From the NCBI GenBank assembly GCA_030428385.1, contig JAUIDY010000057.1, positions 1 to 38,642 on the forward strand: a stretch of DNA of 38,642 bases. The letters are read 5' to 3'. The notes below the pieces were generated by a model. That model had not been told where the DNA came from, searched no databases, and saw nothing but the letters and a program-made list of their open reading frames with translations. Position 1 is the stretch's first letter, and the number at the start of each line of letters is the position of its first letter. The position numbers were made by a program, and so were the translations under genes. This document shows positions 1 through 38,642 of the stretch, piece after piece. The stretch is from Rhodothermia bacterium (GTDB taxonomy: Bacteria > Bacteroidota > Rhodothermia > Rhodothermales > JAAAOL01).

Positions 1-1884
1 ACGCAGTTGCAGGACCATCGGGCGGATAGAATGGTGCAGCGACTCGAAATGGAAGTCCTCCACGATGCCGACGATGGTGCCATAGTCATGGTCGTCTGCC
101 GAACTGCCAACTTCCATAAACGACGTGCCCGGTGCGGTCGTCACGTCGAGGCCCATCGCGGTGGCGGCGGCTTCGTTGAGGAGGAACGCCTCTTCCTCAT
201 CCGTGCCAAAGTCGCGGGAGAAGTCGCGCCCCGATGCCATCTCGATGCCGAGCGTCGAAACAAAATCATAACTCACGCGGGTGACTTCGAGGGCGTACAC
301 CTGATCGCTGGATGCGTTGGTGGGGCGGAAGGCCGAGGTGTTGTTGAAGCGACCGGGGGTAGCGCTGGTCCCGGCCACTTGGTCCACGCCGGGCAGCGCC
401 AGCAACTCCTGCCGGAAGGCATCAAACCGCTGCTGCGCCTCGCGCGTCTCGATGGGCAGCACCAGCACCTGATCGCCGGAGAAGCCGAGGCGCTTCTGCT
501 GCATGAAGTCGAGCTGCTGATACACCACACCGGTGCCCACGAGCAGAGCGATGGAGATGGCAAACTGGGTGACGACGAGCGCGTTGCGCAGCCACGGACG
601 CCGCGCGCCGTTGCTGAATGCGCCTTTGAGCACGGCCACCGGCTGAAACGCCGACAGCACCAGTGAGGGATACAGTCCGGCTAGCAAGCCTGCCGCTAAC
701 GCCACGCCGGTCATACTAAGCAAAAAGCCTGCGTTTTCGGCACTAAACAACACGATGTCGCGCCCCGCGATGCTGCTAAACGGTCCGGTCAACGCCCACG
801 CCAGCCCTATTGCCAGCACAAACGCGACACCCGCCATCAGCACCGCCTCGCTGAGGAACTGGGTGATCAGTTGCCGCCGCAGCGAGCCGAGCACCTTGCG
901 TACGCCCACTTCGCGTGCCCGTCCCGCGGACCGGGCGGTGGCCAGGTTCATAAAGTTGATGCATGCGATCAGGAGGATAAAGAGCGCGACAGCGGTGAGG
1001 GTGTAGATGTAGGCGATGTCGCTGGTGTTGCCAATCTGGTCCGACGCGGTTGAGTGAAGGTAGATGTTGGGCAGGGCCTCCAGGGCGAAGTCGAAGCGCA
1101 AGCCTGCCGCCAGCGCATCGTCAAACGATTGCCCCATCGCCTGCTCAACTTGGGGAGCGACGTACTTGCGGACGAGTGCAGGTAGCTTGGCTTCGAGAGC
1201 CACGGGGTCGGCATCGTCATCCAGCAGCAGATAGGTCTGGATGGAGTTTTGAATCCACAGCGTGCTGCGGCTGCGGTCGAGCGTGACGAACGAGGCGAGG
1301 AAGTTAAACCCCAGCCTCGCGGTGGCAGGTGCGTCCTGCATCACCCCCGTCACGCGGTACTCCGCGTTGGTGTCAAACACCAGCACCTTCCCCATCGGGT
1401 CGGCGTCGCCGAAGTATTTGCGGGCGGTGGATTCGGAAATGACGACAGTGTTGGGCTCGGCGAGGGCGGTAGCGGCATCGCCCTGGAGAAGCGGAAACGT
1501 GAAGACCTCAAACACCGACGGGTCGGTCCACACCCACCGGTCCTCATAAAACATCTGGTCGTCGTGCTGAACGAGCAGGCTGTTGGCCTCGCGGAAGCGG
1601 ACGGCGTTGAGGACTTCAGGAAACTCCTCGATAAACGTCGGGCCAAGCGGAACGGAGGTGTTGGCGGTGTAGATGTCGGTGCCGCCCATCGCCGCGACGA
1701 GGTTAACGCGGTAGAGTTGTTCGGCGTGCACGTGGTGCTGGTCCACGCGCAACTCCTCGCGGACGTACAGGAAGAGCAAAATACACGCGGTCAGCCCGAC
1801 GGTGAGGCCGAGTACATTTATGGCTGCATAGCCGCGTTGCTTATTAAACGAACGAAACGCGGTGCGCAGGTAATTTTTCCACAT
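1..1884 (-). CDS. FtsX/MacB-type ABC transporter permease, 3' end cut by window edge
   Basis: Reading the minus strand from the ATG at 1884 gives 628 codons with no stop to the window edge. The N-terminus (MWKNYLRTAFRSFNKQRGYA) is the usual start of a MacB_PCD/FtsX permease: a basic cytoplasmic stretch, a first membrane helix (AAINVLGLTVGLTACILLFL), then a long extracytoplasmic domain. The first FtsX core follows (ILLIACINFMNLATARSAGR, then REVGVRKVLG), further helices, and a second extracytoplasmic region at the edge (VGIVEDFHFESLHHSIRP). No ATPase domain is present, so it must pair with a separate ABC ATPase, probably for lipid, peptide or lipoprotein traffic; the substrate is unknown. Unlike the three permeases at the other end of the window it lacks the N-terminal prefix domain. 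It is divergent from the DinB-family gene. Expected remaining length is roughly 150-200 residues. Confidence 0.93.
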   Translation of the reverse strand, partial: MWKNYLRTAFRSFNKQRGYAAINVLGLTVGLTACILLFLYVREELRVDQHHVHAEQLYRVNLVAAMGGTDIYTANTSVPLGPTFIEEFPEVLNAVRFREANSLLVQHDDQMFYEDRWVWTDPSVFEVFTFPLLQGDAATALAEPNTVVISESTARKYFGDADPMGKVLVFDTNAEYRVTGVMQDAPATARLGFNFLASFVTLDRSRSTLWIQNSIQTYLLLDDDADPVALEAKLPALVRKYVAPQVEQAMGQSFDDALAAGLRFDFALEALPNIYLHSTASDQIGNTSDIAYIYTLTAVALFILLIACINFMNLATARSAGRAREVGVRKVLGSLRRQLITQFLSEAVLMAGVAFVLAIGLAWALTGPFSSIAGRDIVLFSAENAGFLLSMTGVALAAGLLAGLYPSLVLSAFQPVAVLKGAFSNGARRPWLRNALVVTQFAISIALLVGTGVVYQQLDFMQQKRLGFSGDQVLVLPIETREAQQRFDAFRQELLALPGVDQVAGTSATPGRFNNTSAFRPTNASSDQVYALEVTRVSYDFVSTLGIEMASGRDFSRDFGTDEEEAFLLNEAAATAMGLDVTTAPGTSFMEVGSSADDHDYGTIVGIVEDFHFESLHHSIRPMVLQLR

Positions 1885-1952
1885 GGGTGATCAGAGTTCG
1901 TAGTGCAGAAGGGCGAGCACACACGCAGCGGGTGTTGGGGCAAGACGGATGG

Positions 1953-1984
1953 ACGGAGGTGATTGTTACAGCAACCACCTCCGT
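1953..1984. promoter_or_regulatory. Hairpin between divergent permease and dinB-like genes
   Basis: Arms ACGGAGGTG (1953-1961) and CACCTCCGT (1976-1984) are perfect complements. Inside them GTT (1965-1967) and AAC (1973-1975) can extend the stem after a 3-nt bulge, leaving a 5-nt loop. Both flanking genes point away, so this is not a terminator for either. It could be an operator or part of the 5' leader of the downstream gene. The right arm contains CCTCC, complementary to the GGAGG ribosome site at 2031-2035. Confidence 0.5.
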
Positions 1985-2030
1985 GAACCCGCACGGCGTT
2001 AGAACGTGTGAAACATTTCCCCTCATCAAT

Positions 2031-2035
2031 GGAGG
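2031..2035 (+). promoter_or_regulatory. Ribosome binding site deciding the dinB-like start
   Basis: GGAGG lies 5 nt before the ATG at 2041. This favours 2041 over the in-frame GTG at 2008, which has no such signal. Confidence 0.75.
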
Positions 2036-2040
2036 AAGCC

Positions 2041-2514
2041 ATGCCATCTGGACATGAAGACTTCACCACCCTGTTTGCCTACGACCACTGGGCCAACGCC
2101 CGCCTGATTGCCGCTGTAGAAGCCGTGAGTCATGCGGATGTGCAACGCCCGATGGTGCGGTTTCTGGCCCATCTGGCGCGGGCGCAAGAGATGTGGCTTG
2201 ACCGCGTTCAACATCGCCACTCGTCCACCGACCCGGTGTGGCCCGAAGACACGCTGGCCGAAGCCCGCGAACGGCTGCTCAATGTGCAGCAAGGATGGGC
2301 CATGTACGTGCAAGAGACGGCCGCGTATCTGTTTGACGAACCCGTAGCCTACCACAACTCAAAGGGCACCGCCTATTCATCTACGCCGCGACAGGTGATG
2401 ACGCATGTCATCAACCACAGTACCCACCACCGGGCGCAGATCATGCTGCTGCTGCGTCAGCACGGCCTCACCCCGCCGCCGCTCGACTACATCTACTACC
2501 TGCGCGATTTGTGA
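2041..2514 (+). CDS. DinB-family (DfsB/YfiT-like) four-helix metalloprotein
   Basis: 157 residues, typical of the DinB/DfsB superfamily of four-helix-bundle proteins. Members bind a divalent metal through three histidines and often act as thiol-dependent transferases (for example bacillithiol S-transferases). The start FTTLFAYDHWANARLI is the family signature. A histidine in the second helix (FLAHLARAQEMW) and the paired histidines of THVINHSTHHRAQ form the expected metal site. The C-terminus ends DYIYYLRDL, also common in the family. The ATG at 2041 is preceded by GGAGG. The presence of bshA about 15 kb away makes a bacillithiol-linked role plausible but unproven; the true substrate cannot be read from sequence. 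Confidence 0.88.
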   Translation: MPSGHEDFTTLFAYDHWANARLIAAVEAVSHADVQRPMVRFLAHLARAQEMWLDRVQHRHSSTDPVWPEDTLAEARERLLNVQQGWAMYVQETAAYLFDEPVAYHNSKGTAYSSTPRQVMTHVINHSTHHRAQIMLLLRQHGLTPPPLDYIYYLRDL

Positions 2515-2608
2515 GAAAAGAAAGATTAGGTCACGTCTGCTACGGGTTTTTGAAGACCGCCGTTTTTGCTATGTTAAAGCGACGCCCTCGTTAGCCCTCG
2601 ACGTTCCC

Positions 2609-5600
2609 GTGCCCCGTTTCTCTCTTCTTTTTCTGTATGTCGTGCTCATGCTGGCAGGCTGTGCCACATCGCGTCCATATGTAGCTCCGGAGCATGAGGC
2701 GTGGGCGCAACAAACAACGCCCGCCGAGGCCGAGCAAATCTACCAGGTCTTTCTGCTTGGCGATGCGGGTGATAACGCCGCGTCTCCAGCGCTGACGCTT
2801 TTGCGCACCAAGCTGGCGGAAGCCGATGCACAAAGTGCGGTGGTGTTTCTGGGCGACAACCTGTACCCCGCCGGACTGCCCGATTCCTCCGCCGCCGATT
2901 GGACCGAGGCCGAGCCGCGCCTGCGTGCCCAACTGGACGCGGTGCAGGACTTCGCCGGGCGCGTAGTGTTTATCCCTGGCAACCACGATTGGGACAATGG
3001 CGGCCGCGACGGGCTGGCGGCAGTGCGGCGGCAGGAAGCCTATGTGGAGGCGGTGCTAGGGCGTGGCAATACGTTTTTGCCGGACGACGGCTTTCCTGGA
3101 CCTGTGGAAGTGAACCTCGCCGACGACCTGACGCTCGTGGTGCTGGACACGCAGTGGTGGCTGCATCGGTTCGACAAAGCCTTCGGCGATGCCGACGATT
3201 ATGACCTGAACGAAGCGGGAGATTTTCTGCTCGAACTGGAAGATATGATCCTCAAGCATCGCAACGAAAACCTGCTGGTAGTGGGGCATCATCCGCTGGT
3301 TTCCAATGACCCACACGGCGGTCGCTTTTCTGCCCGTGACCACTTCACGCCCTTTCCCATTGTCGGAACGCTGCATGCGTTGTACCGGCGTTTCATCGGG
3401 CGGCGGCAGGATCTGGCCCATGCGCGCTATGCCTCGCTGCGCCGCGAACTGATGGAGCGGTTTGGCGTCCACGATGATCTGATCTATGCCGCAGGCCATG
3501 CCCATAGCTTGCAGTATTTCCATGTGGGCGAAACCCGCACGTTTCAGCATCACCTCGTTAGCGGAGCCGGGTCGCGTCCCGAGCCCGTCGCCCCACGCCA
3601 TGGAGCGATTTTCACCGCAGGCAACCACCCCGGTTTCCTCACGCTTCGGTATTACGCCGACGATTCAGTGTGGATGGAAGCCTGGGCCGCCGATGAAGCC
3701 GGAGAAGGCACGCTGTTTTTTCGCCACCAACTCAAAGCGCCCACGCCTGCGCCCACCACCCCTCCCGAGCTAACGGTACAAGAACTGCCCGACTACCGCG
3801 ACAGCACGGTTGTGGTCGCTGCCAACCCGACGTATGCCAAGGCGGGGCCGTTAAAAAAAGGCTTGCTGGGTGCCCATCACCGCAAAGCCTGGGGGACGCC
3901 GGTGACGTTTCCGGTGCTGGACCTGACACGCGAAAAAGGCGGGCTCACACCGGTGAAGATGGGCGGACGGGGGCAGTCGGAGAGTCTGCGGATGCGCGGC
4001 GCTGATGGGCATGAATATGTGGCGCGCTCCATCGACAAGGTGGCGGGGCGTGTGTGGCCGAAAGAACTCCAGGCGACGTTTGCGCAGCGGCTGGTGCAGG
4101 ATCAGTTCTCGATGCTGCACCCGTTTGCGGCGTTTATTGTGCCTCCACTCGCCGACGCCGTGGGCGTGTATCACGCCAACCCGCGCTATTTCATCATGCC
4201 CGATGACCCGCGCCTGGGGCCGTACCGCGAGCGGATGGCGGGGCGCGTGGTGCTTTTCGAAGAACGCCCCGACGACGACATGTCGCACCTCGCCAGCGTG
4301 GGCGGATCCGAGGACGTGATCGGCTACACCGCCCTGTTTCGCGAAATCACCAACGACAACGACCACCGCGTCGATGCCCACGCCTGGGCACGGGCGCGGC
4401 TGTTCGACCTGCTGCTGGCCGACTGGGACCGTCACGTCGATCAGTGGCGCTGGGCCAGCTTCGAGCCCTATGAACTCGACTCCACCCTGACCGGCGACGC
4501 CCGCACCGCAGGCAAAATCTACCGCCCCATCCCCCGCGACCGCGACGTCGCATTTATGCGCTTCGACGGGCTGCTGCCGACCATTGCCACATACACCATC
4601 TACAAAAACTACCAGGACTTTCAGCACCACTATGGCAACCTGAAAGGCTTAATCAACAACGGCGTGGATCAGGACTTTCGCTTTGCGGCAGGCTTAACCC
4701 AAGAAGACTGGCTGGCCGAGGCGCAGCATATTCAGGCTGCCCTCACCGATGCCGTCATTGAAGACGCCGTGCGGGGCTGGCCCGATCCTATTTTTGCGCT
4801 CAACGGCGAAGAAGTCATCGACAAGCTGAAGACGCGCCGCGACACATTGGGCGAGATAGCCGCGCAGTATTACCACCTGCTGGCGCGGATTGTGGAGGTC
4901 GTGGGGAGCAACAAACACGAGCGGTTTGAAGTCACGCGCTTTGCCGACGGGCAAACCGAGGTGGTGGTCCAGAAAACGAACAAAGAAGGCGAGGTTCGGA
5001 GCGAACTGTTCCGCCGGATCTTTAACCCTGACGAAACCAAAGAAATCCGCCTGTTTGGATTGGATGGGAACGATCAGTTTGTGATACATGGCGAGGCGCA
5101 GGCGGGCACGCTGGTGCGCGCCATCGGTGGCCCTGGCGAAGACCGCTTCGAGGATACGTCGACGGTGCATGGCAGCCGCAAGCTCACCCGTTTTTATGAC
5201 ACCACGGCCGACAACACGTGGGTGACCGGCTCCGAAACCCGCGTGCACCAATCCGACGACCCTGCCATTAATGCCTACAACCTCGGGACGCATCACTTTC
5301 ATGAAGCCAACCCCGTCGCTTTTTTCGGTTTTAACAAAGATGACGGCGTGTTGCTGGGCGGCGGGGCGGTGTGGACGCGGCATGGCTTTCGGAAAGATCC
5401 GTTTGCGTACCAGCACCGCGTGATGGCCAACGCGTCCTTGAGCACTGACGCGTTCAACGCCCGCTACGTGGGCCATTACACCGACGTGCTGGGCACCTGG
5501 GACATGGGGCTGGATGCCAGCGTGTTTTCGCCCAACTCCATCCGCAACTTCTACGGCCTTGGCAACGAGACGGCCAACACCGCCGAAGACGCCCAGTTTT

Positions 5601-6337
5601 ATCAGGCGCGGTTCTCCCGCGTAGTCATCGCGCCGTCGTTTATCCAGTCGCTCGACGAAGGCATCGAGGTGTTTCTCAGCCCGTCGTTTGAGTACACCAA
5701 CGTGCGGTTGGACGAAGATCGATTTGTCGCGCAGCCGCAGGCCGGGATTTCCGCAACGACGTTTGAGGATCAGTGGTTTGGCGGTGCGGAAATCGGGGTT
5801 ACGCTGCATACGACCGACGACGCCGCGAACCCGCAGCAGGGCTTCCGGTGGACCACCTCGGCGGACCTGAACGTGGGCCTGCGCAACAGTTCGGAGACGT
5901 ACACCACGCTGGCGTCGGCGCTGGCGCTGTATGTGTCGCCGAGCCTCTCGCCGCAGGTGACGGTGGCGGTGCAGGTAGGCGGAGCGCATACGGAGGGCGA
6001 CTTCCCGTTCTATAGCGCCAACACGCTCGGGGGCAGCGCCAACCTGCGCGGCTACCGCAACACCCGCTTCGCGGGGCGCTCTACGTTCTACCAGAACGCC
6101 GACCTGCGCATCCAGGCGTTTCGTTTTGCCAACTATTTCGGTTACGGCACCGTGGGCGTGCTTGGTTTCTTCGACAACGGGCGCGTCTGGACCGACGGCG
6201 AAGATTCGGATGTGTGGCACCAGGGCTACGGCGGCGGTGTGTGGCTCGCCCTGCTCAACCAGTTTGTCCTCACCGGCACCTACGGCCTCTCCGACGAAAA
6301 CAAAGGCGTCACCGTGCGGTTTGGCTTTCAGTTCTGA
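2609..6337 (+). CDS. Lipoprotein fusion: metallophosphoesterase, kinase-like segment, Omp85-type barrel
   Basis: A 1242-residue protein. I chose the GTG at 2609 because it alone gives a complete lipoprotein signal (MPRFSLLFLYVVLMLAGC); the open frame continues upstream to 2405 but that part is shadow coding over dinB. Residues about 45-330 are a calcineurin-like phosphoesterase: GDAGD (D52), GDNLYP, GNHD (N125-D127), GHH (H227-H228) and AGHAH (H297, H299). Residues about 450-650 recall an atypical kinase: a glycine-rich turn (GGRGQSESLRM, from 452), YVARSIDK (K477), DWDRH (605-609) and PRDRDVAF (D644, D646). Two RTX-like acidic turns follow (LDGND near 819, GGPGED near 840). From about 910 there is a surface-antigen/Omp85 beta barrel with LRGYR at 1146-1150 and terminal phenylalanine. 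The phosphoesterase and barrel calls are firm; the kinase-like reading is inference. Probably sits in the outer membrane. Confidence 0.9.
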   Translation: MPRFSLLFLYVVLMLAGCATSRPYVAPEHEAWAQQTTPAEAEQIYQVFLLGDAGDNAASPALTLLRTKLAEADAQSAVVFLGDNLYPAGLPDSSAADWTEAEPRLRAQLDAVQDFAGRVVFIPGNHDWDNGGRDGLAAVRRQEAYVEAVLGRGNTFLPDDGFPGPVEVNLADDLTLVVLDTQWWLHRFDKAFGDADDYDLNEAGDFLLELEDMILKHRNENLLVVGHHPLVSNDPHGGRFSARDHFTPFPIVGTLHALYRRFIGRRQDLAHARYASLRRELMERFGVHDDLIYAAGHAHSLQYFHVGETRTFQHHLVSGAGSRPEPVAPRHGAIFTAGNHPGFLTLRYYADDSVWMEAWAADEAGEGTLFFRHQLKAPTPAPTTPPELTVQELPDYRDSTVVVAANPTYAKAGPLKKGLLGAHHRKAWGTPVTFPVLDLTREKGGLTPVKMGGRGQSESLRMRGADGHEYVARSIDKVAGRVWPKELQATFAQRLVQDQFSMLHPFAAFIVPPLADAVGVYHANPRYFIMPDDPRLGPYRERMAGRVVLFEERPDDDMSHLASVGGSEDVIGYTALFREITNDNDHRVDAHAWARARLFDLLLADWDRHVDQWRWASFEPYELDSTLTGDARTAGKIYRPIPRDRDVAFMRFDGLLPTIATYTIYKNYQDFQHHYGNLKGLINNGVDQDFRFAAGLTQEDWLAEAQHIQAALTDAVIEDAVRGWPDPIFALNGEEVIDKLKTRRDTLGEIAAQYYHLLARIVEVVGSNKHERFEVTRFADGQTEVVVQKTNKEGEVRSELFRRIFNPDETKEIRLFGLDGNDQFVIHGEAQAGTLVRAIGGPGEDRFEDTSTVHGSRKLTRFYDTTADNTWVTGSETRVHQSDDPAINAYNLGTHHFHEANPVAFFGFNKDDGVLLGGGAVWTRHGFRKDPFAYQHRVMANASLSTDAFNARYVGHYTDVLGTWDMGLDASVFSPNSIRNFYGLGNETANTAEDAQFYQARFSRVVIAPSFIQSLDEGIEVFLSPSFEYTNVRLDEDRFVAQPQAGISATTFEDQWFGGAEIGVTLHTTDDAANPQQGFRWTTSADLNVGLRNSSETYTTLASALALYVSPSLSPQVTVAVQVGGAHTEGDFPFYSANTLGGSANLRGYRNTRFAGRSTFYQNADLRIQAFRFANYFGYGTVGVLGFFDNGRVWTDGEDSDVWHQGYGGGVWLALLNQFVLTGTYGLSDENKGVTVRFGFQF

Positions 6338-6400
6338 GCGACTGCTTTTGTTTGTCCACAAAGGCAAGCAATCAGATAAAAGAAGAAGTTTCGGCCTTAG

Positions 6401-6512
6401 CAAAATCGGCGTCTCGGACGCGGAGCGAAGGGAGCGACAAGCGCAACTTCCTGTTTGAGCGGAGCGAGTTTGAAGTTGTGCCGCTCCCGCAGCATAGCGT
6501 CAGCCGATTTTG
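6401..6512. repeat. Nested-stem intergenic element before fmt
   Basis: CAAAATCGGC (6401-6410) pairs perfectly with GCCGATTTTG (6503-6512). Inside, GGGAGCG (6430-6436) pairs with CGCTCCC (6482-6488), and GCGCAACTTC (6441-6450) pairs with GAAGTTGTGC (6472-6481) with one G-T wobble. GGAGCGA occurs three times (6422, 6431, 6461). No protein is plausible here. Similar elements are, to my recollection, dispersed between genes in this bacterial group, but only one copy is in this window. Confidence 0.6.
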
Positions 6513-6519
6513 GTACCGC

Positions 6520-6557
6520 CTTGATCTTTTGGTCCTTTTGGATCAAGTCAAAAGGAC
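6520..6557. promoter_or_regulatory. Two mutually exclusive hairpins in fmt leader
   Basis: CTTGATC (6520-6526) can pair with GATCAAG (6541-6547), or GTCCTTTTG (6532-6540) can pair with CAAAAGGAC (6549-6557). The second stem's loop contains most of the first stem's right arm, so the two cannot form together. No T-run follows, so it is not a classical plus-strand terminator. It ends 21 nt before the fmt ATG. Confidence 0.5.
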
Positions 6558-6578
6558 AATAAAAACCATTCTAAAACC

Positions 6579-7499
6579 ATGCGCATTGTTTTTATGGGCA
6601 CGCCGGACTTCGCCGTGCCTTCGCTCGAACGCCTCGCCGAAAATGGCTACACACCCGTCGCTATAGTGACCGGCCCCGACAAACCCCGTGGACGCGGGCA
6701 GCAGCTTTCGCCGACCCCGGTGAAAAAAGCTGCCCAGCGCCTCGGCATCGAAACCATTTTGCAGCCTGCATCTGTCAAAGACCCCGCATTTGCAGAGGAC
6801 CTGCGCCAGATTCCGCACGACGTGCAGGTGGTGGTGGCCTTCCGTATCCTGCCGCCTGACGTCTACGAGCAGGCCACAAAAGGCGCGTTTAACCTGCACG
6901 GATCGCTCCTGCCGCGCTACCGGGGAGCGGCCCCCATCAACCGCGCCGTCATGGCAGGCGACACTGAGACGGGCGTGACGACGTTTTTTCTGAAGCGCAA
7001 GGTGGACACGGGCGACATGATTTTGCAGAAGCGTATGCCCATCGGCCCGGATGAGACGGCGGGCGAGGTGCACGACCGCATGATGGTACTGGGCGCCGAT
7101 GCCGTGCTCGAAACGGTGCTGCAGATCGACACCGGCACAGTGGAGCTTCGGTCGCAAGACGACACGCTGGCAACGCCCGCGCCCAAAATCTTCCGCGAAG
7201 ACGCCGCGATTCCGTGGGGCCGCGACGCTGAGGCGGTCCACAACCACATCCGGGGCCTCTCGCCCTATCCTGGTGCCTGGACCCACCACGGCGAGACGAT
7301 GCTCAAGATCTACCGCACCCGCCTGGCCGAAGGCAGCGGCGAGCCGGGGACGGTGCTCCACACGGACGGTCGCCTCGTCGTGGCCTGTGGCACCGGGGCC
7401 ATCGAAGTCCTCGAACTCCAGCAGCAAGGCCGCCGCACCCTCTCGGCGACAGACTTCCTTAATGGCTACGACTTTGGGACGGAGCGGGTGTTAAGCTGA
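6579..7499 (+). CDS. fmt: Methionyl-tRNA formyltransferase
   Basis: 306 residues, close to the family norm of about 310. It formylates the amino group of methionyl-initiator tRNA using 10-formyltetrahydrofolate. The start MRIVFMGTPDFAVPSLERL is diagnostic, as is the loop SLLPRYRGAAPINRA at 110-123. The catalytic trio is visible as N105, H107 and D143 (FNLHG; KVDTGDMI), matching N106/H108/D144 of the E. coli enzyme. The C-terminal OB-like domain (from about 205) carries GLSPYPGAWT. It stands alone here; def is not adjacent. It runs convergent with coaD, with 34 nt between stops. Its leader holds the unusual structured element. Confidence 0.98.
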   Translation: MRIVFMGTPDFAVPSLERLAENGYTPVAIVTGPDKPRGRGQQLSPTPVKKAAQRLGIETILQPASVKDPAFAEDLRQIPHDVQVVVAFRILPPDVYEQATKGAFNLHGSLLPRYRGAAPINRAVMAGDTETGVTTFFLKRKVDTGDMILQKRMPIGPDETAGEVHDRMMVLGADAVLETVLQIDTGTVELRSQDDTLATPAPKIFREDAAIPWGRDAEAVHNHIRGLSPYPGAWTHHGETMLKIYRTRLAEGSGEPGTVLHTDGRLVVACGTGAIEVLELQQQGRRTLSATDFLNGYDFGTERVLS

Positions 7500-7533
7500 A
7501 CACCTTGCTTTCTGCTGAAGAGGCTTGCCCAGT

Positions 7534-8010
7534 TCAAGACGCCTTCGCCCGCAGGGCTTCCACCACCAGCGGCGGGACGAACGGCGTGAGGTCGCCGCCC
7601 CAGCGGTGGACGTCGCGCACGATGGACGCGCTGATCATGGCGTGGGCCTCAGAGGTCATAAAAAAGACGGTTTCCACCTCCGGGTACATCTTGCGGTTGG
7701 CAAACGCCATGCGGAACTCGTAGTCGAAGTCGCTCACCTGCCGCAGTCCCCGCACCAGCGCGGTGGCTTGCCGCTCACGGGCGCGGTCTACCAGCAACCC
7801 CTCAAACGCCGCCACGGTCACGTTGTCCAGGTGGGCGACACACTGCTCAATCAGGGTGCAGCGCTCGTCGATGGTGAACAGCGTGTGTTTGCTCGAATTA
7901 ATCGCCACGGTGACTTCCACCTGCTCAAACAGCGGACAGGCCCGCTCCAGCACGTCGAGGTGGCCGTAGGTGAAGGGATCGAAGGTGCCGGGATAAAGCG
8001 CAAGCGCCAT
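7534..8010 (-). CDS. coaD: Phosphopantetheine adenylyltransferase
   Basis: 158 residues from the ATG at 8010; the open frame continues upstream to 8211 but the family always begins at this MALALYPGTFDP motif. CoaD transfers AMP from ATP to 4'-phosphopantetheine in coenzyme A synthesis. The nucleotidyltransferase signature YPGTFDPFTYGH (H17), the mid motif ALVRGLRQVSDFDYE and the C-terminal SASIVRDVHRWGGD (equivalent to ISSTxVR) are all present. Last gene of a minus-strand operon after rsmD, an order seen in many bacteria; 76 nt separate the two. Confidence 0.97.
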   Translation of the reverse strand: MALALYPGTFDPFTYGHLDVLERACPLFEQVEVTVAINSSKHTLFTIDERCTLIEQCVAHLDNVTVAAFEGLLVDRARERQATALVRGLRQVSDFDYEFRMAFANRKMYPEVETVFFMTSEAHAMISASIVRDVHRWGGDLTPFVPPLVVEALRAKAS

Positions 8011-8086
8011 AGCGACGATTGGAAGTGGGATGGGGAAAGAGGAAAGCGGGGGCGCTTTTAATAGTACGGCGCAATCCGCTGAGGTG

Positions 8087-8644
8087 CTACTGCGGCGTGT
8101 CGGTAGCCTCAGGGGCATAAAACACGCTGACGGTGGTGCGTCCGTACGGGCGGGTGGTGTCGAGGTGCGGGTGGTCGTCGAAGGCAAGGCGCTTGTCGTG
8201 TTCGAGGACAAAGCGGCCGTCTGGTTTCAGATGGGGCACGGCGAGGTCAGGCAGACGCTCCAGATCGTTGAGGGCGTACGGCGGGTCGGCAAAGATGACA
8301 TCGAACGGCGGGCCGCTGTAGCGCGCCAGGTACGCGACAGCGTCGGTGCGGAGTATCCAGCACTGGTCCGCCACGTCCAGGTCGCTGGCGTTCTGGCGCA
8401 CGTAGTTCATCACCTTGCTCGACTGCTCCACAAACGTGGCGGTGCGGGCACCCCGGCTGATGGCTTCGAGGCCGAGGGCCCCGGTCCCGGCGAAGAGGTC
8501 CAACACATCAGCGTCCTCGAATGAGAGCCGCGCTTCCAGCAGGTTAAAGAGGGCTTCGCGGGTGCGGTCGGTGGTGGGGCGCGTCAGGTTGCCGCTGGGC
8601 GCACGGAGCGTCCGGCGGCGCAAACGACCAGCAATGATGCGCAT
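8087..8644 (-). CDS. rsmD: 16S rRNA (guanine966-N2)-methyltransferase
   Basis: 185 residues. RsmD methylates G966 of 16S rRNA during 30S assembly, with S-adenosylmethionine as donor. Visible signatures are MRIIAGRLRRR at the start, the RPTTDRTREALFNLL block, the cofactor loop DLFAGTGALGLEA (49-61) and catalytic DPPY (120-123). Length matches the family (about 180-200). It lies 20 nt downstream of the PilM-like gene's stop and upstream of coaD, so the four genes from 10082 to 7534 are likely co-transcribed. Confidence 0.96.
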   Translation of the reverse strand: MRIIAGRLRRRTLRAPSGNLTRPTTDRTREALFNLLEARLSFEDADVLDLFAGTGALGLEAISRGARTATFVEQSSKVMNYVRQNASDLDVADQCWILRTDAVAYLARYSGPPFDVIFADPPYALNDLERLPDLAVPHLKPDGRFVLEHDKRLAFDDHPHLDTTRPYGRTTVSVFYAPEATDTPQ

Positions 8645-8664
8645 GATTCAGGGGGCTGGAAACG

Positions 8665-9582
8665 TTATAAAGCACCCGCCACACACGGGATAAAGCTTCC
8701 GCCGTCGCGTAGCGTCTGGGCGTTGGCGGCATCCAGGGCCACCAACTGATGCAGGCTCAGGAACTGGGCGGCGCAGGGCAGCGCGGCTTCGAGGGGGGCA
8801 AACGCCTTGAGGTTATCCTCGTGGCCGTAAACAAACAGGTGGCCCACGCTGGCGAAATCAATCATCAGCCGCCGCAACAGGTCGAGCCCAAAGAAAGCGG
8901 CGTCGATGGTGGTTTTGGTTTCGGCGAAATAGCTCTGCTGCCATTCGCCCTCGTAGCAGATGGTGAACTCGGTATGAGTGGGGTACCAGCCCACGATCAG
9001 GGCATACGAGGCAACATTCGACTTTTGCTCAGCGAGGAGTTGCTCGGTGGCTTTAGACACCGCATGCATGCTGGAGGTGAGCCGGTAGCTGGTATTGGGC
9101 AGCGCCTTCATCAGGTGATCAAACTGCGCCTTGGCCGTGGTTTCCAAGGCGAGGACATGCACCCACTCGACACGAACGCCATTGGGCATCGACCCCAGGG
9201 TCACCGGATCGATGGTCAGGTGCAGCGGGTGCGGCTGATCGGGGTGAAGCAGGAGCGCGGCTTCTTCTTGAAGGTGTTGCTCTTGTTCATAGTCGTCCAA
9301 ACCCGTAGGCAGTGGCGTGAAAAAGGTGGGGCAGGACGGAGGGTGAAGGGTGATGTGGAGGTGGGGGACGGGCCGGTCACTGAAAATATCACGCAGGGCG
9401 TCGGCCACGGTGGTCAGGTGCTGACGGCTGGAGCCATGCAAGATTTCTTCGGCCACGTCGAACTCAAACGCACAGCGCCCCAAGCGCAACAACCGGTACC
9501 GGTTTTCATAGGGTTCGAGCTTGGCATAGCGGAGCTCGTTGCCATACAATTCAATCCCGGCCCGTATGCTGGTTGCTTCCAT
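8665..9582 (-). CDS. PilM-like actin-fold protein, function unknown
   Basis: 305 residues, not a family I can name with certainty. The layout follows PilM/FtsA-type actin-like ATPases: an opening strand-turn-strand (RAGIELYGNELRYAKLE, like the phosphate-1 loop), a strand pair ITLHPPSCPTFFTPLP, an acidic helix (EQHLQEEAALLL), a second loop near 195 (ALIVGWYPTHTEFTICYEG, where PilM has a DIG-type motif), HLFVYGHEDNLKAF near the adenosine position, and a C-terminus FIPCVAGAL resembling the PilM end. The usual DxG acidic residues are not conserved, so it may not bind ATP. No signal peptide or membrane helix, hence cytoplasmic. It follows a bitopic membrane protein by 50 nt, recalling a pilM-pilN arrangement. 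Fold assignment is inference. Confidence 0.75.
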   Translation of the reverse strand: MEATSIRAGIELYGNELRYAKLEPYENRYRLLRLGRCAFEFDVAEEILHGSSRQHLTTVADALRDIFSDRPVPHLHITLHPPSCPTFFTPLPTGLDDYEQEQHLQEEAALLLHPDQPHPLHLTIDPVTLGSMPNGVRVEWVHVLALETTAKAQFDHLMKALPNTSYRLTSSMHAVSKATEQLLAEQKSNVASYALIVGWYPTHTEFTICYEGEWQQSYFAETKTTIDAAFFGLDLLRRLMIDFASVGHLFVYGHEDNLKAFAPLEAALPCAAQFLSLHQLVALDAANAQTLRDGGSFIPCVAGAL

Positions 9583-9632
9583 AATACTGCGAAAGAAAGC
9601 CTGCCCGTGGCGTACGCCTTGTCAACTGGCGT

Positions 9633-10082
9633 CTATTCCCAACTGGCGGCGTTGAGCAGGGTGACATCAGGTGCCTCCGTGCCAATCTGGTCGTCCGAAT
9701 CTGGATCCTTGAGCAGATAGACAGCCACGCGCCCCGTGTCGTTCAAGACATAGTGAAAGCGGGTGCCCGAGCGCGGCGAGTAGGTGATGGAGTCAAGGTT
9801 AACGCCTGCAAACAGGCTGTCGCTGTTGGCCTGCATAACCGAATCCTGCCGCACCCAGATCATCAGCGAGTCGAGGGAACTGGGGAACCGCTGGTTGGCC
9901 CGCTGGTGCCGGATCAGGACGTTCCGCACGTTATCCATTCGATCCCGCGTTTGCTCGGTCAAGACGCGTTCCTGTTCGACGACGGCCCACGGCTCCGTGA
10001 TAGATAGATACAACCAATAACCAAGCACCACGATAATGATACCAAGGAGGACCTGTAGACCCGTTCTAAGACCCGAAGACAT
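9633..10082 (-). CDS. Bitopic membrane protein, partner of PilM-like gene
   Basis: 149 residues from the ATG at 10082, with GGAG about 14 nt upstream on the minus strand. I do not recognise the family. A short cytoplasmic start (MSSGLRTG) is followed by one membrane helix (LQVLLGIIIVVLGYWLYLSI, about 9-28), a charged helical stretch (VEQERVLTEQTRDRMDNVRNV) likely to be coiled coil, then a small beta-rich extracytoplasmic domain ending LLNAASWE. This topology resembles PilN/PilO-type assembly proteins, and it is the first gene of the operon leading into the PilM-like protein, rsmD and coaD. The longer open frame upstream of 10082 has no coding character I trust. Confidence 0.75.
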   Translation of the reverse strand: MSSGLRTGLQVLLGIIIVVLGYWLYLSITEPWAVVEQERVLTEQTRDRMDNVRNVLIRHQRANQRFPSSLDSLMIWVRQDSVMQANSDSLFAGVNLDSITYSPRSGTRFHYVLNDTGRVAVYLLKDPDSDDQIGTEAPDVTLLNAASWE

Positions 10083-10458
10083 ATAAATCGTGCTCCAAAC
10101 TGTGGGTGAGGAATTTTCGTAGTGGGGGAACGCGGTACCGCGAACGCTGCCGCGAAAAATACAGGTAAGCTTCGTCGAAATGCAACCGTGACGATGAACA
10201 AGCCCCGGAATAGTGGTGGATTCGGGTGCAGGCCACGAATAGATCAGGAACGCCCATTCGGGCACCTTTTTTCCCTGACAACGGGACCCTACATGGTGGG
10301 TGAAGTTGCTGGCTTATACAAAGCCCCGGTGAATTCTTTGCAGTTTGGGGCATCGTTGGGGGTGGTTTGTGCACTGATGGGTTAGAGGCGCTTTTGGAAA
10401 ACCCTGTGCGGCTGTTGCCGTTTGGTATCCCAACCGCGAAGCATCGGGAGTGCGTACC
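10083..10458. other. Divergent intergenic region, bitopic protein / pdxJ
   Basis: About 376 bp without a gene I believe. It must hold the promoters of the minus-strand operon and of pdxJ, but no promoter stands out. A perfect 12-bp palindrome, CGCGGTACCGCG, lies at 10131-10142 and could be an operator. Short open frames crossing this region have no recognisable content. Confidence 0.45.
10446..10450 (+). promoter_or_regulatory. Ribosome binding site deciding the pdxJ start
   Basis: GGGAG lies 8 nt before the ATG at 10459 and overlaps the alternative GTG at 10450, which argues for the ATG. Confidence 0.65.
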
Positions 10459-11184
10459 ATGACCAACCTGCTGATTAATATCGACCACGTGGCAACGTTG
10501 CGCAACGCCCGCCGCGAAACATTCCCAGACCCCGTCCATGCCGCTGCGTTATGCGAAATCGCCGGGGCCGACGGCATTGTATTTCATCTGCGCGAAGACC
10601 GTCGCCATATCACCGACCGCGATGTACGCGTGCTGAAAGAGACCGTGAACGGGAAGCTGGACTTTGAGCTTTCAATGGCGGAAGACATCGTGCAGATCTG
10701 CTGCGAGGTGCAGCCCAGCCTCGCCACGCTGGTGCCCGAGCGGCGCGAAGAGATAACCACCGAAGGTGGCTTAGATGTGCGTGCCAGCCGCGCCCGCCTC
10801 GATATCGTCATTCCACGGCTCTACGACGCTGGGATTGAGGAAGTGGCGCTGTTCGTTGATCCCGACCTTGACCAAATTGAGGCGGCGCAGGAGGTGGGAG
10901 CCAACTGCATCGAACTGCACACGGGCGACTACGCCAACGCGCCCACACAGGCCGCCAAACAAGAAGTGGCGCTCCGCCTTGCACGGGCTGCCGAAAAAGC
11001 CCACGCGCTCGGTTTGCACGTTCACGCCGGGCACGGCCTCGATTACACCAACTACAGATTTTTCGCCGCCACCGTCCCGCACCTCGCCGAAGTCTCCATT
11101 GGCTTTGCCGTCATCGCCCGCGCCGTGCTGGTAGGCATGGAGAACGCCGTCCGCGAGATGCGCCGCGTCGTAAAAGGGTATTGA
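10459..11184 (+). CDS. pdxJ: Pyridoxine 5'-phosphate synthase
   Basis: 241 residues from the ATG at 10459; a GTG three codons earlier is possible. PdxJ condenses 1-deoxyxylulose 5-phosphate with aminoacetone phosphate to form pyridoxine phosphate, the last ring-forming step of the DXP-dependent vitamin B6 route. The N-terminus LLINIDHVATLRNAR is diagnostic. Other conserved blocks are GADGIVFHLREDRRHI, the ELSMAEDIV turn, LVPERREEITTEGGLDV, IELHTGDYA and the phosphate-binding end HAGHGLDYTN ... VSIGFAVIARAVLVGM. pdxB, an earlier step of the same route, is also in this window (13385-14557) though not adjacent, which supports a complete DXP-type pathway in this organism. Confidence 0.97.
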   Translation: MTNLLINIDHVATLRNARRETFPDPVHAAALCEIAGADGIVFHLREDRRHITDRDVRVLKETVNGKLDFELSMAEDIVQICCEVQPSLATLVPERREEITTEGGLDVRASRARLDIVIPRLYDAGIEEVALFVDPDLDQIEAAQEVGANCIELHTGDYANAPTQAAKQEVALRLARAAEKAHALGLHVHAGHGLDYTNYRFFAATVPHLAEVSIGFAVIARAVLVGMENAVREMRRVVKGY

Positions 11185-11235
11185 GGGAAAAGGAAAGGGG
11201 GAAGGGAAAACGTAAACATACACCACGAAACCCAA

Positions 11236-11257
11236 GAGACGTGCCGTGGCGCGTCTC
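11236..11257. repeat. 22-bp imperfect palindrome between pdxJ and era
   Basis: GAGACG at the left end pairs with CGTCTC at the right end, and inner GCC pairs with GGC around a GT centre. Such palindromes recur between genes in many bacteria. A degenerate relative lies at 13329-13350. Confidence 0.5.
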
Positions 11258-11304
11258 GCCCCCAAACACCACCATTGCCAAAGACTGAAAGACCAAATAG
11301 AATC

Positions 11305-12216
11305 ATGGAAACACCCTTGTTTGACCCGCATCACGTGCCACGCGACCACCGCAGCGGCTACGTAGCGCTGGTGGGAAAGCCCAACGTGGGTAAGAGCACA
11401 TTGCTGAATGCGCTGCTCGGGAAAAAATTGAGCATCGTAACGGCCAAGCCACAAACGACGCGGCACCGCGTTCTGGGGATTTTGTCGGACGAGAAACACC
11501 AGGTCATTTTTCTCGATACGCCGGGCGTGATTCAGCCGCGCTACAAGCTGCAAGAGGCGATGATGCATGACGTGCGCGAGGCCGTGGCCGAGGCCGACCT
11601 GATCGTGTTTATGGCCGAAGCGACCAAGGCCGGGACCGACGAACTGAGCCTCGAACGCATCGAAGGGCGTCCGGCGATTCTGGTCATCAACAAGATGGAC
11701 CTGATTGCGCAGGAGCAGGCCATCCCGCTAGTGGCGGCCTACGACGAACGCTACGACTTCGAGGAAATCATTCCCATCTCAGCCCTGAATGGCCACAACC
11801 TCGATGTGCTGCAACGCGAAATCGTGAAGCGCCTGCCGCTGGGACCGCCGTTTTATCCGCGTGACATGCTCAGCGAGCACCCCGAACGGTTCTTTGTCTC
11901 CGAGATCATCCGCGAAAAAATCTTCGAGCACTACCGCCAAGAGATTCCGTATTCCACCCAGGTCAACATCGTCACCTACGAAGAACGTGAAGGCGAAAAG
12001 GACTTCATCGACGCTGAAATTGTGGTGGAGCGCAAGACGCAGAAGGGCATTCTGATTGGCAAAGGCGGACAGGCGCTGAAAAAGGTGGGCACCGAAGCCC
12101 GGCGCGACATTGAAGCTTTCCTCGAAAAGTCCGTGTTTCTACAACTCTTCGTCAAGGTGCGCGACGACTGGCGCAACCACGACGGGCTGCTACGTTCCTA
12201 TGGATACAAGCCATAA
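11305..12216 (+). CDS. era: Ribosome-assembly GTPase Era
   Basis: 303 residues from the ATG at 11305 (an upstream TTG at 11275 would add ten residues of no family likeness); E. coli Era has 301. Era binds the 3' end of 16S rRNA and helps mature the 30S subunit. The G motifs are GKPNVGKS (24-31), DTPG (71-74), NKMD (129-132) and ISAL (158-161). The C-terminal KH domain carries GILIGKGGQALKKVG. The ending DDWRNHDGLLRSYGY is typical of Era. The next gene starts only 5 nt after the stop, so era appears to lead a transcript carrying hicA, hicB and a GNAT gene. Confidence 0.97.
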   Translation: METPLFDPHHVPRDHRSGYVALVGKPNVGKSTLLNALLGKKLSIVTAKPQTTRHRVLGILSDEKHQVIFLDTPGVIQPRYKLQEAMMHDVREAVAEADLIVFMAEATKAGTDELSLERIEGRPAILVINKMDLIAQEQAIPLVAAYDERYDFEEIIPISALNGHNLDVLQREIVKRLPLGPPFYPRDMLSEHPERFFVSEIIREKIFEHYRQEIPYSTQVNIVTYEEREGEKDFIDAEIVVERKTQKGILIGKGGQALKKVGTEARRDIEAFLEKSVFLQLFVKVRDDWRNHDGLLRSYGYKP

Positions 12217-12221
12217 GTCGG

Positions 12222-12482
12222 ATGCTAGACGATCAGAAATTGTTGGAGCGGGTGATGCTCGGCACGTCGGATGATGCCATTGCTTTTGAAGACCTGTGCC
12301 ACCTGTTGCGTCGGCTGGGGTTCGAGGAGTACACCGAGGCGGAGCACCACCTTTTTCGCAAAGCGGGTGTTGAGGAAAAAATTAATGTGCAGCAAGATGG
12401 TGACATGGCGCAGATGTATCAGGTGTGCCAGGTACGCGACGTGATTCTGAAATACAAGCTCGGCGGGGAGTTGCATGCATAA
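12222..12482 (+). CDS. hicA: HicA-family mRNA interferase toxin (variant)
   Basis: 86 residues. HicA toxins are small double-stranded-RNA-binding-fold ribonucleases that use one histidine. The block FEDLCHLLRRLGFEE ... HHLFRKAGVEEKINVQ ... YQVCQVRDVILKYKLGGE matches a common HicA subgroup. H42/H43 hold the catalytic histidine position, but the usual GS before it is AE here, which may affect activity. It begins 5 nt after the era stop and its last 8 nt overlap hicB, an order (toxin then antitoxin) normal for hicAB. Position in a core-gene transcript is unusual for a toxin. Confidence in the family is good; activity is uncertain. Confidence 0.85.
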   Translation: MLDDQKLLERVMLGTSDDAIAFEDLCHLLRRLGFEEYTEAEHHLFRKAGVEEKINVQQDGDMAQMYQVCQVRDVILKYKLGGELHA

Positions 12483-12687
12483 ATACGAAGTCATCATCTA
12501 CTGGAGTGCACCGGACGAAGCCTTCATTGCCGACATTCCCGAACTGCCGGGGTGCATTGCGCATGGGGCCACGCAGGCCGACGCCTTGGAGCATGCGCAG
12601 GCCGCCATCAGCCTGTGGCTCGATACCGCTCGTGCCTGTGGCGACCCGATCCCCATGCCCAAAGGTCGCCGTCTGCTGTTTGCGTAG
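12475..12687 (+). CDS. hicB: HicB-family antitoxin, short form without DNA-binding domain
   Basis: 70 residues of the HicB_lk (partial RNase H fold) type. MHKYEVIIYWSAPDEAFIAD, then IPELPGCIAHGATQADALEH, are the family signature, followed by AISLWLDTARACGDPIPMP and the basic tail KGRRLLFA. It has no helix-turn-helix or ribbon-helix-helix domain, so it probably neutralises HicA without acting as a repressor; the operon would then be driven by the era promoter. GGGGAG at 12465-12470, inside hicA, is its ribosome site. The ATG overlaps hicA's end by 8 nt, implying translational coupling. Confidence 0.9.
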   Translation: MHKYEVIIYWSAPDEAFIADIPELPGCIAHGATQADALEHAQAAISLWLDTARACGDPIPMPKGRRLLFA

Positions 12688-12689
12688 CA

Positions 12690-13289
12690 ATGCCACACCT
12701 TCGCCTCGCTATCCCCGCTGATGCCGGTGCCATCGCGGCCATTTATGCGCCGATTGTGCAAGGCACCTGCATTTCGTTTGAGCTAGCACCGCCGTCGGAG
12801 GCGGAGGTGGGGACGCGGGTGGTGAAGACGCTGAGGCAGTATCCGTGGTTGGTGTGTGAGGGCGAAGGCGAGGTGTTGGGCTATGCGTATGCGTCACCGC
12901 ATCGGTCGCGGGCGGCGTATCAGTGGTCGGCGGAAGTGTCGGTGTATGTGGCGGCTGCGGCGCGTCGGCGTGGAGTGGGTCGGGCACTTTACACGGCGCT
13001 GTTTGCGACGTTGAAGATACAGGGCTACGTCAACGCGTACGCAGGCATTGCCTTGCCCAATGCTGCCAGCGTGGCAATCCATGAAGGCTTTGGCTTTACG
13101 CCCATCGGCGTCTACCGGCAGGTGGGCTACAAACAAGGTGCTTGGCGCGATGTCGGGTGGTGGCACTTGCCGCTGCAATCTGCTCCTGCGAATCCCTCAT
13201 CACCTGTCCCACTTGGAGAGGTTGCGTTCACAGAGCCGTTTCAGCAAGCCTTGCAAGATGCCGCGGCGTTTTTGAAAGGGAGCGGGTGA
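12690..13289 (+). CDS. GNAT N-acetyltransferase, phosphinothricin-acetyltransferase-like
   Basis: 199 residues; starts 2 nt after the hicB stop. The fold follows the PAT/MnaT (YncA) branch of GNAT enzymes, which acetylate small amines such as phosphinothricin, methionine sulfoximine or other amino-acid analogues using acetyl-CoA. Visible are LRLAIPADAGAIAAIYAPIV at the start, AEVSVYVAAAARRRGVGRAL (acetyl-CoA loop RRRGVG), the ALPNAASVAIHEGFGF block and the PAT-type tail GVYRQVGYKQGAWRDVGWWH. A C-terminal extension of about 35 residues after the catalytic domain is not conserved in the family. True substrate unknown. Confidence 0.9.
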   Translation: MPHLRLAIPADAGAIAAIYAPIVQGTCISFELAPPSEAEVGTRVVKTLRQYPWLVCEGEGEVLGYAYASPHRSRAAYQWSAEVSVYVAAAARRRGVGRALYTALFATLKIQGYVNAYAGIALPNAASVAIHEGFGFTPIGVYRQVGYKQGAWRDVGWWHLPLQSAPANPSSPVPLGEVAFTEPFQQALQDAAAFLKGSG

Positions 13290-13328
13290 GAGTGTGGGGA
13301 AGGGGGCGTGTATGTGGGTGATGCCGTA

Positions 13329-13350
13329 GCGTCGTGCGGTGGCGCGTCGC
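13329..13350. repeat. Degenerate relative of the 11236-11257 palindrome
   Basis: Matches the 22-bp element at 11236-11257 at 18 positions by hand alignment, sharing the core GGTGGCGCGTC-like right half. It lies in the 95-nt gap between the convergent GNAT gene and pdxB. Confidence 0.35.
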
Positions 13351-13384
13351 AGGGCTGGCTAACCGACGATGCAACCAACCGCTT

Positions 13385-14557
13385 TTACCCAAGCTGTACC
13401 CGCAATCCTTGGATCACAGCGGTATGCAAGGCGGTGGGAACGGCGTCGGCGGGCAAGGTGTGACGGTTGAAGGTGCGGCGGCGGGGGTAGTGCTTGCGCA
13501 GGCCGCTGAAATACGCGCCCTGTTCGTTTGCAGGCAGCGTGGCAAGCTGGCGCATCCGGGCGTCATCGGCGTCGAGGTTGTACATCTGCTGCACGAGATG
13601 GTGCAGCCATGCGGTTTCGGGCAAATGCGCCGGTGGGGGTGTCAGAGCTAGGTGGTCTTCTTTGGTAGGGGCAAGGACCGACTCAGGATCCCACGCATCC
13701 GCAACATCTAGATGCGCCACCACCGCGTCGTACAGCATAATGGTGCCAGCCACCTTGCCATCGTACGAATACCCCGCGATGTGGGGGGTGGCAAGCGCAG
13801 TGTGTTGCAGCAACCCTAGGTCCGGGGTTGGTTCGTTTTCCCATACGTCCAGGAGTACCGCGCCCAACTGCCGGGTCTCCAGCGCCTTGCGCAGGGCAAC
13901 GTTGGCTGTCACCGGGCCACGGGCCGCGTTGATCAGCCAGGCGTCGGGCTTCATCAAGGCCAACTGGGGAGCATCGAGCAGGTGAAAGGTGGCGTGGCGT
14001 CCGGTATTGGTCAGTGGGGTATGGACGGTGATGAGGTCCGATTCTGCCAAGAGTCTATCGAGCGGAATGAACGGATGATCGCGTCCTTCTGCTTCCGCCC
14101 GTTCCTGAAGGGGTGGGTCGTTTTGCAGGACGTGCAGCCCCAGTGCGGGCATGCGCTGCACCAGCCGGCTGCCAATGTTGCCGCATCCTACAATGCCCAG
14201 CGTTTTGCCGCGAAGCTCCGTCCCTGTGGCGACCGCGTGGCGGAGCAGGGCGGCGATGAAATATTCCACCACCGAGTCGGCATTGGAGCCGGGCGCATTG
14301 GCAAAGAATATCGATTGTGCTTGCAGATAGGCTTGGTCTACATGGTCGGTGCCAATCGTCGCCGAGCCGACAAACCGCACCTTACTTCCAGCAAGCAGTG
14401 CTTTGTTTACGCGCGTAACGCTGCGTACCAACAACACGTCGGCGTCCCAAACGTCGGCTGCCGAAAGGGATCGCCCAGGGTGCAGGGTGACGGAGCCCAG
14501 GTTCTCAAAAGCGCGATTTACGTGCGGAATATTCTCATCAGCAACAATTTTGAGCAT
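13385..14557 (-). CDS. pdxB: Erythronate-4-phosphate dehydrogenase
   Basis: 390 residues, family length about 380. PdxB oxidises 4-phosphoerythronate, the second step of DXP-dependent pyridoxal phosphate synthesis. The start MLKIVADENIPHVNRAF is diagnostic. The NAD-binding loop is GIVGCGNIGSRL (121-132). Catalytic residues of the D-2-hydroxyacid dehydrogenase fold are visible as R213 (NAARGP), E240 or E242 (DVWENEP) and H259 (TPHIAGYS). The C-terminal dimerisation domain carries the family end. It is divergent from the SleB-like gene and convergent with the GNAT gene. Companion pathway gene pdxJ lies about 2.2 kb away. Confidence 0.96.
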   Translation of the reverse strand: MLKIVADENIPHVNRAFENLGSVTLHPGRSLSAADVWDADVLLVRSVTRVNKALLAGSKVRFVGSATIGTDHVDQAYLQAQSIFFANAPGSNADSVVEYFIAALLRHAVATGTELRGKTLGIVGCGNIGSRLVQRMPALGLHVLQNDPPLQERAEAEGRDHPFIPLDRLLAESDLITVHTPLTNTGRHATFHLLDAPQLALMKPDAWLINAARGPVTANVALRKALETRQLGAVLLDVWENEPTPDLGLLQHTALATPHIAGYSYDGKVAGTIMLYDAVVAHLDVADAWDPESVLAPTKEDHLALTPPPAHLPETAWLHHLVQQMYNLDADDARMRQLATLPANEQGAYFSGLRKHYPRRRTFNRHTLPADAVPTALHTAVIQGLRVQLG

Positions 14558-14907
14558 AGCCTACAACATAGAATTGTGAATTCATGAGCGAAGATCATCC
14601 ATTTCGACGTGTTTTGGCGAAGGTACTAAGAAAACGGCCTTCATCCGCTGCTTCTTGGCAAGAGATTTGACGAAGTCCTTACGTCATGACCCCTTTTGAG
14701 GGGTAGTTGAAGCACGTGTGAGGGTTGTGATGAGGCGCTGTGAAGAAAGTAGGCAGTTCCGATTAAGTTTTTGTTTTTGAAAAACATAATCGTTTAGCCT
14801 AGGTAGCACGGCGCTGTTTTTTAATGGCCCACCGCTCAAACGGGCCTCTCGTGTTGATCCAAAGTTGATCGCTAGCACGCATTCCTTGAAGTTAAACCTC
14901 TTGGTGA
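14558..14907. other. Divergent intergenic region, pdxB / SleB-like gene
   Basis: 350 bp without a credible gene and visibly more AT-rich on its right half. A hairpin ACCCCT-TTTG-AGGGGT spans 14689-14704 without a T-run. A possible sigma-70-like promoter for the rightward gene is TTGAAA (14777-14782), 17 nt, TAGGTA (14800-14805), weak at -10. The heptamer GTTGATC occurs twice near 14855-14870. Confidence 0.35.
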
Positions 14908-15621
14908 ATGAGTCTCATAGCGAAACATAAATCTTTACACCTGCTGAGCGTGTCCTCGTGGCCGCTTTTCCTGTTGTTGATTGTGGGAGTACTTGCCATT
15001 CGAGGCGAGGTATTGGGGCGTGAATCCCATGTGGAGCCGGTTGCTTTTGAAGAAGAAGCCGAACCGGATGCCACCATCCTCGAAGAAGCCCCCATTATTC
15101 GCGCCTCCGAGTTGCAACACGCTGTTGCCGTGGCCTTACAGAATCCCCGCCGCCTTGAGCCATTGGAGCCGTCTCTAATTGACGAAGAAACGTTGTGGCT
15201 GGCACGCTGCATCTATTCGGAGACGAAGCGTCCCGATGAGCAGGAATTGGTGGCTTGGGTGGTACGCAACCGGGTCGAGTCGCAGTACCGAGGGAAGCGC
15301 AGCTACCAGGACGTGGTGCTGGATCCCTACCAGTTCAGCGCCTTTAATCCCAGCAGTCGCAAATACGCCCATTACACGGCCCTGAATCTCGATACACAGG
15401 ATCCTCGTTGGCAGCATGCCATCAACATTGCGTACCATGTTCGGTATGCCGAACCGTCGCTGCGGCCATTCTCGCGCAAGACGCGCCATTTCTACAGCGA
15501 GCGTTCGATGCGGGGAAGTCAAACACATCCCCAATGGGCCGCCGGACTCGAACCGGTGACGCCGCTGCGCCCCGTGGAACTGGAAACGAAACGATTCCGC
15601 TTTTTTGAAGGCGTCAGCTAA
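14908..15621 (+). CDS. SleB-family cell wall hydrolase, membrane-anchored
   Basis: 237 residues. Residues about 95-215 resemble the SleB/CwlJ hydrolase family (lytic transglycosylase-like peptidoglycan enzymes): LWLARCIYSETKRPDEQELV, where E105 sits at the catalytic glutamate position, AWVVRNRVES (118-125), and DPYQFSAFN (139-147). An N-terminal membrane helix (WPLFLLLIVGVLAI, 18-31) followed by an acidic linker suggests a periplasm-facing anchored or secreted enzyme. SleB is named for spore germination but the domain is widespread in non-spore-formers, where it probably helps remodel the wall. Single-gene transcript: a strong terminator follows 24 nt after the stop. Confidence 0.85.
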   Translation: MSLIAKHKSLHLLSVSSWPLFLLLIVGVLAIRGEVLGRESHVEPVAFEEEAEPDATILEEAPIIRASELQHAVAVALQNPRRLEPLEPSLIDEETLWLARCIYSETKRPDEQELVAWVVRNRVESQYRGKRSYQDVVLDPYQFSAFNPSSRKYAHYTALNLDTQDPRWQHAINIAYHVRYAEPSLRPFSRKTRHFYSERSMRGSQTHPQWAAGLEPVTPLRPVELETKRFRFFEGVS

Positions 15622-15644
15622 TCCTGATACCAACGATTTTACAC

Positions 15645-15683
15645 AAGGCATGGCTGTTTTTTCGCAGCCATGCCTTTTTCTTT
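15645..15683 (+). terminator. Rho-independent terminator after SleB-like gene
   Basis: AAGGCATGGCTG (15645-15656) pairs perfectly with CAGCCATGCCTT (15665-15676) around an 8-nt loop, followed by a T-rich run to 15683. The clearest intrinsic terminator in the window. Confidence 0.93.
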
Positions 15684-15772
15684 GTTCGGGGTGATTGGGC
15701 AGAACAATCAACAAGGCGATACGTGTACCGGGTCACGTTGCCTGCTCCCCTTCACCTTGATGATCTGTTATT

Positions 15773-16807
15773 ATGAGGTTCGGTCGCTGTTTGCCCCCCG
15801 TTGTTGGTATCATGCTGATGGTTGGGCTGTGGGGATGCTCCCAGCCCGCCCCCGCGCCGGATAGCGTTCCGGTTCAAGAAGGCGAAACGCCGTACTTCAC
15901 GCCCGAAGCCCCCCCCCAGTTTTCGTTCAACGACGGCATCCGTATTGCCACGCTGAACACCGAGTTTATGTTTGATGGCGAAGGCGATGAGGGCCAGGCC
16001 ACCTTCCCCCACAAAGGCGACCCCGCCTTGGCCCGCGCCCACCGCGATCGTATCGGTGAAATCATCCAGTGGCTCGACGCGGACGTGATTATGCTGGAGG
16101 AAGTAGAAAACGAGGAGGTGCTGGACCTGTTAGTGGCCGAGTCACTTGCCGATCACGGCTACGCCGTGCATTTTGTGCAGGGAGGAGATCGGTTTACGGG
16201 GCAAGACCTGGGGGTGCTTTCGCGGTTGCCCATTGACGAGGCCGGACGCTCCGATGAGCGGGCACCCGTAGGGATGACGGGCGATACCTACGGCGTGAGC
16301 AAAAATATGTATGTGCGTCTCAACCTGGGCGATGTGCCCACGACGATGATCGGCGTCCATTTCTTGGCCCGCCCCGATGATGCCAGCCGCAAGCCTCGCC
16401 GCGAAGCGCAGGCCGAGGTGATCCGGCGGTTGGTGGCGCAGGAGCAAGCCGCCGGGCGCGCCGTGGTGGTGCTGGGCGACTTTAACGACTTCGACGACGA
16501 GACGCTCGACATCGGCGGCAACGAACCCATCACCGACGTGCTCAAGCTCATCAAACAAGGCGGTCCAGGTGATGACAACGACCTGCGCAATGTCCTCGCC
16601 GACGTGCCGCAGGTCGAGCGGTTTACGTCGCATTACGACCGCAATGACAACGGCGTGGTCGAGGAAGGAGAACTTTCCGCTATCGATCATCTCTTGCTCA
16701 CCCCCGAACTGTACCGCGCCGTGCGGGAAGTCACCTATGTGCAAGCCCACGACCCGGCCACGCACACCGACCACTTTCCCATTGTGGTTGGCCTAGATGT
16801 GCGTTAG
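15773..16807 (+). CDS. Endonuclease/exonuclease/phosphatase-family lipoprotein with EF-hand loop
   Basis: 344 residues. The signal VVGIMLMVGLWGC places the lipid cysteine at C22. The rest follows the EEP fold (DNase I, sphingomyelinase and phosphoesterase relatives): IATLNTEFMF (Asn), VIMLEEVEN (metal-binding Glu), IGVHFLARPDD (His), VVVLGDFNDF (Asp and Asn), AIDHLLL and TDHFPIVVG (catalytic Asp-His). An insertion just before AIDH reads DRNDNGVVEEGE (289-300), a perfect EF-hand calcium loop. It is probably an outer-membrane or periplasmic nuclease or phosphodiesterase; the substrate cannot be assigned. Convergent with the next gene, only 6 nt between stops, with no visible terminator. Confidence 0.9.
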   Translation: MRFGRCLPPVVGIMLMVGLWGCSQPAPAPDSVPVQEGETPYFTPEAPPQFSFNDGIRIATLNTEFMFDGEGDEGQATFPHKGDPALARAHRDRIGEIIQWLDADVIMLEEVENEEVLDLLVAESLADHGYAVHFVQGGDRFTGQDLGVLSRLPIDEAGRSDERAPVGMTGDTYGVSKNMYVRLNLGDVPTTMIGVHFLARPDDASRKPRREAQAEVIRRLVAQEQAAGRAVVVLGDFNDFDDETLDIGGNEPITDVLKLIKQGGPGDDNDLRNVLADVPQVERFTSHYDRNDNGVVEEGELSAIDHLLLTPELYRAVREVTYVQAHDPATHTDHFPIVVGLDVR

Positions 16808-16813
16808 TCGGCC

Positions 16814-17458
16814 TTACAACCCAATCCCAATCCGGACCATGGCTGCATTGAGATACTGCGCCTCATCGGCGCTGAAGGTACGGCCCCGGATGGTGAACTC
16901 GTCATCTACAAAGCGCGAGATGCCAAACGTGTAGAGGATTTCAGGATAAAGGCGGATGCCACCGAGGTTCATGTCGAGGCCAAAGCCCAGCCCGGCAGCA
17001 ATGCCTACGGCTTCGAGGTCGTCGTTTAACTCGTCGTCGTTGGTGAGGGGAAAACGCAAGACGGGGCCGCCAATGATATACGGATTTACTGCCGGGGCCT
17101 GCCCGATGTTTAGCCGCAGGTTGAGGGGCACTTCCAGCATGTTGACCGAGACATTGGCGCGGAAGTTCGAGTCGTCGTCGTGGCGCAGGTCGTCGTACAG
17201 TTGTCCCGCGTCCATGTAGCGCAGGCCCGGGCGTACCCCCACGGGGCCAATGTCGAAGTCGAGGAACACCTCGGCATGCCATCCGGTGCGGTTGTCAAAC
17301 ACGCCATCGCCTTCATTGATTTCGATATCGCTGAGGCGGTTGAAATTGGCACCCACGTAGGCACCAAGTTGGGCGTGTGCGGCGGGGGCCAGGCACAAGC
17401 TAAGCAACAAGGCCCCAATACTCCGGAGGCGAAATACAGCAGGCATGGGAGCGAGCAT
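16814..17458 (-). CDS. Small outer-membrane beta-barrel protein (porin-family)
   Basis: 214 residues from the ATG at 17458; starts at 17446 or 17503 are also possible. The signal peptide RSIGALLLSLCLAPAAHA ends just before QLGAYVGANFN. The mature part alternates amphipathic strands (VGVRPGLRYMDAGQLYDD, LEVPLNLRLNIG, VNPYIIGGPVLRFPL, GFGLDMNLGGIRLYPEILY) and ends in AAMVRIGIGL, as in the OMP_b-brl_2 family of eight-stranded barrels common in Bacteroidota. Function unknown; such proteins are often immunogenic structural porin-like barrels. Divergent from bshA across a gap of 284 nt. Confidence 0.85.
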   Translation of the reverse strand: MLAPMPAVFRLRSIGALLLSLCLAPAAHAQLGAYVGANFNRLSDIEINEGDGVFDNRTGWHAEVFLDFDIGPVGVRPGLRYMDAGQLYDDLRHDDDSNFRANVSVNMLEVPLNLRLNIGQAPAVNPYIIGGPVLRFPLTNDDELNDDLEAVGIAAGLGFGLDMNLGGIRLYPEILYTFGISRFVDDEFTIRGRTFSADEAQYLNAAMVRIGIGL

Positions 17459-17742
17459 CTGAATCGGGAGGGACAGAAGGGAGCACGGGTATTCCATCAC
17501 CACAGCAAAAGATCCCCGGCCCAGCTATAGCCGCCCCCAACGAATCGCACGTCACACTGAAACATATAGGATCTGGTAGACACGTAGGGGTTGGAAGAAC
17601 AGAAGGACAGCCTGTTGAAGGGCAGCTTTATCCCCCCCACGGTGCAGCTAACCGTTTCCTAATACCTGTTCACCGCTTTTTGTGCAACCTGGCTGGGGAT
17701 GGAACGTTGTCCCCACGCGCATACCAAAGAAGCAGAGACCCT

Positions 17743-18888
17743 ATGAAAATCGGCATCACGTGTTATCCGGTTTATGGTGGGAGTGGCGTCGTTGCGACGG
17801 AACTGGGCAAGGCCCTGGCCGCCCGCGGCCATGAGATTCACTTCATCGCCTACTCACTGCCCTTCCGCCTCTCCCATATCACGGAAAACATCTATTTTCA
17901 TGAGGTGAGTGTCAACACCTATCCGCTGTTTGAATACCCTCCGTACTCGCTGGCGCTGACGAGCAAGATGGTGGATGTGGTGCGTTACGAAAAACTGGAT
18001 CTGTTGCATGTGCATTATGCTATCCCGCATGCGACCAGTGCCGTGTTGGCCCGCCAGATCTTACATGGTCAGGGCATCCATGTGCCAGTCATTACCACAC
18101 TACATGGCACGGATATTACCATTGTGGGGCAAGACCCGTCTTTTGCGCCCGTGGTCACGTATTCTATCAACCAGTCTGATGGCGTGACCGCCGTTTCGGA
18201 TTATCTGCGGCGCGAGACGTTGTTGAAGTTCGACATCGAGCGTGACATTGAGGTGATCCCAAACTTTATCGATACGGACCGTTTTTACCGCCAGAAGAAA
18301 GAGCATTTTAAACGGGCGCTGTGTCCCAATGGGGAGAAAGTGTTGGCGCATGTGTCCAACTTCCGCCCGGTCAAAAATGCCCGGGATGTGGTACGGGTCT
18401 TTCACCGGCTCCGGGAAGAAGGGCTGCCCCTCAAGCTGTTGCTGGTGGGCGATGGCCCCGACCGGATGCCATCGGAGCATCTGGCGCGGCAACTGGGCGT
18501 CTACGATGACGTGCGCTTCCTCGGCAAACAAGAGCCGATAGAAGAAATTCTGTCTATTGCCGACGTGTTTCTGATGCCAAGTGGCTCGGAGACGTTTGGG
18601 CTGGCGGGGTTAGAAGCTATGGCCTGTAACGTTCCGGTGGTATGTAGCGACATTGGCGGCTTGCCGGAACTGGTGATTGATGGCGAAACAGGCTTTTTGT
18701 GTCCCCTGGGTGATATTGATGCCCTCACGGACCGCACCCGCCGCATTCTCACCGACGATGCGTTGCATACGAAGATGGCTGAGGCGTCGCGTCGTCGCTC
18801 CGTCGAGGCGTTTGACCTTGCGCGTATCATCCCGCATTACGAGTCCTACTACGAAAGCGTTCGCGATGGCCTGATGGCAGGCGTTTGA
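17743..18888 (+). CDS. bshA: N-acetyl-alpha-D-glucosaminyl L-malate synthase
   Basis: 381 residues from the ATG at 17743. BshA, a GT4 glycosyltransferase, joins UDP-GlcNAc to L-malate in the first step of bacillithiol synthesis. The start MKIGITCYPVYGGSGVVATE is characteristic, followed by RGHEIHFIAYSLPFRL, LHVHYAIPHATSAVLA, TTLHGTDITIVGQDP, the acceptor-domain turn SNFRPVKN and the nucleotide-sugar motif GSETFGLAGLEAMACNVPVV. bshB and bshC are not nearby. Bacillithiol is the thiol buffer of Firmicutes and many Bacteroidota, so it fits the taxonomic inference. The DinB-family gene at 2041 could be a user of this thiol. Confidence 0.94.
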   Translation: MKIGITCYPVYGGSGVVATELGKALAARGHEIHFIAYSLPFRLSHITENIYFHEVSVNTYPLFEYPPYSLALTSKMVDVVRYEKLDLLHVHYAIPHATSAVLARQILHGQGIHVPVITTLHGTDITIVGQDPSFAPVVTYSINQSDGVTAVSDYLRRETLLKFDIERDIEVIPNFIDTDRFYRQKKEHFKRALCPNGEKVLAHVSNFRPVKNARDVVRVFHRLREEGLPLKLLLVGDGPDRMPSEHLARQLGVYDDVRFLGKQEPIEEILSIADVFLMPSGSETFGLAGLEAMACNVPVVCSDIGGLPELVIDGETGFLCPLGDIDALTDRTRRILTDDALHTKMAEASRRRSVEAFDLARIIPHYESYYESVRDGLMAGV

Positions 18889-18974
18889 GTGTCTGTTTCT
18901 CAGGAAAGCATGAACCTTTGCGGGTTGGTTTCGGTGAAAGGATTCCTCAACCACGGAGCCTTTCTATCTGAAAT

Positions 18975-20075
18975 ATGGAGCCAAGCCGCAACGGGCGTAC
19001 AGGCGGCCGCCGCCACAACCTGATCAGCCGCAAAAAGGCGACCTATCCAATCAGTGACTACTTCCAGGTATACCTGGATCGCTACGGACGATTGGTGAAT
19101 GAAGGCGTCCGCTACAGCGATCTGCTGCGGTACAACAACGCGATTCCGCTCTACGATGAGCACGGCAACGACACCCTTTGGTCCACCGTATTCTATCCCA
19201 ATTCCGAGCAGCAAGAGATCCATGACCAACTGCGGCTAGCCTATGCTATCCTTAAGGCTGATGGCGATTTCTCCAACACCCAGGATCTATACATCGACCG
19301 GGTGGATGTGTGCAACTATGGAAACACGCTGCCTTTCCGAGTTCGGATCGTCAATGATATCAACGAGAACTTCGACTATTTCTACCTGAAACGCGTCGAT
19401 GCCAACCGGATCTATGGGCTGGAACTGGAGCATATCCTGTCGCCCAGTCGCATCAACTACTTCATTGTGGGCGATACGCTGATCGAAGAGCATATTATCG
19501 GGATTCCCGCCGCTGCCTTTATCCGTGAATCCATGCCCGACAATACCTTCGACCTGGTTCGGCTCGCCAAGGAGTTTGTCAAGTTCAACGAGCGCGTTTT
19601 TGTGCGGTTGTTGGGCGACATGCATTCGGGAAACTACGTCGTCGATATCACCCGTGATTTTGAGAAGCACCACTTTCGGATGCGCCCCATCGATTTCGAC
19701 CAGCAGAGCCATCACTGGCGCAAACAGGTGTACCTGCCACAGTTCTATTACCAGAACAACCCGTTCATCCAACTGGCAGTGGAGCACCTGGCCCCGGAAA
19801 ACGTGTTGCAATATCAGAAAGAAGAGCGGGCGCTGATTGCCAACCGGGTGCGAGTGTCACACGGGCGCTTTGCCAAGCTGATGGAGATGATGTGTGAGGA
19901 TGTGATTGCGCCCCCTGATCATGTGCGGCGGTTGGCCGAGCAATTGGCCACGCATTACAAGTATCCGGCGTTTCAACAGGGACAAACAATGGGCGAGCTG
20001 GTGTACACGTCGATACAGCTTCTGCTCTCGCGTACCCAGCCCGCCACATTGGACCCGCATTCAATGGTATGGTGA
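18975..20075 (+). CDS. Unrecognised protein with phosphotransferase-like catalytic motifs
   Basis: 366 residues; I cannot name the family. Motifs in the order of aminoglycoside-phosphotransferase/protein-kinase folds can be seen: YFYLKRVD (K139, lysine position), GLELEHIL (E150 or E152, alpha-C glutamate position), LLGDMHSGNYVVD (D215, H217, N220, resembling HGDxxxxN) and MRPIDFDQQ (D240, D242, resembling IDFG/DFG). There is no signal peptide or membrane helix, so it is probably cytoplasmic. The N-terminus is basic (RNGRTGGRRHNLISRKK). It begins 86 nt after bshA on the same strand and may be co-transcribed. Kinase-like reading is inference; the gene itself is well supported by length and composition. 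Confidence 0.8.
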   Translation: MEPSRNGRTGGRRHNLISRKKATYPISDYFQVYLDRYGRLVNEGVRYSDLLRYNNAIPLYDEHGNDTLWSTVFYPNSEQQEIHDQLRLAYAILKADGDFSNTQDLYIDRVDVCNYGNTLPFRVRIVNDINENFDYFYLKRVDANRIYGLELEHILSPSRINYFIVGDTLIEEHIIGIPAAAFIRESMPDNTFDLVRLAKEFVKFNERVFVRLLGDMHSGNYVVDITRDFEKHHFRMRPIDFDQQSHHWRKQVYLPQFYYQNNPFIQLAVEHLAPENVLQYQKEERALIANRVRVSHGRFAKLMEMMCEDVIAPPDHVRRLAEQLATHYKYPAFQQGQTMGELVYTSIQLLLSRTQPATLDPHSMVW

Positions 20076-20111
20076 GAAACGGTCTGGTACGGTGATCCGG
20101 TTTCCGTTTCT
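20075..20111. terminator. Hairpin between convergent genes
   Basis: AGAAACGG (20075-20082) pairs with CCGTTTCT (20104-20111) right after the stop of the kinase-like gene and before the stop of the facing gene at 20127. No strong T-run, so a weak or Rho-assisted two-way terminator is only a suggestion. Confidence 0.35.
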
Positions 20112-20126
20112 TAGAAGTTGCCTTGG

Positions 20127-20684
20127 TTAGTTGCGTCCCCGGCGATGACCACGCGAATTCGGGCGTGGTGCAGGCTGCTGATCGAATACAGGCTGCTGGT
20201 TGTAATAGGCACCCCGGCGCGAGTAGACGCCGGACCCCATCAGGTGCTGGTAGCGACGGGCTTGCCGGTGATTGAGCACAGAGGTGATCCGGTTATCGGT
20301 GGTGTACCACCACTGCGAGGCGCGTCGGGAGGAATGGTGGTAGGCTCCCCAACGGTTATTCTGCCGTGGAAACGGATACACCCGGTTCAGTTGCGCTGGA
20401 CGCGTATGGTTGAGCAATGCCTGCGTTCGGCGGTGCAGGATGCGTCGGATCTGGCGCTCCTGCTGGCGGTTGAGCCTCAACTCATGATCAAGATGGCGCA
20501 CGAAGCGGTTGATGTCGCGGTCCACGCGCTGGTGGTAATAACGGGCCCGGGGTCGATGATCTGGATGGGCTTCGGAGGCCGCGGTTTCGGTGCTGAGGGC
20601 TGCATTGGGAGTGGCCGCTGTGGCGGGTTGCAGAAAGACAAACAGGCCGAAGACGGCAGCGGCAAAAATGGTGAGGTTTTTCAT
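20127..20684 (-). CDS. Basic exported protein, Spy/CpxP-like
   Basis: 185 residues from the ATG at 20684, chosen because it gives a clean signal peptide (MKNLTIFAAAVFGLFVFLQ, cleavage near ATA-A). The mature protein is rich in Arg, His, Gln and Tyr. Two segments recall the LTxxQ motif of Spy/CpxP periplasmic chaperones or sensors: RLNRQQERQIRRILHRRTQA and VLNHRQARRYQHLMG. Between them is YHHSSRRASQWWYTTDNRI. The C-terminal tail (QQPAPRPNSRGHRRGRN) is disordered and very basic. His-rich spacing could bind metal, but that is a guess. Divergent from the ECF sigma factor, with 265 nt between starts. Confidence 0.7.
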   Translation of the reverse strand: MKNLTIFAAAVFGLFVFLQPATAATPNAALSTETAASEAHPDHRPRARYYHQRVDRDINRFVRHLDHELRLNRQQERQIRRILHRRTQALLNHTRPAQLNRVYPFPRQNNRWGAYHHSSRRASQWWYTTDNRITSVLNHRQARRYQHLMGSGVYSRRGAYYNQQPVFDQQPAPRPNSRGHRRGRN

Positions 20685-20949
20685 GGTACTACCCAGGCTG
20701 GTTGATGGAATCGTCGGACCGGTCAGGTGGATTCCCGCGTCTGGGAAGCAGAACGGCAAGCGGCGTTCCTTTTCGACTAAATCTGCCTAAACACGTCATT
20801 TGGCGAAATTTACGCGGTTTTATGTCTATTATCGTGGACAATCGTGCGGCGTTTCCGGGCGGGTACACGGTGTGTTTCCTGCTTGCCTCCCCCCTTGCTG
20901 CTCCGTATCTATGGGTTTCGCTGTTTTGTTTATCGGTTGGGTGCAACCC

Positions 20950-21516
20950 ATGGCTGAAGCCGATATCACGTATTTGCTGCAGGAGCTTCAGGAGGGGAAT
21001 GAAGCTGCCGTGGAGCAGTTGATGCCGCTGGTGTACGACGCCCTGCGCGGGATTGCGCACAACCAGTTACGACGGGAACGCAAAGGACACACGCTGGGGA
21101 CCACAGCGCTGGTGCACGAAGCCTACTTGAAGCTCCTCGGGCAGCCCGACATCGCGTGGAAAGGGCGGACGCATTTTTTTGCCGTCGCGGCGCAGGCCAT
21201 GCGGCGTATTCTGGTGGATTATGCCCGGCGCCACCATGCCCAGAAGCGCGGTGGTGGGGTTGCCAAGCTGCCGCTCGATGAAGCCATGGCGATGGCAACC
21301 ACCCATGCCGCCGACCTCGTGGCGCTCGATGAAGCGTTGCAGCACCTCGAAACATTTGATGCGCGGCAGGCGCAGATCGTCGAATATCGGTTTTTTGGCG
21401 GGCTCACCATTGAAGAGACCGCGGCGTTGCTCGGTGTTTCGCCTTCTACCGTCAAGCGCGAGTGGAAAATGGCAAAAGCATGGCTCCATCACACGATGAC
21501 CTCCTCCGCTGATTGA
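20950..21516 (+). CDS. ECF-type RNA polymerase sigma factor
   Basis: 188 residues from the ATG at 20950. Belongs to the ECF subgroup (Sigma70_ECF, TIGR02999-like) often found beside Ser/Thr kinases. Region 2 reads ITYLLQELQEGNEAAVEQLM through LGTTALVHEAYLKLL, THFFAVAAQAMRRILVDYAR; region 4 is DARQAQIVEYRFFGGLTIEETAALLGVSPSTVKREW with a helix-turn-helix at about 152-172. There is no anti-sigma factor next door; instead the kinase gene follows 57 nt later. In that arrangement the sigma factor is probably controlled by phosphorylation rather than by a membrane anti-sigma factor. Confidence 0.93.
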   Translation: MAEADITYLLQELQEGNEAAVEQLMPLVYDALRGIAHNQLRRERKGHTLGTTALVHEAYLKLLGQPDIAWKGRTHFFAVAAQAMRRILVDYARRHHAQKRGGGVAKLPLDEAMAMATTHAADLVALDEALQHLETFDARQAQIVEYRFFGGLTIEETAALLGVSPSTVKREWKMAKAWLHHTMTSSAD

Positions 21517-21573
21517 TTGCGCGATAAGGTTAAGAAATGCTCTAATGGCTGCCCTTCAAACCAACCGTCGCGC

Positions 21574-24276
21574 ATGAATCCTGAACACTGGCAACTGCTC
21601 AAACAGTATTTTCATGAGGCTGAAGCCCTGGGTGGAGACGCGCGTGCGGCTTATATCCGACGTGTATGTGGCGATGACAGCCACCTCCGCCGTGAACTGG
21701 AGGAGTTGCTGGAGGCGAACGACGACGCGCCCCCTTTGCTGGAGCAGAATCCGATGTTGTTGCTACATGGGGGAGCACAGGCGCATGAAGCATCGCTGGA
21801 AGGAACACGAATTGGTCCCTATCGCATCCACGAAGTCATCGGGCGGGGCGGCATGGGGTCGGTGTATCGCGCTCAGCGCGCCGACGGTCAGTTTCAGCAG
21901 GAAGTGGCCCTCAAGGTGGTGCGGCGGGGGCTGGATACCGAGGACATCCTTTCCCGTTTTCGCTACGAGCGCCAGATCCTGGCTTCGCTGGATCATCCCA
22001 ACATCGCCAGCCTGATCGACGGCGGCATGACCGAGGATGGCCGCCCGTATTTTGTGATGGAATACGTAGGTGGGCAGCCCCTTACCGACTACTGCGATAC
22101 AAACCGCCTGACCACGCCACAGCGGCTGGCGCTCTTTCGCACGGTCTGCCGGGCCGTGCAATATGCCCATCAAAACCTGATCATTCACCGCGACCTCAAG
22201 CCTTCGAATATTTTGGTTACCGCCGAGGGCACGGTGAAGCTGCTCGATTTCGGGATCGCCAAGTTGCTGACGGAAGAACAGGTCGGCGACGACCAGACCG
22301 TAGCTGATGTGCCCGTTACCCGAACGGGATGGCAGCTTATGACTCCAGAGTATGCCTCGCCGGAGCAGGTTAGAGGCGGGCGGATTACCACCGCCACCGA
22401 TGTGTACCAACTGGGGGTGCTGCTGTATGAGTTGCTGACCGGGCAGCGCCCGTATCGGTTGCCCAGCCGGATGCGAGACGAAATAGGGCGCGTGATCATG
22501 CAAGAAGAACCCACCCGTCCCTCTACGCTGGTCGCCGATACCGGCAAGGAGGTGGGCGCGGCGCGGCGTGTCAGCACCGAACAACTGCGGCGGGAACTCA
22601 GCGGCGACCTCGACAACATTGTGCTGATGGCGCTAAAGAAAGATCCGGGCGAGCGCTACAGTACGGTGGAACTGTTGGCCGAAGACATCCGCCGTCACCT
22701 GGGCGGCTTGCCGGTGGTGGCGCACCGTGACTCGGTAGCGTACCGGCTGAGCAAGTTTATCCGACGTAATCGGGTGGGGGTCAGTACGGCAGCACTGATG
22801 CTGGTGTCGCTGGTTGGGGGGTTGGCAGGAACGATGTGGCAGGCACAGGTGGCTGCTGCCGAGCGTGACCGGGCACAGCTTGAAGCCCGAAAAGCACAAC
22901 AAACAGCGGCGTTTTTGGTGGATTTGTTTGAGGCGTCGGACCCACAACAGCAGCAGGGAGACGAACAAACAGCCCGAGAGTTGCTGGAAGCAGGCGAGGC
23001 GAAGATTACCCGTGAACTGGCCGATCAGCCGGCCGTGCGGGCGGCGCTGCTGTCGGTGATGGGGCAGGTGTACCACAACATGGGGCGCTATGGGCAAGCC
23101 GAGGCGCTGCTGCGAGAGGCTTTGTCGGTGCAACAAGCCATCCAGCAGGCACCGGATGCAACCGTAGCCGAGACAAAGCGCTATCTGGCAGAATTGTATC
23201 GGGCGCAAGGTGCCTACGCCGCCGCTGATTCATTACTAGCCGACGTATTGCGCCTTCAGCAACAGGTTCTGGGCGATGAACATGCCGAAATCGCGCTTAC
23301 GCTGCGGGCGCAGGCCGGGGTTTATGAAGGACAAGGACGGATGGACCAGGCCGAGCAAGCCTTTCGCCGTGCCCTTGCCATGCAGGAGCGGCTCCTAGAA
23401 GTGGACGACCCTGAAGTCTCCGTCACCATGAACAACCTGGCCGTGCTCTTGCAACAAAAAGGCGACTACGCCGAGGCTGAACGTTATTATCAATTGTCCC
23501 TGGCCGAAGGGCAGCGCATTCTGGGCGAAGATCATCCTTCAAACCTGGAGACGGCCTACAACATCGGCCATCTGTTGTATACCCTTGGTGATGTTGATGC
23601 CGCTGACTCGATCTACCGCGCGGTGCTGCCGCGTTACCGGGCGGTGTATGGCGGCCAGCACCCCGATGTGGCGTTTTTGCTCAACAGCCAAGCGTCGGTG
23701 TTGTATGACCTGGGTGATGAGGCGGGCACCGAAGCCGCGTATCAGGAAGCCCTCGCCATTTATCGGGCAACCGTCTCGGAGACCAGTCCTGACCTCTTGC
23801 GCGTATTAAACAACTATGGCTGGTTCTTGGGAGCAGTGAAGCAGGATTATCCAGCGTCTGCTGAGGTTTTTGCCGAAGTGTTAGCGATCCGGCGGGAGAT
23901 CCTGCCGCATCCGCATCCGGATATCGCCTTGAGCCTCCACAACCTTGCTTCCGTTTACCATCGGATGGATCATCCGCATGCGGCCGTGCCGTTGTTGGAG
24001 GAAGCGCTGGTGCATTTTAACGCGACGTTGCCAGATGGACACCTGCGTACAGCCCGGACACAGCAGCGTCTGGCGCAGTGTTTGGTCGATCTCCAGCGCC
24101 CTGCCGACGCCGAACCGCTGCTGTTGGCAGCCTACGCCGCGTTTCAAACCAACGCCGCTGCCGATAGTGCCACAGTACAGCGTGCCCGCCGCCAACTGGC
24201 GGAATTATACGAGGTGTGGGGCAAGCCGGAGCAGGCCGCTGCGTACCACATGGAGGCTACTGCTCCTGCACCGTGA
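21574..24276 (+). CDS. Membrane Ser/Thr protein kinase with C-terminal TPR repeats
   Basis: 900 residues from the ATG at 21574. The N-terminal part (1-60) is the short helical prefix usual in this kinase group. The kinase domain has the glycine loop GRGGMGSVY (90-98), K114, HRDLKPSN (205-212) and DFG (225-227), so it should be active. One membrane helix (GVSTAALMLVSLVGGLAG, about 402-419) splits it from a C-terminal half of kinesin-light-chain-type TPRs with 42-residue spacing (for example MNNLAVLLQQKGDYAEAERYY). The TPRs would lie in the periplasm and sense or bind proteins. Paired with the upstream ECF sigma factor. Its last 20 nt overlap the end of the facing vWA gene. Confidence 0.95.
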   Translation: MNPEHWQLLKQYFHEAEALGGDARAAYIRRVCGDDSHLRRELEELLEANDDAPPLLEQNPMLLLHGGAQAHEASLEGTRIGPYRIHEVIGRGGMGSVYRAQRADGQFQQEVALKVVRRGLDTEDILSRFRYERQILASLDHPNIASLIDGGMTEDGRPYFVMEYVGGQPLTDYCDTNRLTTPQRLALFRTVCRAVQYAHQNLIIHRDLKPSNILVTAEGTVKLLDFGIAKLLTEEQVGDDQTVADVPVTRTGWQLMTPEYASPEQVRGGRITTATDVYQLGVLLYELLTGQRPYRLPSRMRDEIGRVIMQEEPTRPSTLVADTGKEVGAARRVSTEQLRRELSGDLDNIVLMALKKDPGERYSTVELLAEDIRRHLGGLPVVAHRDSVAYRLSKFIRRNRVGVSTAALMLVSLVGGLAGTMWQAQVAAAERDRAQLEARKAQQTAAFLVDLFEASDPQQQQGDEQTARELLEAGEAKITRELADQPAVRAALLSVMGQVYHNMGRYGQAEALLREALSVQQAIQQAPDATVAETKRYLAELYRAQGAYAAADSLLADVLRLQQQVLGDEHAEIALTLRAQAGVYEGQGRMDQAEQAFRRALAMQERLLEVDDPEVSVTMNNLAVLLQQKGDYAEAERYYQLSLAEGQRILGEDHPSNLETAYNIGHLLYTLGDVDAADSIYRAVLPRYRAVYGGQHPDVAFLLNSQASVLYDLGDEAGTEAAYQEALAIYRATVSETSPDLLRVLNNYGWFLGAVKQDYPASAEVFAEVLAIRREILPHPHPDIALSLHNLASVYHRMDHPHAAVPLLEEALVHFNATLPDGHLRTARTQQRLAQCLVDLQRPADAEPLLLAAYAAFQTNAAADSATVQRARRQLAELYEVWGKPEQAAAYHMEATAPAP

Positions 24277-25906
24277 TCTCGGTCGTCTGGCCTGTCACTA
24301 CCTCAAACGGCGTATTGACGAAGTTGCCCAGCCGATCCCACACCCGAACATAATACGTACCCTCGCGCACCACGATGTCGCGCCCGTCGCATTGCAGCGC
24401 CCGGCTGGAGATACGGCGTCCTTCTTCGTTCTCGTATCCAAACCAGCAACGCAGGTCTGTGGTGGGTGCTTCGCCTCGGAACACATAGCGGGCCCGAACC
24501 AGGCCGAAGGGCACCGTCAGTTCGATGGTTTGCGGGTCTTCGGTAGTGACTTCCACGTTTTCGATGACATACGGCGTGAGCGCGTGGTCGGATTGGACGG
24601 TATAGACGCCGGGGCGTACGGGGCCGCCATTGGCATAATGAAGCCGGTACACGGCCTCCCCGTTTTGCATCAACTCCTGATGCTGCCGCAGGGGGGCCTC
24701 ATGGCCTTCCGGCCGTACCACAATATGCAGGCGGACGGTCTGGACTGCTTCAAACAGCAACGTTTTGTCTTCGCCCGCGACGATGGTTTCGGTAATTGCG
24801 AGTTCGTTGTCTTGGTTGAGGGTTGCCTCAAAATCGTAGGTGCCGGGCAGTACAAAATGTTCTTCATACGGACGGAGCGAGAACACCTCATTGCCGTCCT
24901 GATAGGCGTGAGACAAGACGCCCCGTATCTCTTCGCCATTTTCAACAAAACGGGTTATGACGCGGGGAGGACGCGGAACGGTCACCACAACACGGGTGGT
25001 TCCTTCGGCTAAGACTTCCACTTCTTGCGTGATCGGTTCGTAGGTCACTCCGTTTAAGGTCGGCACCCCCGCTTGCAGCGTGTAGGTCCCGGCGTCAAAT
25101 ACAAACCGGCCATTACTGCTTACTGCCTGTGGGTCTTCGCTTGCGCGGGTGAGGGTGCCTTGCACGGGCAAAAAGTTGCCGTCGGCGTCTTGCCCTACCA
25201 GCCGGAATTCAGCGCGGGGACCCTGAGGCTGCGGGTCGGGTTCGCCGGGCGGCGGGGGTTCGCTGGCGGCGGTGGCTTCGATGGCCGCGCCCAGCGCTTC
25301 CGCCGAGTTGGCGTCGTGGTATTCGGTCCCGGAGGCGTCGGCGATGCACTGCAACGCGCCACGGGCTACATCCGTGAGGCCGAGGCCCACCACATGCACG
25401 CGGATGTTTACGCCGCTGTCTTTCCACGCTTGCACTAGGTCGCACGGGTCCGCGTCACACGTCTCGATGCCGTCGGAGATAAGCAGGATGTCGCCACCCT
25501 GTGTGCCGTGCTGGTTGAAGTCGTCGAGGGCGGCTTGCAGGCTGCGCGTGATGGGCGTTTTGCCCCGTGGCGTCACCCCCTCCACCCGTTCGGCCATGCG
25601 GGCGACGTTCTCGTCGGCGGGGCCAAACGGCACCGCCAACTCGATATCGGCGCAGTCGCTGGCGCGGCGGTGTCCGTAGAGCCTCAGCGCCACCTCGCGG
25701 TCGGTGAAAAGCGCGGGGTCGAGGTTATTAAACACCTGCTTCGCCACCTCAATCTTGCGCGAGGCATCGGGCAGTTCGCCCCACATCGAGTTCGAGCCGT
25801 CGAAGATGATGTAGAGCGGCGGTGCGGTCTGGGTAGCGGCTGTATTAAGCGTTGCAGCCAGCAGGAAAAGGCCAAATGTCAGGAAAGTGCGTCGAAGCCC
25901 ACGCAT
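24257..25906 (-). CDS. Exported von Willebrand factor A domain protein
   Basis: 549 residues. Signal peptide LRRTFLTFGLFLLAATL then mature start near TQTAPP. The vWA domain (about 30-215) keeps the MIDAS metal site: DGSNS (D36, S38, S40), GKTPIT and ISDGIETCD. The rest is several beta-sandwich modules of carboxypeptidase-regulatory or PEGA-like character (FVFDAGTYTLQAG, HFVLPGTYDFEA, VRPGVYTVQSDH, VVREGTYYVRVWD), repeating a G-T/V-Y pattern. Probably binds proteins or peptidoglycan in the periplasm or at the surface. Lies 71 nt downstream of the DUF11 protein on the same strand, likely one operon. Convergent overlap with the kinase gene. Confidence 0.9.
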   Translation of the reverse strand: MRGLRRTFLTFGLFLLAATLNTAATQTAPPLYIIFDGSNSMWGELPDASRKIEVAKQVFNNLDPALFTDREVALRLYGHRRASDCADIELAVPFGPADENVARMAERVEGVTPRGKTPITRSLQAALDDFNQHGTQGGDILLISDGIETCDADPCDLVQAWKDSGVNIRVHVVGLGLTDVARGALQCIADASGTEYHDANSAEALGAAIEATAASEPPPPGEPDPQPQGPRAEFRLVGQDADGNFLPVQGTLTRASEDPQAVSSNGRFVFDAGTYTLQAGVPTLNGVTYEPITQEVEVLAEGTTRVVVTVPRPPRVITRFVENGEEIRGVLSHAYQDGNEVFSLRPYEEHFVLPGTYDFEATLNQDNELAITETIVAGEDKTLLFEAVQTVRLHIVVRPEGHEAPLRQHQELMQNGEAVYRLHYANGGPVRPGVYTVQSDHALTPYVIENVEVTTEDPQTIELTVPFGLVRARYVFRGEAPTTDLRCWFGYENEEGRRISSRALQCDGRDIVVREGTYYVRVWDRLGNFVNTPFEVVTGQTTEITVQEQ

Positions 25907-25977
25907 GATGGTAGGTGTTGAGGGAAGGGGAACGGGGCCTCAAGATACAGCGCCGGGGTGGGTCGGATCTACTTTCG

Positions 25978-28761
25978 TTATTTGAGCAACACCATCCGCT
26001 GCGTTTTTCGGAAAGAACCGGCTTCCAGTTGATAAAGGTAGAGGCCCGACGGCAGGTTGTGGGCGTCGAACACCACGCGGTATACCCCCGGAGCCAATGT
26101 TTCATCCACGAGTTGCTGCACGGCTTGGCCCAGGGCGTTAAACACACGCAGGCGCACGGCGCTTGTCTCTTTGACTTCGAAGCGGATGGTGGTTTCGGGG
26201 TTGAACGGGTTGGGGTAGTTGGCGTGTAGCCGAAACGCACCGGGAATGGAATCGCCATCTCGTTCTACCGCCGTGGCCAGCGCTTCAATGTTGACAAGGA
26301 TTTCGATGATGTCATCGTCTTCGTTTGGGTCATCGTTGTCCGGCGCCGAGGCTTCGAAAAGGACCGAAGCGTCCGGGTTGGCCTTGTCGGCGTCGAGCGT
26401 AAAGGAACCCTGATACGCCTCGCCTGCTTCTGAAAAGCCGCCCGTGAAGGTATACGTGATCCGGTTCGTGCCTCCGGGAAAACCTTCGGGATCAACCTCC
26501 ACCTCCTTCATTTCATCGTTCGTGTCTACGGGGGTGGCAGTGCCGTTGGCAACAAACAGTCCGGTACCAAGGATGGGGTTCTTCCAATGCGGTGAGGTAG
26601 TGGCCGTAACCTTACAACGATCTGCTGCCTGATCGGGGGTACAGGAGAAAGAAAAGGTGACCGTGTCGCCCTCTTTGACGCTATTGTTCGAGGCAAATGC
26701 TTCAAGCGTAAAATCGATGTTGGTTTTGGGCTCCACCACGGTCGTGACTACCGCGACGTTGTTCTCTCTATTTGGGTCGCCGGGAAATCCGATCACTTCT
26801 ACCTCGTTGCTGACCATGCCCACCTGTTTTACAACGGCGTTATAGGTGGCCGATTCGCTTTCGCCTGGCTCAAGGATAGCGGCATGGCGACATTGCATGG
26901 TGGATAGAGGTCGCCCCGTGTCGTCGTCGGTGGCGGTGCCCAGGGTGCAGTTGATGGGTACAGAATCGGCGACAAATCCGAGTGAATCCGCAAAGACAAG
27001 GTCGTCGGTCTCGACTAAAAAAGCAGTTTCTGGCCCATGATTCGTAACCGTAACCGTATAGCTCAGCGTGTCACCCACCAGAACTTGCGAGGCCGAGGCC
27101 GTCTTGGTAACCGACAGGTCGCTGCCGCCGCGTACGAGCGTGAAGACGCGCGCTGTGTTGTCGGATATAGTTCGATCAAGCTGACTCGAAGATACCTGAA
27201 CTTGATTGGATACTTTTTTGGTAGAAGACGCGGGCAGGTCAAGGGCTTGAACAACGACCTGGTAACGCACCGTGACCTCCTTGTTTGCGCCCAGCGAACC
27301 CAGGGTACATGCAATCACGCTGAGTTCGGCATCGCCCGTTCCAGGGGCACACCCCGAGGGAAGTGAGTCAAGGACAAACGTCAAGGAGTCGGTATAAACC
27401 TGGTCGGTCAGCATCACATTGGTGGCTTCATCAGGACCAAAATTGGTGATGGTCACCTCATACCGGAGCGTATCCTGAACAAATACGGTGTCAATGGGCA
27501 TTGCTACGTCATCAGAGCGAGGCAAGACGTCGAGGATGGTTTTTTTAACAACAAGGTCTGCCAGGGGTAAGGCATAGATCTCGATTCCATTAGTGTTGTT
27601 GCCGGGGTTGGGGTCGTCGGTGATGGACGTAACGGTGGAGGCGGCAGTGACGAATCCGGATTCTTCGGTGATGAGCTTCAGGCGACAAGCGAACGCATCG
27701 CCATTGTCCAGCAGATCGGCTTCCCATTGCACCGTGTTGTCATTAGGCATCGTGGGCGTGGCGCGCTCGCCACAGGCATCAACACTTTCGGTGAGCACCC
27801 TCAATTTCCCGTTACCATCAAGCGCGATGGTGACGATGACCATCTCTGCATCGTCGGGGCCATGGTTGGTCGCGGTTACATCCACATCCAGCGTATCACC
27901 GACGTTGACGTGCAGTGTGTCATCCTGGGCCATTTTATTCACGGAGGCATTCAGCAAGATACTGAGGTCGGCGCTTTGTGGAATTGCCACGTTGCCAAAG
28001 TCAATGTCAGCCGTGGTGGCCCCGGCGTTGACCGTTGCGGCATGGGCTCCGGTTTGGGGGAAGGTTTGTTGCCACCCGTTTTGGTTCACCTCGCGTACCG
28101 TGTAAGTGCCCGCATTGAGGTCGTTGATTTGATAGGTGCCATCGGCGCCCGTGGTGGCCGATGGCTCGCCGCCATCAGCCTGTCCGTTGTCGTTTTCATC
28201 GACATAGATGGTCCACCCGGCCAGGCCGGGCTCTCCGCCCTCGCGGGTGCCGTTCTGGTTGAGGTCGTGCCACTTGGTTCCGCTGATGCTTCCGGGAGAG
28301 GCTCCGCCGCCCTCCACGTTCACCGTCCCTTCGAGCGTGTTGTTGCCGGGGTTGGGGTCATCATTACTCTGGCCCACTGTGGCGGTGAATGTTTGCGGGC
28401 CGCCTGCATCAAACTGGAACTGGATAAAGATCTCTGAGCTACCACGCACCACATCCCGCGTACACACGGCTTCTTGTGGGCCGTTGAGAACACACGCGAG
28501 GGGCTGCGTCGGGTGCACGGGCGTCACGCCCAGAAACGTGACACCCGCCGAGGCGGTAACGGTTAATACGGCATCGAGTGCATCTGCCGGCCCCGACTGA
28601 AAGGCGGCAAAGAGATCCAGCACCTGTCCGACCTGATACGGCGGCGGTTCGGTAAGGCCCAGCGAGGGTTGGCTGTCGGTGGGTTGGGCATAGAGCGGCG
28701 AAACGGACGAAGCGCTGAGGAAAACCAGAACAACAAGCCCGAAGAAGCGAAGGGGGAGCAT
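25978..28761 (-). CDS. Secreted DUF11/SdrD-B repeat protein with type IX sorting domain
   Basis: 927 residues. Signal peptide FFGLVVLVFLSASSVSPLYA. An SdrD-B-type Cna_B module (about 157-258: GTKWHDLNQNGTREGGEPGL, YVDENDNGQADGGE, DLNAGTYTVREV) carries calcium-loop-like DxNxDG patterns. Three DUF11 (CARDB/DUF11-like) repeats follow, each opening ADLS/ADLV/SDLS and containing VGDTLSYTVTVTNHGP-type strands. The last 86 residues (842-927) are a type IX secretion type A sorting domain (NYPNPFNPETTIRFEV ... GLYLYQLEAG ... KTQRMVLLK). It is a large surface or released adhesin-like protein. Repeats are Asp- and Asn-rich, consistent with calcium stabilisation. Start ATG has no clear ribosome site. Confidence 0.92.
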   Translation of the reverse strand: MLPLRFFGLVVLVFLSASSVSPLYAQPTDSQPSLGLTEPPPYQVGQVLDLFAAFQSGPADALDAVLTVTASAGVTFLGVTPVHPTQPLACVLNGPQEAVCTRDVVRGSSEIFIQFQFDAGGPQTFTATVGQSNDDPNPGNNTLEGTVNVEGGGASPGSISGTKWHDLNQNGTREGGEPGLAGWTIYVDENDNGQADGGEPSATTGADGTYQINDLNAGTYTVREVNQNGWQQTFPQTGAHAATVNAGATTADIDFGNVAIPQSADLSILLNASVNKMAQDDTLHVNVGDTLDVDVTATNHGPDDAEMVIVTIALDGNGKLRVLTESVDACGERATPTMPNDNTVQWEADLLDNGDAFACRLKLITEESGFVTAASTVTSITDDPNPGNNTNGIEIYALPLADLVVKKTILDVLPRSDDVAMPIDTVFVQDTLRYEVTITNFGPDEATNVMLTDQVYTDSLTFVLDSLPSGCAPGTGDAELSVIACTLGSLGANKEVTVRYQVVVQALDLPASSTKKVSNQVQVSSSQLDRTISDNTARVFTLVRGGSDLSVTKTASASQVLVGDTLSYTVTVTNHGPETAFLVETDDLVFADSLGFVADSVPINCTLGTATDDDTGRPLSTMQCRHAAILEPGESESATYNAVVKQVGMVSNEVEVIGFPGDPNRENNVAVVTTVVEPKTNIDFTLEAFASNNSVKEGDTVTFSFSCTPDQAADRCKVTATTSPHWKNPILGTGLFVANGTATPVDTNDEMKEVEVDPEGFPGGTNRITYTFTGGFSEAGEAYQGSFTLDADKANPDASVLFEASAPDNDDPNEDDDIIEILVNIEALATAVERDGDSIPGAFRLHANYPNPFNPETTIRFEVKETSAVRLRVFNALGQAVQQLVDETLAPGVYRVVFDAHNLPSGLYLYQLEAGSFRKTQRMVLLK

Positions 28762-28886
28762 GATCGACGAGAGGACGCGTTAGAAAGGCACGTTCCCATC
28801 GTACGGTCGGTGGCTATCCGATTACCAGATCATCTTCTGTTCACATGGTACTCATTTGCCGTTCATTTTAAGAAAAAGGGAGACGG

Positions 28887-31532
28887 TTACTCATACCGCA
28901 GGCTTTTCACGGGGTCGGCGAGGGCGGCTTTAAGGGCTTGATAGCTCACCGTCATTAGCGCGATTCCCAGTGCCAGCACACCCGCTAGCACGAACACGCT
29001 GGCACCCAACTCAATGCGGTAGGCGTAGTCGTCCAGCCAGCGCTGCATCAGGAAATAGGCAACCGGGAGACCCACCAAAAAGGCGATACCGACCAGCTTG
29101 ACAAAATCCTTCGACAGCAGAGCGATGATGCTCGGGATCGACGCACCCAGCACCTTGCGTACGCCGATTTCGCGGGTGCGTTTTTCAGCCGTGAAGGAGG
29201 CCAGCCCGAACAGGCCGAGGCAGGCCACTAAAAGGGCCAGCACCACAAACGCTGAGAGTACCTGTCCGAGTTGTTGCTCGCTGCGGTAGAGGCGGTTGTA
29301 CACGTCATCGAGGAAACGGTAGGTGAAGGGGCGGTGCGCGGCAAACTGTCCCCATACGGTTTCCAGGTGCGTCATCGCGGCGCGGGTGTTGCCGGGGGCA
29401 AGGCGGACGATCAGGTGGTTGGCCCAGCGCGGTTCATACCAGATCGCCAGCGGCTCAATTGTCTCATGCAGCGAACGGAAATGGAAATTATTCACCACGC
29501 CCACCACTTCGCCGCTGTTCACATCAACGGCCACCCGGCGGCCGATGGCGTCTTCGGCTTCCCAGCCGAGGCGGTTGAGCATGGCCTCATTCAGGATATA
29601 CTGATACGCGCCCGAGTCGGGGGCGGGCGGATGCTCGGGGAAAGCACTGCCTGCCAGAACAGACAAGCCCAGCCCATCCACAATGCCCGCGTCCACCGGC
29701 ATGCCTTTGACGTACAACTCTTCTTCTTTGGACATCCCTTCCGCCTGAAAGCCTGAGGTCCAGCCGAGTTCACCGGGAATCTGGTTCACGGCGGCGGCGG
29801 CGATGACCGACGGGCTTTGCTTAAACATCTCCACCATGGCGGGATACTGCTCGCCCAAAATCGGGTCGTTTAGCGGCAGCACCACCAGGTGTTCCATGTC
29901 GAACCCAAGGTGCTGGTCGCTGATAAACCGAAGCTGATTCATCACCACAAACGCCCCGATGATCAGCACCGCCGAGATGCCGAACTGCAAAACGACGAGC
30001 CCTTGTCGCAGCCAGGCGGTACCGCGCCCCGCATGGATCCGTCCACGTAGCACGCGGACGGGCTCGAAACGGGAGAGGTAAAACGCCGGGTAGCTGCCCG
30101 TGGCGAGGCTGACCACGACGAACAGGGCGACAAGGAGCAGCATGAGCGTTGGGTGCAGCAGGGCGGAAAAGGTAAGCGCCTTGCCCGAAAGGGCGTTAAA
30201 CCAAGGCAAGCCCAGGGCAAAAAGCCCCACCGCCAGCACCAGTGCAGCGAGGGTCAGCAAGACCGACTCGCTGTAAAACTGCCCCACCAACTGCGCCTTG
30301 TACGCCCCCAGCGCTTTGCGCAGGCCCACTTCCTTCGCCCGCTGGGCCGAGCGAGCCGTGGCGAGGTTCATGTAGTTGATGCACGCAATGAGCAGGATCA
30401 GCAGCGCTACGGTGGCAAAGCCATACACCGAGGTCGCATCGCCCGTCGGGTCGAGGTCGTAGGCCACGTCGGTGCGCAGGTGGATGTCCGTGAGAGGCTG
30501 GAGGACGAGGTTGCGCGGCTCGTCGCCTGCGGCTTCCAGGCGGGCGACAAGGGCATCGATTTTCTGGGTGAGGGCCGTTGCCGAAGCGCCTTTTCCCAGC
30601 CGTACATAGGTGAAGAAGTTGGCGGAGCCCCACGTCTCGGTCGAGGCCCAGTACGTACGGCTGGCAAACGAGGCGAGGAAATCGAAGTGATAGTGCGAGT
30701 GTAGCGGCACGTCTGCCATCACGCCCGTCACCTCAAACTCCTGGTCGTTGTTGCGGACGATGGTTTGCCCTACAGGGTTTTCCTCGCCGAAGTATTTGCG
30801 GGCTGTGGTTTCGGTGAGGACAACGGTGTTCGGGCGGTTCAGCGCGGTTTCGGGGTCGCCATGCAGCAACGGATGGGTAAAAACCTCAAAAAACGTCGAG
30901 TCAGCAAAGTAGAAGGCGTTGTTGTCGAACACCTGCTCGCCAACACGTACCACGCCACCATGCGCGTCGAGACGGGTGGCGGCTTCGACTTCGGGAAACT
31001 CACGCAGGAAAAGCGGGGCGACGATGGTGGGCGTCAGGCCGAGTTCGCCTCCAAACGTTTCCTCGTACAGGTTCACCCGATAAATGTCGTCGGCGTGTTC
31101 ATGGTAGCGGTCGAAACTGAGTTCGTCGCGCACGTACAGCGAGAGCAGCAGGCAACACGCTACGCCCACCGCTAGGCCCACGATGTTTATGAGGCTGTAG
31201 CCGGGGTTGCGTTTTAGATTACGCAGGGCGACGGTGAGGTAGTTCTTGAACATCGCAAGTCTCCAGTAAAGTTCATCGGTAAGGGTGTGCTGGCGGCGGT
31301 GCTTGCCCCAGTACACCTTCTCGTATTCTGCGCGGCCCCCCTCGAGGTCGCCCATGTTGTCCACCGCAAGGCGGAAGGCGGCCTCGTCATCGCGTCCCTG
31401 TGCCTGCTGGTGGGCGACGAAATCGCGCAGGTGGCGCTCCAGTTCGTCGAGGTCGTCGTTGAGGAAGACGCGGCGGTAGGCGTGGAACTGTCGCCAGGTG
31501 GCAATGGCCGTTTCGAGGTTGAAGCTACCCAT
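28887..31532 (-). CDS. FtsX-type ABC permease, paralogue 1 of 3 (most downstream)
   Basis: 881 residues. Residues 1-90 are a soluble prefix (FNLETAIATWRQFHAYRRVF ... DELYWRLAMFKNYL), then a first helix (about 113-134), a long extracytoplasmic MacB_PCD domain, FtsX core 1 (LLILLIACINYMNLATARSA), a second extracytoplasmic domain and FtsX core 2 (AEKRTREIGVRKVLGASIPS). It ends SLRYE like its two siblings. No ATPase domain. Starts 8 nt after the stop of paralogue 2. Its C-terminal coding sequence is more diverged from the others than their shared junctions. Probably exports or extracts lipids or lipoproteins with a separately encoded ATPase. Substrate unknown. Confidence 0.94.
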   Translation of the reverse strand: MGSFNLETAIATWRQFHAYRRVFLNDDLDELERHLRDFVAHQQAQGRDDEAAFRLAVDNMGDLEGGRAEYEKVYWGKHRRQHTLTDELYWRLAMFKNYLTVALRNLKRNPGYSLINIVGLAVGVACCLLLSLYVRDELSFDRYHEHADDIYRVNLYEETFGGELGLTPTIVAPLFLREFPEVEAATRLDAHGGVVRVGEQVFDNNAFYFADSTFFEVFTHPLLHGDPETALNRPNTVVLTETTARKYFGEENPVGQTIVRNNDQEFEVTGVMADVPLHSHYHFDFLASFASRTYWASTETWGSANFFTYVRLGKGASATALTQKIDALVARLEAAGDEPRNLVLQPLTDIHLRTDVAYDLDPTGDATSVYGFATVALLILLIACINYMNLATARSAQRAKEVGLRKALGAYKAQLVGQFYSESVLLTLAALVLAVGLFALGLPWFNALSGKALTFSALLHPTLMLLLVALFVVVSLATGSYPAFYLSRFEPVRVLRGRIHAGRGTAWLRQGLVVLQFGISAVLIIGAFVVMNQLRFISDQHLGFDMEHLVVLPLNDPILGEQYPAMVEMFKQSPSVIAAAAVNQIPGELGWTSGFQAEGMSKEEELYVKGMPVDAGIVDGLGLSVLAGSAFPEHPPAPDSGAYQYILNEAMLNRLGWEAEDAIGRRVAVDVNSGEVVGVVNNFHFRSLHETIEPLAIWYEPRWANHLIVRLAPGNTRAAMTHLETVWGQFAAHRPFTYRFLDDVYNRLYRSEQQLGQVLSAFVVLALLVACLGLFGLASFTAEKRTREIGVRKVLGASIPSIIALLSKDFVKLVGIAFLVGLPVAYFLMQRWLDDYAYRIELGASVFVLAGVLALGIALMTVSYQALKAALADPVKSLRYE

Positions 31533-31610
31533 CGTTGCAGCTACTCATAACGGAGGCTTTTGACCGGGTCGGCGAGGGCGGCTTTGACGGACTGGTAGCT
31601 CACCGTCAGC
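31236..31610. repeat. Direct repeat copy A at permease junction 2/1
   Basis: A 375-nt segment covering the last codons of paralogue 2, the 8-nt gap and the first 99 codons of paralogue 1. It differs from copy B at about 20 positions by hand count. Confidence 0.85.
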
Positions 31611-34204
31611 ACCGCGAGTACAAGCACGATGGCACCCGCGACCACATAATTCCACCCGCCATTGGGCACCCGGTAGGCATAACTTTGCAGCCACCAATCG
31701 GCGAGCAGATAGGCCACGGGGAGGGCAATCAGGAACGAGACGCCCACTACCAACAGCACTTCGCGGTTGAAAAGCACCAGGATATCCGCAACGCTGGCCC
31801 CCAGCACCTTGCGCACGCCCATCTCTTTGCGGCGTTTCTCGGCGTTGAACGCCGCCAGGCCGAACAAGCCCAGGCACGCGATGAAGATGCCAATGATGGA
31901 AAAGGCGGTAAACACGCGGCGCTGCCGCCGGTCGCTGTCATACAGTTGCGCGAATTGCTGATCGAGGAAAAAGGCTTCCAGCGGATACAGCGGTGAAAAG
32001 GTGCCCCAGGCCTGTTCGATGGCCGCCATCGTTTCATCCAAATGCGCGGTCTCCACCTTGACCAAAATCTCGCGGTAGTCGGCGTTCATGGCCACCACGA
32101 GAGGGGCAATCGGCTGGTGCAGCGACTCGAAGTGAAAGTCGGCCACCACACCAATCACTTCTTTGGCGGTGGAGTCTCGAAACTGATTCTCGAACCGTTG
32201 GCCGAGGGCTTCCTGGGGCGTCCAGCCAAACAGGTCGGCGGTGGTCTTATTGATGATGACGGCCCGGGCCGAGTCGGTCGGGAAGTCGGGGTCAAAGTCG
32301 CGCCCGGCCAGCATCTGCACGTCCATCACCTCGCCAAAAGCGGCGTCGGTGTACAGCGTCCGCAGCGTATAGGTCTTCTCCCACTGTTCTCCTGCGCGAA
32401 ACAGGAATGTGTCGAAAAAACCACCGGGCGTGCCCGACATCACGCTCGACACCTGGACGCCGGGGAGTTGCTCGATGGTTTCCTGAAACGTCTTGAGGTG
32501 GGGCCGGATGTCGCCGTTGTTGATGGCAATGTTCATCAGTTGCGCGGGCTGGAACCCGAGCTGCTTGTCGGCGACGTAGTCGAGCTGCCGGTTCACGATC
32601 AGGGTACCGATGATGAGCAGGCTGGAGATGGTGAACTGAAAGACGATGAGCCCGCGCCGCACCACCACCTGCGAGGATCCGAAGCTGATTTTTTCCTTGA
32701 GCGCCTTCACGGGCTCGAACGACGAGAGGAACAGAGCCGGATACGCGCCTGCCAACAAGCCCGTCAGCAGCAGAAAAACGACAGCAAAGCCCACCACTTC
32801 GACAGAGAACAGATCGACGACCAGCCGCGTGCCGATGACCTGCTCAAACCAGGGCCGGAGGAGATAGACCGTGCCAAAGGCGAGCACGCCTGCTGTGGCG
32901 GTCAGCAGCAGGGCTTCGCCCAGAAACCATGACATCAGGTGCAGTCGCCACGCACCGAGGGTTTTGCGAATGCCAATTTCCCGCGCCCGGCCCACCGAGC
33001 GTGCCGTCGTCATGTTGACAAAATTGATGCAGGCCACCCCGATGATGAGCAGCGCAATCACCATAAACAGATAGATCACGGCTTTGCTGCCGTGGATGAC
33101 CCGCCAGTCGTCCGTGTCGCCATCGAAATAAATCGCTTCCAGCGGTTGCAGCATTAGGTCGATGCGGCGGTTGTTGCGCGCCATATCTTCCCCGAAGTAT
33201 TGATCCATAAACCTAGGGAGTTGGGCTTGCAAGGAAGTCGGGTTTACCTCGGGAGACAGCATCACGTACGTGAACAAGGTGTTCCACCACCATTCGCTAT
33301 AGAAGCGGGCTTCGCGGACGGTTTCCATGCTGATAAGCAAATCGAACGCGACGTGGGAGCGGGTATGCGGCGGCTGCCGGAAGACCCCGGTCACTTCAAA
33401 TGTCATATCGCCGTCCACCAGGAGGGTTTGCCCGACCGGATTGCGTGTCCCGAAATACTTTTGGGCAGTGGCTTCAGAGAGCACCATCGTGTTTGGACGG
33501 GCCAAGACGGTTTCCGGATCACCTGCGAGGAGGGGATAGGAAAAGACCTGGAAGAAGTTGGCGTCGGCGATAGAGAGCCGTTGCTCCAAAAACTGGTCGT
33601 CCCCGATGGTTACGACGCCGTCAGATGGCATCAGGCGGGTGGCCTGTTCGATCATGTCGGGAAAGTGATCGGCGAGGGCATCCCGGAATGGGGCCGAGGT
33701 AATGCCTACCCGATTCAGTCCGTCGTCGTCCTCCACCACCCGCACCACCCGATAGATCCGGTCGCCCTGCGCATGGAAGGTGTCGGTGCGTAATTCGTTC
33801 TGGACGAACAGGTAGATAAACAGGCAGCACACCCCGCCCAGCGCAAGCCCCGCAACGTTGATGAGGCTGTAGCCTTTCTGCTTGATAAAATTGCGGACGG
33901 CAATCTTGAGGTAGTTCTTGAACATGGAGAGTCTCCAGTAAAGTTCATGCGTCAACGTGTGCTGGCGGCGGTGCTTGCCCCAGTACACCTTCTCGTATTC
34001 CGCGCGGCCCCCCTCGAAGTCGCCCATGTTGTCCACCGCAAGGCGGAAGGCGGCCTCGTCATCGTGTCCCTGTGCCTGTTGGTGGGTCACAAAATCGCGG
34101 AGGTGGCGCTCCAACTCGTCGAGGTCGTCGTTGAGGAAGACGCGGCGGTAGGCGTGGAACTGCCGCCAGGTGGCAATGGCCGTTTCGAGGTTGAAGCTAC
34201 CCAT
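31541..34204 (-). CDS. FtsX-type ABC permease, paralogue 2 of 3 (middle)
   Basis: 887 residues with the same plan as its neighbours: prefix (MGSFNLETAIATWRQFHAYR), first helix (GYSLINVAGLALGGVCCLFIYLF), first extracytoplasmic domain, FtsX core 1 (LLIIGVACINFVNMTTARSV), second extracytoplasmic domain, FtsX core 2 (AEKRRKEMGVRKVLGASVAD) and ending SLRYE. The extracytoplasmic parts differ strongly from both neighbours, suggesting a different partner or cargo, while the prefix and the very C-terminus are almost identical. Starts 8 nt after the stop of paralogue 3. No ATPase in the window, so a separate ABC subunit is required. Confidence 0.94.
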   Translation of the reverse strand: MGSFNLETAIATWRQFHAYRRVFLNDDLDELERHLRDFVTHQQAQGHDDEAAFRLAVDNMGDFEGGRAEYEKVYWGKHRRQHTLTHELYWRLSMFKNYLKIAVRNFIKQKGYSLINVAGLALGGVCCLFIYLFVQNELRTDTFHAQGDRIYRVVRVVEDDDGLNRVGITSAPFRDALADHFPDMIEQATRLMPSDGVVTIGDDQFLEQRLSIADANFFQVFSYPLLAGDPETVLARPNTMVLSEATAQKYFGTRNPVGQTLLVDGDMTFEVTGVFRQPPHTRSHVAFDLLISMETVREARFYSEWWWNTLFTYVMLSPEVNPTSLQAQLPRFMDQYFGEDMARNNRRIDLMLQPLEAIYFDGDTDDWRVIHGSKAVIYLFMVIALLIIGVACINFVNMTTARSVGRAREIGIRKTLGAWRLHLMSWFLGEALLLTATAGVLAFGTVYLLRPWFEQVIGTRLVVDLFSVEVVGFAVVFLLLTGLLAGAYPALFLSSFEPVKALKEKISFGSSQVVVRRGLIVFQFTISSLLIIGTLIVNRQLDYVADKQLGFQPAQLMNIAINNGDIRPHLKTFQETIEQLPGVQVSSVMSGTPGGFFDTFLFRAGEQWEKTYTLRTLYTDAAFGEVMDVQMLAGRDFDPDFPTDSARAVIINKTTADLFGWTPQEALGQRFENQFRDSTAKEVIGVVADFHFESLHQPIAPLVVAMNADYREILVKVETAHLDETMAAIEQAWGTFSPLYPLEAFFLDQQFAQLYDSDRRQRRVFTAFSIIGIFIACLGLFGLAAFNAEKRRKEMGVRKVLGASVADILVLFNREVLLVVGVSFLIALPVAYLLADWWLQSYAYRVPNGGWNYVVAGAIVLVLAVLTVSYQSVKAALADPVKSLRYE

Positions 34205-34282
34205 CGTTGCAGCTACTCATAGCGGAGGCTTTTGACCGGGTCGGCGAGGGCGGCTTTGACGGACTGGTAGCTCACCGTCAGC
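33908..34282. repeat. Direct repeat copy B at permease junction 3/2
   Basis: 375 nt spanning the end of paralogue 3, the identical 8-nt gap CTGCAACG and the start of paralogue 2. Spaced about 2.67 kb from copy A in the same orientation. Confidence 0.85.
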
Positions 34283-36852
34283 CACGCGATCACGAGGGCG
34301 ATGGCCCCGGCACCGACGAAGACACCGACGCCCAGGGTGATATGGTCGGCGAAGTGGTCCAGCCAGCGCTGCACGAGGACATAGGCCACCGGAAGCGCGA
34401 TGACGATGCCCAGCAGCACCAGCCGGGTCACCTCGCTCGTGAGCAGGCGCACCAGCGTGGGCACGCTCGCGCCGAGGACCTTGCGCACGCCGATTTCTTT
34501 CGTGCGCTGCTCGGTGGTGAAGGCGACGAGTCCGAACAGGCCGAGGCACGAGATGAAGATGGCGATGAACGCGAAGATGTTGGCGAGGCGGCCCATGACG
34601 GTTTCGCTGCGGTACGTCGCCTCGAATTCTTCGTCGAGGAAGCTGTAGTCGAACGGGTATTCCGGGTTGAACCGCTGCACCGTGGCTTCGAGGGTCGCGA
34701 GGGCTTCGGCGGTTTGGCCGGGCTGGGTGCGCACATAGACCTGCCGCGTATCCGAAGGCGACAGCATAATCACGACCGGTTCTTCGGGCTCATAAAGCGA
34801 GTTCATGTCGAAGTTTTTCACCACCCCGATCACGGGGCCCGTGCGCCTCCAGAAACTGAGCGTGGTGCCGATGACCTCCTCGCCAAGGAGTTGCGCCGTT
34901 TCTTCGTTGATGAGGAAACCGGCGCTGTCTGCGCCAAAGGCTTCGCCGAAGGCCCGCCCCGCCACCATCTCCATGCGCATCGTCTCGATGAAGTCGTGCG
35001 CCACGCTCATGATGTAAAACTCATGCACGGCTTCCGGGTCTTTCCCTTCCCAGGTTACCCCACCCGTGCTGCTGTTGATTTCGAGTGGACTGGAGCGCAC
35101 CGCCGTAACATTGGCGATGCTGGGTTCGGACAACAGGGCTTGTTTGATCGTGGGAAATTGTTCTTGGAGCGCACCTTCCTGAGGCAGCGCGATGATATTT
35201 TCGCGATCCAACCCGATGTTTTTGGAGCGCAGGTAGTCCATCTGCTGATAGACCGCCACCGTGCCGGTAATGAGCAGCATCGAAAGCCCAAACTGGAACA
35301 CGACGAGGCTTTTGCGCAGCAAGGCGGCACGGGAGCCCGGGCGGAACGTGTTGCGCAGCACCACCAGCGGGTGGAGCGACGAGAGGTAAAGGGCGGGATA
35401 GCTGCCTGCGAGCAGGCCCACCACCATCGCCAGGGCGAAGCCGCCCAGCCAAAAACTACCGCCCAGGGCACCGAGGGAGAGAGATTTGGTGGTGAGGGTG
35501 TTGAAGAGCGGCAGCAGGGCCGCGACCGTGCCCAGGGCCAGCAAAAACGCGACGCCTGCTAACAGCAGTGCTTCTCCCAAAAACTGTGTAATCAGCGAGC
35601 CTTGGTTGGCACCTACTGCCTTACGCACCCCGATCTCGCGGGCCCGCTTGGCGGCACGGGCCGTGGCGAGGTTCATAAAGTTGATGCAGGCAATCAGCAG
35701 CAGGAATACGGCCACGATGGAGAATATGCGGACATACACAATGCGCCCGCCCACCAACTCGCCATTTTCAAACTCACCATGCAGATACATGTCTTCATAC
35801 GGCTGGAGGAAAAGCTGCTCGTTCGCGCCTTCCTCATGCGCCATCACCACGCCCGCAATTTGTTCACTGACGGCGCTCGCAGACGCATCCTCGGCCAGTT
35901 TCACATAGAGCGGAAAACTGTTGTTGCCCCACTGTTCGACCCAGGGGTTTCGGTCGAATAATTCCTGAATGGGAATAATCACATCGGATTGGAAGGAGGA
36001 GTGGCGGGGTGGATCGGCAATAACTGCACTGATTGCAACCTCTTTGCGGTGGTTAATCGTCAAGGGTTGCCCGAGCACGTTGCCCTGTTGCTGCCAGTCG
36101 TCGCCAAACAGCCTCCGTGCCATGCGGTCGGTGATAACAGCGCTGTTGGCGGTAGAGAGGGCGGTTTCGGGGTTGCCCTGCAGGAAGGGGAGCGCAAAAA
36201 CGTTAAAAAAATCGGCGCTGGCGTGAGTGCCCGATTCGCGGAAGTTTTGTGTGCCGCTGGTGATGATGAACGAATCTCCCAACGAATGCACGGCCTCTTC
36301 AATAGCGGGGTATTCGGTTTCGAGGACTTCGGCCAGCGGCTTCGAGGTCGACGTCCAGGTATAAATGTCTCCTCCAATATTCACATGCCGCTTCACCTGA
36401 TGGATCTGGTCGCCCTGTTCCAGGAAACGATCATGCTGCAACTCATCCTGCACCCAGAGAAAAATGAAAAAACTGGCCGCCAGCCCTACTGCCAGCCCGG
36501 TGATGTTGATAAATGAATAGCCTTTTTGTTTGCGCAGGTTGCGCAGGGCGACGGTGAGGTAATTCTTGAGCATCGCAAGTCTCCAGTAAAATTCGTCGGT
36601 GAGGGTGTGTTGGCGGCGGCGCTTGCCCCAGTACACCTTTTCATATTCCGCGCGGCCCCCCTCGAAGTCGCCCATGTTGTCCACCGCCGCCCGAAAGGCG
36701 GCTTCGTCATCCATGCCTTCTGCCTGCTGGTGGGTCACAAAATCGCGGAGGTGGCGCTCCAACTCGTCGAGGTCATCGTTGAGGAAGACGCGGCGGTAGG
36801 CGTGGAACTGCCGCCAGGTGGCAATGGCCGTTTCGAGGTTAAAACGCGGCAT
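34213..36852 (-). CDS. FtsX-type ABC permease, paralogue 3 of 3 (first after padR)
   Basis: 879 residues from the ATG at 36852, chosen because MPRFNLETAIATWR aligns with MGSFNLETAIATWR of the siblings. An ATG at 36864 overlaps the padR stop (ATGA) and would add MRTA; it may be the real start by translational coupling. Plan as for the other two: prefix, first helix (YSFINITGLAVGLAASFFIF), extracytoplasmic domain, FtsX core 1 (LLLIACINFMNLATARAAKR), second domain and FtsX core 2 (EQRTKEIGVRKVLGASVPT). The open frame upstream past 36864 is shadow over padR. Ends SLRYE. Confidence 0.93.
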   Translation of the reverse strand: MPRFNLETAIATWRQFHAYRRVFLNDDLDELERHLRDFVTHQQAEGMDDEAAFRAAVDNMGDFEGGRAEYEKVYWGKRRRQHTLTDEFYWRLAMLKNYLTVALRNLRKQKGYSFINITGLAVGLAASFFIFLWVQDELQHDRFLEQGDQIHQVKRHVNIGGDIYTWTSTSKPLAEVLETEYPAIEEAVHSLGDSFIITSGTQNFRESGTHASADFFNVFALPFLQGNPETALSTANSAVITDRMARRLFGDDWQQQGNVLGQPLTINHRKEVAISAVIADPPRHSSFQSDVIIPIQELFDRNPWVEQWGNNSFPLYVKLAEDASASAVSEQIAGVVMAHEEGANEQLFLQPYEDMYLHGEFENGELVGGRIVYVRIFSIVAVFLLLIACINFMNLATARAAKRAREIGVRKAVGANQGSLITQFLGEALLLAGVAFLLALGTVAALLPLFNTLTTKSLSLGALGGSFWLGGFALAMVVGLLAGSYPALYLSSLHPLVVLRNTFRPGSRAALLRKSLVVFQFGLSMLLITGTVAVYQQMDYLRSKNIGLDRENIIALPQEGALQEQFPTIKQALLSEPSIANVTAVRSSPLEINSSTGGVTWEGKDPEAVHEFYIMSVAHDFIETMRMEMVAGRAFGEAFGADSAGFLINEETAQLLGEEVIGTTLSFWRRTGPVIGVVKNFDMNSLYEPEEPVVIMLSPSDTRQVYVRTQPGQTAEALATLEATVQRFNPEYPFDYSFLDEEFEATYRSETVMGRLANIFAFIAIFISCLGLFGLVAFTTEQRTKEIGVRKVLGASVPTLVRLLTSEVTRLVLLGIVIALPVAYVLVQRWLDHFADHITLGVGVFVGAGAIALVIAWLTVSYQSVKAALADPVKSLRYE
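36556..36840. repeat. Partial direct repeat copy C at start of paralogue 3
   Basis: 285 nt matching copies A and B over the prefix-domain coding region, more diverged (for example the segment around 36688-36725), and stopping at the padR boundary. Confidence 0.75.
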
Positions 36853-36860
36853 GGCGGTTC

Positions 36861-37202
36861 TCATAGGGCGGGGCGCAGCGCTGGGCCCCAGAGGCTCGCC
36901 AGAATCGCGCTCAGGTCGAGCCAGTCGTGCTTGGCCTTGGCGAGGGCTTTTTCGCCTTTTGCGGTGAGATCGTAGTATTTGCGGCCCGGTCCCGAGTCCA
37001 CATGCCGCCACGAAGCCGTCGCGAGGCCCCGGTTCTCCAGGTCGTGCAGCAGTGGGTACAGGCGGTTGGCGGTCCACGCGATACGGCCCTGGGACAGGTC
37101 TTGCACACGCTGGATGATTTCGTAGCCGTAGGTGGGGCCGTTGGCGAGCATGGCAAGCACCAGGGGCTCGAATGAGGCCGCAAGCAGGGGTTTGGGAAAC
37201 AT
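36861..37202 (-). CDS. PadR-family transcriptional regulator
   Basis: 113 residues. PadR proteins are winged-helix repressors that often control a following transporter. Here FEPLVLAMLANGPTYGYEIIQRVQDL is the helix-turn-helix start, then ANRLYPLLHDLENRGLATASW (recognition helix and wing), GRKYYDLTAKGEKAL (wing) and a C-terminal helix. The stop codon overlaps ATG 36864 of the first permease, so expression of the operon is coupled. PadR plus permease with a prefix domain is a recurring arrangement in Acidobacteria and Rhodothermia-type genomes. A palindrome 42-61 nt upstream is a candidate autoregulatory operator. The inducing ligand is unknown. Confidence 0.93.
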   Translation of the reverse strand: MFPKPLLAASFEPLVLAMLANGPTYGYEIIQRVQDLSQGRIAWTANRLYPLLHDLENRGLATASWRHVDSGPGRKYYDLTAKGEKALAKAKHDWLDLSAILASLWGPALRPAL

Positions 37203-37243
37203 GAAGGCTGGAATGATGGGTGGGATGGGTCGAGAAATGGATG

Positions 37244-37263
37244 TATATCCGAAAATGGATATA
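37244..37263. promoter_or_regulatory. Candidate PadR operator
   Basis: TATATCC (37244-37250) and GGATATA (37257-37263) form a perfect inverted repeat with a 6-nt spacer, 42-61 nt upstream of the padR ATG on the minus strand. PadR proteins bind AT-rich dyads of this size. It also lies in the leader of the rightward protease gene, 155 nt away. Confidence 0.6.
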
Positions 37264-37417
37264 GGCTACACGAACGGCAGAAGGAAAGGTTACAGGGCGG
37301 CTTCTTTTTGGAAAAATGTTAAGGGTGTAAGCCGCAGGCAAAGGTTGTTAAAAAAGCTGGCGGTGGGGTACTAATTCGCAAAACGGGGCGTAGGTGACTC
37401 ATTCGCTGATACAACTG

Positions 37418-38602
37418 ATGAATGTCATGATCCTGCGCCCTGCTATCTTGGTTCTATTGCTCACGCCTCTGTTCGTGGAAGCGACCGCTGCGTTCCCGCT
37501 TGCGTATCCAGAGGAGTGCATCGCCATCCGCCATGACCGCGACGATGCGGATTATGTGGCGCTGGGCGAGCAATTCCCGTCGGTGGGCAAGGTGGGGCGA
37601 GGCGGTGATGGCACGCTCATCGCGCCGCAGTGGGTGCTCACGGCAGGGCATGTGGCACGCGGCATGGCGCGGCGTTCGGGTGGGGCGTTTCCTGTCTTTT
37701 TCGCGATCGATGATGGGGAGGTAGAATATGCCGTCTCGCAGGTCATTGTGCATCCTGATTTTGTGCCGATGGGCGGTCACGACATTGCCCTGTTGAAGTT
37801 AGATCGGCCCGTGGAGGGTATTGCGCCCGTGGCGTTGTATACCGCCCATGATGAGCAGGGAAAACCGATTGTGCTGGTGGGGCACGGCGATACCAAGTCG
37901 GGGAACGGCGGCGAGTGGGTGGTAGATCGGAAGAAGCGGGGAGCCACCAACGAGATCGACCGGGTCACCGACGGCCATATCACTTTCACCTTCGACGCGC
38001 CCCCTGCGGGCACGGAGTTGGAAGGCACGGCGGGGCCCGGCGACAGCGGCGGGCCTGCGTTTATCCTGGTCGATGATCAGCCGCACCTCGCCGGGGTGAG
38101 TTCGTTGGGCCAGCCGGGTGCGAAGGGGCCGGGCACGTACGGCGCCATCGAGTACTTCGTACGGGTGTCCACCCATCACGACTGGATCACCGAGACGATG
38201 CAAAACCCACCAGCCGAGCGGCTGGTGAACGTAGAAAACGCAGAAGGTGAGTCCGATGGCGCGGTGGTGGTAAGGGAAGGTCCAACTAGGCGCGGAGCAG
38301 CAGGGCGCGTCGGGCGGGGTGGACCGGCTGGACCCCCGGCGCATGTGGAAGGGCTCGGCCTCCTGATGATCGAACGCAACGGAGCCATTCAGATGGTCGG
38401 GCGCATCGATGAACTGGTGCCACCTGAGCTAAACGCCCTCAACCTGCGCCCGCCTGCCCAACTGCGCACCCTGGATGGAACCGCGGTGACCTCCCTCGCC
38501 GATTTTCAGGCGCGGTACAACGCTATTGCGCCCGGCACGGAACTGGTGCTGATGTTTGACCACAACGGCGAGAAAAAAGAGGCGCGGATGACGAAGCAGT
38601 AG
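37418..38602 (+). CDS. Secreted trypsin-like serine protease with PDZ-like tail
   Basis: 394 residues from the ATG at 37418; GTG 37394 and ATG 37427 are alternatives. Signal peptide ILRPAILVLLLTPLFVEATA. The S1 catalytic triad is H78 (VLTAGHVA), D122 (GHDIALLKL) and S210 (GPGDSGGPAF). After the protease domain is a Gly/Arg/Pro-rich linker (about 290-318), then a C-terminal region (LGLLMIERNGAIQMVGRI, DGTAVTSLADFQARYNAI, GTELVLMFDHNGEKKEARM) laid out like a PDZ domain as in HtrA-type proteases. Probably periplasmic or extracellular. Divergent from padR; 215 nt between starts hold both promoters. Confidence 0.9.
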   Translation: MNVMILRPAILVLLLTPLFVEATAAFPLAYPEECIAIRHDRDDADYVALGEQFPSVGKVGRGGDGTLIAPQWVLTAGHVARGMARRSGGAFPVFFAIDDGEVEYAVSQVIVHPDFVPMGGHDIALLKLDRPVEGIAPVALYTAHDEQGKPIVLVGHGDTKSGNGGEWVVDRKKRGATNEIDRVTDGHITFTFDAPPAGTELEGTAGPGDSGGPAFILVDDQPHLAGVSSLGQPGAKGPGTYGAIEYFVRVSTHHDWITETMQNPPAERLVNVENAEGESDGAVVVREGPTRRGAAGRVGRGGPAGPPAHVEGLGLLMIERNGAIQMVGRIDELVPPELNALNLRPPAQLRTLDGTAVTSLADFQARYNAIAPGTELVLMFDHNGEKKEARMTKQ

Positions 38603-38642
38603 TTGTCTCTTTTTCGCTCGAATGGTGCTTATGGGTACAGCA

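Follow-up and report, generated by a model that had tools for sequence, protein, structure and literature searches.

HAAS domains are paired with PadR-family regulators, and these pairs include HAAS domains fused to FtsX/MacB_PCD permeases (mSystems 2024, PMC11237479). In the model proposed there, HAAS relays a membrane signal to PadR, which would offer an alternative to two-component signalling. Two further descriptions touch the same proteins: the perm_prefix_1 module (NF038403), and the ADOP permeases (TIGR03434) with their paired PadR (TIGR03433), which share two MacB_PCD/FtsX halves, PadR pairing and many paralogues. The module, its pairing with PadR and its fusion to FtsX/MacB permeases are all known, as is the permease family, which can reach high copy numbers: 102 copies were reported in an acidobacterial genome (PMC10564751), and two Dyadobacter genomes have 28 and 33 (PMC11573002).

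Here we analyse a PadR-led permease operon in a window of 38,642 nucleotides, the whole stretch of DNA studied, from a Rhodothermia bacterium. As in the HAAS–PadR pair, an N-terminal helical cytosolic module sits on an FtsX/MacB permease and the PadR gene adjoins. In contrast to that pair, several permeases with unrelated bodies share one PadR, their modules probably evolve in concert, Pfam HAAS is unmatched and GxP, the motif described for HAAS, is mostly missing. From perm_prefix_1 the window copies differ by scores of 23.9–29.9 bits, just below the cut-off of 30. ADOP membership was considered and rejected on scores: the window permeases reach 304.5, 322.1 and 342.7 bits against a cut-off of 622, and the window PadR reaches 73 against 102 for TIGR03433. 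They are related to these families, but are not members.

The operon and its N-terminal module

The operon lies on the minus strand. Its first gene encodes the PadR-family regulator (36861..37202; Pfam PadR 1.5e-21), the end of which shares 4 nt with the start of permease C according to the ORF coordinates. Permease C (34213-36864) is the first permease after PadR; permease B (31541-34204) follows, and permease A (28887-31532) is the last of the three. Each contains two MacB_PCD and two FtsX stretches, all above the curated Pfam cut-offs, and these form what we call the body (34213..36573 in C, 31541..33925 in B, 28887..31253 in A). The N-terminal module, hereafter the prefix, comprises 97 codons in C (36574..36864), up to the internal methionine of MLKNYL, and 93 codons each in B (33926..34204) and A (31254..31532), where it was recognised by a prefix profile. 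The same 8-nt gap, CTGCAACG, separates C from B (34205..34212) and B from A (31533..31540). No ABC ATPase gene was identified among the neighbouring proteins scanned, scans for promoters and terminators gave no signal above chance, and a scan for related loci found just two relatives. Directly downstream of permease A, at 25978-28761 on the same strand, lies the gene of a secreted protein that has DUF11 repeats and a type IX secretion sorting domain. The window start truncates another member of this permease family, one without the prefix, at 1-1890, also on the minus strand.

All 15 prefixes tested match perm_prefix_1, the best at 5.9e-13. As whole proteins the window permeases score 24.0, 23.9 and, for permease C, 28.5 bits with this model, and prefix A alone scores 29.9, against the cut-off of 30; the prefix profile finds the module of permease C at 4.7e-44. 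Pfam HAAS (PF22564) finds nothing in the genome at E 0.01 and nothing among the prefixes at E 5. The conserved glycine is present in the prefix residues and GxP is mostly absent. A structural model of the prefix, built from three sequences, is all helical with a mean pLDDT of 72; compared with solved structures it gives no fold match with E < 1, and the prefix profile finds chance matches only among the sequences of solved structures. The full-length model of permease C, from a single sequence, has a pLDDT of 41, too low to be of use. Since Pfam HAAS has no match, we label the prefix HAAS-like by context and size rather than a HAAS member.

The linkage to PadR can be followed in 153 full permeases from the same genome and its relatives, a sample that is not random, its members having been picked because they resemble the prefix or A, B and C. 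A PadR gene lies directly upstream of 35 of the 48 prefix-bearing permeases, all 35 being first in their operon, and of none of the 105 prefix-less ones. Nine of the remaining 13 prefix genes are downstream members of PadR-led arrays; the other four lead their operon and have no detectable PadR neighbour. By the criterion used for HAAS, prefix genes have a PadR-like gene in their neighbourhood. Prefix-specific co-evolution with PadR was also considered and is not claimed here, as a mirror test does not set the prefix apart from the body (partial correlation with PadR 0.31 for the prefix and 0.245 for the body, both positive). The relatives further contain very long arrays of prefix-less permeases (L080-L083, G009:C23:221500-297000; L084-L085, G021:C20; L086-L087, G031:C8), the one in G009 with at least 17 genes, and no sampled gene of these arrays has PadR directly upstream.

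Prefixes and bodies of permeases A, B and C

The junctions of the operon are repeated. Within the interval -75 to +300 relative to the start codon, the C/B junction (33905..34279, minus strand: end of C, gap and B prefix) and the B/A junction (31233..31607, minus strand: end of B, gap and A prefix) differ at 22 of 375 nt, close to the roughly 20 differences that the original prediction had counted by hand. The sequence CTGCAACGATGGGTAGCTTC, made up of the 8-nt gap and the 12 nt after it, is present exactly two times in the window, where 0 occurrences are expected. In a codon alignment, the first 93 codons of A, B and C are 87-93% identical at the nucleotide level and 81-86% identical at fourfold sites. 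Their bodies share 51-53% of nucleotides and 45-50% of fourfold sites, which amounts to saturation; the expected divergence of the interiors, uneven along the genes, is thereby borne out. The step in identity falls at about codon 94, at the methionine of M(L/F)KNYL, which is the native start of prefix-less permeases. Because the step sits at this start, the homogenised front is a separate module and not merely a gene end: it is a distinct cytosolic module of about 93 codons, perm_prefix_1-like and resembling HAAS domains.

The similarity proposed for both gene ends holds for the N-terminal part, up to about codon 94, while the C-terminal match is less special, the tail being conserved family-wide. 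C-terminal tails are 93-98% identical for non-last genes and 78-83% for the last gene. We considered tail homogenisation as evidence and dropped it, since the tails of prefix-less arrays are conserved too.

The origin of the bodies was examined in trees from which the tail had been removed, using FastTree on the bodies and the slower IQ-TREE on a 61-row subset. With full support, the body of permease A groups with six permeases from other families (56-66% identity), none of which has the prefix; these are its nearest relatives. That of permease C groups with two prefix-bearing permeases (G006C491 and G006C502) and a prefix-less one (G030C93). Permease B is placed elsewhere, and its closest sequence in the genomes searched reaches no more than about 42%. 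A single clade of the A, B and C bodies is rejected by 564 log-likelihood units (p-AU 6.6e-57, 29 rows), and array mates in general are scattered over the body tree. By their sequences, A, B and C are not diverged duplicates; their bodies come from different permease lineages.

This result overturns the starting idea of a duplicated triplet with diverged interiors. In its full form, the idea holds that a plain tandem duplication diversified inside and was homogenised at its ends, and that cassettes are exchanged to vary transporter specificity. Two of the four bodies of another array of this genome (C123) may indeed be duplicates, and the junction repeats, which lie in register and in frame, have sufficient length for homologous recombination. 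With A, B and C outside a single clade, we regard this account as very improbable; its cassette-exchange part is taken up again below.

Mapped on the body tree, prefix presence switches 31 times with FastTree, at least 21 of these changes being forced by supported branches, and 17 times (at least 8 forced) in the IQ-TREE subset, gain and loss being indistinguishable in such counts. A and B may have acquired the prefix on joining the operon, to which the lack of a prefix in the relatives of A points, or their relatives may have lost it.

Prefix homogenisation in this genome and its relatives

The genome carries three further prefix arrays, C123 with four genes and C239 and C50 with two each. 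Within these arrays and that of the window (C23), prefixes are 77-93% identical at the nucleotide level (77-90% in C123, C239 and C50), compared with a mean of 58% between arrays and about 50% at fourfold sites. Bodies show 49-60% within arrays and 50% between them. In the prefix tree each array of this genome forms one supported clade. The contrast is also found in other families of the same phylum: in G317 the prefix is 85% and the body 51% identical at the nucleotide level, and the pattern recurs in G171. Homogenisation is not universal, since it is weak or missing in the prefix pairs of G008C70 and G006C575 and slight among the G241 copies.

Junctions are likewise array-specific. Both C23 junctions have a common extension, an array-specific indel, with the 8-nt gap, absent from the other three arrays of the genome. 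In those arrays (L047, L048 and L049) the next ATG lies inside the conserved RYE-stop codons of the upstream gene, as TATGAGTAG or TATGAATAA, so that a coding overlap is built into the conserved C-terminal end. In the four-gene array L047 (genes 3004, 5678, 8376 and 11035) the histories of bodies and prefixes disagree: the closest bodies are those of 5678 and 11035 (54% aa), the closest prefixes those of 3004 and 11035. Another prefix-bearing permease is truncated by a contig end (L051, G000:C122:1-1614), and the genome may hold one prefix array beyond those assembled. Prefix-less arrays of the same genome (L050, G000:C42:6000-25999; L052, G000:C47:1-12500) show, in most gaps between genes, a hairpin-capable repeat of about 85 nt (GGCTATCGGCTGTCAGCTATCAGC...GCTGATAGCC...), and a second intergenic repeat type of about 135 nt.

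Could selection on the prefix alone, without sequence exchange, keep it uniform? All prefixes of one array would face the same PadR, and strong purifying selection is conceivable on that ground. Several observations speak against it. At fourfold sites the C23 prefixes keep their 81-86% identity, against about 50% between arrays, and the non-coding gap is identical too. In the pairs whose bodies are closest to each other, probably inherited vertically, the prefix is usually the faster-changing part: prefix and body identities are 63 vs 79, 72 vs 77, 63 vs 70 and 50 vs 65% aa. It is the other way round for array mates of this genome, with 76-93% aa for the prefix and 36-55% for the body. Constraint alone is thus insufficient, and the homogenised synonymous sites contradict a reading by selection only, to which we give hardly any credence. 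Prefix-less tandem arrays are not homogenised to a similar degree at the N terminus, where the first 33 codons are 58-71% identical on average.

The timing of the homogenisation is indicated by two genomes of different genera, G171 and G241, which carry orthologous three-gene PadR arrays in the same order (bodies 85, 87 and 66% aa). Over its first 45 prefix codons, the middle gene of G171 is 86% identical at the nucleotide level to one of its array mates, but its identity to the orthologous gene is 65% (19 vs 47 differences of 135; Fisher p 1.1e-4). Paralogues here are more alike within the array than to their orthologues, the mark by which concerted evolution is recognised. Homogenisation in G171 therefore postdates the formation of the array, which points to gene conversion and not solely to array assembly. 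Concerning cassette exchange, the orthologous arrays kept gene number and order across genera while the prefixes converted, and this comparison across genera revealed no rearranged copy; swapping or deletion of cassettes as a device for specificity, part of the original prediction, finds no support in these arrays.

The window array bears marks of the same process. Among A, B and C, the prefix sites at which one copy is the odd one out are clustered, forming 11 runs among 36 sites, a value that 0 of 20,000 shuffles reach. Such patchiness is as expected from several short conversion tracts. Fourfold-site identity, the clustered mosaic, the shared indel and the re-homogenised orthologous array together uphold the proposal of gene conversion or recombination at the gene ends.

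A further scenario needs no continuing conversion: either the prefix was donated once to bodies that had just been recruited, or the part between the MLKNYL start and the LRYE-stop end was replaced by another body. The event would be recent enough for the prefixes to have stayed similar with no later conversion. The prefix-less relatives of A and the position of the joint, at the native start codon of prefix-less permeases, agree with a donation; both body ends are conserved in the family and could act as recombination arms in an exchange. The body identities do not fit a recent event: no sampled sequence is more than 66% identical to the body of A or 42% to that of B, so that their recruitment was not recent as far as the sampling reaches. 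Moreover, the G171/G241 array was assembled before the G171 prefixes were homogenised, and the C23 prefix differences are patchy and not of one uniform age. We consider this scenario unlikely, although less so than the two preceding ones.

Probable concerted evolution of a proposed regulator-coupling module

Prefixes are homogenised array by array on mixed bodies and are tightly linked to PadR, and in a second family they were re-homogenised after the array had formed. The explanation that we favour, and hold with good though not full confidence, is concerted evolution of the PadR-coupling prefix, driven by gene conversion inside the operon, whereas the permease bodies that carry it have mixed origins. 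As in tandem genes that are known to evolve in concert, parts of neighbours are alike within an array and different between arrays. The difference is that here the process appears confined to the regulator-coupling module and the junction, on bodies that are not sisters.

In molecular terms, one PadR would control an operon of three FtsX/MacB-type permeases, and the N-terminal cytosolic module of each would couple it, at the membrane, to this single PadR. Gene conversion would copy stretches of the prefix between neighbours, together with the gap next to it and possibly the end of the preceding gene. The bodies behind the joint are of different lineages and escape homogenisation. From the HAAS–PadR work (PMC11237479) and the linkage reported here, we infer that the prefix may relay the state of each permease to PadR, several permeases thereby feeding one repressor. 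The same published work makes it plausible that conversions which keep the prefixes matched to the PadR of their operon are favoured. A broader proposal, which we offer tentatively and rate slightly below even chances, sees the prefix as an exchangeable adaptor: any FtsX/MacB body that gains it would be wired to the PadR of the operon, and conversion would keep the adaptors matched, leaving the sensors or transporters behind them free to vary.

Our search of open-access papers turned up no description of a coupling module that evolves in concert on bodies of mixed origin. For tree building, the consequence is that full-length trees of such permeases mix two histories. The HAAS–PadR signalling model becomes directly testable, as every array offers matched and mismatched prefix–PadR pairs. 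Finally, the findings suggest a route by which many unrelated membrane proteins may come under the control of a single local regulator, in that a short cytosolic module stays near-identical across the operon and the remainder of each protein is free to differ.
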